Below, one piece after another: positions 1 to 64,000 of a stretch of 64,000 nt of DNA (positions are counted from its first letter, which is position 1; every line of letters begins with the position of its first letter). The DNA is from Niabella beijingensis (lineage in GTDB: Bacteria > Bacteroidota > Bacteroidia > Chitinophagales > Chitinophagaceae). Location of the stretch: assembly GCF_020034665.1 (NCBI RefSeq), contig NZ_JAIQDI010000001.1:3769597-3833596 (forward strand), read 5' to 3'. The position numbers were made by a program, and so were the translations under genes. Below the pieces are notes generated by a model, which was given only the letters and a program-made list of their open reading frames with translations, did no database searches and was not told the DNA's origin.

Positions 1-2916
<2,916 letters not shown>

Positions 2917-3101
2917 AACGGATGCCGGATGCGCAAACGGTTGCTCTTGAAAAACCGGCAAGGATTCTTTTTGTTGTGTGGGATTCATATTACCTTAGGC
3001 CGGCCGCTCCCGGATCATGGGATCATAGCAACGGTTTGCTGAAGCCGGACGGGCCTTCAACCCGCTGGTCCGGTAACAAAAAAGAAGCGCTGATAGAATA
3101 C

Positions 3102-3228
3102 AAAAAATATACGGATGAAACGAAGCATGAAAATTATTTTCAAACAGGGAATATATATGCGGTGTTCCATCCGGCAATTAAAAACAGTTCACCGGAGGTG
3201 GACAAATAAAAAATATACGGATGAAACG
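3102..3228 (+). repeat. Pair of identical 21-bp direct repeats, 106 bp apart, in the gap before the GH109 gene
   Basis: The 21 bases at 3102-3122 recur exactly at 3208-3228. The second copy contains the ATG of the next gene (3221) and the first copy an equivalent ATG at 3115 that soon leaves frame. This points to a small duplication of a gene start. The rest of the 2917-3220 gap holds no convincing gene; a 104-codon open frame here (2895-3209) overlaps the end of the beta-galactosidase and resembles no family. Confidence 0.6.
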
Positions 3229-4576
3229 TAAGGATTTTGTAAAAAGCGCCGGTTTGGCAATGGCCTCGGTAGCGATTCTGCCATCAGAAGGTGTATTTAA
3301 ACCTACAGCGGCAACCAAGCTGAAAGTGGCTATCGTGGGCGTGGGAGCCCGCGGGATCTGGCACCTCGACCTCTTGCTGAAACGCGATGATGTAGAAGTG
3401 GTGGGTGTTTGTGATATTGACCCCCGGACGATTGAAGCCGCCAAAGAAAAGTTTTCCAAGGCAAAGAAAAAGCAACCGGTATACTATTCTAAAAACGCAG
3501 ACGACTGGAAGAATATGTTTGCCAAAAAGGGTATCGAGGCCGTAGTGATCGCAACACCCTGGGAGCTGCACAAACCAATGATCATCGGGGCGCTGGAATC
3601 CGGGATTAAATATGTGGGCACAGAAGTGATCCTGGGGATCTCTCTTCAGGACCACTGGGATGTGGTACGCGCTGCCGAGCAGTACAACGGCCATGTAATG
3701 ATGCTGGAAAATGTTTGTTACCGGCGGGATGTAATGGCGGTTTTAAATATGGTACGCCAGAATATATTCGGAGAGCTGATCCATTTGCAGGGCGGCTACC
3801 AGCATGATCTGCGTGGTGTAAAATTCAATGATGGTAAAACACCTTATGGAAAAGGAGCCGAATTTGGTCATACCGACGGGTATTCCGAAGCCAGGTGGCG
3901 TACCGATCATTCCGTATGGCGTAACGGGGATCTTTATCCCACACACGGTATCGGACCGGTGGCGCATTATATCAATATCAACCGCGGCAACCGCTTTGTT
4001 TCCCTGAATGCATTTTCTACAAAATCACGCGGATTGCACGAATACATTGTTGACGTAGGTGGCCCCACCCATAAAAATGCAAAAGTTAATTTTAAGCTGG
4101 GCGATATTGTGACCACGCAGATCAGCTGTGTAAACGGGGAAACAGTGATCCTGCAACACGATACCAACCTGCCGCGTCCCTATTCGCTGGGCTTTCGTGT
4201 TCAGGGTACAAAAGGACTGTGGATGGATGTAAACAGTGGTATCTATGTAGAAGGCGTTTCCAAACCGCATACCTGGGATAAGGCCCAGGAATGGCTGGAT
4301 AAATATGACCACCCGTTATGGAAAAAATATGGGAAAGATGCGGCTGGTGCGGGTCACGGCGGAATGGACTTTTTTGTGATCCATTCATTTATTGAGTCTG
4401 CAAAAAGAAAAGAGCCTACCCAGATGGATGTATATGATGCTGCCACCTGGAGTGCGATCACACCACTGAGCGAACAATCCATCGCCCTGGGACACCAGAC
4501 CGTTGAGTTCCCGGATTTTACGGGTGGTGACTGGATGTACCGCAAACCAACATTTGCGCTGAATGACGACTATTAA
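3221..4576 (+). CDS. Gfo/Idh/MocA-fold glycosidase, GH109 type
   Basis: This is a 451-residue protein with an N-terminal export-like sequence (MKRKDFVKSAGLAMASVAIL) and then the NAD-binding Rossmann motif VAIVGVGARGIWHLDLLL near residue 35. The fold is that of Gfo/Idh/MocA oxidoreductases. Long family-specific stretches (GTEVILGIS, LENVCYRRDVMAVLNMV, GGYQHDLRGVKF, GGMDFFVIHSFIESA) match the GH109 alpha-N-acetylgalactosaminidase group, which keeps NAD tightly bound and cleaves by oxidation, elimination and reduction. Length fits the family. With the upstream beta-galactosidase it suggests removal of terminal galactose and GalNAc from glycoconjugates, which is inference. A plain sugar dehydrogenase cannot be excluded from sequence alone. 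Confidence 0.88.
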   Translation: MKRKDFVKSAGLAMASVAILPSEGVFKPTAATKLKVAIVGVGARGIWHLDLLLKRDDVEVVGVCDIDPRTIEAAKEKFSKAKKKQPVYYSKNADDWKNMFAKKGIEAVVIATPWELHKPMIIGALESGIKYVGTEVILGISLQDHWDVVRAAEQYNGHVMMLENVCYRRDVMAVLNMVRQNIFGELIHLQGGYQHDLRGVKFNDGKTPYGKGAEFGHTDGYSEARWRTDHSVWRNGDLYPTHGIGPVAHYININRGNRFVSLNAFSTKSRGLHEYIVDVGGPTHKNAKVNFKLGDIVTTQISCVNGETVILQHDTNLPRPYSLGFRVQGTKGLWMDVNSGIYVEGVSKPHTWDKAQEWLDKYDHPLWKKYGKDAAGAGHGGMDFFVIHSFIESAKRKEPTQMDVYDAATWSAITPLSEQSIALGHQTVEFPDFTGGDWMYRKPTFALNDDY

Positions 4577-4603
4577 AAATTTCAGACTGTTCAATACGAA
4601 AAT

Positions 4604-4632
4604 GTCCGCCGCTGATGGCGGACTTTTTTTTG
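4604..4632 (+). terminator. Intrinsic terminator after the GH109 gene
   Basis: A perfect 7-bp stem (GTCCGCC / GGCGGAC, 4604-4610 with 4617-4623) with a 6-nt loop is followed by eight T. It lies between the GH109 gene and the convergent esterase gene. Confidence 0.85.
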
Positions 4633-4633
4633 G

Positions 4634-5473
4634 TTATTGTCCAAGCTGCCATTGCAATCCCTTGATAAAAGTGGGCAACTGTGTATCCATATGATCCAAT
4701 GCCGAATAGATATCGGTCTTTTTTATGATGCTGCCGGATGGGAACAGGGATGAAAGCTGCCGATAAAGACTGTCCTGTTTTTCCAGTCCGCCAAAAGTAA
4801 TGTACACATTCAGGCTATCGGTTTTTGAAGGGACAGTTTTCTTTAATGCATCCAGCAAAAAATAATGATTGTAATGCAGGGACGGGCTGGCCGCAATATA
4901 ATTCCGGAACCGGTGCTGTTTGCCGGACAGGCGCTGCAATAACGCATAGCAGGTAAAATAACCGCCCAGCGAATGTCCCATCAGTGTTTGCTGCAATGTA
5001 TCTGTCCGGAATCTCCGGTCCAGGTCAGGAGCAAGTTCCTCATCGATAAAGGACAGGAATTTGTCGGCTCCGCCGCTCACGGGCATTTCGTAGTCGGGGA
5101 TCGCTACAGGGTAGGTGTAATCCCTGTTCCGGAGTGAATCCATTTCCGGGAAATCCTTATAACCGATACCTGCCAGTATCACCTGTGGTGCAAGGCCTAC
5201 TTCCGCATAGCGGTTGAGTACAGTGGCCATGATATCAAAATAAAGATTGGCATCCAGAAGATAGACAACAGGAAAGTGCTTGCTGCTGTCTGAGCGATAG
5301 CCGGCTGGAAGATTTATGTAAACAGTGAAAGAATCGTTCACATTTTTTGAAAAAAAGTGCAGGGTATCTTTAGCAGAAGGGAGGTTGTTCAGATCCGCAG
5401 GAGCCGGTGTGTTACAGGACAGTACAAATAATACCAGTCCAAATAAAATCGGGTATCTCATACATAAGCGCAT
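4634..5473 (-). CDS. Alpha/beta-hydrolase lipoprotein, esterase D / enterochelin-esterase-like
   Basis: A 279-residue putative lipoprotein: the signal segment ends in a lipobox-like LVLFVLSC, so the mature Cys would be about residue 20. A second in-frame ATG five codons downstream (MRYPILFG) is an equally good start. The body is an alpha/beta-hydrolase of the putative esterase (Esterase D/Fes) family: FPVVYLLDANLYFD near residue 70, the nucleophile elbow GHSLGGYFTCY near residue 170, and a late DHMDT that may supply the His. Substrate is unknown; relatives hydrolyse siderophore esters or acyl groups on sugars. It converges on the GH109 gene at a shared terminator region. Confidence 0.8.
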   Translation of the reverse strand: MRLCMRYPILFGLVLFVLSCNTPAPADLNNLPSAKDTLHFFSKNVNDSFTVYINLPAGYRSDSSKHFPVVYLLDANLYFDIMATVLNRYAEVGLAPQVILAGIGYKDFPEMDSLRNRDYTYPVAIPDYEMPVSGGADKFLSFIDEELAPDLDRRFRTDTLQQTLMGHSLGGYFTCYALLQRLSGKQHRFRNYIAASPSLHYNHYFLLDALKKTVPSKTDSLNVYITFGGLEKQDSLYRQLSSLFPSGSIIKKTDIYSALDHMDTQLPTFIKGLQWQLGQ

Positions 5474-5755
5474 TTAGGGGTTCAGCATAATTGGAAGCGT
5501 GAAGTTAACAAAGATGCCGGGCCTGCAGGTCCGGCATCTACGGCACAGGCATCATTTATAAGGATTTTAACAAAACGCGGTAGAAAACAGGAGGTCTCAA
5601 AAATTGCTGCGCCCGGAATTGATTTTATGTCTGTCCTTTCAGGTCCTGAAACAAGTTCAGGGCGACAGTATGCGCTGGGTTATGCCGGATGGATTTCAGC
5701 TCTGGAATGGAGTCTGGCTGTTCGTCGATGCAGATCCGCGGCAGTTCTGATGACA

Positions 5756-6171
5756 CTACGGTGTAACGGTCTTTTGAGACCGCTTCCGGTTTCCCAGGTA
5801 AAGCACCAGCGCTATCATACCAAACGTAGTTTCGATGGTGAGCCAGTTGCTGCCAAAGCTGCCCAGGGATCCGTTAGCCCAAATAGTAACAAGCCTTGAC
5901 AGTGCATACAGCAGCCAGAACAGGCTCAGGAAAAGCAATGCAAGTGTCAGGTTCCTGCGCATCGCATAGATCAATACGGCGATCACCGAAACGCCCACAC
6001 CGCCCCATATACGCCCCTGATGGAACTTAATGCATCGGTATTGTTCAGCGTTACATGCACCAGGTCCATAACCGACTGCGGATTGTACCAGGCCATTGCC
6101 GCAACCCATGCAAGGCTCAATGCAGAAATACAAACAAACCCATAACCGGCATAACTGAATATTTTTTTCAT
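5756..6171 (-). pseudogene. DUF4345-type integral membrane protein, disrupted by one frameshift
   Basis: Two overlapping minus-strand frames together make one protein. The first part begins MKKIFSYAGYGFVCISALSL at 6171 and runs through NPQSVMDLVHV and SSIRGVYG. The second continues VGVSVIAVLIYAMRRNLTL, then LYALSRLVTIWANGSLGSFG and WLTIETTFGMIALVLYLG. The order and the motifs (NTDALSSIRGVYG, LTIETTF) are those of DUF4345 small membrane proteins with four helices. Adding a single G to the GGGG run (plus-strand CCCC at 6003-6006) restores the whole frame. The rest is intact, so a sequencing error in a homopolymer is as likely as a true pseudogene. Confidence 0.75.
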
Positions 6172-6302
6172 CTTGTTTTATTTTAGGATGCAAAACTATT
6201 CAGCCGTCTTTTAGAAATTAATGACATTCGTCAACAGTTTTGCGCAGGGGGAGGGATCTGCTTCCTGTCGGCGTCTCCTGTAAGGGGCGCTGACTGAAGA
6301 TT

Positions 6303-6575
6303 CGCGAAGCAGCACTAAGATGATTTTGTTCTTTGTGTTTCTTGGTGCCTTCCTGTCTTCGTGGTTTACAGCGGTGCTGGTATTTGCCACAAAGGCACAA
6401 AGGCGCGAAGCAGCACTAAGGTGATTTTATTCTTCGTGTTTCTTAGTGCCTTCCTGTCTTCGTGGTTTACAGCGGTGCTGGTGTTTGCCACAAAGGTACA
6501 AAGGCGCGCAGCAGCACTAAGGTGATTTTATTCTTTGTGTTTATTGGTGCCTTCCTGTCTTTGTGGCTCGTTTTT
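6303..6575. repeat. Three tandem copies of a 101-bp intergenic repeat
   Basis: Units begin at 6303, 6404 and 6505, each with CGCG(A/C)AGCAGCACTAAG, followed by a GATTTT..TTC and GTGTTT..GGTGCCTTCCTGTCTT segment; the third is incomplete. The spacing is exactly 101 bp both times and the units differ at only a few bases, so expansion is recent. Parts are mutually complementary (CCACAAAGGC against GTGCCTT and CGTGG), giving hairpin potential. It resembles the dispersed intergenic elements with accacgaag/cacaaagg words seen in many bacterial genomes. An open frame across it (6462-6695) is not a gene. Confidence 0.8.
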
Positions 6576-6620
6576 CCCGTAGCTACGATCGCTTTGTGGG
6601 TAGCGCGTCATGTTGCTGGC

Positions 6621-6763
6621 TATAACTACTACCCCAATTTTAATATAAATCCTATAGAAAAATGGGTGGAAGCCTTGGACGAAATCAAAGATTAAACGCG
6701 GAATTGTTGAAAGTAAAAGATGAGCAGATCAGGTTGCTGCAAAGTTTAGTGGAAAAGAAATAA
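6621..6763 (+). pseudogene. C-terminal remnant of a small DNA-binding-type regulator (XRE-like), frameshifted
   Basis: After the repeat, the plus strand reads YYPNFNINPIEKWVEALDEI, then KD. One base later the frame continues LNAELLKVKDEQIRLLQSLV EKK and stops at 6761-6763. A helical tail ending in KxKDEQIxLLxxLxEKK is typical of Bacteroidota Cro/CI-type (XRE) regulators and phage repressors. There is no N-terminal DNA-binding part, because the repeat element occupies that position. The join needs one extra T at the GATTAA site near 6691-6696. I read this as a truncated gene remnant; the family assignment is an inference from the tail alone. Confidence 0.45.
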
Positions 6764-6918
6764 ATGCGCATTGCATTTACAGAACAGCTCCCTGGATAGT
6801 ATCCGGGGATCGACGCTCCGGGAACGGGGCGTTTCGCGTTTAAAAGCCTAAATTATATCGGAATGTTTAAATTAAAGTTCTGGTAATAGTTATATTACAG
6901 GGAGTCACAATAGTAAAT

Positions 6919-6952
6919 AAAAAGGTTGACTTGTTATTCAAATCAACCTTTT
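6919..6952 (-). terminator. Terminator of the crRNA-like RNA
   Basis: The stem pairs 6920-6933 with 6939-6952 (AAAAGGTTGA-x-TTG against CAA-x-TCAACCTTTT, one mismatch) around a 5-nt loop. On the minus strand it ends in TTTTT. It starts three nucleotides after the 16-nt repeat stub, which is what defines that stub as the end of a short transcript. Confidence 0.75.
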
Positions 6953-7095
6953 GAGAAAGCAATTCACAACGCTCCAAATAAATATTTGAATTAATTTGAG
7001 GTTGAAAAAAGTTACAAACAATAAAGCACCCTTGGGAGAAACAATAGGTAGGGTTTGGACGCCTACCCCAAAAATTTGCAACTTTTTGTCTGTTT
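6919..7095 (-). ncRNA. Candidate stand-alone crRNA-like RNA aimed at the cas9 promoter
   Basis: Read on the minus strand, the unit has four parts. First is a structured 5' domain: an outer stem 7087-7075 with 7018-7006 (13 positions, one mismatch) enclosing an inner GGTAGG/CCTACC hairpin. Second is a 30-nt guide, 7000 to 6971, ending ATTTATTTGGAGC. Third is GTTGTGAATTGCTTTC (6970-6955), identical to the first 16 nt of the array repeat in crRNA orientation. Fourth is an intrinsic terminator. The repeat stub can pair with the tracrRNA anti-repeat just as array crRNAs would. The last 12 guide nt equal 7122-7133 in the cas9 promoter. The 5' end is uncertain: one promoter-like element (TTG-N23-TATCTTTA) would start it near 7095, and TAACTTTT at 7014-7007 would start it at about the guide. 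The sequence architecture is seen directly; expression and regulation are inferred. Confidence 0.7.
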
Positions 7096-7101
7096 GCAGT
7101 A

Positions 7102-7135
7102 TAAAGATAATAAAAATTTTTTTTATTTGGAGCAA
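7102..7135 (-). promoter_or_regulatory. Candidate divergent promoter for the crRNA-like RNA
   Basis: The minus strand has TTG (7135-7133), 23 nt, then TATCTTTA (7109-7102), one base off the Bacteroidota -7 consensus TAnnTTTG. Its -33 box touches the -33 box of the cas9 promoter and the seed-match site, so the two promoters overlap back to back. A closer alternative is TAACTTTT at 7014-7007. Confidence 0.4.
7122..7133 (+). promoter_or_regulatory. 12-nt seed match of the crRNA-like RNA in the cas9 promoter
   Basis: TTTATTTGGAGC here is identical to the last 12 nt of the 30-nt guide at 7000-6971 (minus strand). The identity ends exactly at the guide/repeat junction. The next ten plus-strand bases, AAGTCCTATT, would hold the PAM. 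Upstream of the 12 nt the match falls to scattered identities, too few for Cas9 cleavage but in the range of known Cas9 self-repression by partial guides. Confidence 0.7.
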
Positions 7136-7156
7136 GTCCTATTTTTTGTAATTTTG
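7126..7156 (+). promoter_or_regulatory. cas9 operon promoter (TTTG-N19-TAATTTTG)
   Basis: TTTG at 7126-7129, 19 bp, then TAATTTTG at 7149-7156: a full match to the Bacteroidota housekeeping promoter (-33 TTTG, -7 TAnnTTTG). Transcription would start near 7162, giving a cas9 leader of about 280 nt that contains the antisense of the tracrRNA gene. I found no equally good promoter closer to the cas9 ATG. Confidence 0.6.
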
Positions 7157-7203
7157 TGTATAGTGATTCCTTTAATTTTTAAGCAATAGCGTTGGTTGAA
7201 ACA

Positions 7204-7295
7204 TAAAAAGGCTCCACGGAGTACGCAGAGCTAAGAAATTCTTCGGCTTATAGCCTTATTGTGAATTGTCTTTCAAAAACGAATATACAAAGGAA
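7204..7295 (-). ncRNA. tracrRNA
   Basis: The minus strand carries an anti-repeat at 7289-7259 (CGTTTTTGAAAGACAATTCA within it). It pairs with the 5' half of the crRNA-orientation repeat over TTGTGAATTG and CTTTCAA with one bulged base, and again over CGAAT. Next comes ATAAGGCTATAAGCC, a nexus-like hairpin (GGC-TATAA-GCC), then a small AAG/CTT hairpin. A terminator hairpin (GCTC...GAGC, 7232-7211) is followed by TTTTT. This order (anti-repeat, nexus, terminator) is the standard II-C plan. The 5' end is unknown; TTCCTTTG at 7295-7288 is a partial -7 box. The gene sits between cas9 and its best promoter, in antisense. Confidence 0.85.
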
Positions 7296-7307
7296 ATTTA
7301 TATATGC

Positions 7308-7331
7308 TTTACGGGAATCCGTAAAATTTTT
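7308..7331 (+). promoter_or_regulatory. Hairpin followed by T run in the cas9 leader
   Basis: TTTACGG (7308-7314), loop GAAT, CCGTAAA (7319-7325) form a perfect 7-bp stem followed by A and five T. In a cas9 transcript starting near 7162 it would be a weak attenuator-like structure. For the tracrRNA it lies just upstream of the predicted start. A second imperfect inverted repeat (GACTCTCC / GGAGAATC, about 7373-7400) lies nearer the cas9 ATG. The role of either is unknown. Confidence 0.4.
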
Positions 7332-7444
7332 AGAATCAATTGTTTAGTTTAGAGATTTATTAGGTGTTAAATGGACTCTCCTAACAAATTTGGAGAATCA
7401 TAAGATAATTATTGTGGTTATAAATAATTTAAATTTTATATAGG

Positions 7445-10400
7445 ATGGGCAAAATTCTGGGACTAGACCTTGGCACGAATAGTATTGGATGGTCTATTAG
7501 AGATACACAGTTGCCGGGAAACCAAACTGAGAAAGTTGGGGTTATTACTTTTAATAAAGGGGTTGGTAATAGCAAAACCGGAGAATATTCTTATGCAGCA
7601 GAGCGTACTAAAAAACGCTCTACTAGACGTTTATATCAGTCTCGGAAATATAGATTATGGGCTACGCTTGAAGTTTTAATAGCTGAAGGATATTGCCCTT
7701 TGTCGTTGGAAGGATTAAATAAATGGAGGCATTACAATAAAGAGGAAGCTCGTGAAAATAAAAATGGAGGTAGGGTTTATCCTAAAGAAGAAGTGCTTTT
7801 TGAGCGATGGATAAAAATGGATTTTAATGAAGATGGCTTGCCCGATTTTAAAAGCCCTTATCAGCTAAGAAGAGTTTTAACAGAAAAGGAATTTGATTTC
7901 AACCAGGAGGCTGAACGTTATAAATTAGGAAGAGCGCTATATCATATTGCACAACGCAGAGGATTTAAGAGTAGTAGAAAAGGTAGTGATGATATAAAAG
8001 AAAGTGTAGATGGGGCTGATATTGATTTACAATATTCAGAAAAGAAAAAGAACAAAGAGATAATTGCCCAATTTGAAAAATATCCACAAGCAAAAACCAT
8101 TGGTGCCTTGTTCGCCTATTTGGAAGATGATGGGATTCGTATTCGCGAAAATATGGCACAGTATGCCATACGTGAAAATTATAAGGAAGAAATCAACCAA
8201 ATCTTTAAAATCCAGAATCTTTCTTTTGCCAGCCTGTTATACAAAGGCCTGGTAGAAACCGGAAAAAATAAAAACGATGGTGCTATTTTTTACAAACGCC
8301 CATTGCGTTCTCAAAAAGGTTTGATTGGACTATGTACTTTGGAACAGGAAACACGAATTGATCCCAAGACAAAAAAATCTTTCCAGGTTGGCAAGTATCG
8401 TGCTCCAATTAGTCATCCAAGCTTTGAATTATTCAGAGCCTGGCAATTTTTAAATAATATAAAGTTTAAAGAGGAGAACAATAAAAACAGTACTTGGCAG
8501 CCATTGGGTTTGGAGTTGAAAAAAGAAATTCTCGAAGAGAAATTTTTCAGAAAATCTAAAGCATATTTTCCTTTTTCGGAAATAGTAGATATAATAAAAA
8601 AGAAAGGCCTCAGATGGGTATTAAATTATAAACCCAAGCAAACTGTAACCGGTTGCCCGGTTTCGGCAAGATTGAAAGATATTTTTGGTGATGATTATCT
8701 CAATGTAAAGATTGACAAATTGCCATCACCTAAACAAAAGAAAAACTATTATGATATCTATGATATTTGGCATGTTCTATTTTCATTTGAAGACCAAGAG
8801 TTTGTTGCAGCGTTTGCATCAGAAAAACTGAAATTAGATGAAGAGAAGGCAAAACAATTTGTATTTGCCTGGAATGCAATGCCTGTGGGTTATGGAATGT
8901 TAAGCATTAACGCTATTGAAAAAATCAACCGTTTCTTGTTTAAAGGGATACAATACACAGAAGCTGTATTACTGGCTAATTTGCCGAGTTTAGTGGGCGA
9001 GGATATTTGGATTGAGAACGAAGCTACATTTTTGCAGAACATTGATGATATCATCAGAGAAAACAGAAGCGAAAAGCATATTATCCAAATCATTAATAGC
9101 TTAGTAGCAAAGTATAAAAGCCTAGACCAAAAGTTCGGCTATAAAGATGATGCTTATGCTTTAGATGGTAGTGATGTACAGGATATAACAGATGCTATCT
9201 TGGAACACTATGGAGAGAGTGTTTGGCTGTCAAAAGAAAAAGCAGAAGCAGATAGGATTTTCTCCACTGTTAAAGATTGTTACCAGGCATTTTTCAAAAC
9301 CATAGGGCTTGAACGTGTAAATCTTGATGGAGAAAGACATTTCTTAGTTTCTTCAAATGGGAAGAATTATTACAAAGCAGATTCTGGTTTTTACAAACAA
9401 CCAAAACTTAAAGATACTTTAGCTGCATACTCTGTTAAGGTTTTGAAAGTTGATATTTCTAAGCTGAAAAAAATTTATCATGCATCAGATATCAGTATAT
9501 ATCCACCTGCAATGCCTGATGAAAATGGTGAAATAAAAATGGGTAGTCCCCAAACTGGTTCATTTAAGAACCCTATGGCAATGCGTACATTACAGGAATT
9601 GAAAAAATTACTGAATTATCTGATAGAAACGAATCAGGTTGACTCAGATGCCCGCGTTGTTGTAGAAGTAGCCCGTCAACTAAACGATGCCAATAAACGT
9701 TGGGCGATTGAGGCCTGGCAGCGGCAAAGAGAGGCTGAGAATATGGAATTTGCTACTGCGATAGATGAACTAGTCAAACAAGAAGGAGCCGAGGCAAACA
9801 GCAAGAGTGAAGCGGATATTGACAAAATGCGTCTTTGGTATGAGCAGAACGGGGAAGAGTCTGTTCCCGAAATTTCCGAAACAAAAAAAGAGATTAAAGG
9901 CATTCGTTGGACAGAAAATAAAAAACAATCGTATAAGGATATTACAACAAAGAAGACTGCAATCGAAAAATATCGCCTGTGGCGCGAGCAAAATTGTATT
10001 TGCATTTATACGGGAAAGCCAATCGGTGTAAGCGATTTATTTAATACCAATATAATAGATTTTGAGCACACTTTGCCGCGTAGTAAATCTTTTGATAACT
10101 CTTTAGCTAATAAAACGGTAGCTTTTATGGATTTCAACCGAACCATAAAAAAGAACAAAATCCCTTCTCAGTTATCTAAAGAGCAGTACGAATTAGTTCT
10201 GAAAAATATTAAGCTTTGGGAAGAGAAAATTGAGCGTATCAAACAACAAATAGATTTCTGGCAAACGAAATCAAAAAAGGCAGCTGATAAACAATGGAAA
10301 GATGATGCTATCAGGCAAAAGCATCTTTGGAAGATGGAGTTGGAATATTGGAGTAGTAAAGTAGAACGATTTAAAATACAGGAGATTACTTCCGGGTTTA

Positions 10401-11779
10401 AAAATAGCCAGTTGATAGATACTCAGCTGATTTCTAAATATGCACTACATTATCTGAAAACTTTCTTTGAAAAAGTAGATGTGCAGAAAGGAGAAGTAAC
10501 GGCAATTTTCAGGAAAATTTATGCTATTCAACCGCAGAATTTTGATGAGAAAAAAGACCGAAGTAAACATTCTCATCACGCAAAAGACGCAACAGTATTG
10601 ACGCTGATCCCGCAAGCTGCAAAAAGGGAAGAAATTCTGAAAGAATATTTTGAAACTTTAGAAAATGGTTTAAAATTCCAAACTATAAAGCCGTATGCTA
10701 CATTTAATGTAAACTCAATTTTTGAAATTGACGACAAGGTGCTCATCAACAGTTTGAATAACATTCAATTTCTATCGAAGGCCAAAAGGAAAGTTCGCAA
10801 AAGAGGAAAAGTGCAATTAATTGAAGGGACTAACAAAGAGAAAATTGCTACTGGAGATAGCGTTCGTGGGCAGTTACATCAGGAAACATTTTACGGTGCT
10901 ATTAAGCCTGCCAAATTGGATGAAGCCGGTAAAATGCAGAAAGATGAAAATGGTAATTTTATTCAGGAGGATAAGCTAAGGTTTACTGTTCGCGTTCAAT
11001 TTCAGTATAAGGCTAAACCTGATGTTCCGGGCTTTAAGACCTGGGAGGAAATTGAAAAACAGGTAGTAGATGAAGGTTTAAAAAGGCAGATAAAACAACA
11101 AATAGATAATGTGGGTGGGGTGAAAGAAGCTTTCGATGAAGGGATTTATATGTTTGATAAGAAGGGGAATAAAGTTAATAAAATCCGGCATATACGTGTA
11201 TGGGCAAGCGTGTCTGAACCATTGCCGGTTAAGAAACATACTTATCTTTCTTCAAAAGACTACAAGCAGCACTATTATGCAGCTAATGCAACCAATAGCT
11301 ATTTTGCATTGTATGAAGACAAGGAGAGAACAAAAAAAGACTTTGATTTCAGAAACCTAATGCAAGTCGCTCAGTCTTTGTCAGTTGAAAATATTGAAAG
11401 TGAAAAAGATTTGTTTACACCATTCATTACTATCAAAAAAGGAAAGACAGAAAAGCAGTTAGAGTTAAAATATATCCTTAATCCCGGAGCAAGAATTATC
11501 TTTTTAAAAGAAAATGAAACTAAAAATGAATTGAACGAGGCTGATTTTTTCAAGCGATTGTATATATATACGAACTTCGAGAAAAATGGGAGTTCTGCGA
11601 GGCTTAATTTTAGATTCCACATGGAGGCTCGTAGTAAAATTGAAGAATCGTATGTTGAATCTGAAGTAGATTGGGAAAATCCTAAGCCAACATTACGATT
11701 CGGCTATGCGAAATATGATTTTTTAGTTGAAGGGTACGATTTCATTATAGCGATGGACGGTACGATTAAACTAAAGTAA
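7445..11779 (+). CDS. cas9: CRISPR-associated endonuclease Cas9, type II-C
   Basis: This 1444-residue effector uses a crRNA:tracrRNA duplex to cut DNA. RuvC-I is ILGLDLGTNSIGWS with Asp8. The Arg-rich bridge helix follows (AAERTKKRSTRRLYQSRKYR, about 58-77). RuvC-II is VVVEVARQLND with Glu741. The HNH domain has CIYTGKPIG and DFEHTLPRSKSFDNSLANK with His875. RuvC-III is HSHHAKDATVLTL with His1045 and Asp1048. All catalytic residues are present, so it should be active. Size and gene order (cas9-cas1-cas2, no csn2 or cas4) put it in II-C. Its DNA is more AT-rich than cas1/cas2 next door: 21 of 60 G+C in the line at 7921 against 30 of 60 at 12241. Its stop is one base before the cas1 ATG. Confidence 0.98.
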   Translation: MGKILGLDLGTNSIGWSIRDTQLPGNQTEKVGVITFNKGVGNSKTGEYSYAAERTKKRSTRRLYQSRKYRLWATLEVLIAEGYCPLSLEGLNKWRHYNKEEARENKNGGRVYPKEEVLFERWIKMDFNEDGLPDFKSPYQLRRVLTEKEFDFNQEAERYKLGRALYHIAQRRGFKSSRKGSDDIKESVDGADIDLQYSEKKKNKEIIAQFEKYPQAKTIGALFAYLEDDGIRIRENMAQYAIRENYKEEINQIFKIQNLSFASLLYKGLVETGKNKNDGAIFYKRPLRSQKGLIGLCTLEQETRIDPKTKKSFQVGKYRAPISHPSFELFRAWQFLNNIKFKEENNKNSTWQPLGLELKKEILEEKFFRKSKAYFPFSEIVDIIKKKGLRWVLNYKPKQTVTGCPVSARLKDIFGDDYLNVKIDKLPSPKQKKNYYDIYDIWHVLFSFEDQEFVAAFASEKLKLDEEKAKQFVFAWNAMPVGYGMLSINAIEKINRFLFKGIQYTEAVLLANLPSLVGEDIWIENEATFLQNIDDIIRENRSEKHIIQIINSLVAKYKSLDQKFGYKDDAYALDGSDVQDITDAILEHYGESVWLSKEKAEADRIFSTVKDCYQAFFKTIGLERVNLDGERHFLVSSNGKNYYKADSGFYKQPKLKDTLAAYSVKVLKVDISKLKKIYHASDISIYPPAMPDENGEIKMGSPQTGSFKNPMAMRTLQELKKLLNYLIETNQVDSDARVVVEVARQLNDANKRWAIEAWQRQREAENMEFATAIDELVKQEGAEANSKSEADIDKMRLWYEQNGEESVPEISETKKEIKGIRWTENKKQSYKDITTKKTAIEKYRLWREQNCICIYTGKPIGVSDLFNTNIIDFEHTLPRSKSFDNSLANKTVAFMDFNRTIKKNKIPSQLSKEQYELVLKNIKLWEEKIERIKQQIDFWQTKSKKAADKQWKDDAIRQKHLWKMELEYWSSKVERFKIQEITSGFKNSQLIDTQLISKYALHYLKTFFEKVDVQKGEVTAIFRKIYAIQPQNFDEKKDRSKHSHHAKDATVLTLIPQAAKREEILKEYFETLENGLKFQTIKPYATFNVNSIFEIDDKVLINSLNNIQFLSKAKRKVRKRGKVQLIEGTNKEKIATGDSVRGQLHQETFYGAIKPAKLDEAGKMQKDENGNFIQEDKLRFTVRVQFQYKAKPDVPGFKTWEEIEKQVVDEGLKRQIKQQIDNVGGVKEAFDEGIYMFDKKGNKVNKIRHIRVWASVSEPLPVKKHTYLSSKDYKQHYYAANATNSYFALYEDKERTKKDFDFRNLMQVAQSLSVENIESEKDLFTPFITIKKGKTEKQLELKYILNPGARIIFLKENETKNELNEADFFKRLYIYTNFEKNGSSARLNFRFHMEARSKIEESYVESEVDWENPKPTLRFGYAKYDFLVEGYDFIIAMDGTIKLK

Positions 11780-11780
11780 T

Positions 11781-13030
<1,250 letters not shown>

Positions 13031-13096
13031 AAAGGAAGGGAGTCCTTTTGCAAAATCAAACCGGTCTTGAAAAGCCGTAAAATGCCGGGCTGGAAA

Positions 13097-13126
13097 TAAA
13101 AAAACGGGGAATTTCCCCGTTTTTTA
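13097..13126. terminator. Bidirectional terminator between cas2 and the CRISPR array
   Basis: CGGGGA (13105-13110), loop ATT, TCCCCG (13114-13119) form the core. A run of A precedes and a run of T follows, so the hairpin can end transcripts from both sides: the cas operon on the plus strand and the array on the minus strand. Confidence 0.85.
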
Positions 13127-13176
13127 TCCTGTTGACAACCTGGAATCCTTTACTGTTGTGGGTTTTGACAAAACGT

Positions 13177-16028
13177 GTTGTCAAAGACCAAAGGTAATTC
13201 GAAAATTGAAAGCAATTCACAACCCATCCTGATAAGCAGCAACAGGTTGTATAGTTGTCAAAGACCAAAGGTAATTCGAAAATTGAAAGCAATTCACAAC
13301 TATGCAAGACTTTATGAAGCGCTTGCGTTAGTTGTCAAAGACCAAAGGTAATTCGAAAATTGAAAGCAATTCACAACAGATACCATGTTGGGGAACCAGT
13401 GGCCGAAGTTGTCAAAGACCAAAGGTAATTCGAAAATTGAAAGCAATTCACAACTGTTTGCGCCGCCTGGACTGAATACGCGGGTTGTCAAAGACCAAAG
13501 GTAATTCGAAAATTGAAAGCAATTCACAACCCAATTACCAAAGCTATCACAAAAAGGAAAGTTGTCAAAGACCAAAGGTAATTCGAAAATTGAAAGCAAT
13601 TCACAACACCTACACGAAACAATTGCTTTCAACGATGTTGTCAAAGACCAAAGGTAATTCGAAAATTGAAAGCAATTCACAACCTTTGGCCGGTACACCT
13701 ACAAAGAAACGGAGTTGTCAAAGACCAAAGGTAATTCGAAAATTGAAAGCAATTCACAACTACTATCTTCAGTGAAGACATTATGAACAAGTTGTCAAAG
13801 ACCAAAGGTAATTCGAAAATTGAAAGCAATTCACAACTGCGCGGCCCCCGGACCCCCCGCGGGTGTAGTTGTCAAAGACCAAAGGTAATTCGAAAATTGA
13901 AAGCAATTCACAACCCTAATGTCTGGATTTGATGAAAGAAAAGGGTTGTCAAAGACCAAAGGTAATTCGAAAATTGAAAGCAATTCACAACAGTAGCCTA
14001 TTTGGACAAAAAAGATGTAGGGTTGTCAAAGACCAAAGGTAATTCGAAAATTGAAAGCAATTCACAACTAGACAGGAATATTCCTCAAAAAATTAAAGTT
14101 GTCAAAGACCAAAGGTAATTCGAAAATTGAAAGCAATTCACAACTAAAATTTGTCACCTGGGTTATTTTTAGCGTTGTCAAAGACCAAAGGTAATTCGAA
14201 AATTGAAAGCAATTCACAACGGAAGACGCTGGATTTATCGAAATAAGATTGTTGTCAAAGACCAAAGGTAATTCGAAAATTGAAAGCAATTCACAACACA
14301 GGCCAAACGGTTGTTAAGAATCAACAAGTTGTCAAAGACCAAAGGTAATTCGAAAATTGAAAGCAATTCACAACTCTAGCTGGCAAAGGAACTGGTGTTG
14401 CTACGTTGTCAAAGACCAAAGGTAATTCGAAAATTGAAAGCAATTCACAACATTACACCGCTTGAATATGCGAAAGAGAAGTTGTCAAAGACCAAAGGTA
14501 ATTCGAAAATTGAAAGCAATTCACAACGGGTAGCACCGGTGCTGCTCTTAAGGCTATGTTGTCAAAGACCAAAGGTAATTCGAAAATTGAAAGCAATTCA
14601 CAACCGCAATAGCGTAATACTTTGCAAAATTTTTGTTGTCAAAGACCAAAGGTAATTCGAAAATTGAAAGCAATTCACAACTTAGGATTGTCCAATCCGG
14701 TTAATTCCTTGTTGTCAAAGACCAAAGGTAATTCGAAAATTGAAAGCAATTCACAACTCCCGGAACTACTGGTGGTTATATTCGTGTTGTCAAAGACCAA
14801 AGGTAATTCGAAAATTGAAAGCAATTCACAACAGCAGTGAAACGGGTGCTGAGTTGATGGGAGTTGTCAAAGACCAAAGGTAATTCGAAAATTGAAAGCA
14901 ATTCACAACTCCCGGAACTACTGGTGGTTATATTCGTGTTGTCAAAGACCAAAGGTAATTCGAAAATTGAAAGCAATTCACAACAGCAGTGAAACGGGTG
15001 CTGAGTTGATGGGAGTTGTCAAAGACCAAAGGTAATTCGAAAATTGAAAGCAATTCACAACTCCCGGAACTACTGGTGGTTATATTCGTGTTGTCAAAGA
15101 CCAAAGGTAATTCGAAAATTGAAAGCAATTCACAACAGCAGTGAAACGGGTGCTGAGTTGATGGGAGTTGTCAAAGACCAAAGGTAATTCGAAAATTGAA
15201 AGCAATTCACAACCGTTTATGAGTACTACTATTGATTATGCGCGTTGTCAAAGACCAAAGGTAATTCGAAAATTGAAAGCAATTCACAACCAGGAATCTT
15301 TGAATAACCTTCAGCGTCTAGTTGTCAAAGACCAAAGGTAATTCGAAAATTGAAAGCAATTCACAACGGTGTTGCTACTGGAAAAGTTAAGCGTTATGTT
15401 GTCAAAGACCAAAGGTAATTCGAAAATTGAAAGCAATTCACAACTACCGACTATGAAGATTTCAAAAACAAATAGTTGTCAAAGACCAAAGGTAATTCGA
15501 AAATTGAAAGCAATTCACAACCTATTTCCCTTAGATAGCCAAACAGGATGCGTTGTCAAAGACCAAAGGTAATTCGAAAATTGAAAGCAATTCACAACCC
15601 AGGGATCTGAACATAATGCTCTTTGACGTTGTCAAAGACCAAAGGTAATTCGAAAATTGAAAGCAATTCACAACTACCGAGTACACGCAAAGCAGCGGGT
15701 TACAGTTGTCAAAGACCAAAGGTAATTCGAAAATTGAAAGCAATTCACAACTACCGAGTACACGCAAAGCAGCGGGTTACAGTTGTCAAAGACCAAAGGT
15801 AATTCGAAAATTGAAAGCAATTCACAACGTCTACGGCTTGGGGCGCAATGCGAAAGCTGTTGTCAAAGACCAAAGGTAATTCGAAAATTGAAAGCAATTC
15901 ACAACGGCGGCACAGGGATTGCCTACAAAATCTGGTTGTCAAAGACCAAAGGTAATTCGAAAATTGAAAGCAATTCACAACATAAACCCTGAAACAATTA
16001 AGTAATATGAAGTTGTCAAAGACCAAAG
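13177..16028 (-). CRISPR. CRISPR array: 37 complete 47-bp repeats plus one truncated repeat, 37 spacers
   Basis: Complete repeats run from 13177-13223 to 15935-15981 and look identical throughout. On the plus strand they begin GTTGTCAAAGACCAAAGG and end GAAAGCAATTCACAAC. Spacers are 28-30 bp. A 38th repeat keeps only its first 17 bp (16012-16028). The tracrRNA anti-repeat fits the reverse complement, so crRNAs are read from the minus strand, right to left, convergent with cas9. Spacers at 14758, 14910 and 15062 are the same 28-mer; those at 14833, 14985 and 15137 the same 30-mer; those at 15675 and 15752 are identical. That leaves 32 distinct spacers. One spacer (13838-13867) is unusually GC-rich. 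No spacer has an obvious perfect target in this window. Confidence 0.99.
13189..13196 (-). promoter_or_regulatory. TAnnTTTG box inside each CRISPR repeat (first repeat shown)
   Basis: In crRNA orientation every repeat contains TACCTTTG at repeat positions 28-35, a perfect Bacteroidota -7 box. Possible -33 TTG boxes lie at positions 2-4 (23-nt spacing) and 9-11 (16 nt). A start 5-7 nt downstream would fall about 5 nt before the spacer. This copy is in the leftmost repeat; the same box recurs in all 37 complete repeats. Confidence 0.45.
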
Positions 16029-16039
16029 ATGATGAAAAA

Positions 16040-18214
16040 TTACCGGCCACCGGGCGGACAATGCGCTTTTAAATAGTTGGTGTACAGCACCGACAGGTGT
16101 TCACTGGTGCCTTCGCCTTCCGAAATGGAATGGGTCCGGTTAGGGTAGCTCATCAGCTGAAACTGTTTGCCCTGACGGATCAGCTCGTTGATCAGCATTT
16201 CCGCATTCTGATAATGCACATTGTCATCACCGGTTCCATGGATGTAAAGCAGGTTGCCTCTCAGGTTCTTTGCATAGGTGATGGGCGAGCCCTTTACAAA
16301 ATCTTCATTGGAGCTTGAGGGTACGCCCATGTAGCGCTCCTGGTAGATATTGTCGTACAATAACTGGTTGGTCACTGCCGCAATTGCGATCCCTGTTTTA
16401 TAAATATCCGGATATTGAAAAAGAAGGTTCAGTGTGGAGGAGCCGCCACCGCTCCATCCCCAGACGGCCACGCGGCTGGAGTCGATAAAATCCCATTTCA
16501 GGATCTCTTTGGCACCCATTGCCTGGTCGCGGATGTTGATCCGGCCAATGTTCCGGTAGATCGCTTTCCGCCACTGGCTGCCCTTGGGAGCCGGGGCACC
16601 CCTGTTTTCAAGCGAAATATATACATAGCCATCATCCGCCATGTTGCCATTGTAAAGAAAATTTTTTCCTGCCCGGTAGTTGTCCACTACTGTCTGGGAT
16701 GCCGGCTCTCCGTAAACATAGAACACCACGGGATATTTTTTCTTCGGATCAAAGTTGGTCGGCTTTACCATCCATCCGTCCAGCTCTACACCATCGCTGG
16801 TTTTTACTTTAAAAAACGATGCCGGCGATACACCGGGTGCAGGGGGGATCACCCTTCTTGCTTTTACCAGTTCCTTATGATCGGGCAGACTTATAATGGC
16901 ACCATTTGCCAATTCGGCAGCACTGCTGTGATCGAAGATGGCGATTTTTCCGTTGGGGGAAATGGTATAGTTGTTCGTTCCGCTTAACTGTTCCGGTGTT
17001 ACCCGTGTTGTATCGCCACCATTAAGGGATACCCTGTAGAGGTAGGTTTGCGTGGCATTGCCGGGGGAAGCCATAAAATAAATGGTTTGTGTGGCCGCAT
17101 CATACAGGTCGAAGTGGATCACATCATAATTCCCCTTTGTGATCAGGGTTTCCTTTCCTGTCAGATCCATCTTATAGATCTGGCGCCAGCCGTTCTTTTC
17201 AGAAAGCCAGAGGAATTCCCCTTTTTTGCTGATCCAGTCCCAGCCGCTGGGATCGTTGTTATTCCAGCGGCTTTTGATATCGATCCAGGCGGCATCGGTT
17301 TCATGGAAAAGCTGCTTGGCGCGGGAAGAAGCTGCATCCACGAGGTAGAGGCGGCTGTCGTTCTGTTGCCGGTTGAGTTGCTGGAGAATGACCGATTGCC
17401 CCGAAGGGGTCCACTCCATCCGGGGAATATAATGCTGAACGGGATCTCCGTCAATAGTGGCCTGGCGCGACTTCCCGGTGGCCACATCATAAAACCAGAT
17501 GGTACAGGAGGAGGGGTTCTGTCCTACTTTGGGATATTCTACCGGAATGGTAAAGGAGTAAAGGGAGTCGGTATTGTTGATCATCAGAAAATTCCTGATA
17601 TGAGTGGCATCCAGCTTCCAGTAGGCGATCCGGTTGCCGTCCGGCGACCAGCGGAAACCATCCTGACAGCCAAACTCTTCTTCGTAGGCCCAGTCAAATG
17701 TACCGTTGATGATCCGGTCGGTGCCATCCCTTGTAACGGCAGTGCGCTTATTGTCCTGCAGCTCTTCAATATAGATATTGTGCTTGGAAACATAAGCGGC
17801 TTTTCTGCCGTCGGGGGAGAACTTGGCAAACATCAGCGAAGCGGAAGGCAGCCCTTTTCCCAGCTGGGTCAGCTTTTTGGTGGTGCGGTCAAACACCCAG
17901 TAGTCCCCGCGGGTGTTCTCCCGCCAAACCCGTTGGGTGTTGGCAAACAACAGGATCCGGTTGCCGTCTGCCGACAGGGTAAAGCTTTGTACCGCCAGGG
18001 CTTTGGCGGCCCCGGCAGGTGTGAGCTCCTGTTCGCTCATGAATACCTTATTCTGTTCCGGATGTACCGGATCGATGCTGGAAATTCCCTTATCTGAAAA
18101 GCTGTAAAAGCTGTTCCCGTCGGGGGTCCATTGCAGCTTCTGTGCAATGGCGGCCTGTGTACAGATTGTCAGGAGGATAACAAGCAGGTAAGTTGTTCTT
18201 GCAGGAGACATCAT
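16040..18214 (-). CDS. Dipeptidyl peptidase IV-like S9 serine peptidase, secreted
   Basis: A 724-residue prolyl-specific exopeptidase with a signal peptide (TTYLLVILLTICTQAAIAQ). The N-terminal beta-propeller carries the DPP-IV double-Glu motif in DWAYEEEFGCQDGFRWSPDG, which anchors the substrate amino terminus. The C-terminal alpha/beta-hydrolase domain has the nucleophile WGWSGGGSS, the Asp in HGTGDDNVHYQN and the His in YPNRTHSISEGEGTSEHL. All parts are intact, so it should release X-Pro dipeptides in the periplasm. Its stop codon lies only 11 bp from the truncated end of the CRISPR array, so read-through from this gene would enter the array in the crRNA direction. The first ATG of two adjacent Met codons is used. 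Confidence 0.95.
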   Translation of the reverse strand: MMSPARTTYLLVILLTICTQAAIAQKLQWTPDGNSFYSFSDKGISSIDPVHPEQNKVFMSEQELTPAGAAKALAVQSFTLSADGNRILLFANTQRVWRENTRGDYWVFDRTTKKLTQLGKGLPSASLMFAKFSPDGRKAAYVSKHNIYIEELQDNKRTAVTRDGTDRIINGTFDWAYEEEFGCQDGFRWSPDGNRIAYWKLDATHIRNFLMINNTDSLYSFTIPVEYPKVGQNPSSCTIWFYDVATGKSRQATIDGDPVQHYIPRMEWTPSGQSVILQQLNRQQNDSRLYLVDAASSRAKQLFHETDAAWIDIKSRWNNNDPSGWDWISKKGEFLWLSEKNGWRQIYKMDLTGKETLITKGNYDVIHFDLYDAATQTIYFMASPGNATQTYLYRVSLNGGDTTRVTPEQLSGTNNYTISPNGKIAIFDHSSAAELANGAIISLPDHKELVKARRVIPPAPGVSPASFFKVKTSDGVELDGWMVKPTNFDPKKKYPVVFYVYGEPASQTVVDNYRAGKNFLYNGNMADDGYVYISLENRGAPAPKGSQWRKAIYRNIGRINIRDQAMGAKEILKWDFIDSSRVAVWGWSGGGSSTLNLLFQYPDIYKTGIAIAAVTNQLLYDNIYQERYMGVPSSSNEDFVKGSPITYAKNLRGNLLYIHGTGDDNVHYQNAEMLINELIRQGKQFQLMSYPNRTHSISEGEGTSEHLSVLYTNYLKAHCPPGGR

Positions 18215-18573
18215 AAGTTGAATATTTGCGCCTAAATTAACGGGCTTTTCTTAGACCGCCATAAAAAACAAAAAAAAACAGCCTGCGTTTTCAGGCCGGC
18301 CTGCTCTTTTTTGCTATATGGATGATTAAGAAAATCATTATAAAGAACTCTTTTGAATGGTCCGCGAAAATTATATGATCCAGGCACTTACTTTTAATAA
18401 CGCTTACTTCTTCATAGGGTACTAAAACGAGATTGCCCTTTATTATTGCCGGAGAACAACAGGAACAGATAGCCGGATATCCGCTCCCATGGCATGAAGG
18501 TCGTAAGCGTTTAACGTTTCCGTCCTGTAAAAGATAACGTGCCTGCTGCTTATCTGTGTAGTTGTAAACAAGG
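18215..18573. other. Intergenic region between the DPP-IV and rtcB genes
   Basis: 359 bp without a gene on either strand. It contains one intrinsic terminator for minus-strand transcripts (listed separately) and a palindrome CAGGCCGGCCTG at 18292-18303. No other structure was recognised. Confidence 0.5.
18272..18297 (-). terminator. Intrinsic terminator upstream of the DPP-IV gene
   Basis: On the minus strand GCCTG-AAAACG-CAGGC (18296-18281) is followed by TG and about nine T. It would stop transcripts coming from rtcB before they enter the peptidase gene. Confidence 0.6.
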
Positions 18574-20010
18574 TTATTCTTTCACCTGCCATTTTTTGAT
18601 CGTATCGCCGGCCATTTTTACAATCTTAGGCGTGAAGGTGCCTACCACATCCACCAGTGCCTGCTGGCCTTTCATTACCACTTCAATGTCCTTATAGGCA
18701 AAGGGTGCTTCATCCAGCCCGGCGCTGATCAGCGTTACGCCTTTTTTGGAAAGTTCTTTTTTCAGGTCAGAGGCGGTGATGCTCTGCAACGCTTTGCTGC
18801 GGCTCATTTTACGACCGGCGCCATGAGAAGCGGAATTGACCGCTGCTGTTTCGCCTTTTCCTTTTACGATAAACCCCGCAGCTGTCATGCTGCCGGGAAT
18901 GATGCCGAGCACATTTTCCCCCGCAGGTGTGGCACCCTTGCGGTGGACGATCACTTCTTCGCCGTTCCATACCTCCTTCCATGCAAAATTGTGATGGTTC
19001 TCAACCATCCGGATCGGCTTACAGCCCAGCTGCTTTGCAATTTTTGCATGAATGATATGATGACAGGCAGCAGCATAATCGCCGGCCAGGTTCATGGCGA
19101 TCCAGTATTCCCGTCCTTCCGCTTCATTCAGGTCCAGCCAGGCCAGGTTCCGGGCATCCTGCGACAGTCTTCTTTTACTGATCGCGATCTTTGTATAATG
19201 ATTGGCGATGGCCGCACCCAGTGCACGGGAGCCGGAATGGGAGAGCAGGCCAAGATAAGCACCCGCCGGCACTCCAAGCACGGCATCCGCTTCGCTAATG
19301 GTCACAATACCGAACTCTACAAAATGATTGCCGCTTCCGCTGCTGCCGAGTTGTTTCCAGGCCCGCCCATGCAATCCTTTTAATACAGGCAGCAGCCGGA
19401 AGGCCTCGTGATCCATGACTGCGTGGTTTGCTGCCTGTTTAAACTGGGCACCGCTTCCGAACAAGGTAGCTTCGTTGATCTCCCGTACAAAATAGTGCGT
19501 GCGATCGTCAAGCTCTTTTGGGTTGGTATCAAAAATACTCAGGCACATACGGCAGCCGATGTCCACACCAACCCCGTATGGGATAATGGCATTACGGGTA
19601 GCCAGCACGCCGCCGATGGGCAATCCATAACCCTGGTGTGCATCCGGCATCAGGGCGCCGGCAACCGCAACCGGCAATTTTGCAGCGGTATACATTTGGG
19701 CCAGGGCACTTTCTTCAATATGCTCCCTTCCGAATATATTAAAGGCAATACCCGACTGGTTCAGCGATACGGCCATGCCTTCGTCCTCTTTAGGCGGCGG
19801 TGGTACTAATTGCCGGGCAACCGGTCCCAGTGCCGCATCTGATACAAAATCCGCCGGGGCCTGCAGTACGGCTTTTAACAGGTCGAATACCGTTTCTTTC
19901 GAAGTATATTTATAATGCTTCTGTGCCAGTTTCATGGCAATACTGATCACCGGACCTTCGGGGTATCCCAGCTGTCTCAATTCCTTTCCGGTTATTTTTA
20001 ATTTGTTCAT
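18574..20010 (-). CDS. rtcB: RNA-splicing ligase RtcB
   Basis: A 478-residue ligase that joins RNA 2',3'-cyclic phosphate or 3'-phosphate ends to 5'-OH ends using GTP and Mn2+. The metal and guanylylation motifs are all present: PDAHQGYGLPIGGV near residue 120, VGVDIGCRM with metal-binding Asp and Cys, GSSGSGNHFVEFG, SHSGSR, ENHHNFAW, HRKGATPA, PGSMT and the guanylated His in SHGAGRKMSR. Length fits the bacterial family. There is no archease partner next to it and no RtcR-type activator; it appears to be a single-gene unit. It probably works in RNA repair after cleavage by stress toxins, which is family knowledge rather than local evidence. Confidence 0.96.
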   Translation of the reverse strand: MNKLKITGKELRQLGYPEGPVISIAMKLAQKHYKYTSKETVFDLLKAVLQAPADFVSDAALGPVARQLVPPPPKEDEGMAVSLNQSGIAFNIFGREHIEESALAQMYTAAKLPVAVAGALMPDAHQGYGLPIGGVLATRNAIIPYGVGVDIGCRMCLSIFDTNPKELDDRTHYFVREINEATLFGSGAQFKQAANHAVMDHEAFRLLPVLKGLHGRAWKQLGSSGSGNHFVEFGIVTISEADAVLGVPAGAYLGLLSHSGSRALGAAIANHYTKIAISKRRLSQDARNLAWLDLNEAEGREYWIAMNLAGDYAAACHHIIHAKIAKQLGCKPIRMVENHHNFAWKEVWNGEEVIVHRKGATPAGENVLGIIPGSMTAAGFIVKGKGETAAVNSASHGAGRKMSRSKALQSITASDLKKELSKKGVTLISAGLDEAPFAYKDIEVVMKGQQALVDVVGTFTPKIVKMAGDTIKKWQVKE

Positions 20011-20361
20011 TTGAATGTTTTAAGAAGTTCTTCTCGGTCGTTGAAAGATCACACTGTTTTTCTATTCTTTAACCCCAGGTGTGGTCTGCAAAAGAAGCGG
20101 TTCCCGGTCCTCTCCGGAATTGCCTGTTTTAACAGATCAAAGACGAAACAACTTAGTAAGAAATAATTTGTCTGCTCCCGAAAACAAAATTGAGATGTCC
20201 ATGTGCAGTCTATTTGCACAGTGCTGCTTTTTTTTTAACAGAGAGCGTGCAATCCGGTTAAATGTTCCCGGTGGGGTGGATTGCAGGTACAAGATGATAT
20301 GAAGTTACTTTACACGCATAGCGGAACTTAATACCCATGTACTAAAAAAGTAACCCGCTCT
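20011..20361. other. Intergenic region upstream of rtcB
   Basis: 351 bp between rtcB and the pepsin-fold gene, both on the minus strand. Only short chance open frames occur and I saw no clear promoter, hairpin or repeat beyond simple poly-T near 20230. Confidence 0.4.
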
Positions 20362-21255
20362 TTACCCCTTAAAAAAGCCTGCCTGTTGCTGTTTATTGGG
20401 TTTTAAATAAACAAATTGCCTTTTTGCATCGATAATAATGTTAAAACGTTTCAGGAGGTCTCCGCCAATAAAGCTCATTTGCTGCGTCCCCAGCTTTCCT
20501 TCAAAAAAGCCCACCGGCACATTATCAAATAGGAATGCACCGATTGATAACCGGGGTGCAGTGGCTTTCTGTACTTTTACGATATTGCCAAAGGCATCCT
20601 TTAATTCTTTTGTTTCTGTTACGCTGAGCAACCGGCCTAAATGATTGGTTGCCACAAACCCATCGTCCAGCAGCAGGCCGCCGGAATAACCGGTATGCAG
20701 GAGGTACTGGTTGGGGTAGCTGTTCCCGCCGATATGAAGTGCCGCTTCAATGAACAACATTCCGTTTTTATGGATCAGTTTTAGCTTTTTATAGCCGGCG
20801 GTTGAAAAATGACTGCCTACAGTGACCTGTTTTTTATCGAAGTCGATCAGCAGGGCTTTTTTAGTAAAGAGGTGGAGGCCGAATTTTCCGTCGGTACCCT
20901 TGCCAGAATATTGATCCTCCCACAGGGGAAGATGGCTCCAGGTCTGATCCCCGATCTGAAGGGTGTTATCGCTGCTGAAACGGGAGGCATTTCCGGCAGC
21001 CCCCCAGCTTGAAACACTGTCAGTTCGTTCGAATCGAACGGAAACCATTCTCCGGGTGGCTTCATTCGTCAGCGCCACCGCATCCGCCGCAAAATGAAAC
21101 ATCAGGTGCAGGCTGTCGGTGCCGTTGATCCGGACAGGAACAGACAGGTTATTGGTTGCAGTAAGCTCAAAAGGGAACCGGAAGTATTTTTCCTGCGCAC
21201 GGACCGCAAGCAGGTGCAGCAGCCCGGTTAATAATAGTGTTGCTTTAAGATACAT
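20362..21255 (-). CDS. Secreted pepsin/retropepsin-fold protein lacking both catalytic Asp residues
   Basis: The start is placed at the internal ATG that gives a clean signal peptide (MYLKATLLLTGLLHLLAVRA); the frame stays open ten codons further up to 21285. Two pseudo-symmetric lobes are visible. The first has SVPVRINGTDSLHLMFHFAA, where a protease would have the hydrophobic-DTG motif. The second has YLLHTGYSGGLLLDDGF, with His in place of Asp. The C-terminus (MSFIGGDLLKRFNIIIDAKR) is typical of Bacteroidota aspartyl protease-like proteins. With His instead of Asp in both lobes, classical peptidase activity is unlikely; a binding role is possible. It is divergent from the hydrolase gene that follows. 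Confidence 0.7.
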   Translation of the reverse strand: MYLKATLLLTGLLHLLAVRAQEKYFRFPFELTATNNLSVPVRINGTDSLHLMFHFAADAVALTNEATRRMVSVRFERTDSVSSWGAAGNASRFSSDNTLQIGDQTWSHLPLWEDQYSGKGTDGKFGLHLFTKKALLIDFDKKQVTVGSHFSTAGYKKLKLIHKNGMLFIEAALHIGGNSYPNQYLLHTGYSGGLLLDDGFVATNHLGRLLSVTETKELKDAFGNIVKVQKATAPRLSIGAFLFDNVPVGFFEGKLGTQQMSFIGGDLLKRFNIIIDAKRQFVYLKPNKQQQAGFFKG

Positions 21256-21416
21256 AGCGGTTGTAATCGGATATAAAGATATCAAAACCGGATGGTTTAT
21301 GATGAGCCGGCATAATGTCGCGGCTAAAACGGAACAGGGATTTTTGCCGGATAAATTGGCGGTAAGCGCTTAACTTTAGACAAATATAAAAACACACGAG
21401 GCGTAAGAACAATACC

Positions 21417-22271
21417 ATGACACAAAGAGGCGTTCCGGGATTTCTGTTCTGTATGTTGATAGCGTTCGTACCCGTCCTGTCCGGATGCGGCCGGTTGCGG
21501 GTGCTTACCAATTCCTATAATGATGCCGCCGGAAAATATTATGAGATAAGGGGATTTCGTATGTATGCAGAAGTCTACGGCAGGGGAAAGCCGCTGCTGA
21601 TGATTCACGGTAATGGCGGGGATCTGAGTGCCTTTGCCAATAATATCGCTTATTTTTCAAAAAAGTATAAAGTGATTCTGGCCGACAGCCGCGCACACGG
21701 CCGTTCTGCCGATCCTTCGGATTCACTCAGTTTTGAAATGATGGCGGATGATTACAGTGCCTTGTTAACAGCCATGCATGTTCCGGCAGCCTATGTGCTG
21801 GGCTGGAGCGACGGGGGGATCATTGCGCTGGAGATGGCGATGCGTCATCCGGAGAAAGTGCTGAAACTGGCGAGCTCAGGCGCCAATCTCAGCGCGGATT
21901 CGATCGGTCTGAGGCCGGATGTTTGGCTGGATGGTGTAAAGGATTATAATACCTGGCAGAAGCGCACGCCCCTGACGGGTGAAAAGGAAAAGAACGATTA
22001 TAAGGTGTTCATGCTGGATTATGCGCAACCCGATATCCCGGTAAAGGAGCTCGGCAGGATCAAATGTCCTGCGTTGATCATCGGTGGTGATAATGATCTG
22101 ATCCCGGTAGCGCACACCCGGCAGATCGCCGGAAGTATCAGCAAAAGCGAGTTGTGGATCGTGCCCAATTCAGGACATGCCACCCTGATGGACCACAGCC
22201 GTTCCTTCAACAAACGGGTGGACGAGTTTTTCCATAAACCGTTTAAACCGCACCGCCGGCACCGGCTCTAA
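21417..22271 (+). CDS. Alpha/beta-hydrolase lipoprotein
   Basis: A 284-residue protein with signal segment and lipobox (VPVLSGCGRL, mature Cys about residue 24). The hydrolase core has LLMIHGNGGDLSAF (oxyanion region), ADSRAHGRSADP, the nucleophile elbow VLGWSDGGIIALEMA near residue 130, IIGGDNDLIPVAHTRQI with the acid, and NSGHATLMD with the His. The arrangement is that of the epoxide hydrolase/haloperoxidase-like family (Abhydrolase_1); the substrate is unknown. Its stop codon overlaps that of the convergent regulator gene by three bases (22268-22271). Confidence 0.88.
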   Translation: MTQRGVPGFLFCMLIAFVPVLSGCGRLRVLTNSYNDAAGKYYEIRGFRMYAEVYGRGKPLLMIHGNGGDLSAFANNIAYFSKKYKVILADSRAHGRSADPSDSLSFEMMADDYSALLTAMHVPAAYVLGWSDGGIIALEMAMRHPEKVLKLASSGANLSADSIGLRPDVWLDGVKDYNTWQKRTPLTGEKEKNDYKVFMLDYAQPDIPVKELGRIKCPALIIGGDNDLIPVAHTRQIAGSISKSELWIVPNSGHATLMDHSRSFNKRVDEFFHKPFKPHRRHRL

Positions 22272-23242
22272 ACGCATATTTTTTCATACTTCAGCTTGTA
22301 ATCCACGGGTGTCATGCCCGTGATCTTCTTAAACACATCCCGGAAGGCTTTTACATCATTGTAGCCCACATGATACATGGCTTCCTGTATGGTTTTGCGC
22401 CCCTGCTCCAGCAATTTTTTTGCGGCTTCGATCTTTACCTTCTGAATGTATTCCACCACGGTGTTGGTAGTGGCTTTTTTAAAGCGCCGCTCAAATGTCC
22501 GGCGGCCCATGGCAAACCGCTCGCAAAGCGTATCTACCGGCAGCCGTTCTTCAAAGTTCCGTTCAATATAATCCTGTACTTCCCGGATGGCATCATCGCC
22601 GTGATCGCGCATCCCGGAAAAAATAATAAAGGGGGACTGGCTGCTGCGTTGTATATCGATCTGGAAATACTTGGAACAATAAATAGCCACTTCACGGCCG
22701 GCATATTTCTCGATCAGGTAGAGCACCAGGTTGGACGCGGAAAAACCACCGCTGCTGGTATATACCCCGTTTTCATCGGTCAGGATCTTGTCGGCCACCA
22801 GTTTTACATCAGGAAACAGCCGTGCAAAGTCATTACTCGCTTTCCAGTGGGTAACACAGCTTCTGTGATTGAGCAGGCCTGTTCCAGCCAGCACAAAGGC
22901 ACCCATGCAAAGACTGGCGATCTCGGCACCAAGCCGGTACTGCTCGATCAGCCAGGGAATAATGGCCCTGTTTTCCTCCACATGCCGGGCCACGGGCTCC
23001 TGCAGGGCCGGTACCAGGATCAGGTCGGCACGATCGATCTCCTGCACCAGGCGATGTGCCTGCACCTCGTACAACCCGTTGTTGAGCTGTACCCGCTGTT
23101 CCACGGCAGCAAGCTGTACCTCGAACAGGAGCTCCCGGCCTTTTGACCGTAGGTACTGGTTGGCTTCTTCAAAACCCTGACGGGGATTTTCGATACTGGA
23201 AAGGTTGGCGCCTTTTAATAAGAGGATCACTACTTTTTTCAT
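22268..23242 (-). CDS. GlxA-family transcriptional regulator (DJ-1/PfpI domain plus AraC DNA-binding domain)
   Basis: 324 residues. The N-terminal half is a DJ-1/PfpI-like sensor domain (MKKVVILLLKGANLSSIENP; GAEIASLCMGAFVLAGTGLL with the conserved Cys; THWKASNDFARLFPDVKL). The C-terminal half is an AraC/XylS double helix-turn-helix (LCERFAMGRRTFERRFKKAT and HVGYNDVKAFRDVFKKITGM). Such regulators respond to small metabolites and control adjacent operons. It is divergent from the run of small enzyme genes starting at 23386, which is its likely target set; that is inference from position. A good promoter for it is listed at 23264-23294. Confidence 0.92.
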   Translation of the reverse strand: MKKVVILLLKGANLSSIENPRQGFEEANQYLRSKGRELLFEVQLAAVEQRVQLNNGLYEVQAHRLVQEIDRADLILVPALQEPVARHVEENRAIIPWLIEQYRLGAEIASLCMGAFVLAGTGLLNHRSCVTHWKASNDFARLFPDVKLVADKILTDENGVYTSSGGFSASNLVLYLIEKYAGREVAIYCSKYFQIDIQRSSQSPFIIFSGMRDHGDDAIREVQDYIERNFEERLPVDTLCERFAMGRRTFERRFKKATTNTVVEYIQKVKIEAAKKLLEQGRKTIQEAMYHVGYNDVKAFRDVFKKITGMTPVDYKLKYEKICV

Positions 23243-23263
23243 TTTTCAGGCTTTTAAGCCTGG

Positions 23264-23294
23264 CAAATATAACCCAGAATAATGTCGTAATCAA
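23264..23294 (-). promoter_or_regulatory. Promoter of the GlxA-type regulator gene
   Basis: On the minus strand TTG (23294-23292), 20 bp, TATATTTG (23271-23264): a full match to TTG / TAnnTTTG. The ATG is about 20 bp further on. On the other strand TAGGTTTG at 23343-23350 is a -7 box for the divergent enzyme genes but lacks a well-spaced -33 box. Confidence 0.6.
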
Positions 23295-23385
23295 CCCCAG
23301 ATATTGTCGTATTTGCATATCTGTAATCTATCCGGGCTGTTGTAGGTTTGTAGAGTAAAGAATTATTGGGCTGAAATCAATTTGT

Positions 23386-23937
23386 ATGAGCAGGATTTTT
23401 GTCTTTAACTGGATTTCCGTTGATGGTATTTTTTCCGGTCCGGATGGTGCCACTGACTGGTTTACACATGATGCGGAGCTGGACCAGGCCAACCGGGAGA
23501 TTTTAGATTCCGCAGATACAATTTTATTTGGCAGGGTTACGTTTAAGATGATGGAGTCCTTCTGGCCTACGGCCGGCGCAGCAGAGCAGTTTCCGGATGT
23601 GGCGCGTTATATGAGCCGCGCGGCCAAGCATACATTTTCAACTACCGTGACCGGTAGCACCTGGGAAAACAGCTTTTTTTACAAAGAGATCAGTCCGGAA
23701 TCCATAGCTGCGATCCGGAAAACCGCCGGAAATGATATAGTTGTTTTTGGAAGCGGAATGGTCTGCAATACCCTTCTCCGGAACGGATGGATCGATACGT
23801 ACACCCTGCTGCTGGATCCGCAGCTGATGGGCAGGGGCCGGCGTTTTTTTACAGATGTGCCTCCTACTGCATTGCGGTTAAAGGAGACCCGGACCTTCCC
23901 ATCGGGTATCGTCCGTCTTGACTATGATGTGGTGTAG
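23386..23937 (+). CDS. Dihydrofolate reductase / RibD C-terminal-fold oxidoreductase
   Basis: 183 residues of the RibD_C/DHFR-like superfamily: FVFNWISVDGIFSGPDGATD at the N-terminus, ADTILFGRVTFKMMESFWP near residue 45, IVVFGSGMVCNTLLRNGWID near 125, and LDPQLMGRGRRFF. These NADPH-binding proteins reduce heterocyclic substrates; members outside folate and riboflavin pathways have no settled role. It is the first gene of the set divergent from the GlxA-type regulator, which may control it. Confidence 0.88.
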   Translation: MSRIFVFNWISVDGIFSGPDGATDWFTHDAELDQANREILDSADTILFGRVTFKMMESFWPTAGAAEQFPDVARYMSRAAKHTFSTTVTGSTWENSFFYKEISPESIAAIRKTAGNDIVVFGSGMVCNTLLRNGWIDTYTLLLDPQLMGRGRRFFTDVPPTALRLKETRTFPSGIVRLDYDVV

Positions 23938-23964
23938 GATATGTCACCAGCTAAACCAGATAAA

Positions 23965-24183
23965 ATGAAATTGATTGAGATTTTTAAAACGGATGTTTTT
24001 GATAAAACGGCCGCCCGGATGCTGGTCCGGAGTTTAAAACAGGAATTCCCGCGTTCAAAGATCAACTTTGATCTGGAGGATGGAGACAAGATCCTGCGGA
24101 TCGAATCCTCAAAGCCGATCGATACCGGCCTGGTCGCTTTTTCACTCGGCGCAAAAGGATACAGGGCAGATGTGCTGCAATGA
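23965..24183 (+). CDS. Small ferredoxin-like (HMA-like) hypothetical protein
   Basis: 72 residues from MKLIEIFKTDVFDKTAARML; an ATG eight codons earlier (23941) would add MSPAKPDK. The pattern of two helices and four strands (SLKQEFPRSKINFDLEDGDK, ILRIES, GLVAFSLGAKGYRADVL) looks like the heavy-metal-associated fold but has no CxxC metal site. It sits 27 bp after the DHFR-like gene and probably belongs to the same transcript. Function unknown. Confidence 0.6.
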   Translation: MKLIEIFKTDVFDKTAARMLVRSLKQEFPRSKINFDLEDGDKILRIESSKPIDTGLVAFSLGAKGYRADVLQ

Positions 24184-24221
24184 TATCTATAACGATAATA
24201 ACAACTTCTTAATACTTTTTT

Positions 24222-24755
24222 ATGCAAACAACAACAGCAGAAAATGGGCAGTTGCTCCGTGAATTTTCAACCGCGGCCGACACCTTTATACGAACCCTTT
24301 CCCGGGTACCCGAAGCGGCGTTTAACACCGCGCCGTTCGAAGGCAGCTGGTCGCCGGCACAGGTGGGAGACCATGTTTTGAAATTTTTAAGTGGCATCAA
24401 AGGCGCACTGGCATTGCCGCAGGCGGAGCCGGGACGGGCACCGGATGCCCATGAACCACTGCTGCGGGAAATATTCTTAAACTTTGAACGGAAAGCAAAA
24501 GCGCCCGCTATAGTAGCGCCTTCCGATGAAACGATCCACAAGGACGCACTGATGCATGCATTGAAAGGCACTTCCGAAATACTTGGCACGCAGATCGGCG
24601 AAGGCAACCTGTTGCTTCTGTGTGAAGGAGCGCCCTTCCCTACCATTGGTGATATGACAGGACTGGAATGGGTACTGTTCGGGACCTACCACCTGCAGCG
24701 TCATACCCGCCAGCTGGTGCAGATGCAATCCCATTCCAACACCGCATCCGCATAA
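24222..24755 (+). CDS. DinB-family protein
   Basis: 177 residues forming the DinB/YfiT four-helix bundle, a fold of metal-dependent thiol S-transferases and damage-inducible proteins. The metal-binding His positions are in WSPAQVGDHVLKFL (about residue 50) and in FGTYHLQRHTRQLVQM near the C-terminus. Substrate unknown. It is followed after two bases by the helix-hairpin-helix gene and belongs to the GlxA-linked cluster, which holds a second DinB protein at 27488. Confidence 0.85.
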   Translation: MQTTTAENGQLLREFSTAADTFIRTLSRVPEAAFNTAPFEGSWSPAQVGDHVLKFLSGIKGALALPQAEPGRAPDAHEPLLREIFLNFERKAKAPAIVAPSDETIHKDALMHALKGTSEILGTQIGEGNLLLLCEGAPFPTIGDMTGLEWVLFGTYHLQRHTRQLVQMQSHSNTASA

Positions 24756-24757
24756 TA

Positions 24758-25051
24758 ATGGCAAAGGGAACACTCAGGATCTGCGAAAAAGGGCACAGCT
24801 ATTATAAGAGCAGCGATTGTCCGGTTTGCCCCGTTTGTGAGCAGGAGAAAAAGCCCCAAAGCGGTTTCCTCTCCCGGCTGGGCGCACCGGCTCGAAGGGC
24901 CCTGGCAAATGCAGGCATCGACAGCCCGGAGAAGCTGGCATTGCACACAGAAAAAGAGATCTTAACCCTGCATGGAATGGGACCGTCTTCCCTGCCTGTT
25001 TTAAGAGCGGTTTTGAAGGAGTCGAATCTGGCATTCCGTACCGGCAGCTGA
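24758..25051 (+). CDS. Small zinc-ribbon plus helix-hairpin-helix protein
   Basis: 97 residues starting at the ATG two bases after the dinB-like stop; an upstream extension to 24668 would overlap that gene and is rejected. The N-terminus has ICEKGHSYYKSSDCPVCPVC, a four-Cys/His zinc-ribbon candidate. The C-terminal two thirds (PARRALANAGIDSPEKLALH, ILTLHGMGPSSLPVLRAVL) is a helix-hairpin-helix like the RNA polymerase alpha C-terminal domain. Such short Bacteroidota proteins are usually annotated as alpha-CTD-like. Nucleic acid binding is likely; function unknown. Confidence 0.75.
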   Translation: MAKGTLRICEKGHSYYKSSDCPVCPVCEQEKKPQSGFLSRLGAPARRALANAGIDSPEKLALHTEKEILTLHGMGPSSLPVLRAVLKESNLAFRTGS

Positions 25052-25125
25052 TGACGGATAGCTGACCGCCGATAGCTCGTTGCTTGAACCATTAATAACA
25101 AGGATCAATTTATAAAATAAAGAAC

Positions 25126-25518
25126 ATGCCTGCTGCAAAATTTACTACCGTGGATGAATACATTAACGCCTTCTCCGGCATACAGAAGAAGCGGCTGGAA
25201 GAAATGCGGAAGATCGTCAAACAGGCCGCTCCGAAAAATGCAACGGAGGTGATCAGTTACAATATGCCCGCAATAAAGACCAGTGCGGTTCTGGTGTATT
25301 ATGCGGGGTACGCAAAGCACATCGGTTTTTATCCTACGGGGTCGCCGATAAAAGTATTTGCCGACAGGCTGTTGGACTACAAGACTTCCAAAGGTGCCGT
25401 ACAGTTTCCGCTGGAGCAGCACCTGCCGCGGGTACTGATCAAAGAAATGGTCGGCTTTCGTGCAAAGGCGACAAAAGAAAAAGCCACGCTCACAAAAACA
25501 GGAGATGGAAAAAAGTAA
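25126..25518 (+). CDS. DUF1801 (YdhG/iron-chaperone-like) protein
   Basis: 130 residues with the DUF1801 layout: FTTVDEYINAFSGIQKKRLE, the core EVISYNMPAIKTSAVLVYYA, KHIGFYPTGSPIKVF, and YKTSKGAVQFPLEQHLPRVL before a Lys-rich tail. Relatives include frataxin-like YdhG proteins. Biochemical role unsettled. It follows the helix-hairpin-helix gene by 74 bp. Confidence 0.85.
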   Translation: MPAAKFTTVDEYINAFSGIQKKRLEEMRKIVKQAAPKNATEVISYNMPAIKTSAVLVYYAGYAKHIGFYPTGSPIKVFADRLLDYKTSKGAVQFPLEQHLPRVLIKEMVGFRAKATKEKATLTKTGDGKK

Positions 25519-25551
25519 CAAAAAATAATCCCTTATTAAAACGATAATGTC

Positions 25552-26418
25552 ATGATCAATCTAATTTATCCTTGTCTTTGGTTCGATGGCAACGGAAAAG
25601 AGGCGGCTTCATTTTATGCCGGTATTTTTCCCGACACAAAGATCGGGTCTGAATCAGCGATGGTGGTAACAGTGGACACTAATGGTCAGAAACTGATGCT
25701 CCTTAACGGAGGACCGCTGTTTAAACCCAATCCTTCCGTCTCCTTTTTGATCGCGAATGAAGATGAGAAAGAAACGGAACGGCTGTACCGGGAACTGATA
25801 AAAGGCGGAGCGGCATTAATGCCCCTGGAAGTATATCCCTTCAGTAAAAAATATGGATGGGTGATGGATAAATACGGTATTTCCTGGCAATTGTATACCG
25901 GAGACAGCGGCGCCACTACCCAGTACCTTATTCCCACACTGATGTTTATAAACAAACAGAACGGCCGGGCAAAAGAAGCGATCGGTTTTTATACCGCGCT
26001 TTTCCCGGGATCAAAGACCGAGAACATCCTGGAATACCCGGAAGGCGGTGGTGATACGCCCGGTAATGTACAACATGCGCAGTTCCATATCAGTGGTTAT
26101 ACACTGGGAGCAATGGATAGCTCCCTCAATCATCCGTTTGATTTTAATGAAGCGATTTCTCTCGTGGTGGAATGTGATACACAGGAAGAAATCGATCATT
26201 TCTGGAACGCGCTTACCGCCGATGGCGGAGCAGAAAGCATGTGCGGCTGGCTGAAAGATAAATTCGGACTCAGCTGGCAGATCATACCAACCCGGCTTAG
26301 TCAGCTGATGGCTGCCGGTAACCCGGAAGCTTCCGGACGGATGATGGAAGCACTGATGAAAATGAAAAAGCTGGACATAGCGGCACTGGAAGCTGCTTAC
26401 AATGAAGGTGTTAAATGA
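25552..26418 (+). CDS. Two-domain VOC / PhnB-like protein
   Basis: 288 residues made of two tandem vicinal-oxygen-chelate modules of the PhnB/3-demethylubiquinone-methyltransferase-like type. Module one: YPCLWFDGNGKEAASFYAGI and KKYGWVMDKYGISWQLYTG. Module two: LIPTLMFINKQNGRAKEAIG, FYTALFPGSK, and GWLKDKFGLSWQIIPTRL. The fold binds metal in many members (glyoxalases, dioxygenases), though PhnB-like proteins have no firm reaction. A single-module paralogue is at 26964. Confidence 0.88.
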   Translation: MINLIYPCLWFDGNGKEAASFYAGIFPDTKIGSESAMVVTVDTNGQKLMLLNGGPLFKPNPSVSFLIANEDEKETERLYRELIKGGAALMPLEVYPFSKKYGWVMDKYGISWQLYTGDSGATTQYLIPTLMFINKQNGRAKEAIGFYTALFPGSKTENILEYPEGGGDTPGNVQHAQFHISGYTLGAMDSSLNHPFDFNEAISLVVECDTQEEIDHFWNALTADGGAESMCGWLKDKFGLSWQIIPTRLSQLMAAGNPEASGRMMEALMKMKKLDIAALEAAYNEGVK

Positions 26419-26454
26419 TATCGCAGATCCCATAAACGATATAAAAAAAATAAT

Positions 26455-26892
26455 ATGGAAACCTATTCTTACAAACAACAAATCAATGCGCCCGCAAAAA
26501 AAGTGTGGGACATACTGTGGAACACAGATTCTTACAAGCTATGGACAGCCCCTTTTGCGCCCGGCTCTACAATAGAATCAGACTGGAAGGTACAGGGCCG
26601 TACCCGCTTTCTTGACGGCAAGGGCAATGGTATGGTCAGTACCATTCACAGCATGAATGAGCCCTCGGAGCTGATTTTTGAGCATCTGGGCTCTATTCAG
26701 AACGGGGTTGAGGACACCACCAGTGATGCGGTAAAACAATGGGCGGGCTCCCTGGAACGGTATTATCTCAGGGAAGAAGGAGGTGTTACAACACTCGAAG
26801 CCCGGGTGGATACCGATCCGCAATTCAAGGAAATGATGGACAATGGATTTACCAGGGGCTTTGAAATTGTAAAAGAACTGGCAGAAAAATAG
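26455..26892 (+). CDS. SRPBCC / AHSA1-family protein
   Basis: 145 residues of the START-like helix-grip fold: INAPAKKVWDILWNTDSYKL WTAPF at the start, GRTRFLDGKGNGMVSTIHSM in the middle, and TTLEARVDTDPQFKEMMDNG before the long C-terminal helix. Members bind hydrophobic ligands or act as Hsp90 activator homologues. It is co-directional with the VOC genes on both sides, 36 and 71 bp away. Confidence 0.88.
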   Translation: METYSYKQQINAPAKKVWDILWNTDSYKLWTAPFAPGSTIESDWKVQGRTRFLDGKGNGMVSTIHSMNEPSELIFEHLGSIQNGVEDTTSDAVKQWAGSLERYYLREEGGVTTLEARVDTDPQFKEMMDNGFTRGFEIVKELAEK

Positions 26893-26963
26893 CTGCTCAC
26901 CCCGCCTTTCATTTTTAACATGCAATAGTTTAATTTTTACCTCGCACTTATAAAATAAAAAAA

Positions 26964-27401
26964 ATGACAAAATTAAATCCCTATCTGAATTTTGACGGAA
27001 CAGCTGAAGCCGCATTTAATTTTTACAGATCAGTTTTTGGCGGTGAATTCCTGGGCGGCGGCATTATGCGTATGAATACTGCGCCGGGTACCGAACAGCT
27101 TCCTGAAGAGGAGAAAAACAGAGTGATGCATGTGGCACTTCCCGTAGGCGACAGTGTGCTGATGGCATCGGATATCGTTCCTTCCATGGGACATAAACTG
27201 ACTGTTGGTAACAGCAACTATATTTCCATTTTTCCCGAGAGCCGCGAGGAGGCAGACCGTTTATTCAAGGAACTGTCCGAAGGCGGAAAAGTGGAAATGC
27301 CGCTGGCCGACCAGTTCTGGGGCGACTATTTCGGAAGCTTTGAAGACAAATTCGGCGTATACTGGATGATCAACTATTCCGCCCGGCAGGAAAACAAATG
27401 A
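26964..27401 (+). CDS. VOC-family PhnB-like protein
   Basis: A 145-residue single VOC module: LNPYLNFDGTAEAAFNFYRS, VFGGEF, VMHVALPVGDSVLMASDI, and WGDYFGSFEDKFGVYWMINY. It is a shorter relative of the protein at 25552 and is likely a cytoplasmic dimer. Specific reaction unknown. Intergenic bases after it carry the ctgaaagctgacagct words listed under dispersed repeats. Confidence 0.88.
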   Translation: MTKLNPYLNFDGTAEAAFNFYRSVFGGEFLGGGIMRMNTAPGTEQLPEEEKNRVMHVALPVGDSVLMASDIVPSMGHKLTVGNSNYISIFPESREEADRLFKELSEGGKVEMPLADQFWGDYFGSFEDKFGVYWMINYSARQENK

Positions 27402-27487
27402 ACAGGTAACGGGACTGAAAGCTGACAGCTAAGCGCTGACGGCCTTCCGCCTGACTAATAAATCCTGCTCGCCTTAAAAAATAATAT

Positions 27488-28009
27488 ATGAAAACAACAG
27501 CAAGCAAATTACAATTGGTGATCCCGGCTTACCGGATGCACAGCCAGCAGTTCAATAATGCAATTGATGGCATCAGCGATACCGATGCCTTGAAAAGGAT
27601 CGAAGGAAGAACCAATCATATCGTATGGATGGCCGGCAACCTGGTTAATTGCCGCTACTGGCTGGCCGATGTACTGGGTATCCCGGATAAAGACCCCAAC
27701 GAAGCGCTTTTTAAGGATGCAAAAGCGCTGGATGAATCCCTTGCTTATCCCTCGCTTACCGTATTAAAGGAGGAGTGGCACCGGATCTCCCGGGTACTTT
27801 TTGAAAAGCTCAATACCGTAACAGACGAAGCGCTGGAGGAGCCTTATAAATTTGACATGGGTGTCAGCTTTATCAAAGAAAATAAACTTAATATGGTTGG
27901 CATGTGTCTGGGCCGGGAGGATTATCTTTTTGGTCAGATCGGCCTGATGCGCCGCATCCTTGATTACCCGGGCATGCGGTATGATATGGATGAAACGATC
28001 AACTATTAA
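27488..28009 (+). CDS. DinB-family protein (second in cluster)
   Basis: 173 residues of the DinB four-helix fold: IEGRTNHIVWMAGNLVNCRY with a candidate metal His, a helix LKEEWHRISRVLFEKLNTVT, and a C-terminal helix CLGREDYLFGQIGLMRRILD. At the last site the usual HxxxHxGQ appears as RxxYxxGQIG, so metal binding may be altered. It is the last gene of the GlxA-linked enzyme cluster and converges with the ThuA gene. Confidence 0.8.
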   Translation: MKTTASKLQLVIPAYRMHSQQFNNAIDGISDTDALKRIEGRTNHIVWMAGNLVNCRYWLADVLGIPDKDPNEALFKDAKALDESLAYPSLTVLKEEWHRISRVLFEKLNTVTDEALEEPYKFDMGVSFIKENKLNMVGMCLGREDYLFGQIGLMRRILDYPGMRYDMDETINY

Positions 28010-28102
28010 ACAGGTTTGGGAACATCGCAAATAAACAGCAGTCGTACAGAGGCCATGATATTAGAGCCGGGCCGGATCACGGTCAGGCGAGGGGGCTGCT
28101 CT

Positions 28103-28972
28103 TCATTTTAAAGCCCCCGCCTGCACAACTGACCGTTTGGGCTGGTGCTGCTCCCGGGCGCCCAGCCAGAACAGAGCATTAAGGATCAGCCGGTTCTGAA
28201 TGGGGTTCTGAAAAGTGAAAGACAATTCCCGGTTGGTGTGGTGCTCGTAGTCAATGTCATTATGCCCCATATTAAAGTAGATCATATGGTATTTCCGGTT
28301 GCTCCATACCACCGGGTAGTAGCCGTTATGCCATATTTCCTGCGGTTTTGGGCCTGTGCCCAATGGAAAACTGCGAGGGTCAATGGACAACAGGATGTCG
28401 ATGTCGGGGTTCTTCCTCAGGTCGTTTTGCCAGCGGTACCACTCATTGGGGGAAGAACGGAAGACCGCCGGTAGCCCCTTTAATGCAGGATGTTCTTTTT
28501 GTTCTGTTCTTAAGAATGCAGCGGTCGGCCGCCAGGTGTTGCTGACATAATTGCCTGATCCGAGAAAGTCGTTATGATACCAGGGCCAGTTGTCCGGATA
28601 AGCAGATCCCGGCAGCGCAAAGGCCGAGAAATGAAACCCCATCCAGGCTCCGCCATGCTGCATATAGGTTTCAAATGCCTTTCGCTGTTCCGCCTTGTCG
28701 GGGCGGGCATCCAGGAATAATACGAGCTGGTAGCGGGAAAGAACCGCGGTATCGAGGCGGTTCCAGTCATCGGTGGCCTCATAATAAAAATGCTCCTGTG
28801 CGGCAGTGACCGCAAACCATTTATTGGCCTCCTCTACAAAACTGATATGTGCCGGGTCATGTTTCGCACTGTAAAAGGCAATTACCCTGAACAGGGGTTT
28901 CGCAAACTGAGCAGGGGCAGGAAGGGCACAGCTGATGGCCCAAAAAAAGAGGATCGCCTTCGCGGTTTTCAT
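28103..28972 (-). CDS. Secreted ThuA-domain protein
   Basis: 289 residues with a signal peptide (AKAILFFWAISCALPAPAQ). The ThuA (trehalose-utilisation-like) class I glutamine-amidotransferase-like fold is visible in LFRVIAFYSAKHDPAHISFV, YQLVLFLDARPDKAEQRKAF, YMQHGGAWMGFHFSAFALPG, YPVVWSNRKYHMIYFNMGHN and LILNALFWLGAREQ. ThuA-like domains in Bacteroidota often accompany sugar metabolism genes; enzymatic function is not established. It stands alone here, convergent with the DinB gene. Confidence 0.85.
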   Translation of the reverse strand: MKTAKAILFFWAISCALPAPAQFAKPLFRVIAFYSAKHDPAHISFVEEANKWFAVTAAQEHFYYEATDDWNRLDTAVLSRYQLVLFLDARPDKAEQRKAFETYMQHGGAWMGFHFSAFALPGSAYPDNWPWYHNDFLGSGNYVSNTWRPTAAFLRTEQKEHPALKGLPAVFRSSPNEWYRWQNDLRKNPDIDILLSIDPRSFPLGTGPKPQEIWHNGYYPVVWSNRKYHMIYFNMGHNDIDYEHHTNRELSFTFQNPIQNRLILNALFWLGAREQHQPKRSVVQAGALK

Positions 28973-29000
28973 CTTGGAGAAACAGAACCTTTTTTAAAGT

Positions 29001-29414
29001 TTATTGCCAGGCTCCCCAATCCACATTTACTTCAATATCCGGGTGAAGGCTTTTTGCCACAGGGCAGGTATTCCCCGTGTTCTTCAAAACAGCAATGGTC
29101 CGGGCATCGACCCCTGCCAGTGCTTCCGGGATATGCACTTTCAGATCGATACCGCTTACACGCCTCGGGTCTGCCGCCATCTTTTTCAGGACCTCAATAC
29201 GGATATCGTTCAGGTCAAAGTCCATTGTACGGGCCTTGATGCCCATTACGGTAACCATGCAGGTTGCCAGGCTGGTCGCCAGCAGGTCGGTGGGGGAAAA
29301 CCTTTCTCCTTTTCCGTTGTTATCAATAGGCGCATCTGTTTCAAAATGCGACCCGCTCTTTAAATGGGTGCAGGTGGTCCGTAAATCACCGTTGTATCGT
29401 ACTTCTGAGGTCAT
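29001..29414 (-). CDS. OsmC-family peroxiredoxin-like protein
   Basis: 137 residues from the ATG at 29414; the longer frame to 29534 runs into the lipA start and is rejected. OsmC motifs: SPTDLLATSLATCMVTVMGI with the first redox Cys (about residue 60), and VLKNTGNTCPVAKSLHPDIE with the second. Proteins of this family reduce organic hydroperoxides through a Cys pair. It is divergent from lipA with 118 bp between the starts. Confidence 0.92.
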   Translation of the reverse strand: MTSEVRYNGDLRTTCTHLKSGSHFETDAPIDNNGKGERFSPTDLLATSLATCMVTVMGIKARTMDFDLNDIRIEVLKKMAADPRRVSGIDLKVHIPEALAGVDARTIAVLKNTGNTCPVAKSLHPDIEVNVDWGAWQ

Positions 29415-29532
29415 AGTAATTGTTTGAGCCGTAAAGATATTGAATAGCGGTAGAAAATTACCCTTTTGCCCGGGAGCCGACGGCGCTGCCCGAATTTGCA
29501 GCATTTCAGTCAAATTAAAGTATTTTCGCGTC

Positions 29533-30444
29533 ATGATCGAATTACCGGTAACAACTAAGATAAAAAAACCCGACTGGCTCCGGGTAAAACTGCCGATAGG
29601 TGAAAGCTATAAGCATGTACGGGGCCTGGTGGATCAGCACAAACTGCATACGATCTGCGAAAGCGGCAACTGTCCCAACATGGGGGAATGCTGGGGGGAC
29701 GGAACGGCAACGTTTATGATCCTTGGGAATATCTGTACCCGCAGCTGCGGATTTTGTGCCGTGGCAACCGGTCGCCCGGAAGCAGTGGATCACGACGAGC
29801 CGCAACGCGTGGCCGAAGCCATTTACCTGATGAAGGTGAAACATGCGGTAATTACATCGGTTGACCGGGATGAACTGAAAGACGGAGGCGCATCGATCTG
29901 GTTCAATACCATCCGTGCAGTGAAGGCCCTTAATCCCGGAACCACCCTCGAAACGCTGATCCCTGATTTTAAAGGAAAGAAGGAAGACATTCAGACGGTT
30001 ATGGAAGCAGCGCCTGAAGTGATCTCCCACAATATTGAAACGGTGGAGCGGCTGACCAAAAAAGTGCGCATCCAGGCCAAGTACTGGCGCAGTATGGAAG
30101 TAATCCGCACCCTCAAAGAAGGCGGCGCCCGCACCAAGAGCGGTATCATGCTGGGACTGGGTGAAACCAAAGACGAAGTGCTGGAAACCCTGCAGAATCT
30201 GAAAGACAACGGCTGTGATGTGGTTACCATCGGTCAATACCTGCAGCCGACTCCCAAGCACCTTCCGGTTCAGCGCTTTGTACACCCCGATGAATTTGCC
30301 TTCTACAAGGACGCGGGTTATGAAATGGGACTGGACTATGTGGAAAGTGGTCCTCTTGTACGTTCTTCCTACCACAGCGACCGTCATGTTTATCCCGGTC
30401 TCGGGCGTATACAATGGGAGGAAAGCAAAAAGATGGTAAGCTGA
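29533..30444 (+). CDS. lipA: Lipoyl synthase LipA
   Basis: 303 residues from the ATG at 29533 ([20 protein letters not shown]). It is a radical SAM enzyme that inserts two sulfurs into octanoyl groups on lipoyl domains. The auxiliary cluster motif is [13 protein letters not shown], the radical-SAM cluster motif [11 protein letters not shown], and the C-terminal Ser ligand lies in [21 protein letters not shown] and [18 protein letters not shown] are family signatures. The longer frame to 29440 overlaps the intergenic promoter region and has no support. Confidence 0.97.
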
Positions 30445-30552
30445 TCCGACTTAATCTAGGTTATTTTTTACAGCACATAGATGCCGTTGCTTTGCAGCGT
30501 TGCCGGTATTCAACCGGTGATCACTGATAATTAGTAACAAACAAAAGCATTT

Positions 30553-31125
30553 ATGAAGAAGTTTCTTTTATTACTGACGCTTTCTGCGTTCGGGTTCCAG
30601 TTATTTGCGCAAACCTCCTGGTCGGTGGATCCCATGCATTCCTCTGTTAACTTTACGATCAAACACATGGGCATCAGTTTTGTAGCCGGTAAATTTGATC
30701 AGTTCCAGGGCACTATGGAAGCCACCCGCCCCGATTTTACAGACGCAAAGATCGGTTTTACCGTAGCCACCACCAGTATAAACACCGGTGTGGAACCGCG
30801 TGACAAACACCTGAAGACTGCTGATTTTTTTGATGCAGAGCAATTTCCAGAAATGAAATTTGTAAGTACCGGTTTTAAAAAGAAGACCGGGACGCAATAT
30901 ATCCTTACCGGTGATCTCACGATCAAGGACGTTACCAAACCGGTAACCCTCCAGGTAACCTATGGTGGTAAAACAAAGAACCAGATGGGTAAAGAAGTGA
31001 TCGGATTTCAGACTGCTATAAAAATCAACCGCTTCGATTATCACATCCAGTATGATCCTACCGGCCAGGCCGTTGCCAGGGACGTAGAGGTGAAAATCTA
31101 CCTGGAGCTGCAACCCCGGAAATAA
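30553..31125 (+). CDS. YceI-family secreted lipocalin-like protein
   Basis: 190 residues with a signal peptide (FLLLLTLSAFGFQLFAQ). The YceI beta-barrel is evident in WSVDPMHSSVNFTIKHMGIS, VEPRDKHLKTADFFDAEQFP, LTGDLTIKDVTKPVTLQVTY and GFQTAIKINRFDYHI. These periplasmic proteins bind polyisoprenoid or similar long-chain lipids. It sits between lipA and the nitroreductase with gaps of about 110-130 bp. Confidence 0.93.
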   Translation: MKKFLLLLTLSAFGFQLFAQTSWSVDPMHSSVNFTIKHMGISFVAGKFDQFQGTMEATRPDFTDAKIGFTVATTSINTGVEPRDKHLKTADFFDAEQFPEMKFVSTGFKKKTGTQYILTGDLTIKDVTKPVTLQVTYGGKTKNQMGKEVIGFQTAIKINRFDYHIQYDPTGQAVARDVEVKIYLELQPRK

Positions 31126-31256
31126 ATACGAGCAACTGCACGCTTTAAAGAAAGAGGTGTTCCGGTTTGCCGGATAACTCCTCTTTGAGGCCGCATGCGG
31201 TAAAATGGATACAAGGTCAGTTATTTTGTTTTTTAAGCGTTCTCAAAACAGATACT

Positions 31257-31889
31257 ATGGAAATAATCGAACAGCTGAACTGGCGCTACGCCACTAAAGC
31301 AATGAACGGAACCAGGATTCCGAAGGAGAAGATCGACCGCATTTTGGAGGCCGCCCGGCTGGCGCCTACCTCCAACGGGTTACAACCTTTTGAAATTATT
31401 GCAATCAGTAATCCGGACCTGAAAGAAAAGATCCGGCCGGCTGCATTCAACCAGCAGCAGATCACCGGGTGCTCTCATCTGCTTGTGTTTGCTGCCTGGG
31501 ATAAGTATACACCGGAGCGGATCGATGGATTTATTGAACATACCGCTGCAGAACGGGGCGGGGACCGGGAGCGGCTGGAATCCTACCGGCAAAGCCTGAT
31601 GGATAAATTCGGGAGCATGGATGCTGCAGACAGCTATGCGCATGCTGCCCGGCAGGCTTACCTTTCGCTGGGTGTCACTGTTGTGGCGGCCGCAGTAGAA
31701 GGCGTGGACAATACACCGATGGAAGGATTCGATCCGGATCAGCTGGATGCCATCCTGGGCTTAAGGGAAAGAGGACTGAGAACTGCCGTGATCATTGCAC
31801 TGGGATACCGTGATGCTGAAAAGGACTGGCTGGTCAACCTCAAAAAGGTCAGGAAACATAAAGCGCAGTTTATAACAGAACTCAACTAA
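31257..31889 (+). CDS. Nitroreductase-family NAD(P)H-dependent oxidoreductase
   Basis: 210 residues from the ATG at 31257 (MEIIEQLNWRYATKAMNGTR); the open frame reaches 31167 but the extension lacks family similarity. FMN-binding nitroreductase motifs: RRILEAARLAPTSNGLQPFE-like stretch near residue 30, AYLSLGVTVVAAAVEGVDNT near 145, and AVIIALGYRDAEKDW at the end. It probably reduces quinones or nitro compounds in the cytosol. A strong terminator follows 27 bp later. Confidence 0.9.
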   Translation: MEIIEQLNWRYATKAMNGTRIPKEKIDRILEAARLAPTSNGLQPFEIIAISNPDLKEKIRPAAFNQQQITGCSHLLVFAAWDKYTPERIDGFIEHTAAERGGDRERLESYRQSLMDKFGSMDAADSYAHAARQAYLSLGVTVVAAAVEGVDNTPMEGFDPDQLDAILGLRERGLRTAVIIALGYRDAEKDWLVNLKKVRKHKAQFITELN

Positions 31890-31916
31890 GTTGTAGGTGT
31901 TGGTTGTGGTAAGGGA

Positions 31917-31953
31917 AAGCCCGGTCCGGTTCATCCGGTACCGGGCTTATTAT
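31917..31953 (+). terminator. Terminator after the nitroreductase gene
   Basis: AAGCCCGGT (31917-31925) pairs perfectly with ACCGGGCTT (31940-31948), enclosing a smaller CCGG/CCGG hairpin. A T-rich tail (ATTATTTT) follows. The near-symmetry could also stop minus-strand transcripts of the small genes beyond. Confidence 0.75.
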
Positions 31954-31981
31954 TTTATCAGCCATCCGAACGGCGGGGCTG

Positions 31982-32050
31982 TTACTTGTTGCGCTGGGTA
32001 TAGCCCGCAACAATGATGAATACCAGAATAATAAGGATTAATGTGAACAT
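31982..32050 (-). CDS. Possible 22-residue membrane peptide
   Basis: MFTLILIILVFIIVAGYTQR plus NK, then stop: one transmembrane helix followed by a short basic tail. It begins seven bases after the stop of a second small hydrophobic frame at 32058-32150, suggesting a two-gene unit. It is too short for gene finders and no family is recognised. Chance is possible, but the helix-then-basic-tail layout is typical of real small membrane proteins. Confidence 0.35.
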   Translation of the reverse strand: MFTLILIILVFIIVAGYTQRNK

Positions 32051-32057
32051 CGGGAGA

Positions 32058-32150
32058 TCAGGCTTTCTTTCTTTTGATAAATACGGCAATAGCCGCTATG
32101 CAGGTAATCATAATCCCAATTTTATAAACCAGATCCAGAAAATCCCACAT
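32058..32150 (-). CDS. Possible 30-residue membrane peptide
   Basis: Begins MWDFLDLVYKIGIMITCIAA and ends AVFIKRKKA: a short amphipathic start, one transmembrane helix and a basic C-terminus (positive-inside rule). The longer frame to 32273 starts inside the conserved regulatory box at 32257 and is not believed. No family recognised. Confidence 0.35.
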   Translation of the reverse strand: MWDFLDLVYKIGIMITCIAAIAVFIKRKKA

Positions 32151-32256
32151 AAAAACATTTTGCTCAAGATACGAAATTAATGGCAGAAGCAGCTGTTGCA
32201 CCCCGTTGCTGAAGCATTTATTCCTATAAATCCCTTTGCCCGCACTGGTCTGATAA

Positions 32257-32312
32257 TTGGAACGATTCGACAAAAAGTAGAACAGTATACCTCTCTTTTT
32301 TCTGCATCTTTG
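32257..32312 (+). promoter_or_regulatory. Regulatory box A before the GH43/F5-8C gene
   Basis: AACGATTCGACAAAAAGT at 32261-32278, then CATCTTTG (-7-like) ending at 32312, 48 bp after the G of GATTC. The same box occurs at 35117 and, in a diverged form, at 46127. The downstream gene begins at 32480. It is the likely binding site of the sensor/regulator pair at 42108-46059. Confidence 0.55.
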
Positions 32313-32479
32313 GATTAATTTTACCCTGTTAGATTTGTAATTCGGATCAGCTTCCGGATGTGCTTATTGAAACCAATGCCATTATTTTTTATGACGATGC
32401 ACCCGTGTGAAGATATATAGTGCCCGCTACTCCTTCACTCTTTGAACAGCCCGTATTTTTAACGATTAAACCAATTTCT

Positions 32480-33985
32480 ATGAAAAAAAGAACTGTCGCT
32501 GTTGTCTGCCTGTTATTTTTTATACTGGCAAATGCCTGCATGAAACGGCCCGGTGATCCTATCGTGTTAGATGATGCACCGGTTATTGCCGATACCACAT
32601 TCACCAACCCCATCCTGCCCGGTGGCCCGGATCCCTGGGTGGTACAAAAAGATGGGATGTATTATTACACCTATACCCAGGGTGGTAAACTGGTCCTTTA
32701 CGGAACCAGGAATCTTTCGGAGCTGGCCTCTGCCACCCGGAAGGACGCCTGGGTGCCACCCTCCGGCACACCCTATTCCAAGAACCTGTGGGCACCGGAA
32801 TTACACCAGATCAATGGAAAATGGTATTTCTATTTTGCTGCGGATAACGGATCCAATGCCAATCACCGGATGTATGTGGTGGAAAACAGTGCCGCCGACC
32901 CGATGGAAGGCAGCTGGATGATGAAAGGCAAGGTAGCGGATTCCACGGATCAATGGGCCATTGACGGGACCATTTTACAATATAAGGGCACGCTGTATAT
33001 GCTGTGGTCCGGAGGAAATGCCGGTGCTCCGCCCCAGAGTTTGTATATCGCAAAAATGAGCAACCCCTGGACGATAACCGGCGAAAAAGTAAAGATCAGC
33101 ACACCTGATTACAGCTGGGAAAAGAACGGGAATGCCATTAATGAAGGCCCGCAGGTACTGCGGGGGCCGGGCGGCAGGGTATTTATCGTTTATTCGGCAA
33201 GCGGGTATTGGGTAGACGGTTATTGCCTGGGACTGTTAAGTCTTGAAGCAAACGGAGACCCCCTGAACCCGGAGGACTGGACAAAAACACCGCAACCGGT
33301 ATTTTCAATGAAAGCCGAAAGCGGGGCTTATGGGCCCGGGCATAACGGATTTTTCAAATCACCGGACGGAACAGAGGACTGGATCATCTATCATGCCAGG
33401 AGCCTGCCCAACGGGGGAAGCAACAATGGCCGGAACCCGCGTATCCAAAAGTTTACATGGAATGCTGACGGTACACCAAATTTTGGGGAGCCTGTTAAAA
33501 TAAATGAACCGGTCAGAAAACCGTCCGGGGAAACGGTACGTTTTCAGTATGTAAAAGACGATTGGTCCATTGCCGGTTTTAGTTCTGAAGAACAAAATAA
33601 CAGCCGCCTGGCGATCCGCCTGATCGATAATGATCTTACGACCTACTGGATCACAAGATACTCGACCAACCCGACCAACTATCCCGATCATTGGATCACC
33701 GTTGATATGAGTAAAAGCTTATGGGTGGACGGTTTTACCATTTCTCAAAAAGCAGGTGACCGGAAGATAAAAGAGCTGGAGATACTGGTCAGTGATGATA
33801 ACGGAAGCTGGGAGCCCCTCGGTTTGTTTACACTGAATAATATAGACCGGACCCGGCAATACCTGACGCTGCCATCGCGGAAACGATTCCGCTACTTTAA
33901 ATTGCGTCCTGTATCGGGCTACGATGCCCAGCCTCAGCCGGGACTGGCCGAAGTAAGTGCTTTTATAAAAAGAAAGAATGATTGA
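32480..33985 (+). CDS. GH43 glycoside hydrolase with C-terminal F5/8-type carbohydrate-binding domain, lipoprotein
   Basis: 501 residues from the ATG giving a lipoprotein signal (FFILANACMKRP, mature Cys about residue 20). Five-bladed propeller GH43 motifs: TNPILPGGPDPWVVQKDGMY with the base Asp, NLWAPELHQINGKWYFYFAA, STDQWAIDGTILQYKGTLYM with the pKa-modulating Asp, and NEGPQVLRGPGGRVFIVYSA with the acid Glu. After residue 360 a discoidin/F5-8C (CBM32-like) sandwich follows (VDMSKSLWVDGFTISQKAGD, RKRFRYFKLRPVSGYDA). It likely removes arabinose or xylose side chains at the cell surface. Box A lies 170-220 bp upstream, tying it to the SusC/D locus. Confidence 0.9.
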   Translation: MKKRTVAVVCLLFFILANACMKRPGDPIVLDDAPVIADTTFTNPILPGGPDPWVVQKDGMYYYTYTQGGKLVLYGTRNLSELASATRKDAWVPPSGTPYSKNLWAPELHQINGKWYFYFAADNGSNANHRMYVVENSAADPMEGSWMMKGKVADSTDQWAIDGTILQYKGTLYMLWSGGNAGAPPQSLYIAKMSNPWTITGEKVKISTPDYSWEKNGNAINEGPQVLRGPGGRVFIVYSASGYWVDGYCLGLLSLEANGDPLNPEDWTKTPQPVFSMKAESGAYGPGHNGFFKSPDGTEDWIIYHARSLPNGGSNNGRNPRIQKFTWNADGTPNFGEPVKINEPVRKPSGETVRFQYVKDDWSIAGFSSEEQNNSRLAIRLIDNDLTTYWITRYSTNPTNYPDHWITVDMSKSLWVDGFTISQKAGDRKIKELEILVSDDNGSWEPLGLFTLNNIDRTRQYLTLPSRKRFRYFKLRPVSGYDAQPQPGLAEVSAFIKRKND

Positions 33986-34010
33986 GGGCCGCCTGTTTTT
34001 GTGATATGGG

Positions 34011-34751
34011 TTATTTTTTAACAAGGCCTTTCGGTGTAAGAAGGTATTGGGAAACATCCATGCCGGTAACCTGCAGGGTCATCCTGGCCATATTATCACG
34101 TACTTGTGTTATAGCGCGACTGTTCCCTTTAGTGGCCAGTTCACGGTTGATCATAATCGTGAGTATGGCCAGGTAGGAAAGCGTTTCTGTGGCGGTTTGC
34201 TTTTGCTCATTGCTTAATTGAGCCATTTCCGGGGTGGCAGAAAAGGTTTGATGTACTTCTTTTCTGAAAGCCTCAATACCTTTCCGGCTATTGGAGGCAT
34301 CGTTACCGCTGGCAGTTTCCCAGGAAACGATTATATAGGCTGCAAATACATCTGCCAGATTATGGCTGTTAAAATCATATTGCCGGAGCAGGTTTTCAAA
34401 ATCCCGGAGCAATGCAGCCCTGGTAAGCATATTTATATTGGATTGTATGGCCGGCTTATTCGTTCCGGCCATGCTTTCTGCAATAGACCGGGTCAGCTTT
34501 TGACGCACGGTTGCGGAAGGGGTATAGCTGAACCTGTTATTCAGGCTGGTATTGCTTTGTGCCTTATAGCCCGAAGCTGCCTGTTTTTGCATACTGCGCC
34601 GGATGGCTGTCTGGGTATTCATAAACATCGCATTGTTAAAAGCACCCTGGTAGATCAGACCGGGGTTTCCGATTTGCGCGTGGCTGTTGACGGAAGTGAT
34701 GCCAAAGGAAAACAATAAGAGAAAACACCGGCTGAATCTATTCTTTTTCAT
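34011..34751 (-). CDS. Secreted protein of unknown function (DUF6683-like)
   Basis: 246 residues with a signal peptide (FSRCFLLLFSFGITSVNSHA). The mature part is mainly helical: FSYTPSATVRQKLTRSIAES, LLRDFENLLRQYDFNSHNLA, DVFAAYIIVSWETASGND, then MARMTLQVTGMDVSQYLLTP. The layout resembles DUF6683 proteins; I am not certain of that assignment. It lies between two locus genes on the opposite strand and may be unrelated to sugar use. Confidence 0.6.
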   Translation of the reverse strand: MKKNRFSRCFLLLFSFGITSVNSHAQIGNPGLIYQGAFNNAMFMNTQTAIRRSMQKQAASGYKAQSNTSLNNRFSYTPSATVRQKLTRSIAESMAGTNKPAIQSNINMLTRAALLRDFENLLRQYDFNSHNLADVFAAYIIVSWETASGNDASNSRKGIEAFRKEVHQTFSATPEMAQLSNEQKQTATETLSYLAILTIMINRELATKGNSRAITQVRDNMARMTLQVTGMDVSQYLLTPKGLVKK

Positions 34752-35296
34752 GTGTTTGATTTAAATCGGTTTCGTATAAAAGCACCCCTCTGGCATTCCA
34801 GTATCTTTTTTGCAGCCGGCTAAAAAAGCTGTACGGGAAAAGAGTACCGGAAAAATCTTGATATCGTTCATTTGCGTATTTATTGGTAAAGTTGAGCCGG
34901 GATCGGCATTTGTACAATACGCTTAAAGGAGTATTTTTAATATAAGACCGATGTTTCCCAACGGATCCCGGAATCTTCTGCTGCAGGCATATCCGTTCAG
35001 TAATTGCCAGCTTGAGTATGCTTTTAAGCAACCTGCTTCGACCGCTGGCGGCCATTTTAACCGGTACACGTATCGCAAAAGAATCAAAAGAACCTGGGCA
35101 GAACACTTCTCCGCATTTGGAACGATTCGACAAAAAGTTGAATAAAACGTACAGGGAAAAGTTTTTTACTTCGCCTTACGAAATCCAATATTTAAGCGAT
35201 TGTATCTATAACAATATTCTTTGACGATTTGCTGAAGAATAGTATAAGGCGATGCACCGCCAGACTTTTATTTAAAAAATAAACCGGCTTTTAAAA
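34752..35296. other. Regulatory gap before the GH105-SusC-SusD unit
   Basis: 545 bp without a believable gene. A 131-codon minus-strand frame (34738-35133) begins inside regulatory box B and has no family features. The useful content is box B at 35117-35173 and the leader of the GH105 gene. Confidence 0.5.
35117..35173 (+). promoter_or_regulatory. Regulatory box B before the GH105-susCD unit
   Basis: AACGATTCGACAAAAAGT at 35121-35138 is identical to box A, continuing TTGAATAAA. TTACTTCG (-7-like) ends at 35173, 49 bp after the G of GATTC. The downstream gene starts at 35297. Confidence 0.55.
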
Positions 35297-36553
35297 ATGA
35301 AGAAGTGTGTTCTTTTCCGTGTAAGGAAAAAATTCGTTTATGGTATCATCTGTCTGTTTTGTTTGAGCTTCTTTTCTCTTCCCGCCGGCGCGCAGAAAGA
35401 AAATATAGAAGCGGTCGTGCATAGTGTAGCCGGTAATATTATCAGGAATACCTCTTATAAATTTATCGATACAAAAACAAAAACGGTGTATACTTCCACC
35501 GGAAATTTTCCCGCTGAGGCCGAGATCAGAACCCAGTCGCTCTACAACCGGTGGGAGTATTCAAATGGAGTGATGATGATCGGCATGCTTAAAGCTGCCG
35601 AGGCATTCGGCCGGAAAGAATATGCAGACTATGTCTTGAAGAACTTTGATTTTGTATTTAAGAATGCCGATTATTTTAAGAAGGTCTATGCCGCAAAGAA
35701 ACGGTCTGAATGGGCGCCGTTCTTCCGTATGGGTTCCCTGGATGACTGCGGTGCCATGTCTGCAGCATTAACGGATGCAAACGAGAAGGCGAAAGATAAA
35801 CGCTATCAGGAATATCTTTCCAAAGCGGCAGATTATATCCTTAATAAGCAATTGCGCCTTAATGACGGAACGCTTTCCCGGAATAATCCGCATAATATGA
35901 CGTTATGGGCCGATGACCTGTACATGAGTGTTCCTTTTCTGGCAAGGATGGGACGGTTGACTGGAGAAAACCGCTATTTTGATGATGCGGTAAAGCAGGT
36001 GCTGAATTTCAATAAGTACCTGTATAACCCCGGTACCGGGTTGTATTATCATTGCTGGTACAGCGATCTGGAACAAAACGGTGTGGCACATTGGCTTCGC
36101 TGCAATGGATGGATCGCCATGGCGCAGGTGGAGTTATTGAATAATTTGCCCCGGAATCATCCCAAAAGAAATGAACTTATAAAGCTGTTAACGCGGCAGC
36201 TCATCGGCTTGTCCCGTTTCCAGGACCCGGGCGGACTGTGGCATCAGGTGATGAACAAACCGGATTCTTATTTGGAAACATCGGGCACTGCCATGTTCGT
36301 ATATGCCATCGCCAGGGCCGTAAATGAAAAATGGATACCCGCATCGTATAAATCAATAGCGATGGAAGGATGGAAAGGCCTGGTTGAAAAAATAAGGCCG
36401 GATGGCAATATAGCGGATGTCTGTATCGGTACCGGCATCGCTGATAATGTTTCTTTTTATTATAACCGTCCAAAGGTGGTCAACGATTTTCACGCATTGG
36501 GCGCGGTATTGCTGGCCGGCACAGAAATGTTGCGACTGGATACCGGCCGGTAG
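35297..36553 (+). CDS. GH105-type unsaturated rhamnogalacturonyl hydrolase, secreted
   Basis: 418 residues with a signal peptide (GIICLFCLSFFSLPAGAQ). The (alpha/alpha)6-barrel of the GH88/GH105 group is clear: NRWEYSNGVMMIGMLKAAEA, SLDDCGAMSAALTDA, MTLWADDLYMSVPFLARMGR with the catalytic Asp, WLRCNGWIAMAQVELL, and DPGGLWHQVMNKPDSYLETS. It hydrolyses the unsaturated uronic acid left by rhamnogalacturonan or pectate lyases. It is the first gene after box B and is followed by susC after 207 bp. This enzyme is the main reason to read the locus as pectin-directed. Confidence 0.9.
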   Translation: MKKCVLFRVRKKFVYGIICLFCLSFFSLPAGAQKENIEAVVHSVAGNIIRNTSYKFIDTKTKTVYTSTGNFPAEAEIRTQSLYNRWEYSNGVMMIGMLKAAEAFGRKEYADYVLKNFDFVFKNADYFKKVYAAKKRSEWAPFFRMGSLDDCGAMSAALTDANEKAKDKRYQEYLSKAADYILNKQLRLNDGTLSRNNPHNMTLWADDLYMSVPFLARMGRLTGENRYFDDAVKQVLNFNKYLYNPGTGLYYHCWYSDLEQNGVAHWLRCNGWIAMAQVELLNNLPRNHPKRNELIKLLTRQLIGLSRFQDPGGLWHQVMNKPDSYLETSGTAMFVYAIARAVNEKWIPASYKSIAMEGWKGLVEKIRPDGNIADVCIGTGIADNVSFYYNRPKVVNDFHALGAVLLAGTEMLRLDTGR

Positions 36554-36760
36554 AAGATCCGGCCGGTGCGCTGTTAATGTTTGATCGCTGGGTGGTCTGT
36601 GTTAAGGCCCGGTTCGCATCAGGATCCAACCGGCCTGCATTGTTTGAAGTTCCCGTAGTTCCCTGTTCATCTTTTTAACCGGTTGTGGCTGTAAAGAAAA
36701 ACAGGGGACTGTAGAAGCGGTTATATCCTGCCGCAGCATTCATTGAAATAATGATTAAAA

Positions 36761-39700
36761 ATGATTATTATGAAGAGCGATTCTAAAAATACAGGGAAAG
36801 GCCGGGCCTTTTCTTTGTATGAAAAATTCCTGGTACCGAAGTTATTCGGATCCCTGTTGCTGTTGTTTTGTTCCTTTTATGCCGGCGCGCAGCATCAGAC
36901 GGTAAAAGGCAGCGTTACCGACTCGCTTGGTAATGGGATCGCCGGTGCTACAGTGGCTGTTAAGGGTACCAAACTGAGTGTCATGACGGATGTGTCGGGC
37001 GGTTTCAGCATTCAGGCAGGCAGTGGTGCCACCCTGGAAGTGTCGCACATCAGTTATATGAGCAAAGAGGTGGTACCGGATGGCGGGCCTTTGAAGATTG
37101 TACTGCAACAGGCTGCCAACGACCTGAATGACGTGGTGGTGATCGGCTATGGCACTGCCCGGAAAAGGGATCTGACGGGAGCGATCACACAGATCAAGCC
37201 GGACAAAATAGCCGATGAAAATCCGCGGACCGTGCAGGATATTCTTCGCGGCTCGCCGGGCCTGACCATTGGGCTGGATGCTTCGGCGAAGAGTGGCGGT
37301 ACGATCCGGATACGCGGACAGCGGTCGGTTTATACGGATGGTGGTCATAACGATCCGTTGCTTATCCTGGATGGGATGATCTTTTACGGAGAACTGTCTG
37401 AAATCAACCCGGATGATATTGAACAGATCGATGTACTCAAAGATGCGTCCGCTGCAGCGATCTACGGGGCAAAATCTGCCAACGGGGTTCTTATTATTAC
37501 CACGAAAAAGGGGAAACAGGGAAAACCCAAAATCAATTTTATCACCAACCTGGGCCTTTCTACAATGGGCGCCAACCGGAACGTTTTTGGCCCTGAAGGA
37601 TACCTGCAATACCGGCAGGACTGGTATACGGCGGCATCCTACGGTATCGACTCTGCCACCGGCAACTATCAGCCCTACATGATCGGGGAGTCAGAGAAAA
37701 AACCGGGCTTTTACGAAAAACCTACACAACAGATGTTGTCCAAGTATGGCATTACCCTCGATCAATGGAGGGCTTATAGTGTGAATGCGGCAGGTATTTC
37801 CGATGACAATATCTGGGCCAATCGTATTTCCCTCCAGCATACGGTTCTGGCAAATTATCTCGCCGGTAAAACCTTCGACTGGTATGATCATAGTTTCCGG
37901 GATGGGATCAACCAGGATTATAACCTCAGTGTTTCCGGTGCCAACGACAAGATGAACTATTACTTATCCGCCGGCTACCTGTCCAACCAGGGTGTTATTG
38001 TAGGCGATAATTACCGCGCCGTACGCTCCAATCTTAAAGTAGATGGAAAAATAACCAAATGGCTGGATATCGGTGCCAACATCAATTTTCAGGATCGTTC
38101 GGACGGCAATATCGCCACCAACTGGGGTGCGGCCATTATAAACAACAGTCCTTTTGCTTCTTACAGGGATGAGAACGGGAACCTGGAAGTACATCCGCAG
38201 GGAGAAGGGTTTACAGCCAGTAAAGGGTACAATTATGATTTTAACAAACAGTATATGGATCTCGAAAGAGGGTATACGGTTCTGAACTCCATTTTTACTG
38301 CAAAGGTGAAACTGCCTTTTAATATTAACTACTCGTTCAATGTGTCACCGCGGTACCAGTGGTACTATAACCGCTATTTTGAATCGTCAGAACATCCCGA
38401 TTGGATACCTACTACAAGAGGGGTGGACCGGGGTAGTGCCAAGCGTTTTGACTGGTCCCTAAACAACACGATCAATTGGGAACAAACATTCGCCCAAAAG
38501 CACCGCGTAAATGTGACGCTGGTGCAGGAGGCAGAAGAGCGTCAGTACTGGAGTGATGTGATTGAGGCCCGGAATATCCTGCCTACTGATGCATTGGGTT
38601 TTCATGAAACTTCCAATGGCGACCCGTTGTACAGCAGTTTTAATTCAGATGACACCCGGGAATCCGCCGATGGTATGCTGGCCCGTTTATTTTATTCTTA
38701 CGATGACCGGTACATGCTCACCACTTCTATACGCCGGGATGGTTATTCGGCGTTCGGAACATCGAATCCCAGGGCCACTTTTTTTTCCGGTGCCCTGGCA
38801 TGGACCTTCACGAATGAAAAATTCTTTAAGTGGGATCCGCTGAGCAATGGTAAACTTCGTTTGTCCTATGGACAAAACGGAAACCGCTCGCTGGCCAATG
38901 CCTATGTTGCGCTGGCCAATCTTGCCAATGGAGTGGGTACCCAGGGCTATGTAGACGCAAACGGGAATTATATACAATACTACTACTTACGGATCGACCG
39001 TCTGGCAAACAAGCAGCTGCAATGGGAGAAGACCGCATCCTTTAATATTGGACTGGACCTGGGCTTTCTGGATGATCGTATCACGACCACGATGGATTAC
39101 TATATAATGTCCACCAATGATATGATCATGAGCCAGTCGTTGCCCGGTTTTTCAGGATTTGGCAGTATCACAACCAATCTGGGAGAAGTGCAGAACAAGG
39201 GTTTCGAGATCTCAATTAATTCGCAAAATATCAAACGAAAAGATTTCAGCTGGAACACGATCTTTGGTTTTTCAAAATACACAAACACCATCAAACACCT
39301 TTACTACAGGTATGAAGATGTATTGGATGCAGCAGGAAATGTAGTGGCCACAAGAGAGCTGGATGATATTTCAAACGGGTGGTTTATCGGCAAGCCCATC
39401 AGTGCCATCTGGGATTACCGGGTGACGGGTATCTGGCAGGTAAATGAGGCTGCGGAAGCGGCTAAATACGGACAACGCCCCGGCGATCCCAAGGTGGCCA
39501 ACAATTATACCGCAGATGATACGCAAAACGGGAACGGAAGCACTTCTCCTGTTTATAACAATAATGACAAAGAGTTCCTGGGGCAGACAACGCCTCCTGT
39601 TATGTGGTCATTACGTAATGATTTTGCCTATAAGAATTTTAATTTCTCTTTCAATCTCTATTCTTACTGGGGCCATAAAAGCCTGAGTACCGCGTATCTT

Positions 39701-40057
39701 AATCAGGACAACAGTGTTTCACTGGTTACTTATAATGCCAATGCCTATGAAAAGACCTACTGGACGCTTGATAATCCCAACAACTTTTTCGGCCGGTTGG
39801 ATGCAAGAGGTCCGGGAACGCTTTCAGCCCCGAGCAGGGTGTTCGACCGGTCCTTTATCCGGCTGGATAATGTGACGCTGGGCTACACATTGCCGGCTAA
39901 ATTGACCTCATCCCTGAATATAGAACGATTAAAGTTTTATACCTCTGTACGCAATGTTGCCGTATGGAAGAAAGATAAGAACTGGCAGTACTGGGATATT
40001 GAAACAGGAGAAATGGCACCAAGAATCGTTACACTTGGATTAAATCTGACCTTTTAA
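36761..40057 (+). CDS. SusC/RagA-type TonB-dependent outer-membrane transporter
   Basis: 1098 residues. The start may instead be the ATG three codons later. A signal segment (LLLLFCSFYAGAQHQ) is followed by a carboxypeptidase-regulatory-like domain (VKGSVTDSLGNGIAGATVAV), the TonB-box/plug entry (NDLNDVVVIGYGTARKRDLT), the plug (ILRGSPGLTIGLDASAKSGG, ILDGMIFYGELSEINPDDIE, DASAAAIYGAKSANGVLIIT) and the 22-strand barrel ending LGLNLTF. It imports oligosaccharides with its SusD lid. The C-terminal Phe is the usual barrel signal. susD follows after 11 bp. Confidence 0.96.
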   Translation: MIIMKSDSKNTGKGRAFSLYEKFLVPKLFGSLLLLFCSFYAGAQHQTVKGSVTDSLGNGIAGATVAVKGTKLSVMTDVSGGFSIQAGSGATLEVSHISYMSKEVVPDGGPLKIVLQQAANDLNDVVVIGYGTARKRDLTGAITQIKPDKIADENPRTVQDILRGSPGLTIGLDASAKSGGTIRIRGQRSVYTDGGHNDPLLILDGMIFYGELSEINPDDIEQIDVLKDASAAAIYGAKSANGVLIITTKKGKQGKPKINFITNLGLSTMGANRNVFGPEGYLQYRQDWYTAASYGIDSATGNYQPYMIGESEKKPGFYEKPTQQMLSKYGITLDQWRAYSVNAAGISDDNIWANRISLQHTVLANYLAGKTFDWYDHSFRDGINQDYNLSVSGANDKMNYYLSAGYLSNQGVIVGDNYRAVRSNLKVDGKITKWLDIGANINFQDRSDGNIATNWGAAIINNSPFASYRDENGNLEVHPQGEGFTASKGYNYDFNKQYMDLERGYTVLNSIFTAKVKLPFNINYSFNVSPRYQWYYNRYFESSEHPDWIPTTRGVDRGSAKRFDWSLNNTINWEQTFAQKHRVNVTLVQEAEERQYWSDVIEARNILPTDALGFHETSNGDPLYSSFNSDDTRESADGMLARLFYSYDDRYMLTTSIRRDGYSAFGTSNPRATFFSGALAWTFTNEKFFKWDPLSNGKLRLSYGQNGNRSLANAYVALANLANGVGTQGYVDANGNYIQYYYLRIDRLANKQLQWEKTASFNIGLDLGFLDDRITTTMDYYIMSTNDMIMSQSLPGFSGFGSITTNLGEVQNKGFEISINSQNIKRKDFSWNTIFGFSKYTNTIKHLYYRYEDVLDAAGNVVATRELDDISNGWFIGKPISAIWDYRVTGIWQVNEAAEAAKYGQRPGDPKVANNYTADDTQNGNGSTSPVYNNNDKEFLGQTTPPVMWSLRNDFAYKNFNFSFNLYSYWGHKSLSTAYLNQDNSVSLVTYNANAYEKTYWTLDNPNNFFGRLDARGPGTLSAPSRVFDRSFIRLDNVTLGYTLPAKLTSSLNIERLKFYTSVRNVAVWKKDKNWQYWDIETGEMAPRIVTLGLNLTF

Positions 40058-40068
40058 ATGAATAAAGC

Positions 40069-41997
40069 ATGAAAAAGAATAATTTTTATATAAGCTTTGT
40101 TTTTGCCGCAACCCTGGCAATGAGTATGCTGGCCGGCTGTAAAAAAGCGTTCCTGCAGCCGGATCCGCTTTCATTTTATGAACCGGAAGCTACTTTTACT
40201 ACCCGTTCGGGCATTGATGCGACTTTAGCGCTGTGCGACCGGCATTTACGTGCTTACTGGAGCTATACAACAACACGGGATATATCGGTGCCGATGAACA
40301 GCGAATACATGTTATCCGACGTAGCCGTTTCCGGTAAGACGGATGACGGAAATATTTTTGCCGATGTGGCCACAAGGCTGACACCAACGGACGGAATGTA
40401 TCAGAACGACATCAATATGCTGTCCTATTTCTGGGGCGAAACATACAATGGTATCAAGTATGCCAATACCGTTACAACCTATATTAATAATGTTCCGGGA
40501 CTGGATGAAACGGCTAAGCAGGAATACCTGGGGAGGGCCTATTTTCACAGAGCGTTCCGTTACCTGGCCCTGTGTTTCCAGTTTAATAACGTGCCGCTGG
40601 TAAGCAAGATATTGTCCGGACCCAAACAAAATTATAAAAGCACCAGCCGTGAGGCAATCCTCGAAATGATCACCCGGGATATGGAAAATGCCGTAGCCTG
40701 GGTACCCGATCAGTCTCAAATGGCCTATATCGGTATGGTGAACAAAGGTGCCTGTCGTCAATTGCTGATAAAATGTTACCTGGCTACAGGGCAATGGGAC
40801 AAAGCCATTGCGCAGGCGGATACATTGATCAATAACTCCGGGTACGCCTTAATGAACTCGACCTTCGGAACATTTGAGAATCCGTTCCCCGCTGCCTGGC
40901 CTGTTACCCGCAACGTGATATGGGATCTGCACCGGCCGGTAAATAAATGCATCCCGGCCAATAAAGAAGCCATTCTGGCAATGCCGAACCGCCATGGCAC
41001 AGATGCCGGTATTGCTTTACGTTCCATGCGGAATTGGGGCCCTATGTGGAATATTTCCACACTGGTATCACCGGCAGGAAAGTATATGCAATCCTATGCA
41101 TCTACTAATAAGTCTTACAGGGCCAACCTGGATTTTAACTCTGCAGTGGGAAGAGGGATTGCAATGATAAGACCCACCTATTTTGCCCAGCATGGTCTTT
41201 GGGCGGTCAATGGTATAGAAGACCCTACTGATCTGCGCCATAACAGTACGGTGGGTAACTGGGCGCGCATGGACTCTATGAAATACAACGACCCTTCTGA
41301 TGCCCTTTACTTTGGAAAAAATCTGCAGCTTTATGATGGCGACCGGCTTTTATGTACCGACACCGTTCGTAACTGGTTCGACTGGCCGCATTATAAGACA
41401 TTCGTAACAGACCCCGACCATATTGCCAATCCCAATAGTAACAATAACAGGGGCGGGGCTGCCGACTGGTATTGCTACCGTCTGGCCGAAACCTACCTGT
41501 TAAGAGCGGAAGCACAGTTTTATAAAGGCAATACAGGAGCTGCAACGGCAGATGTAAATGCGGTAAGGGCAAGAGCACAGTGCAGTGAATTGTATACAAC
41601 CGTAACGATCGGTGATATCGTAAGCGAACGCGCCCGCGAATTGTGGATGGAAGAATGGCGCCATATGGAACTCAGCAGAATATCATACAGCCTTGCATTA
41701 AGCGGTAAACCCGATGAGTGGGGAAATGCTTATACTGTTAATACACTTTCTGAAAACAATTACTGGTACCAGCGTATTCAGCATTACAGTGACTACTACA
41801 ATAAGAACCGGGTACTTGTAAAAGGAAGAAATTATACGATTGCACCGCATAATATCTATCTTCCAATACCGCAATCGGCGATCGATGCCAACCTCTATGG
41901 CAAACTGCGCCAGAACCCGGGTTATACCGGTTATGATGCCAGTACGGAAATGTGGACGAACTGGCAGGATGCCGTGGCTGATGAGGACACAAATTAA
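40069..41997 (+). CDS. SusD/RagB-family nutrient-binding lipoprotein
   Basis: 642 residues; lipobox SMLAGCKKAFLQPDPLSFYE with the Cys near residue 24. The TPR-rich SusD fold appears in YLGRAYFHRAFRYLALCFQF near residue 150, INKGACRQLLIKCYLATGQW-like repeats, and YCYRLAETYLLRAEAQFYKG with AATADVNAVRARAQCSE. It ends with the SusD-type RERARELWMEEWRH and HNIYLPIPQSAI...LRQNPGY segments. It forms the extracellular lid on SusC and binds the glycan. Directly downstream of susC; it converges on the regulator gene. Confidence 0.95.
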   Translation: MKKNNFYISFVFAATLAMSMLAGCKKAFLQPDPLSFYEPEATFTTRSGIDATLALCDRHLRAYWSYTTTRDISVPMNSEYMLSDVAVSGKTDDGNIFADVATRLTPTDGMYQNDINMLSYFWGETYNGIKYANTVTTYINNVPGLDETAKQEYLGRAYFHRAFRYLALCFQFNNVPLVSKILSGPKQNYKSTSREAILEMITRDMENAVAWVPDQSQMAYIGMVNKGACRQLLIKCYLATGQWDKAIAQADTLINNSGYALMNSTFGTFENPFPAAWPVTRNVIWDLHRPVNKCIPANKEAILAMPNRHGTDAGIALRSMRNWGPMWNISTLVSPAGKYMQSYASTNKSYRANLDFNSAVGRGIAMIRPTYFAQHGLWAVNGIEDPTDLRHNSTVGNWARMDSMKYNDPSDALYFGKNLQLYDGDRLLCTDTVRNWFDWPHYKTFVTDPDHIANPNSNNNRGGAADWYCYRLAETYLLRAEAQFYKGNTGAATADVNAVRARAQCSELYTTVTIGDIVSERARELWMEEWRHMELSRISYSLALSGKPDEWGNAYTVNTLSENNYWYQRIQHYSDYYNKNRVLVKGRNYTIAPHNIYLPIPQSAIDANLYGKLRQNPGYTGYDASTEMWTNWQDAVADEDTN

Positions 41998-42107
41998 AAA
42001 GGAGCCGGATCAATTATGCATCAACGCTTTTTAAAGATTGGTGTCTGTAAGCCGGCAGGCGGTGGGCGTATAACAAAAGGATGATTGGAGCCTTAACACC
42101 GGAAGTC

Positions 42108-42872
42108 TTATTCCCGGGGCAGGGAATTGAAATATTCCATAGGCGACATTTTAAAATACTTTTGAAAATTACGGCTGAAAAGACTCTGCGAGCTGTACCC
42201 CACCTGCCTTGAGATCTCCAGTAATGAAAGCTCATTCTCAGCAATTAAATGAGCGGCTTTCTTAAGACGTGTAATGTCAATCAACTCTTTTGGAGAGAGT
42301 GATGAAAGTGACTTGATCTTGCGGTAAAATGTAGTGCGGCTCATATACAGATGCTCAGCGAGCATGTCGATGTCGATATCCGGCCGCTTAATATTTTTTC
42401 TGATATATTCGTCCAGCTCCTTCAGAAAAGCCTCGTCGGTTTTGGAATGTGCCATTACACGGACATCTTCAAAAGGAGAACTTGAAAAATGCTCCTTTAT
42501 TTTCCGGCGGTTCCTGAGAAGGTTGGAGATCTGAACCTGTAACAATTCTGATGAGAACGGTTTTTGAATATATGCATCGGCACCCACTTCCAGGCCCTCA
42601 ACATGCGCTTTATAAGTGTTTTTTGATGTCAGTAAGATCACCGGAATATGGCAGTATTCAATGCTTGATTTGATAAGGCTGCAGAGCTCAAATCCGTCTA
42701 TACCCGGCATCATGATATCTGAAATGATCAGGTGGATGATCTCTTTGTCTAAAATGGCTTGTGCGATCTCTCCGTTGGCTGCAAGATGGAGTTTGTAGGT
42801 GTCGCCTAAAACTACCGATAAAAATTCCAGGATATCTTCGTTATCATCAATAATAAGAATGCTTTCAGTCAT
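42108..42872 (-). CDS. Response regulator: receiver plus AraC-type DNA-binding domain
   Basis: 254 residues. The receiver domain has the acidic pocket ILIIDDNEDILEF, phospho-acceptor Asp in LIISDIMMPGIDGFELC (about residue 52), ILLTSKNTY and the Lys in YIQKPFSSELL. The AraC output domain has DMLAEHLYMSRTTFYRKIKS and EISRQVGYSSQSLFSRNFQK. Its start is one base after the kinase stop, so the two are co-translated. In most Bacteroidota loci these parts are fused to the sensor as a hybrid two-component system; here they are separate. It probably binds the boxes at 32257, 35117 and 46127. Confidence 0.93.
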   Translation of the reverse strand: MTESILIIDDNEDILEFLSVVLGDTYKLHLAANGEIAQAILDKEIIHLIISDIMMPGIDGFELCSLIKSSIEYCHIPVILLTSKNTYKAHVEGLEVGADAYIQKPFSSELLQVQISNLLRNRRKIKEHFSSSPFEDVRVMAHSKTDEAFLKELDEYIRKNIKRPDIDIDMLAEHLYMSRTTFYRKIKSLSSLSPKELIDITRLKKAAHLIAENELSLLEISRQVGYSSQSLFSRNFQKYFKMSPMEYFNSLPRE

Positions 42873-42873
42873 A

Positions 42874-45800
42874 CTATTTTATCTTTTTCCAACTGCTTAA
42901 CTGGAATTCAAATTTTTGATGTATGGGCAGTCGCAGCTCAAAGATAATTGAATCCGGTTCGCCGGAAATCAATTGCAGTGATCCGTTATGCAGTTCAGTA
43001 AGCGATTTGGCAAGTGAAAGACCGATGCCGGTCCCGGGTTTGTTATTGCCTTTCATTCTGAAGAAGGGCTTGAATAGCTGGCTCCTGTATTCATCGGGTA
43101 TGCCTTTACCATCATTGGTGAAACGGATCGTAAAGAATGCGTCGGTGGAGTTGACAGCGTCGATGTTTACAATGGTATGAGTGTCAGCATATTTAATCCC
43201 ATTCGAGAGCAGATTGGTGCATATTTTGATGAAAGCTTCCCGGTCAACAAAGGCTTTAAAATGATCGGGGGGCAATATGACATCCAGTTTTATATTGTTG
43301 CGGCCGGCCTGTTCTTTAAATCCCGCTGCGAGGTCGGTTACCAGGGCGGCAATGTCGGTGTTTACAAAGTTTAAGCTAAACTGATCCGCTTCGGTTTTTC
43401 TGAAATCGAGCAGTTGCCCTGTTAGTTCCACCAGCCGTTTGGAATTCTTTTCAGCAATCAGCAGGCTTTTATTCACATCGGGCCGGTCCCTGAATTTTTT
43501 GATCAGCCACTCGATCGGTCCGGCGATCAGTGTAAGCGGTGTCTGTATTTCGTGGGTGATATTTGTAAAAAACTCAATTTTGGCCTGGTAGATTTCTTTT
43601 TCTTTTTCGAGTTCGAAAAGTTTCAGCTTCCGGAGGTTTTTTCCTTCCAGGTACCGGCGGTAATAACGCATCAGGAAGTAAACGATAGCCGCAAAGGCGA
43701 TAAAATAAAATAAGTAGGCGATATCACTCCTCCAGAAAGGCGGCAGGATTTTAATAAACAACCGGCGTTCGTTACCGGCCCAGCTTCCGACATTACTTTC
43801 GGCCTGAACGCTAAATTCATAGTCTCCCGGTGCCAGATCGGTAAAATAAGCATTGCGATTGGTGTTGAGATAGGTCCACGATCTGTCAAGCCCCTTCATC
43901 TGGTATTTATACCGGGTGACCTCCGGGGACGAGAAATTTATTGCAGCAAATTCAATACTGAAATTATTCTGGTTGTAGTTGAGGGTGATGGTGTCGGTAT
44001 ACAGGATGGATTTATAAAGCGGGCCGCTGGTTGTATCGGGAACTGCTTCTTTATTATTGATCTGGAAGCCGGTGATATAAGTGGGCGGACTTGGTTCTTT
44101 CTGATCGAATGAAGAAGGGTTGAAGGCGATCATTCCTTTTACGGAGCCAAAGTACATTTTGCCGTCGGTATGTTTATATGCGGAGTTGTAGTTGAACTGA
44201 TCCGTTATCAATCCGTTGGCCTGTGTGTAGATTTTTAATGTTTCGGTAGAAAGGTTCAGACAGATCAGGCCCTTAAGCGAGCTGATCCATAAGTGTTTTG
44301 CGTTGTCTTCAAGGATACAGTATACCACATTGGTGGGCAGCCCGTTCTCCATGGTAAATCTTTTTATGGTTTTTCTGTCCCTGCTTAGTTTGATAAGTCC
44401 ACCACCACTGGTAGCGAACCATATTTCATGATTGCTGTCCTCAAAAATATAATGAACGGCAAATTCGTTATCAACGGGGTTGTTTAATGAATCACCCAGG
44501 AGCAGGTTGCCATGGATGCCTGTTTTGGGATTGTAAAAAAAGGTTCCCTGGGTCGCGGTCCCGGTCCATATGGTGCCTTCATGATCCTCCAGGATATTAT
44601 AAACATAAGGCCCGTAAGGGATCTGATTAATACGGCTGAATGTTTTACTGCGGGGATCATACTTAAACAGGCCAGCTCCGTAATAGGAAGTGCCTATAAG
44701 TATACTGCTGTCTTTTGTCAGATAAATACGGGATATAAAACTGCTTATACGTGCATCTTTTGCGCCCACGGATCTGAACCGGTCGGTTACCTGTCCTGTT
44801 TGCATATTCATGATCTCCAGACCGCTGAAAAAGGGCCCGATATACAATTGGTCGCCGAATGCCAGGAGGCCGTGGATATTGGGATAGGAAACATCCCCCT
44901 TTTTTCCTCCGGCGGTATAATAGGTGAAATTTCCCGTCCGCAGATCCAGTTTATTGATGCCGGCGTCTTCAGTGCCGATCCACAGGTTTTCATTTTTGTC
45001 GGAAACGATTTCGGCCACTGCATCGCCCGATATCGAGTTGGTTCCCGGTAACGGGTAATATTTTTCAAACCGTGCATTCTGTTTTGAGAAGTAGTTCAAT
45101 CCGCCGAAATAGGTGCCTACCCACATGCCGCCCTGATTGTCCTTGCAGAAGGTATAAACCGCATTGTCCGCGATGGAATACGGATCCCCGTTGCGTTTGC
45201 GGAGGTGGGTGCTGGCATTGGTGTTGAGATTGTAAATGAAAATCCCCGATTCAGTGGCGATCCAGTACTGGTCGTTGCCAGCCGCAATGATGTCGCGTAC
45301 ATATACAATGGTGTTTTCAGCACTCCGGAGCGGCAAAGATTTTACACTTCCCGTATTGATATTGTATCTTTTTAAACCTAATTTAAAACAACCGATCAGC
45401 AGCTCACTGTCACTGATCGGATAAATTTTACTGATGGAACGGAGGTGCTCCGGTATTTTTTTTTCGATCAGCCGGATGGTTTTACTGGTTTTTTGCAGCG
45501 GGTTATAAACGTTCAGAACGCCGTCATCATCTCCGGTCCATATATTCATATGCTGATCCAATGCCATACAGGAGCCGTGTATCTTTAATTTTTCTAGTTG
45601 TTTGCCAGACTGGTCATATTTATAAAGTGCGCCATTCGCAAGGAACCACAGATTGTTGTTGTTATCTACTTCAAGATGACTGATATATACTTTCGGGGCA
45701 TTCTCCAGTTCTTTAAAACGCTCGAGATAGGGGTCAAACCGGAATACCCCTCTGCCGGAACCGATCCAGATCATTCCTTTTTTATCTTCGGTGACACACA

Positions 45801-46059
45801 CAAGAATATCATTGCCGATATTTCCGAGTTTATTGTTTTCGTTTTTATATGATTTGAAGGTATACCCGTCAAAACGGCTTAATCCGCCACGGGTCCCGAT
45901 CCATATCAACCCTTTTTTATCCTGTATGATGGACATGGCGGCGTTATGGACCAACCCGTCATCCACCTGGTAATGTTTAAAATAATACTGACCATGGCAG
46001 GAGGTTGTGGTCCATTGAAACAGCAAAACAAAAGAAATGATATAGCGGAAAATACACAT
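42874..46059 (-). CDS. Two-component propeller sensor histidine kinase (HTCS sensor half)
   Basis: 1061 residues from the ATG at 46059 (MCIFRYIISFVLLFQWTTTS); the frame to 46155 would run into box C. Reg_prop repeats form a periplasmic double propeller (DKKGLIWIGTRGGLSRFDGY, DNQGGMWVGTYFGGLNYFSK, NENLWIGTEDAGINKLDLRT). A Y_Y_Y domain follows (YKYQMKGLDRSWTYLN), then one transmembrane helix (IAYLFYFIAFAAIVYFLMRY). The cytoplasmic part has the H-box FFTNITHEIQTPLTLIAGPI and the ATPase boxes NLLSNGIKYA, NDGKGIPDE and GTGIGLSLAKSL. It senses oligosaccharides from the target polymer and phosphorylates the adjacent response regulator. Confidence 0.93.
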   Translation of the reverse strand: MCIFRYIISFVLLFQWTTTSCHGQYYFKHYQVDDGLVHNAAMSIIQDKKGLIWIGTRGGLSRFDGYTFKSYKNENNKLGNIGNDILVCVTEDKKGMIWIGSGRGVFRFDPYLERFKELENAPKVYISHLEVDNNNNLWFLANGALYKYDQSGKQLEKLKIHGSCMALDQHMNIWTGDDDGVLNVYNPLQKTSKTIRLIEKKIPEHLRSISKIYPISDSELLIGCFKLGLKRYNINTGSVKSLPLRSAENTIVYVRDIIAAGNDQYWIATESGIFIYNLNTNASTHLRKRNGDPYSIADNAVYTFCKDNQGGMWVGTYFGGLNYFSKQNARFEKYYPLPGTNSISGDAVAEIVSDKNENLWIGTEDAGINKLDLRTGNFTYYTAGGKKGDVSYPNIHGLLAFGDQLYIGPFFSGLEIMNMQTGQVTDRFRSVGAKDARISSFISRIYLTKDSSILIGTSYYGAGLFKYDPRSKTFSRINQIPYGPYVYNILEDHEGTIWTGTATQGTFFYNPKTGIHGNLLLGDSLNNPVDNEFAVHYIFEDSNHEIWFATSGGGLIKLSRDRKTIKRFTMENGLPTNVVYCILEDNAKHLWISSLKGLICLNLSTETLKIYTQANGLITDQFNYNSAYKHTDGKMYFGSVKGMIAFNPSSFDQKEPSPPTYITGFQINNKEAVPDTTSGPLYKSILYTDTITLNYNQNNFSIEFAAINFSSPEVTRYKYQMKGLDRSWTYLNTNRNAYFTDLAPGDYEFSVQAESNVGSWAGNERRLFIKILPPFWRSDIAYLFYFIAFAAIVYFLMRYYRRYLEGKNLRKLKLFELEKEKEIYQAKIEFFTNITHEIQTPLTLIAGPIEWLIKKFRDRPDVNKSLLIAEKNSKRLVELTGQLLDFRKTEADQFSLNFVNTDIAALVTDLAAGFKEQAGRNNIKLDVILPPDHFKAFVDREAFIKICTNLLSNGIKYADTHTIVNIDAVNSTDAFFTIRFTNDGKGIPDEYRSQLFKPFFRMKGNNKPGTGIGLSLAKSLTELHNGSLQLISGEPDSIIFELRLPIHQKFEFQLSSWKKIK

Positions 46060-46126
46060 GGCTACTGAGCTCAAAAATATATAAATAAGACTATCGCAGT
46101 GCATAGCCGTCAGAATTGTGCGGAAT

Positions 46127-46183
46127 TTGACACGATTCAGCAAAATGTTGAACAAAGTATTCGGTACGGGTTTCTTTACTTTG
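46127..46183 (+). promoter_or_regulatory. Regulatory box C between the sensor kinase and the GH43 gene
   Basis: CACGATTCAGCAAAATGTTG (46131-46150) aligns with boxes A and B at most positions. TTACTTTG ends at 46183, 49 bp after the G of GATTC. It sits between the divergent kinase and GH43 genes, the expected place for an autoregulated site. Confidence 0.5.
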
Positions 46184-46371
46184 GCGGAATATTAACCTTG
46201 TGTTTATTAACGATTCGGAAGCGGCTGTCAGATGCATCGCCCTCTGGGCCATGGTTGATGAACATCATTTAAATAAGAACGAAGTGCCGGTGCCGGAAGA
46301 TCTCTGGCTGACCGGGACGCTGCTTCTTTCAACCCCTTTGATAAAAAAACTATTTACAAATAAATTCCGGT

Positions 46372-47856
46372 ATGCGTTTTTCTTTAATCCTGTTGCTGTT
46401 TGTTTTTGTTGTTAAGAGTCATGGTCAGCAACTTGTGCTGCCGGGCGACAATCCGGATCCTTCGGTGGTTAAGATCGGCAATGAATACTGGGCCGCAGGA
46501 ACCACTTCCGACTGGTTCCCGGCTTTCCGGTTGTATCGGTCAGCTGATCTTGTAAACTGGAAATCCGCAGGACATGTATTTACAGAAATGCCCGCCTGGG
46601 CCGATCATTATATGTGGGCGCCCGAAATTACTTACGATAACGGGAAGGTATACCTCTATTATACCGCACACAAAAAGGGCGGAAGTCTTTGTATCGCCGC
46701 GGCAGTAGCGGATAAGCCGGAAGGACCATACCGGGATCTTGGTCCGCTTATATGCCAGGAAGACGGTTCGATAGATGCCTTTCCGGTCCGGGATGAGAAC
46801 GGGAAACTGTATATGATATGGAAAGAAGATGGTAACAGCGCCGGAAAACCCACACCCATCTGGGCCGCCGAAATGAAAGAGGACCGGACCGGTTTGGTTG
46901 GCGAAAAGACCGAACTTTTCCGTGGGGAGGCCCCCTGGGAACAAGGTTTGGTTGAAGGAGTGTCGGTAATGAAGCACAATGATTATTTCTATGCTTTTTA
47001 TGCAGGCGCAAAATGCTGTGGCAAAGCATGTAACTACGGAACAGGTATCGCAAGATCCAAAAACCTGCTTGGTCCCTGGGAAAAATATCTGGGCAACCCG
47101 GTATTGATCAATGATCAGGAATGGAAATGTCCGGGTCATGGAACGCCTGTTGAGGAAAAAGGCCGGTTCTATTTTCTTTACCACGGCTACAGTACGAACA
47201 GCGGGGCCTACGCCGGTCGCCAGGGATTACTGAACGAATTCGAATTTACTGCGGACGGGTGGATCCGGTTTTTAAATGGCAATACACAGACCAGGCTACC
47301 GGATGCAAAGACATTTGCTGATGATTTTACGGGGGACCGGCTGGCAGATCAGTGGCACTGGAGTATATTCCAGGATGTACATTATACGGTTTCGGGTAAT
47401 ACCCTGAAATTAGACGCGCTCCCTTCCGTGTGTGGCGCATACATCGGCCAGCCTGTTTTGGCAAGTGATTATACCGCAGCGGTTGCCGTGCAGAAAAGTA
47501 CTACCGCACAGGCCGGGCTGGCCCTGATCGGTGACGACAGGAACCTGTTATATACCGGAGTGCAGCACAATGAAATTTATTTGATACAGGTAAAAGGGGG
47601 TAAAGAAACTTTAATCGCCCGCGAAAAGATCCGGAAGTCACCATCTGCCATAACCATAAAAGCAACGGTAACCAATAACACAGCGGTTCGCTTTGCATAT
47701 AGCGGGGACGGGAAAAAATTCCGGGCATTGGGAGATACGTCTGCCGATATTTCTCAGCTGCCGCCCTGGGACCGGGCTGTCCGTGTAGGCCTGATTTCAA
47801 AGGGGGCTAGTGGCCAGACTGCTTTTTTCAAAAGCTTTATATTGAAGAATCAATAA
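46372..47856 (+). CDS. GH43 glycoside hydrolase with C-terminal beta-sandwich, secreted
   Basis: 494 residues with a signal peptide (SLILLLFVFVVKSHGQ). GH43 propeller motifs: LPGDNPDPSVVKIGNEYWAA with the base Asp, HYMWAPEITYDNGKVYLYYT, DGSIDAFPVRDENGKLYMIW with the second Asp, and EQGLVEGVSVMKHNDYFYAF with the acid Glu. Residues after about 315 form a concanavalin-like sandwich (DRLADQWHWSIFQDVHYTVS), as in many xylosidase/arabinofuranosidase GH43 enzymes. It acts on arabino- or xylo-oligosaccharides. The gene is divergent from the sensor kinase with box C between them. Confidence 0.92.
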   Translation: MRFSLILLLFVFVVKSHGQQLVLPGDNPDPSVVKIGNEYWAAGTTSDWFPAFRLYRSADLVNWKSAGHVFTEMPAWADHYMWAPEITYDNGKVYLYYTAHKKGGSLCIAAAVADKPEGPYRDLGPLICQEDGSIDAFPVRDENGKLYMIWKEDGNSAGKPTPIWAAEMKEDRTGLVGEKTELFRGEAPWEQGLVEGVSVMKHNDYFYAFYAGAKCCGKACNYGTGIARSKNLLGPWEKYLGNPVLINDQEWKCPGHGTPVEEKGRFYFLYHGYSTNSGAYAGRQGLLNEFEFTADGWIRFLNGNTQTRLPDAKTFADDFTGDRLADQWHWSIFQDVHYTVSGNTLKLDALPSVCGAYIGQPVLASDYTAAVAVQKSTTAQAGLALIGDDRNLLYTGVQHNEIYLIQVKGGKETLIAREKIRKSPSAITIKATVTNNTAVRFAYSGDGKKFRALGDTSADISQLPPWDRAVRVGLISKGASGQTAFFKSFILKNQ

Positions 47857-48011
47857 TGCTGCGACCGGGGTCCGGTAAAAGACAGCCGACTGAAAGAAGT
47901 AGCTAACCTGTTAAAGATGCAAGGTTATAAGACGGATATAAAGTGGGCTGGTGAGACCGGAGGGAGAGATGGAACCCAGCCGGGGTTGGCGCGGTGTATG
48001 TAACCGGAGCA

Positions 48012-48368
48012 TCAGTACATCGGTTTACGGAATGTATAGATATAATTCGTTCCTTGTTTTCTCAATATCAAAATATTTGAATGAGCCAGTTTTATAATAC
48101 GGTCGCCGGCGGTTGCAAAGTGATGAAATAGCTGATCTGTCCCGGAATCTTTATCGTATACCGGATAGAAGATATATTCTTTTTTATCGCCCGTTAACTG
48201 AAAGATAACCCCCTTATTCCGGACATCTACATGTGCGAGCTGCCCGTAGAGGGTGTGTTTATTAAAGATCCTGAAGGATGCCGGTTTTGCTTTTTTTTGA
48301 TAGCGTCGCTCCAAATAGACGAGTGGCAATTTGGATAATAAAGCGGATCTCATTTCCAGATACTTCAT
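48012..48368 (-). CDS. Small hypothetical protein
   Basis: 118 residues, no signal peptide, basic N-terminal half (LVYLERRYQKKAKPASFRIF) and a beta-rich C-terminal half (GVIFQLTGDKKEYIFYPVYD, LFHHFATAGDRIIKLAHSNI, YIYTFRKP). The second half resembles small Bacteroidota proteins of unknown function. Codon pattern looks genuine and it is isolated on the minus strand. Confidence 0.55.
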   Translation of the reverse strand: MKYLEMRSALLSKLPLVYLERRYQKKAKPASFRIFNKHTLYGQLAHVDVRNKGVIFQLTGDKKEYIFYPVYDKDSGTDQLFHHFATAGDRIIKLAHSNILILRKQGTNYIYTFRKPMY

Positions 48369-48710
48369 TTTGGTCGTAATTATTGTTTATAAATTATATT
48401 GAATTAACGGTCTGGCACTTCAGGGCTTTTATCCGGTTTAATTCTGGTCAAATCGTCTTAACAAAAGGGGAAACTCTGATCTGGCAAGACCGGGTGCCCC
48501 AATCCAGGTCCTCAAAACAACAATGAAGATAGCACTGGTTTCAGTAAAAAAAAATAATTGGCCGCTTAATTCGATGAAAGCGTGTTTTTCATAGCCGATG
48601 GGCTATAAAAGAACAACGAATTGGATCAGAAAATACGCTTTTTTTCTTTGTACAAAAAAGTACCCTATGCAACAGGACTGGTTTCGCATGTGCGGCAAAG
48701 TGGCAGCGCG
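48369..48710. other. Intergenic region before the SBBP protein gene
   Basis: 342 bp without a convincing gene on either strand; nothing structured was recognised apart from short A/T runs. Confidence 0.4.
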
Positions 48711-51137
48711 TTATTCTTTTTTCAGCTTCATTACTTTGGAGTACTTTGCAGTGCCATCCTTGTCTACCTGGGCAATGCGCGCATAAAGATCCCTGTTTTC
48801 GGTATCCACTTCCTGTGCTTGTTTTTTACAGGCGGCAATGCTAAGCAGCAAAGCGAAGGTTGCGAAAAAGGCGGGCAAGACATATTTTTTTCTTCGGTTG
48901 CGGCAGCGGGTAAGGACCGGCAGCAGGGTGAGTGCCGATACCGCAAGGTAACCCATGGCATCTGCCAGCGGCAGCGAAAAGTTATAGGCAGTGATACCGT
49001 TGCTGTTTCCTGCTGCGTGTTTTGATGCCTTTGTTCCTATCTTTTTAAAAGTGGAACCATCGACAGATATTTCAATATCAAAATGATCATTATTGGTTTC
49101 CGACAGGGTCTCCCAGTTTACAGAGATCCGGTCGTCTTTGAGGCGGGCGCTGATGCTCCCGAACGTAACCGGCAGGGCCAGTGTGGAGGGGTCTGTTGCA
49201 AAAAAACCGGAGAAACCCGTTACCGGAAAAGTTACTTCCCAACGCTTTTGGCCTGCATTCCATACGATTTGGGCGTCGTCGGGATCAATAACGGTTTTGG
49301 CACCGCTGTAGCTGCCGGGCTGTCCGCTGTTATCGTTACTGGTGCCGCCGAGCTGCAGGATACGCAGGTTGGCCTTTCCTGCTGCATCATCTGCCGCCGT
49401 GGGCAATGGGCTGGCGGCGATGGCATTATAGTCGGCAAATTCCTGCTGGGTAAAATAAAGGGTGATGTCGCCGGTAACGGCGGCCGCATTATTCGCGGGC
49501 GTGATTTCATAATGCCGCTTTACAACAAACTCCGGCTGTGCGGCATCTACCCATACTTTGGCGGAGGTATTCCCGCTGACGGGGGTAGTGCCGGTGGGCT
49601 GCACTGTGGCAATATCCTGGCATCTGTCATAAATAAGGATCGGCTCCGTACCGCTTATTGGAACGGCTACGGAGGTATAAGCGGTGGGCAGACTGATAGA
49701 CATACACTGGGCCCATTTAAGAGCGAATGGTATTTGGGTGGGTGCAGTTAACAGCAGCTCGGCAGGGCCGGGATCAAAATCTGTGGGTTCATAAAAACCA
49801 CCAGCCGCATGCAGGTTACCGGCTGCGTCAATGATCATGCCGCGGGCTACATTATCTGTTGCGGTTACAATACTCCGGGCCCACATATGGTTGCCGTTGC
49901 TGTTCAGCCGACTGAAAAAAATATCATTGACACCTGAGCTGCTTAAATTGTACACGCCGGCGTCCGGGTCGAAATCTACAGTGCCGGCAAACCGGCCGGT
50001 AGTATATACATTTCCCCGGAGATCTGTGGCCAATGTTACAGCATTATCTGTACCGGCGCCGCCCATGCTTTTGGCCCAGATATAAATGCCTTCGCGATTC
50101 AGCTTGCTTATAAAAATATCTGAACTGCCCGCGCTGGTTAGGTTTGCGGCGCCGCCTCCCGGGTCAAAATCGGCGGTCGCCGAAAAAAAACCGGTGGTGT
50201 ATATATAGCCGGCGGCATCAAGGGCAATAGCCGCAGCATTGTCGCCACTGCTGCCGCCCATGCTTTTGGCCCAGATATAAATGCCTTCGCGATTCAGCTT
50301 GCTTATAAAAATATCTGAATTGCCCGCGCTGGTTAGGTTTGCGGCGCCGCTTCCCGGGTCAAAATCGGCGGTTGCTGAAAAAAGACCGGTAGTGTATACA
50401 TTGCCGGCGGCATCGGTAGTGATGTCCTCGCCTGTTTCTGACATTGGGCCGCCCATGCTTTTTGCCCATACATAATTGCCGGCAAAATCAAGCTTGCTTA
50501 CGAAAATATCTGTACCACCTGCACTGGTGAGGTTCGCAACACCCGGTCCGGGGTCATAATCACCGGTAAGGGCAAAATCACCGGTTGTATACACATTGGC
50601 GCTGTCATCCAAAGCAATGCCATAGACATCCTCAACACCGGTACCACCCATATTTTTGGCCCATACATAATTACCATTGGCATCGAGCTTGCAAATAAAA
50701 ACATCGGTGGCACCGGCACCGGTGAGGTTGGCCGTGCCGGGGCCAGGGTTAAAATCGACCGTCCCGTTAAACTGACCGGCGATATATACATTACCCGCTG
50801 CGTCTATTGCAATACTTCGGGCGTATTCAACAGCGGGACCGCCAAAGCTTTTCGACCAAAGGAGGTTGCCGTTGACATCCAGTTTGGTAATGTACACATC
50901 CAAATTGCCATTGCTGGTGAGCGGGACTGTTCCGGCTCCGGGATCGCCGTCTATAGTGCCCTCGAAAATGCCGGTGGTCCAAACATTGCCGGCTGCATCA
51001 GTGGCAATATCGAACGCTGTGCCTGATGATCCTTCCCAGGAACGGGCCCATGTAAAATAGGGTCTTTGAGCGGTTGTGACAATGACCGGCAGCAGGCCTG
51101 TCAAAAATAACATTGAAAAAATAAGCTTGGTTTTCAC
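48711..51137 (-). CDS. Secreted SBBP-repeat beta-propeller protein with C-terminal membrane segment
   Basis: 808 residues with a signal peptide (FSMLFLTGLLPVIVTTAQ). About eight SBBP repeats of roughly 65 residues follow, each with DAAGNVYTTG-like, DFDPG-like and FISKLN..G.YIWAKSMGG-like segments (residues 30-470). After them come Ig-like/adhesin segments (LPVTFGSISARLKDDRISVN, WETLSETNNDHFDIE). The end is unusual: a hydrophobic stretch (MGYLAVSALTLLPVLTR), a basic RNRRKK, a second hydrophobic stretch with a lipobox-like LLSIAACKKQ, and a polar tail. Surface or secreted display is likely. Ligand unknown. Confidence 0.8.
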   Translation of the reverse strand: MKTKLIFSMLFLTGLLPVIVTTAQRPYFTWARSWEGSSGTAFDIATDAAGNVWTTGIFEGTIDGDPGAGTVPLTSNGNLDVYITKLDVNGNLLWSKSFGGPAVEYARSIAIDAAGNVYIAGQFNGTVDFNPGPGTANLTGAGATDVFICKLDANGNYVWAKNMGGTGVEDVYGIALDDSANVYTTGDFALTGDYDPGPGVANLTSAGGTDIFVSKLDFAGNYVWAKSMGGPMSETGEDITTDAAGNVYTTGLFSATADFDPGSGAANLTSAGNSDIFISKLNREGIYIWAKSMGGSSGDNAAAIALDAAGYIYTTGFFSATADFDPGGGAANLTSAGSSDIFISKLNREGIYIWAKSMGGAGTDNAVTLATDLRGNVYTTGRFAGTVDFDPDAGVYNLSSSGVNDIFFSRLNSNGNHMWARSIVTATDNVARGMIIDAAGNLHAAGGFYEPTDFDPGPAELLLTAPTQIPFALKWAQCMSISLPTAYTSVAVPISGTEPILIYDRCQDIATVQPTGTTPVSGNTSAKVWVDAAQPEFVVKRHYEITPANNAAAVTGDITLYFTQQEFADYNAIAASPLPTAADDAAGKANLRILQLGGTSNDNSGQPGSYSGAKTVIDPDDAQIVWNAGQKRWEVTFPVTGFSGFFATDPSTLALPVTFGSISARLKDDRISVNWETLSETNNDHFDIEISVDGSTFKKIGTKASKHAAGNSNGITAYNFSLPLADAMGYLAVSALTLLPVLTRCRNRRKKYVLPAFFATFALLLSIAACKKQAQEVDTENRDLYARIAQVDKDGTAKYSKVMKLKKE
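50061..50450 (-). repeat. Two near-identical 195-bp coding repeats inside the SBBP gene
   Basis: Units at 50061-50255 and 50256-50450 share long identical blocks (for example CTTTTGGCCCAGATATAAAT and CTTCGCGATTCAGCTTGCTT in both). Neighbouring units at the same 195-bp period are more diverged. This is a recent in-frame duplication of one 65-residue propeller repeat. Confidence 0.85.
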
Positions 51138-51560
51138 GATGGTGAGATTTGGGAGTGGGCTGATACTGATTGAGTATTATAATTGCTGCATATAACTGGT
51201 CTGAAGGGCATCACACAGTCTCGCCCTACATTGATCAGGGGGCATTACACAGAAATTTCCGGCTGTGATCACAAATCCGTTTTGCGCCAGATCCGAAGGC
51301 TTCGTAAATATACCAATAAAATTTATAGAGAAGCAAGTTGGAATAAGAAAAAGACAGGTGCGTTTTAAAGGTCTGCTTCGTGAATTATGGGTAAAAAACT
51401 GCTGTGGCGGGCGCAACAGTGCTTGTGCAAGCCAAACGTACCAATAACTTATTGACCAGGGAGTGAGAGGGTTGCCATAGTTTCATCCCAAAAAACGGAC
51501 AATTTAAAGGCCTGTCGTGTAGTAAACAATCTGTAAAAGGTGTAGAATCATGATATAAAA
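51138..51560. other. Intergenic region between the SBBP gene and tRNA-Glu
   Basis: 423 bp; only short overlapping chance frames (51177-51447). No promoter, hairpin or repeat was recognised. Confidence 0.4.
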
Positions 51561-51585
51561 AAAAGCTCCTGAAAAGGAGCTTTTA
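51561..51585 (-). terminator. Terminator of tRNA-Glu
   Basis: AAAAGCTCC / GGAGCTTTT stem with a 6-nt loop; on the minus strand it ends in eight T. It lies one base beyond the tRNA 3' end. Confidence 0.85.
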
Positions 51586-51586
51586 G

Positions 51587-51658
51587 TACCGCGTACGGGA
51601 ATCGAACCCGTGATTCATCCGTGAAAGGGATGCGTCTTAACCCCTTGACCAACGCGGC
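51587..51658 (-). tRNA. tRNA-Glu (anticodon UUC)
   Basis: A 72-nt cloverleaf on the minus strand. Acceptor stem GCCGCGT / ACGCGGT plus discriminator A, D-arm with GGTCAAGGGGTTAAGAC, anticodon arm CATCC-CTTTCAC-GGATG with UUC in the loop, and T-arm ACGGG-TTCGATT-CCCGT. The CCA is not encoded. Confidence 0.95.
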
Positions 51659-51844
51659 GTTATCCGTTTTTGGGAGTGCAAAGATAATGGACAGGAATTG
51701 ATCGGCCAAAAAAAATTAAAAAATAATTGCTTTTAAAAAAATAGGGCCGAAAAATCGAAATTGTTTAATATGTATTCCGTACAAAATGCTGTAACTTTAC
51801 GCCTCCAAAAATTGTTCTTACTTAACTAAATTTTTTACACAACT

Positions 51845-52858
51845 ATGAGTACAGTAAAAGTAGCCATTAACGGCTTTGGTAGAATCGGTCGTTTGGCTTA
51901 TCGTCAAATCTACAACCAGCAAGGTATCGACGTTGTTGCGATCAATGATTTGACCAGCCCCAAAGTATTAGCTCACCTGTTAAAATACGACTCCGCTCAG
52001 GGAGGTTTTCACCAAGATGTAAAAAGCACTGAGAATTCGATTATCGTTGACGGTAATGAAATTAAAATATATGCACAAAAGGACCCTTCCCAGATTCCCT
52101 GGAAAGAGCACGATGTAGACGTGGTGCTGGAATGTACCGGTTTCTTTACCGATAAAACAAAAGCAGAAGCACACATCGCAGCAGGTGCTAAAAGAGTAGT
52201 GATCTCTGCTCCCGCTACCGGCGAACTGAAAACCGTTGTGTTCAACGTGAACCACGACATTCTGGATGGCAGCGAAACCATCATCAGCTGTGCTTCCTGT
52301 ACCACCAACTGTCTGGCTCCGATGGCTAAAGTACTCGATGATACCTTTGGTATCGAACTGGGTATCATGACCACCATCCACGCTTATACCAACGATCAGA
52401 ACACCCTGGATGCCCCGCATGCAAAAGGTGACCTGAGAAGAGCACGCGCTGCAGCGGCCAATATCGTTCCCAACAGCACCGGCGCTGCAAAAGCGATCGG
52501 CCTCGTATTGCCGAGCCTGAAAGGGAAACTGGATGGCAGCGCTCAGCGTGTTCCTACCATCACCGGCTCTATCACCGAGCTGAACGTAACATTGAAGAAA
52601 CAAACATCTGCAGAAGAGATCAATGCTGCAATGAAAGCCGCTTCCAACGAAAGCTTTGGTTATACCGAAGATGAAATCGTAAGCAGCGATGTGATCGGCA
52701 CCCATTATGGTTCTTTGTTTGATGCTACTTTAACAAAAGTGATGACCGTAGGAGACAAACAACTGGTACGTACCGTTTCCTGGTATGACAATGAAATGAG
52801 CTACGTATCTCAGCTGGTGCGCACGGTTGAATATTTTGCGAAACTGATCAGCAAGTAA
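51845..52858 (+). CDS. gapA: Glyceraldehyde-3-phosphate dehydrogenase, type I
   Basis: 337 residues; converts glyceraldehyde-3-phosphate to 1,3-bisphosphoglycerate with NAD+. NAD-binding [20 protein letters not shown] at the N-terminus, active-site [14 protein letters not shown] with the catalytic Cys near residue 152, [34 protein letters not shown] and the C-terminal [20 protein letters not shown]. Codon use is strongly biased, as expected of a highly expressed glycolytic gene. pgk follows in the same direction after its own terminator. TAACTTTA at 51792-51799 is a candidate -7 box. Confidence 0.98.
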
Positions 52859-52878
52859 TTCAGAAATAAACAGCCAAG

Positions 52879-52902
52879 GCGGAACACATTGTTCCGCTTT
52901 TT
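52879..52902 (+). terminator. Terminator after gapA
   Basis: GCGGAACA (52879-52886), loop CAT, TGTTCCGC (52890-52897), then TTTTT: a perfect 8-bp stem. Confidence 0.88.
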
Positions 52903-53063
52903 GCTTTTTATTAGGCGGGCAGCAGTACATGTGGCATCTTTGTTGCTACGCTCAGTTCAACTGTTGTGCGCCTGGCATCAGTCTGATCCGGTCGCTGCTC
53001 TTAGTGCTCAATTCTGATGTCTTAACACTCAAATCTGAATTCTGAAACCTCAAATCTTTAACA

Positions 53064-54263
53064 ATGTCTAAATTTTCAAACCATAACTTCAAAGATCAGA
53101 AAGTACTGATACGTGTGGATTTCAACGTTCCGCTGAACGACCAGATGGAGATCACTTCTGATGCCCGTATGAAGGCGGCCGTTCCTACAATTAAGAAAAT
53201 CCTTAATGACGGCGGCAAGGTCATTTTAATGTCGCACCTGGGCCGTCCCAAAAACGGACCGGAAGATAAATTCTCCCTGAAGCACCTGGTAAACCACCTG
53301 AGTGAATTGCTGGGTGGCGTTACCGTACTGTTCGCCAATGACTGCATCGGTGAGCAGGCATATCTGACCGCAGATATGCTGCGCCCCGGCGAAGTACTGC
53401 TGCTGGAGAACCTGCGCTTTTATAAAGAAGAAGAAAAAGGCGACGAGGCTTTTGCAGAAAAGCTGAGCAAGCTCGGGGATGTGTATGTGAATGATGCCTT
53501 TGGCACGGCACACCGCGCCCACGCTTCCACCGCGATCATTGCCAAATTCTTCCCCGCAGACAAAAAAATGTTCGGGCTGCTGATGGAAAACGAGGTCAGC
53601 AGTGCACAAAAAGTACTTACTCAAAGTGAAAAGCCGTTCACCGCGATCCTGGGCGGGGCCAAGGTGTCGGATAAGATCCTCATCATTGAAAACCTGATGG
53701 AAAAAGCCACGGATATCATTATCGGTGGTGGTATGGCGTATACTTTCTACAAAGCCATGGGCGGTAAAATCGGAGCTTCCCTTTGCGAGGAAGACCGCCT
53801 GGATACCGCAAAAGAGATCCTGGAAAAAGCAAAGGCAAAGGGTGTGAACATTCACCTGCCCGGCGACAGCATCATTGCGGATAAATTTGCCGCGGATGCC
53901 AGCGTTTCCGAGGCACCCAGCGATAATATCCCCGACGGATGGATGGGACTGGATATTGCCGGCAGTGCAAGAGATCAGTTCAGCAATGTGATCAAAAACT
54001 CCAGGACCATTTTATGGAACGGTCCGATGGGGGTTTTTGAAATGGAAAAATTTCAGGCCGGAACCAAAACCATTGCTGAAGCAGTAGCCGAAGCTACACA
54101 GAACGGTGCGTTCTCGCTGGTAGGCGGCGGCGACAGTGTGGCTGCAGTGAATAAGTTCGGATTTGCTGATAAGGTAAGCTATGTATCCACCGGTGGCGGG
54201 GCCATGCTCGAGTTCTTTGAAGGAAAGATACTTCCGGGCATCGCTGCTATTGAAGAGGCATAA
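53064..54263 (+). CDS. pgk: Phosphoglycerate kinase
   Basis: 399 residues; makes ATP from 1,3-bisphosphoglycerate. N-terminal substrate site [13 protein letters not shown] and [20 protein letters not shown], the hinge [66 protein letters not shown], and the nucleotide site [16 protein letters not shown]...[13 protein letters not shown]. Complete. It follows gapA by 205 bp, with a terminator and a low-complexity stretch between them, so it probably has its own promoter. Confidence 0.98.
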
Positions 54264-54285
54264 TTACAACGATCCCGGTCAATAT

Positions 54286-54314
54286 AAAAGAGGCGTCATA
54301 CGACGCCTCTTTTT
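54286..54314 (+). terminator. Terminator after pgk
   Basis: AAAAGAGGCGTC (54286-54297), loop ATAC, GACGCCTCTTTTT: a 12-bp stem including the A/T flanks, effective in both directions. Confidence 0.9.
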
Positions 54315-54379
54315 CATAAACGCATTATTGTACAGCCAGCTTCAGATCTTCCCCCGGAAATGGATCCTTCAATCCATTA

Positions 54380-55080
54380 TTATTTTATGACGGTGGCCTT
54401 GATATAGTAGGACCTAAGGCCTGCATTATTACTTACCACAAAGGCAATTTTGTCCATTTTCAAATTGTTGATAGTCGTTGCAAAAACCAGTTTATTGTTC
54501 AGGAAAAAACTTCTCTTCCCGTCACTCGTAACTTCTATACGCAGGAGCTCGCCAATTGCGTTCGGGTTACGGACAAAGCTCGTCCAGCCCTTTAATTGTT
54601 TATTGCCGCCGGTGCCATCTTCCTTACCCTGCCATACACTAAAAGTGTGTAGATTATTCAGCAACAAACTGGTATGGCGCCCGATACTCATATCTAAATT
54701 GAAGACCAATCCGTAATAACCCTCTTTATTAACCTCAACTCCGCCGCCGTCGAGCTGGCATTCAACAATATATTTTTTTGCACGGTCGGGAAAAACATTT
54801 TTGGAAAGGGGTGAAATAATAGTAGTTACTGTTGGGAGATTTATTGACCATATAATAGACTCCTTTGTCGATCGAAGCACTGACATTACTATTGGTGGGT
54901 GATGTGCCTACAAACCATTTGTTGGAATTATTATCAAAATTATCAGAGAGCACTACCGTTTCAGTGTTCTTGCTATCGGTATCGTCATCTCCCGTTTCGG
55001 GTTTGCCGGTCTTTGTACATCCGGCACCCAGCAACAATAACAGACAGGCCATGCATAGAGAAAAGGATACTGTTTTTCAT
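54380..55080 (-). pseudogene. Secreted lipoprotein with jelly-roll/LamG-like domain, two homopolymer frameshifts
   Basis: Three minus-strand frames join into one lipoprotein. From the ATG at 55080, removing one A from the AAAAA run gives MKTVSFSLCMACLLLLLGAG C, a perfect lipoprotein signal. The frame then reads VVLSDNFDNNSNKWFVGTSP and DKGVYYMVNKSPNSNYYYF. A second shift near 54803-54812 (one base missing in the CCCCTTT run) is needed to continue SKNVFPDRAKKYIVECQLDG, GLVFNLDMSIG and IKATVIK. The domain looks like the jelly-roll proteins with an opening DNFDxNxxxW. Either a decaying gene or two assembly errors; both breaks are in homopolymers. Confidence 0.7.
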
Positions 55081-55288
55081 ATGTAAATAAATTGTGTTGA
55101 TATAGCAATCAACATGTTAAAAAAGTCCTGCCACATTCCATCCTTCCGTCAGCTCCTTCGGATATAGCAGGGAACCGGGGCTTCAGCAAAACCGGTGCTG
55201 ATTGTTGATAGCACTCAATTTGTTGGTGGGTGACCGGTACCTTACAGGCGCTTTTGATATATTTGCGCGGTTTAAAATCCCGTTGAAT

Positions 55289-56128
55289 ATGAAGATGGTT
55301 CCGAAGAAGATTGTTTTACGTTGTCTTACGCGCTCCCTGGCTGTTTTGATGCTGTTGGTTGCAACTGCCGTACAAGGGCAGGCACTTACCAACCGGTTAC
55401 ACGGATATTTCCAGGCAATGGCGGATACAACGCTGTACAATTATTTTGCGTTTGACGGGAACGGAAAAGTGGATATTATGGGAATGGGCGATGGCTATTA
55501 TTTTCAAAAAGGAGATAGTGTGATCGTTTATCCTGATAAAAGCATCTTCAAGTTTTTGCTGAAAGGCGACACCTTATACGGAGCTTCTGAATGGGTGAAC
55601 GGCGGCGTATGGAGGTTTGTAAAGGATACTGCCGTAGAAAATAAACGTACCGATCCCGAAGCGGCAGACCGCATTGCCCGGTTGATGAACCGGTATTATG
55701 AACTGAAAGGCAGGAGTGAGAGAGGATTCCTGACCGGTACCGATGACCGCTTTTCGCTAAAAATGAAAAATCTCTGCGACAGCGGCCTTTCAAAAGCCTG
55801 TCTGGATTATGCTGGGCTAAAGATCCTTGAGGGTATGGGGGGCATTATGGCACTGCTGAATGATAAAAAAACAGCAGAAAAAAAGGAAGCAGATCCGGGG
55901 GTACTGGCACTGATTGAAAAAGCCATCGGTATGGGCGACCTGGATGGCTATGCCGTTCTGGGTGGCTATTATGCCGCATTACAAAATGTAAACAAGGCAA
56001 AGGAAGTGTTCGAAAAAGGCGGGGAACTGGGATGCCGGCGCTGTGTATGGGCAGCTTTTTCGATAACAATGGAGGAAGAACATCAAAACACTGAAGCTGC
56101 GGAAAAAGGATCTTCTACCGAAGAATAA
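55289..56128 (+). CDS. Secreted protein with Sel1/TPR-like C-terminus
   Basis: 279 residues from the ATG at 55289, which gives a signal peptide (CLTRSLAVLMLLVATAVQGQ); the frame to 55202 is an unlikely extension. The first half (YNYFAFDGNGKVDIMGMGDG, DSVIVYPDKSIFKFLLKGDT) is beta-rich. The second half has helical repeats (DSGLSKACLDYAGLKILEGM, DLDGYAVLGGYYAALQNVNK AKEVFEKG) with Cys in the Sel1 manner. Function unknown. Confidence 0.7.
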   Translation: MKMVPKKIVLRCLTRSLAVLMLLVATAVQGQALTNRLHGYFQAMADTTLYNYFAFDGNGKVDIMGMGDGYYFQKGDSVIVYPDKSIFKFLLKGDTLYGASEWVNGGVWRFVKDTAVENKRTDPEAADRIARLMNRYYELKGRSERGFLTGTDDRFSLKMKNLCDSGLSKACLDYAGLKILEGMGGIMALLNDKKTAEKKEADPGVLALIEKAIGMGDLDGYAVLGGYYAALQNVNKAKEVFEKGGELGCRRCVWAAFSITMEEEHQNTEAAEKGSSTEE

Positions 56129-56260
56129 AAACAGGTGCGCCTCTCATCTCTGTAACCGGAGTACCCTGATAATCCTCCCGGTCAGCCTGCTTCACCGGTA
56201 CACCTTTTAACAAAATTGATTCCGGCTCATTATTGTAGGGCTTTTGACGTAGCTTTGGAT

Positions 56261-56632
56261 ATGAGCGGCTTCTCTGTAAAAAAACTGGTAAAAGGTTTCG
56301 GTTATGCCGGCAGCGGATTAAAAGCTGCGTTCCTGTCAGAACAGAATTTCAGGGTGCATGTGGTGGCGGCTGTGCTGGTAGTGCTGATGGGGGCTGTTTT
56401 TGATGTCCATGCTTTTGAATGGCTGATCCTGATCATTTGTGTGGTAATGGTAATGGGGATGGAACTGCTCAACACTGCTGTGGAGAAACTCTGCGACCGG
56501 ATCATGCCGGAAAAAGATCCCGGGATCCGTTATATAAAAGATGTTTCGGCGGCTGCAGTGCTGGTAGTGGCAATAGGAGCCGCTGCTGCCGGTCTTATCA
56601 TTTTTATACCCCGGTTGCTGCAATGGATTTAA
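56261..56632 (+). CDS. dgkA: Diacylglycerol kinase (prokaryotic, DgkA/UndPK type)
   Basis: 123 residues from the ATG at 56261 (MSGFSVKKLVKGFGYAGSGL). Three transmembrane helices and the family motif MGMELLNTAVEKLCDRI with the catalytic Glu, plus SEQNFRVHVVAAVLV. It phosphorylates diacylglycerol or undecaprenol in the inner membrane. The earlier ATG at 56216 would add 15 residues and is less likely. The next gene begins nine bases after the stop. Confidence 0.92.
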   Translation: MSGFSVKKLVKGFGYAGSGLKAAFLSEQNFRVHVVAAVLVVLMGAVFDVHAFEWLILIICVVMVMGMELLNTAVEKLCDRIMPEKDPGIRYIKDVSAAAVLVVAIGAAAAGLIIFIPRLLQWI

Positions 56633-56640
56633 TTGTTGTT

Positions 56641-57108
56641 ATGAAACGCCCTTTGATCGGAATAATGTTGATTTTGATGCTCGCCTGTAAGAACCAGGAG
56701 CCGCCGGCAGCACAGGCGGAAGCGGTTCCGCCATTGCAACCTCACATGGGAATGGCAATTTCAGAAGATCCCGCAAAATTGAAACAATGGCTCCGGCTGG
56801 AGCAATACCCGCCGGTTCATGTGGTGTATCAATGGAACGGCCGCAATACCAGTGGTATGGAAGCCGCTTTATATTATGACGAAAAAACGTATGGCGCTAT
56901 TCTCAACGCCTACATGGGTGCGGGATTCCCTAAAGGGAATTATTCAAAGGAGCAGTTTGCTTTTGCCTGGCTCGACAGCGCCCAGTACGCAGAACTGCAA
57001 TACAGCAAACCGGATTATACCGGCAACCCGGATATATTCCTGGGCACCGGCGGCAAGGGAATGCTCTGGTTCCTGGATAAGAAGATACTGCTGAAAGTAA
57101 AACCATGA
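56641..57108 (+). CDS. Small lipoprotein of unknown function
   Basis: 155 residues; signal and lipobox in MKRPLIGIMLILMLACKNQE (Cys about residue 16). The mature domain (MGMAISEDPAKLKQWLRLEQ, YPPVHVVYQWNGR, AALYYDEKTYGAILNAYMGA, WLDSAQYAELQYSKPD) is compact and of no recognised family. Longer upstream frames overlap dgkA and are shadows. Probably co-transcribed with dgkA. Confidence 0.7.
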   Translation: MKRPLIGIMLILMLACKNQEPPAAQAEAVPPLQPHMGMAISEDPAKLKQWLRLEQYPPVHVVYQWNGRNTSGMEAALYYDEKTYGAILNAYMGAGFPKGNYSKEQFAFAWLDSAQYAELQYSKPDYTGNPDIFLGTGGKGMLWFLDKKILLKVKP

Positions 57109-57109
57109 G

Positions 57110-57200
57110 CCTTCAGCCATCAGCGGCCGGTACCCCGGCAAGTTGCAGGGAACAGCTGATGACTGAAAGCTGACTGCTGATAGCTTTGGGCTGAGAGCCT
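57110..57200. repeat. Low-complexity intergenic words of the GCTGATGACTGAAAGCTGA type
   Basis: Repeated short words built from CTGA/AGCT follow the lipoprotein gene (CAGCTGATGACTGAAAGCTG, ACTGCTGATAGC). Similar but shorter tracts follow the genes ending at 25051 (GATGACGGATAGCTGACC) and 27401 (CTGAAAGCTGACAGCTAAGC). They appear to be a dispersed intergenic family; no function is known. Confidence 0.5.
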
Positions 57201-57278
57201 GGACCTGCCGGTGGTTTCGCCGTTATTTAGGGCGGGTTTACCGACAACGCAGTTGAAAATGAAGAATATGGAATATAA

Positions 57279-57313
57279 TTTGATAAATTGGTGTATTATT
57301 TAGTATAAATTTG
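57279..57313 (+). promoter_or_regulatory. Promoter of the LemA/TPM operon
   Basis: TTTG at 57279-57282 and TAAATTTG at 57306-57313, 23 bp apart: a perfect -7 box with somewhat long spacing. The lemA start follows 27 bp later. Confidence 0.5.
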
Positions 57314-57340
57314 TTTCATCAAATCCTAAAACACAATCAT

Positions 57341-57922
57341 ATGAAAGGAGTTACATTAATCATTGTCGTTCTTCTGGTAATACTGGGCTTTATGGGCTGC
57401 AACGGCTACAATGGCCTGGTAAAAGAACAGGAAAGTGTAAATAAAGCATGGAACAATGTTCAGAGTGAATACCAGAAAAGGAACGACCTGGTAGGAAACC
57501 TTGTTGAAACGGTAAAGGGCGCTGCCAATTTTGAAAAGTCCACATTAACGGATGTGATCAACGCCCGCGCAAAAGCGACTTCCGTTCAGGTGAATCCGGA
57601 AAACCTTACTCCCGAAAAACTGGCCGAATTCCAGGCGGCCCAGGGACAGATGACCAGTGCGCTCAGCCGTTTGCTGGTTACGGTGGAAGCCTATCCGGAA
57701 TTAAAAGCCAATCAGAACTTTTTACAGTTGCAGGGGCAGCTCGAAGGGATCGAAAATGATATCCGTGCTTCCCGCCAGACATTCAATACCGCAGTGAACA
57801 GTTATAATGTGAAAGTGCGTTCCTTCCCGATGAACATCCTGGGCGGGATCTTTGGTTTCCATGCCAAGGAAGGTTTCAAGGCGGATGCCGGTGCCGAGAA
57901 CGCTCCGAAAGTGAAATTCTAA
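57341..57922 (+). CDS. LemA-family membrane protein (first copy)
   Basis: 193 residues from MKGVTLIIVVLLVILGFMGC at 57341. One N-terminal transmembrane helix is followed by the LemA helical bundle: KEQESVNKAWNNVQSEYQKR, NDLVGNLVETVKGAANFEKS, LLVTVEAYPELKANQNFLQL, LEGIENDIRASRQTFNTAVN YN. LemA proteins are cell-envelope proteins of unclear function, often paired with TPM-domain genes as here. A paralogue follows after 11 bp. Confidence 0.93.
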   Translation: MKGVTLIIVVLLVILGFMGCNGYNGLVKEQESVNKAWNNVQSEYQKRNDLVGNLVETVKGAANFEKSTLTDVINARAKATSVQVNPENLTPEKLAEFQAAQGQMTSALSRLLVTVEAYPELKANQNFLQLQGQLEGIENDIRASRQTFNTAVNSYNVKVRSFPMNILGGIFGFHAKEGFKADAGAENAPKVKF

Positions 57923-57933
57923 ACCGGTAACCG

Positions 57934-58509
57934 ATGAAGAAATCCGGTCTGATCATCATCGTTGTTCTTGCCGTTCTGGGGATCTACTTTTTGCTGTCGT
58001 ATAATTCATTTGTAAAAAAAGATGAAAAGGTACGGCAGATGTGGAGTGAGGTGCAGAACACGTACCAGCGGCGCCTGGATCTTACCCCCAACCTGGTAAA
58101 TACGGTAAAGGGCATCTCCGGCTTTGAACAATCAACGCTGGTGGCGATCGCCGATGCGCGCAGCCGGGCACAGCAGGGACTGGGGGGGGAACCTACCCCG
58201 GATAATTACAGCCAGCAATCGCGGTTGCAGGACTCCCTGGCTGCGGCATCCAACCGGGTTATCGCTGTTATTGAGCGGTACCCTACATTGCGTGGAACCG
58301 AGGCCTACCGCGGGTTACAGACCCAGCTGGAGGGCAACGAGCGCAGGATAAAAGTGGCGCGGAATGACTTTAACGCAGCAGTAGCCAACTATAACAGTGC
58401 CGTACGGGGATTCCCGGGGAAGATCGTTGCCGGTATCTGTGGCTTTAAGCCAAAAGAAGGATTCCAGGCAACTGCCGGAGCCGAAAAAAATGTAGAAATT
58501 AAATTTTAA
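57934..58509 (+). CDS. LemA-family membrane protein (second copy)
   Basis: 191 residues, clearly paralogous to the preceding gene (DEKVRQMWSEVQNTYQRRLD, LTPNLVNTVKGISGFEQST, VIAVIERYPTLRGTEAYRGL, GNERRIKVARNDFNAAVANY). N-terminal transmembrane helix LIIIVVLAVLGIYFLLS. The two copies have diverged in the C-terminal stretch but share the closing GFKPKEGFQATAGAE-like segment. Four bases separate its stop from the next start. Confidence 0.93.
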   Translation: MKKSGLIIIVVLAVLGIYFLLSYNSFVKKDEKVRQMWSEVQNTYQRRLDLTPNLVNTVKGISGFEQSTLVAIADARSRAQQGLGGEPTPDNYSQQSRLQDSLAAASNRVIAVIERYPTLRGTEAYRGLQTQLEGNERRIKVARNDFNAAVANYNSAVRGFPGKIVAGICGFKPKEGFQATAGAEKNVEIKF

Positions 58510-58513
58510 AAAC

Positions 58514-58978
58514 GTGGCCTTTTCCTTATTCAATCGAAATCCGGAAGAAGTACTTACCGTCGCAGAAAAGGAGCAGATCGTTGAAGCGATCCGCCAGGCG
58601 GAAAGCCGCACCAGCGGGGAGATACGGGTATACCTCGAAAGTCACAATAAATATGTGGACCCCGTTGACCGCGCCGTGGAGGTTTTTTATAAACTGAAAA
58701 TGGAGAATACCATCGACCGGAACGCCGTGCTGCTGTATGTTGCGGTAAAGGACCGGCAGCTGGCTATTTACGGGGATGAAGGCATTTATCAGCGGACGGG
58801 GAAGGAGTACTGGAATAACCTGGTGAAGAAGATACTGGGACATTTTAACCAGAAACACTTTGCCACCGGTATCAGTGAGTACATCCACCAGATCGGGGAA
58901 GGCCTCCATCAGTATTTTCCCTTTGACCGGGCTACAGACCATAATGAACTTCCGGATGATATTGTTTTTGGCAGTTAA
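58514..58978 (+). CDS. Cytoplasmic TPM-domain protein
   Basis: 154 residues with a probable GTG start at 58514, four bases after the lemA stop; no ATG gives a complete domain. TPM (TLP18.3/Psb32/MOLO-1) domain: AEKEQIVEAIRQAESRTSGE IRVYLES, DRNAVLLYVAVKDRQLAIYG DEG, YWNNLVKKILGHFNQKHFAT. No signal peptide, unlike its neighbour. It probably works with the LemA and YgcG-like proteins of the operon. Confidence 0.85.
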   Translation: MAFSLFNRNPEEVLTVAEKEQIVEAIRQAESRTSGEIRVYLESHNKYVDPVDRAVEVFYKLKMENTIDRNAVLLYVAVKDRQLAIYGDEGIYQRTGKEYWNNLVKKILGHFNQKHFATGISEYIHQIGEGLHQYFPFDRATDHNELPDDIVFGS

Positions 58979-58985
58979 TGAATAA

Positions 58986-59771
58986 ATGAAGCAACTTTTT
59001 CTACTATACTTTTTGCTGGTTTCGGCGCTGTCTTTCGCACAGGTCGAATCCGTGATCCCCAACCCGTCCAATCCGCCCAAACTGGTAAATGATTTTACCG
59101 GGCGTTTTTTAACGCCGGAGCAGGCGCAGACGCTGGAACGCAAGCTGGTGGCTTATGACGACAGCACCTCCAACCAGATCGCCGTGGTGATCGTGGACGA
59201 TCTGAAAGGGTATTCAAGAGATGATTATGCCATTGCGCTGGGAAGGAAGTGGGGCGTAGGCGGACAAAAACAGTTTAACAATGGGGTGGTGATCCTGGTG
59301 AACGCAGGTCCGAAAGACCGGGGCCTGTTTATTGCCACCGGGTACGGACTGGAAGGAGCGATCACCGACCTGATCGCCGACCAGATCATTCAGCAGATCA
59401 TTATCCCGGACTTTAAACTGGGGGATAATTACCGGGGGCTGGACGAGGGGACGGATGCCCTGATACAGGCGGCAGCCGGGAGGTTCAAAGCCCCTGAAGG
59501 GTATCGCGACCGGGGCAAAGGCCCGGGGGTTGGAACGGTTATCGTGCTGGTGATTGTGATTATTATCTTTATTTCCTTCATGAGCCGTGGCGGCGGTGGT
59601 GGCGGTGGCTATGTGTCGCGCCGGGGATACCGGGGCGGCGGCGGATGGATCATACCCGGCGGCTGGTCGGGCGGTGGTGGTGGTGGCTGGTCCGGCGGCG
59701 GAGGTGGCGGCGGCTTTGGCGGCTTCGGTGGCGGCGGTTTTGGTGGTGGTGGTGCCGGTGGAAGCTGGTAA
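58986..59771 (+). CDS. YgcG-like TPM-domain membrane protein with Gly-rich tail
   Basis: 261 residues: signal peptide (QLFLLYFLLVSALSFAQ), a TPM domain (VNDFTGRFLTPEQAQTLERK, SNQIAVVIVDDLKGYSRDDY, WGVGGQKQFNNGVVILV, LFIATGYGLEGAITDLIADQ), one transmembrane helix (TVIVLVIVIIIFISFMS) and a low-complexity Gly/Trp/Phe-rich tail (residues about 200-261). The tail shape is a hallmark of YgcG/TPM proteins. Last gene of the LemA/TPM operon; eight bases after the previous stop. Confidence 0.92.
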   Translation: MKQLFLLYFLLVSALSFAQVESVIPNPSNPPKLVNDFTGRFLTPEQAQTLERKLVAYDDSTSNQIAVVIVDDLKGYSRDDYAIALGRKWGVGGQKQFNNGVVILVNAGPKDRGLFIATGYGLEGAITDLIADQIIQQIIIPDFKLGDNYRGLDEGTDALIQAAAGRFKAPEGYRDRGKGPGVGTVIVLVIVIIIFISFMSRGGGGGGGYVSRRGYRGGGGWIIPGGWSGGGGGGWSGGGGGGGFGGFGGGGFGGGGAGGSW

Positions 59772-60007
59772 CCGGAATCGTTTCAATAACAGGTCTGAAG
59801 CTCCGGCCCGGATTCAGGCGGCATTTGAGCGGTAACAATTTGAATACAAAACATCTGAATAGAGCAATAAGCCCCGGATACAACCTCCCAGGTTTTGAAA
59901 CCGGTAACTGGCAACTTTAGCCATTAAACTTTTTCCACCTCATATTATTCGTTTATTTTTGTTTGGAAGAATCATTTTGATAGGATTATTAGAACAATAC
60001 ATACATC

Positions 60008-61375
60008 ATGAATAAGCGTTTCTTACTGGCGATCGTCTTTCTGTTGACTGGCTTTGTTTCTTTCGCTCAATATTCGGTTCAATCCAAATATTTTGTTTAT
60101 CTGCAAACCGAACCTGCCCAACCTTTTTATATTAAAATCAACGGCCAGCGGATTGAGGCCAATTCTTCCGGTTACCTTATTTTACCGCAACTGAGGGATG
60201 GAGACTACCGCCTGATTGTTGGTTTTCAGGATAATAAGAACCCGGAGATGACCTTCCGGTTCAAGATCGATTCAAAGGATAAAGGATACCTTATTAAAAA
60301 TTTTGGTGCTGAGGGATGGTCGCTGTTCGATCTTCAGTCCATGGATGTTCAGAAGCCATTAAGTGCAGATGAGGCGGCAGCGCTGGCCAAGGCCGAAGCA
60401 CCCAAGCCGCAACAGCCACGTCGCCAGGAGCCGAAGCCACAACCGAAACAGGAAACGCCTGCCACGCCGCCTGCGGAAACGGCTGCTGTACAACAAACGC
60501 CTCCGCCTGCTACGCCTCCACCTGCTACGCCTCAGCAACAGCCTGCTGCGGAAAATGCAGATGTGAGCGATTTTACAAAAGTGCTTTCCAAGGCAGCCAA
60601 TGATCCGAGTTTGCTGGAGCAGCCCAAACCGGAAGAAAAACCGGTTGTACAGGCAGCAGCTCCCAAAGAAGAACCTGTGGTTGCTGATGCAGGAGAGAAA
60701 GGAGAAACACCGCCACAGGAAGTAGCAGCAGAACAGCCGGTTCAGGAAGCTGCCCCGAAAGTGGCAACCAGGGTAGGCAAAGATGCGGTGGTAAAATTGT
60801 CGCAGCATTCGTCAGGAACAGGAACGGTTGTGGTATATGAAGACCGCAGCACGGGGGGCAGCGCAGAACAGATCGAAATAACGATCCCGGCATCGGGCGG
60901 GGATGATGCGGCAGCCGCGCCCCAAACGCCAGAGGAGAAAACACCCGATACACCACAGGAAACGCCGGCAGCCACCGACCAGAAACCAGCACCGTTCGTA
61001 GTGGAAGAAAAGCCTGCGATTCCACAGGAAAGCAGTTCCGGAAGAAAGAAAGGAAAGACAAAAGAAGCGGCAAAGGCCGTTTCTGGTAGCTGTAAGTCAA
61101 TTGCCACGGAAGATGATTTTTTGAAGTTGCGCAGGGAGATGGCAGGCAGGGACAATGACGAGGCGATGATAGAGGAAGCCCGCCGGGCATTTAAAAACAA
61201 ATGTTACTCCACCGCACAGGTGAAGTACATCAGCAGCATGTTCCTGTCCAATGCAGGAAAATACAATTTCTTCGACGCAGCAAAAGCGCATGTGTCTGAT
61301 CCCGAAAATTTCGGCTCGCTGCAGGACGAACTAAAAGACGCTTATTACAAGGACAAATTCAACTCGCTGAAATAA
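60008..61375 (+). CDS. Secreted DUF4476 protein with long Pro/Ala/Glu-rich linker
   Basis: 455 residues: signal peptide (RFLLAIVFLLTGFVSFAQ), a PEGA-like beta domain (YFVYLQTEPAQPFYIKINGQ, GYLILPQLRDGDYRLIVGFQ), a disordered Pro/Gln/Glu/Ala-rich region (about 120-350), and a C-terminal DUF4476 helical domain with a Cys pair (SGSCKSIATEDDFLKLRREM, FKNKCYSTAQVKYISSMFLS). The linker suggests a cell-envelope spanning or spacing role. Function unknown. Followed by its own terminator. Confidence 0.85.
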   Translation: MNKRFLLAIVFLLTGFVSFAQYSVQSKYFVYLQTEPAQPFYIKINGQRIEANSSGYLILPQLRDGDYRLIVGFQDNKNPEMTFRFKIDSKDKGYLIKNFGAEGWSLFDLQSMDVQKPLSADEAAALAKAEAPKPQQPRRQEPKPQPKQETPATPPAETAAVQQTPPPATPPPATPQQQPAAENADVSDFTKVLSKAANDPSLLEQPKPEEKPVVQAAAPKEEPVVADAGEKGETPPQEVAAEQPVQEAAPKVATRVGKDAVVKLSQHSSGTGTVVVYEDRSTGGSAEQIEITIPASGGDDAAAAPQTPEEKTPDTPQETPAATDQKPAPFVVEEKPAIPQESSSGRKKGKTKEAAKAVSGSCKSIATEDDFLKLRREMAGRDNDEAMIEEARRAFKNKCYSTAQVKYISSMFLSNAGKYNFFDAAKAHVSDPENFGSLQDELKDAYYKDKFNSLK

Positions 61376-61398
61376 ACCGGCAGTTGTAACAGATACGC

Positions 61399-61439
61399 AG
61401 CGTTCCGTGTGGTGGCAGCATCCCGGAGCGCTTTTTTTT
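61399..61439 (+). terminator. Terminator after the DUF4476 gene
   Basis: AGCGTTCCG (61399-61407) pairs with CGGAGCGCT (61424-61432) with one wobble; eight T follow. Confidence 0.8.
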
Positions 61440-61456
61440 AAAATATATTTTTCGTT

Positions 61457-62191
61457 ATGCCCCGGTTTTTTTTAGAAGTCAGTTATAAGGGAACCCGCTA
61501 CAGCGGTTTTCAGATCCAGGATACAGGGCCTACGATTCAGGAAGCAGTGGAAAAGGCACTGCAGGTTTTTTTTAAAACCACGTTCCGGCTGACCGGTTCG
61601 TCCCGGACGGACAGCGGGGTACATGCCCTGCAGAATTTTTTTCATTTTGACTGGGATGGGGCCATCGACCCCCGTTCGGTTTATAACCTCAATGCGATCC
61701 TTCCGGAGGATATTGTGATTAAAGGGATCCGGGAGGTTGCCGCTGATGCCCACAGCCGTTTTGATGCCGTGAGCCGTTCCTATCTCTATAAGATATACGG
61801 GTACAAGAATCCTTTTTTATCCGACACCGCTTATTTTTATCCTTACCCGCTGGATCTTGAAACGATGAACCATGCGGCAACCCTGCTGAAAGGTTTTAGT
61901 GATTTCAGCAGTTTTTCAAAAAAAAACACCCAGGTAAAAACCTTCAATTGCCATCTTATGGAAAGTTACTGGGAACAGGAGGGCGATGTATTTCAGTATC
62001 ATGTTACAGCCAACCGCTTTTTGCGGGGGATGGTGCGGGCGCTGGTCGCCACTATGCTGCGGATAGGCCGGCATTCGCTGAGCATGGAGGATTTTGAGAC
62101 GATCGTAAAAAAAGCCGTTTGCGGCGCCGCATATTTTGACGCACCGGCACACGGATTGACCCTCGTACAGGTAAATTATTCGGAGGCATAA
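61457..62191 (+). CDS. truA: tRNA pseudouridine synthase A
   Basis: 244 residues; converts uridines 38-40 of tRNA anticodon arms to pseudouridine. Motifs: YKGTRYSGFQIQDTGPTIQE, the catalytic Asp in GSSRTDSGVHALQNFFHF (about residue 55), NLNAILPEDIVIKGIREV, FDAVSRSYLYKIYGYKNPFL, and NRFLRGMVRALVATMLRIGR. Length is typical. It is convergent with the glycosyltransferase gene. Confidence 0.95.
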   Translation: MPRFFLEVSYKGTRYSGFQIQDTGPTIQEAVEKALQVFFKTTFRLTGSSRTDSGVHALQNFFHFDWDGAIDPRSVYNLNAILPEDIVIKGIREVAADAHSRFDAVSRSYLYKIYGYKNPFLSDTAYFYPYPLDLETMNHAATLLKGFSDFSSFSKKNTQVKTFNCHLMESYWEQEGDVFQYHVTANRFLRGMVRALVATMLRIGRHSLSMEDFETIVKKAVCGAAYFDAPAHGLTLVQVNYSEA

Positions 62192-62222
62192 GATCATAGA
62201 CCGGCAGAACAACCAGCTGTCG

Positions 62223-63206
62223 TTATTTTATATACGGTTGTTTTTTTAAAGAGCGTCTGGAAAAAAAGCGTTTGATCGCTGCAGAAAGCTGCGGAATACC
62301 GGAACGTTGGTAGCGCAGGTGTTGAAAATAATCCAGGTACTCCTGTGCTGTATGGGCAATGTTTAGTTTTTTTAAAGCGAAATTCCGGAAAAAAGTGCCG
62401 TCCTCCGGCCGGAATTTCTTGATTTCCTTGGTCACTTCAGCAACAGAGAACGTTTTATTGGAATACCTTCCGGAACAATTTTTCAGCAGGCTCCGTTCGA
62501 GCCGGTCCCTCACATAGCCGTCGCCGCAGGACTGGAAATAGGAACGGTGGTCAAAAATGATCACCGGCCGTCCGCAGGCCATCGCTTCATAGGCAGACCT
62601 GCCGATAGCTACCACGAGATCGGCCCTGTTAATGGCTTTTTCCACATTCCATTCCGGGTTTTTAAATTTGTTCAGGGTGATGAGGCGCACGCCTGCTGCT
62701 TTGCAGGAGGCTTCAATGATCTGATTGGCCTCATCGGACTGACACATACTTAAAACCGTCCGGACCTCGCTATGCAACGGGTTGGTGCTTTTGTACCGGT
62801 CCATATTGATCCCGTTGAGAATGACTTTACTTTCCAGGTCCCGTTGTGCTAAATGATCCTGTACTTCCTGCGAAATAGCTACATATCCGTTGGCATGGGG
62901 AGAGGGTTGCTCCAGTTCGGGGTAAATGCCATGACATGTTTGAATAATAAAACCGGAAGAGCGCAGTTGATTCACACAGGTATAATGATTGGCCAGTATA
63001 AGATCGTACTTTTTTTTCTGCCGGAACCGGACGCCCAGATCTGTCTCCAGTTTATCCGATACGGTTCCTTTGTGGAAGGTAAAATAATCCACATCAAACT
63101 GCTGCTTTGTTAATTCCTCCGCCAGTGCGTAGGTGTAGGTTTCTGATCCGCCCAGATGTTCCAGATGGTGATTCGCAATAAGGATCGAACGCGGGATTTT
63201 ATTCAT
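62223..63206 (-). CDS. GT4-like glycosyltransferase
   Basis: 327 residues of the GT-B fold: ILIANHHLEHLGGSETYTYA at the N-terminus, FIIQTCHGIYPELEQPSPHA, SKVILNGINMDRYK in the linker, and ADLVVAIGRSAYEAMACGRP VIIFDH in the nucleotide-sugar domain with the conserved E-x-x-A-C-G-x-P. The C-terminus is basic (FFSRRSLKKQ), possibly membrane associated. Donor and acceptor unknown. A short frame overlaps its start. Confidence 0.88.
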   Translation of the reverse strand: MNKIPRSILIANHHLEHLGGSETYTYALAEELTKQQFDVDYFTFHKGTVSDKLETDLGVRFRQKKKYDLILANHYTCVNQLRSSGFIIQTCHGIYPELEQPSPHANGYVAISQEVQDHLAQRDLESKVILNGINMDRYKSTNPLHSEVRTVLSMCQSDEANQIIEASCKAAGVRLITLNKFKNPEWNVEKAINRADLVVAIGRSAYEAMACGRPVIIFDHRSYFQSCGDGYVRDRLERSLLKNCSGRYSNKTFSVAEVTKEIKKFRPEDGTFFRNFALKKLNIAHTAQEYLDYFQHLRYQRSGIPQLSAAIKRFFSRRSLKKQPYIK

Positions 63207-63381
63207 ACTTCAATACGTTGTTTGCGCCATTCAATAAGGCTGAAAAAGCCGGCTGTATGAACCGGGTTATTATGATAAGGCCGGAGTTGTTTCCGTCTTC
63301 CTTAATGTAACGTTGTGGATACTTTAATAAGTATCGGGTAATGACAGATAAACGGTCTGCTGTAGAAATCCGCTTATACAA
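63199..63381 (-). CDS. Doubtful 60-residue open frame upstream of the glycosyltransferase
   Basis: Reads MYKRISTADRLSVITRYLLK and then FIQPAFSALLNGANNVLKYE. Its stop overlaps the glycosyltransferase start by eight bases, which is compatible with coupled translation. No family is recognised and a chance frame cannot be ruled out. Confidence 0.25.
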   Translation of the reverse strand: MYKRISTADRLSVITRYLLKYPQRYIKEDGNNSGLIIITRFIQPAFSALLNGANNVLKYE

Positions 63382-63488
63382 TTGACGTTTTTTATCCGCA
63401 AACTTTGCGGTTGACGCATGATCTAAAGGAAGTATTCCGGAGGGCGGCGATTATTTTCGAAAAAACTGCAGTTTTTTTTGAAATAAAT

Positions 63489-63518
63489 TTTGTGGTTTAA
63501 AAATTCGGTCTATATTTG
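63489..63518 (+). promoter_or_regulatory. Strong Bacteroidota promoter P1
   Basis: TTTG (63489-63492), 18 bp, TATATTTG (63511-63518). A hairpin TCCGTTT-GTG-AAACGGA lies right at the expected start, and GTTCTCTGAG follows, similar to a boxA antitermination element. Confidence 0.7.
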
Positions 63519-63729
63519 CACTCCGTTTGTGAAACGGATGAGTTCTCTGAGAAAAATTGAAAGATTCAAAAACCCTGAAATGCTGACACAGCTTAAGTTC
63601 CAGGAGCATCTACATAATGAATTCCAGTAATAGTTATTGGTTATTCCGCTTATATCTTACCGTCACTTTTGATACAGAAAATACTGAAATAATTTTTCAT
63701 GATTGTATCAAAAATCAAAATAAAAGTTG

Positions 63730-63737
63730 TATCTTTG
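63730..63737 (+). promoter_or_regulatory. Promoter P2 (-7 box)
   Basis: TATCTTTG, a perfect -7 box followed by CAGTCCGCC. The nearest upstream TTG is 24 bp away (63703-63705). The small frame 63617-63892 across it is not considered a gene. Confidence 0.5.
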
Positions 63738-63838
63738 CAGTCCGCCTGAAAATAAGGCACTGCCAGATCCGATCCTTTCTTATGGCAGGTAAGTTCTTCA
63801 GATTTAATTGGTTAGACAAAAATATTTTCTTAAATATT

Positions 63839-63869
63839 TTTGTTAGTTTGGAAAAAGCGTGTATCTTTG
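63839..63869 (+). promoter_or_regulatory. Strong Bacteroidota promoter P3
   Basis: TTTG (63839-63842), 19 bp, TATCTTTG (63862-63869): full consensus. The predicted transcript begins with an AACCCC...GGGGTT hairpin and then GTTCTTTAAGG (63908-63918), close to the boxA consensus. Confidence 0.7.
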
Positions 63870-64000
63870 CAACCCCAAAACGTAGGGGTTGAGAGTTTGG
63901 GAAGTTAGTTCTTTAAGGTAAAAATGGTACAGGCGGTTGGCGCCAGGTTTGGTGGTTCGATTCCACGGTATTATCGAAAGTGGCGGAGGGGAGTTGATTC

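Follow-up and report, generated by a model that had tools for sequence, protein, structure and literature searches.

The window analysed here, a 64,000-nucleotide stretch of the Niabella beijingensis genome, very probably encodes on its minus strand a dedicated crRNA-like guide RNA which, together with Cas9 and tracrRNA, would bind the shared promoter zone of cas9 and the RNA gene without cutting it and would repress transcription from there. The 16-nt piece of CRISPR repeat carried by this RNA (the stub) would pair with the tracrRNA and so load the RNA into Cas9, and the seed, 12 nt long in the window, would bind the -33 zone common to the divergent cas9 and RNA promoters, next to a candidate PAM. 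Pairing that stops or bulges after 8-12 bp would leave Cas9 bound without cutting and transcription blocked, and, by analogy with CreR RNAs, repression would be lifted when Cas9 is scarce, busy with array crRNAs or inhibited.

The crRNA-like RNA gene in its II-C locus

The locus is of type II in its II-C form, comprising, on the plus strand, cas9 (7445-11779; TIGR01865, E 1.2e-104), cas1 (11781-12689; TIGR03639, E 1.8e-91) and cas2 (12692-13030; TIGR01573, E 3.5e-22), and a CRISPR array (13177-15981) of 37 repeats of 47 nt with spacers of about 30 nt, whose crRNA sense lies on the minus strand. Within the array, a two-spacer unit is present in three tandem copies (spacers 11-16). The predicted tracrRNA (7205-7280, minus strand), assigned from its sequence, predicted duplex and fold, is conserved in the related locus L001 of Terrimonas sp. 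NS-102, whose Cas9 is 83% identical to that of the window; it carries the anti-repeat GAAAGACAATTCACAAT at 7274-7258 and a terminator hairpin at about 7231-7205.

On the minus strand, beyond the cas9 promoter, the RNA gene is built in the order 5' domain, guide, 16-nt repeat stub and terminator. The guide (6971-7000), whose 30 nt are the length of an array spacer and not an RNA end from measurement, ends in the seed TTTATTTGGAGC (6982-6971) and is followed directly, exactly as an earlier note on this DNA had claimed, by GTTGTGAATTGCTTTC (6970-6955), the 16 nt with which the repeat begins when read as crRNA. The terminator that the same note had proposed folds as a hairpin, which is followed by a T run, at approximately 6952-6916, as seen in the sequence and in the RNA fold of 6919-7095. 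With at most one mismatch, the stub 16-mer occurs 38 times in the 6.59 Mb genome, 37 times in the array and once in the RNA gene. In the predicted duplex with the tracrRNA anti-repeat all 16 nt of the stub are paired, while a single tracrRNA base bulges out, and the energy is -18.1 kcal/mol versus a mean of -7.46 and a best value of -17.5 for 200 shuffled stubs. Of 103 distinct repeats, 68 have a box resembling TAnnTTTG in the half that is absent from the stub, compared with 418 of 2060 shuffles, which points to promoters within the repeats of the window array and of other arrays; internal promoters of II-C repeats are described in the available text of PMC12080349. Farther along, beyond the RNA gene, three direct repeats of 101 nt (the second and third 94% and 64% identical to the first) occupy 6303-6605.

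The 5' domain (66 nt, 7022-7087, minus strand) is conserved in L001 and contains a hairpin of 6 bp that is kept between the two loci by two double (compensatory) changes. Because its differences fall 8/3/4 by codon position, it is not peptide-like, and a peptide encoded there was rejected. Among 394 family genomes the domain was found in two, the window's and G330 (taken as the genome of L001), and a role as family core was rejected as well. A known RNA family was not supported by any of 13 Rfam matches (E up to 5), all below gathering scores, and spread by plasmid or phage was rejected, each of 40 plasmid records having less than 60% identity; neither a relative of the window Cas9 nor the 5'-domain pattern was found in viral contigs. 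The earlier note had suggested that a separate crRNA-like gene with a structured 5' domain and its own terminator would be a distinct form; similar RNAs do recur in other loci, whereas the structured 5' domain was seen in those two of the 394 genomes.

The match on which that note had built its proposal was borne out by alignment: the last 12 nt of the guide are identical to 7122-7133 on the plus strand, and the identity ends at the guide/repeat junction, with 18 of 30 positions of guide and target matching in total. This target overlaps the -33 box of the cas9-sense promoter TTTG-N19-TAATTTTG (7126-7156, plus strand; TTTG at 7126-7129, TAATTTTG at 7149-7156), also named earlier and, among the matches listed for the 650 nt before cas9, the best-scoring one in cas9 sense; on the minus strand, TATCTTTA (7102-7109) is the candidate -7 box of the RNA gene. 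The 6.6 Mb genome holds three copies of the 12-mer, namely the guide, the target and one site within an open reading frame. Within the 630-nt region of the window, 4 of 1192 anchored positions reach a match of 12 nt, which we take to be a single inverted repeat counted from both ends and both strands, and against 96 other cas9 upstream regions the window guide never matched over more than 9 nt.

Guide and target in related loci

The same order of parts (5' domain, guide, stub and terminator) is found in L001, whose seed TGTTGTTTAAGT differs from that of the window in 6 of 12 letters and matches its own cas9 upstream region in all 12; its 12-mer has just two copies in the 6.2 Mb genome, the guide and the target. 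In L070 and L071 (Cas9 86.9% identical) the guides differ and each matches its own target, TGAGTGGTGT occurring in both guide and target of one locus and TGAGTAGTAT in both of the other. L074 and L077 (Cas9 86.3% identical) likewise have unlike guides, each with an 8-nt match to its own target; in L074 this match is followed by a bulge and by 10 more matching nucleotides, and L129 and L165 show a similar succession of seed, offset and further match (8+12 and 10+8, respectively). Such a bulge may stop full pairing and, with it, cutting. L002, the next relative, has no guide element; upstream of its cas9, at 5780-6000, there are two anti-repeat units, perhaps belonging to two tracrRNAs.

The wider survey drew its genomes from the relatives, the class and the phylum of the window. 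A scan of 137 loci for a seed of at least 8 nt matching the opposite strand upstream and followed by a stub with at most five mismatches in 16 returned 17 rows, from which 11 loci were kept (the window, L001, L086, L070, L071, L109, L067, L129, L077, L074 and L165) after three tracrRNA anti-repeats (L155, L085 and L158) and three rows with five mismatches (L126 twice and L159) had been dropped by eye. The elements of L071 and L074 were first noticed by eye, and a second set, comprising 40 loci and searched under a similar rule, contributed that of L165. None of 19 further loci had the element (rows with at most four mismatches had seeds of at most 7 nt), so that, with the window included, it is present in 11 of 156 loci (11/137 and 0/19) and absent from 145. 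Two generic repeats served for scoring wherever a locus had no usable repeat of its own, a row of L074 lying far downstream by masked bases was taken as its array, and loci with less than 200 nt upstream were left out; L147 had no cas9 ORF, no cas9 start was obtained for L201, and L069 repeats L001. L067 is a weak case, in which neither a terminator nor a -7 box was seen and the seed is palindromic.

Several controls bear on how often such elements arise by chance. Shuffled stubs gave 2.75 rows per run (20 runs) versus the 17 real rows; with a seed of at least 10 nt there were 8 real rows versus 0.55 per decoy run (20 runs), and with at most three mismatches and a seed of at least 8 nt there were 13 real rows, three of them tracrRNA anti-repeats, versus 0.1 per decoy run. 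When each guide was set against 96 foreign upstream regions, a match of at least 10 nt was reached in 2 of 768 cases versus 6 of 8 at home, where the first count leaves out the low-complexity second stub of L129 (8 of 864 with it) and the second includes L109, which entered the list through its match (5 of 7 without it). Among shuffled 16-mers with at most four mismatches, 4 of 204 decoys reached at least 10 nt versus 6 of 107 real candidates. A 6-nt stub prefix gave no enrichment at 10 nt (7/103 real, 67/1227 decoys), a 7-nt prefix gave 6/62 real versus 6/248 decoys and an 8-nt prefix 6/33 versus 5/87. The share of within-locus positions reaching the locus's own match was 0.3% in the window and L001, 0.7% in L086, 3-5% in L070, L109 and L067, and 13-18% in L129 and L077.

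The earlier note had named related loci in which the stub is kept while guide and promoter do not match as evidence that would speak against a self-repressing guide. All three related pairs still match despite their different guides, and the reading of the RNA as a guide by which Cas9 would repress its own gene is supported in this respect; on the other side, among the listed rows with a prefix of at least 10 nt or at most two mismatches (at most three in the second set and four in the 19 further loci), no convincing target was found for two stubs that are not anti-repeats, the second stub of L129 and the stub of L175. The former lies at -33, directly before cas9.

Target flanks, target placement and competing explanations

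Comparison of the flanks 3' of the targets assigns the window the candidate PAM AAGTCC (7134-7139, plus strand; ATGTCC in L001). Two flank classes, named only after the flanks had been seen, cover the 11 loci: NNRTYY in eight (AAGTCC, ATGTCC, GAGTTC, GGGTTC, GGGTTT, CAATTT, GGATTT and AGGTTC; background 0.046) and NNRAAT in three (AAAAAT, AGGAAT and TAAAAT; background 0.026); in these counts the related pairs are not independent cases. That these classes are PAM-like is partially supported by three phage protospacers. Two spacers of L086 match one Microviridae record (best E 2e-4) at 30/30 and 27/30. The flanks there, ATAGAT and GGAAAT, share NNARAT with the L086 target flank AAAAAT, and of the two GGAAAT fits NNRAAT and ATAGAT does not. 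The third is a match of an L129 spacer to Flavobacterium phage FCL-2 (27/30, E 0.5; among the matches listed, 20 of 93), whose flank TAATCT fits NNRTYY and differs at place 5 from the L129 target flank GGATTT. In the window array, one overlapping spacer pair (11 nt) leads to the flank AGTTCC; this has TCC in common with the window target flank at places 4-6, fits NNNTCC, not NNGTCC, and is regarded here as a hint in favor of the candidate PAM. The window array spacers had no match in phages, one match in plasmids that was taken as repeat-like, and none in viral contigs for the four spacer patterns searched there. The arrays of L001, L070 and L109 matched only Riemerella and Shigella phage records, also taken as repeat-like, the L077 array had one weak match and the L067 array none.

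The RNA gene diverges from cas9 in the window, L001, L070, L071, L086 and L129, where both cas9 and the RNA itself would most likely be repressed; the search for a -7 box in cas9 sense beyond the target found none of the required form in L001 and L086. In L109, L074, L077, L165 and L067 the RNA gene reads in the same direction as cas9, and in these loci cas9 would therefore be affected only if its transcription starts at the targeted promoter; in L077 and L165 the targeted promoter reads into the RNA gene, and cas9 lies farther down and may be served by another promoter. The predicted folds also fall into more than one form. In L070, L071, L109, L129 and L165 the terminator arms close a long stem that encloses guide and stub (fold z of -3.6, -5.0, -3.5, -4.4 and -6.0, respectively), the window, L001, L086, L074 and L077 have a separate hairpin after the stub, and neither arrangement was seen by eye in L067. 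In the guides of L070, L071, L074 and L077 the seed can base-pair with the 5' half of the guide, and in L070 and L071 this guide hairpin co-changes as well.

In CreTA modules the guide represses the promoter just upstream of itself, and the RNA described here resembles them in targeting the promoter just upstream of its own gene, although its effector belongs to class 2 and no toxin was identified in the window. An addiction module of this kind, in which the guide would hold down a toxic RNA or peptide encoded between promoter and guide, with repression of Cas9 secondary, is nevertheless unlikely. The order of promoter, unit and crRNA-like RNA is reportedly that of type I CreTA, and the window has a conserved 66-nt unit in the corresponding place, but this unit lacks a coding signature. 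In L165, ARAGORN calls a tRNA-Arg(TCT) at 7095-7166, after the targeted promoter and before the crRNA-like gene, and since type I CreT sequesters tRNA-UCU, according to the available text of a review, a link to CreTA-like modules is possible there. Such a module is disfavored by L070 and L071, where the gene is almost filled by its two arms, guide and stub and, with seed and guide 41-42 nt apart, has next to no space left for a toxin, and by the divergent loci, where the target is also found on the side of the gene that faces cas9.

Placement raises a second alternative, in which the match would act at the RNA level, target and guide being the stem arms of one long transcript and their co-change serving to keep the stem. 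It had to be weighed because the target is inverted and upstream of the RNA gene in every locus: this holds for 9 of 9 elements found without a strand or side condition, which alone test placement since the 137-locus scan required the opposite strand and an upstream position, and for L071 and L074 too. A stem would produce the same co-change, and the guides do fold on themselves more than array spacers (11 versus 304, mean z -0.99 versus -0.08, p 0.004). However, in 9 of 11 loci a gene-sense -7 box follows the target at a distance of 8-48 nt in the direction of the RNA gene (expected boxes 2.60 in sum), which would place the target outside the transcript and in the RNA gene's own -33 zone, and a stem predicts neither a PAM nor a match that ends at the repeat stub. 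We consider this explanation very unlikely.

It is more improbable again that the RNA regulates other host genes in trans in the manner of a scaRNA, with an incidental match at cas9. scaRNAs have been predicted in II-A and II-C systems (PMC6199352, available text), but apart from guide and target the exact 12-mer occurs in the window's genome just once, in the open frame, with the flank GGGCTA, which is not similar to the target flank, and the L001 genome has no other exact site; by the exact seed, no suitable target is found outside the CRISPR locus. A decayed array-end remnant beside cas9 with a chance match, for which the array-like dimensions of stub and guide would speak, is scarcely credible in view of the relatives that match with different letters and of the decoy and cross-locus controls.

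Relation to known guide RNAs and biological meaning

Mini-arrays encoding crlRNAs, with stand-alone repeats and spacers partly matching cas promoters, were reportedly described by Shmakov et al. in 2023, mostly in type I and V-A systems and often with two repeats. The RNA gene of the window differs from them in consisting of one partial repeat, without two repeats around a spacer. The 2025 review PMC12737573 places CreR RNAs in type I and V-A systems and the 2026 review PMC13131331 lists types I-B, I-E and V-A, and no type II CreR is named in the available text of either. Like CreR as portrayed there, the RNA found here is a stand-alone, repeat-derived crRNA-like RNA outside an array, as judged at sequence level, with a partial match to its own cas promoter and a predicted autorepression. 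Unlike CreR, it belongs to a II-C system with a type II Cas9 and not to a type I or V-A effector, needs a tracrRNA, carries a truncated 16-nt stub, has a seed of 8-12 nt and, in divergent loci, has a target common to two promoters.

In Streptococcus pyogenes, tracr-L is a long tracrRNA that acts on the II-A cas promoter (PMC11417352, available text). Both are natural guides that place Cas9, here by prediction, on a cas promoter beside a PAM, here a candidate one, and in the window too the target sequence lies in the cas promoter with short pairing; the tracr-L guide is part of the long tracrRNA, whereas here a separate crRNA-like gene stands beside a normal tracrRNA, each unit having its own terminator-like hairpin. 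As far as the available text of the sources goes, scaRNA guides Cas9 to lipoprotein genes in Francisella, a type II-B system (PMC8730458), scaRNAs are predicted in the II-C systems of Neisseria and Pasteurella (PMC6199352), and a II-C scaRNA of Neisseria acts on efeUOB (PMC13431127). The resemblance lies in a diverged repeat that pairs with the tracrRNA, as the predicted duplex of the stub does, and in a short guide-target duplex that represses without cutting (predicted here); the difference lies in the target, lipoprotein genes in Francisella and the cas9 promoter here. The terms 'Bacteroid', 'Flavobacter', 'autoregulat' and 'cas9 promoter' are absent from the main text of PMC6199352, and none of the literature matches listed, drawn mostly from outside subscription papers, describes a II-C cas9 promoter as the target of a crRNA-like RNA. 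Taken on its sequence, the RNA is best read as a type II-C counterpart of CreR RNAs and tracr-L.

With respect to the family as a whole, we lean towards a class of Bacteroidota II-C guide-RNA genes that would arise anew in each locus, when a local promoter copy is inverted before a 16-nt stub. One Cas9 site would then govern the RNA and also cas9 where the two are divergent, cutting would be averted by a bulge or mismatch once 8-12 bp have paired, and in some loci a guide hairpin may gate the seed. The place and orientation of the gene vary even within a single genus, where the compared pairs of L070, L071, L074 and L077 have Cas9 proteins 85-89% identical.

If the proposed role is true, partial guides would serve self-restraint in types I, V and II alike, and within type II such restraint would have arisen in more than one way, as the fused tracr-L and as a separate RNA. 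The loci described here would also allow direct tests of how the amount of Cas9 is set in Bacteroidota, would offer natural examples of the pairing lengths at which different Cas9 proteins may bind without cutting, and would make the regulatory site of a bacterium itself a source from which candidate PAMs can be read.
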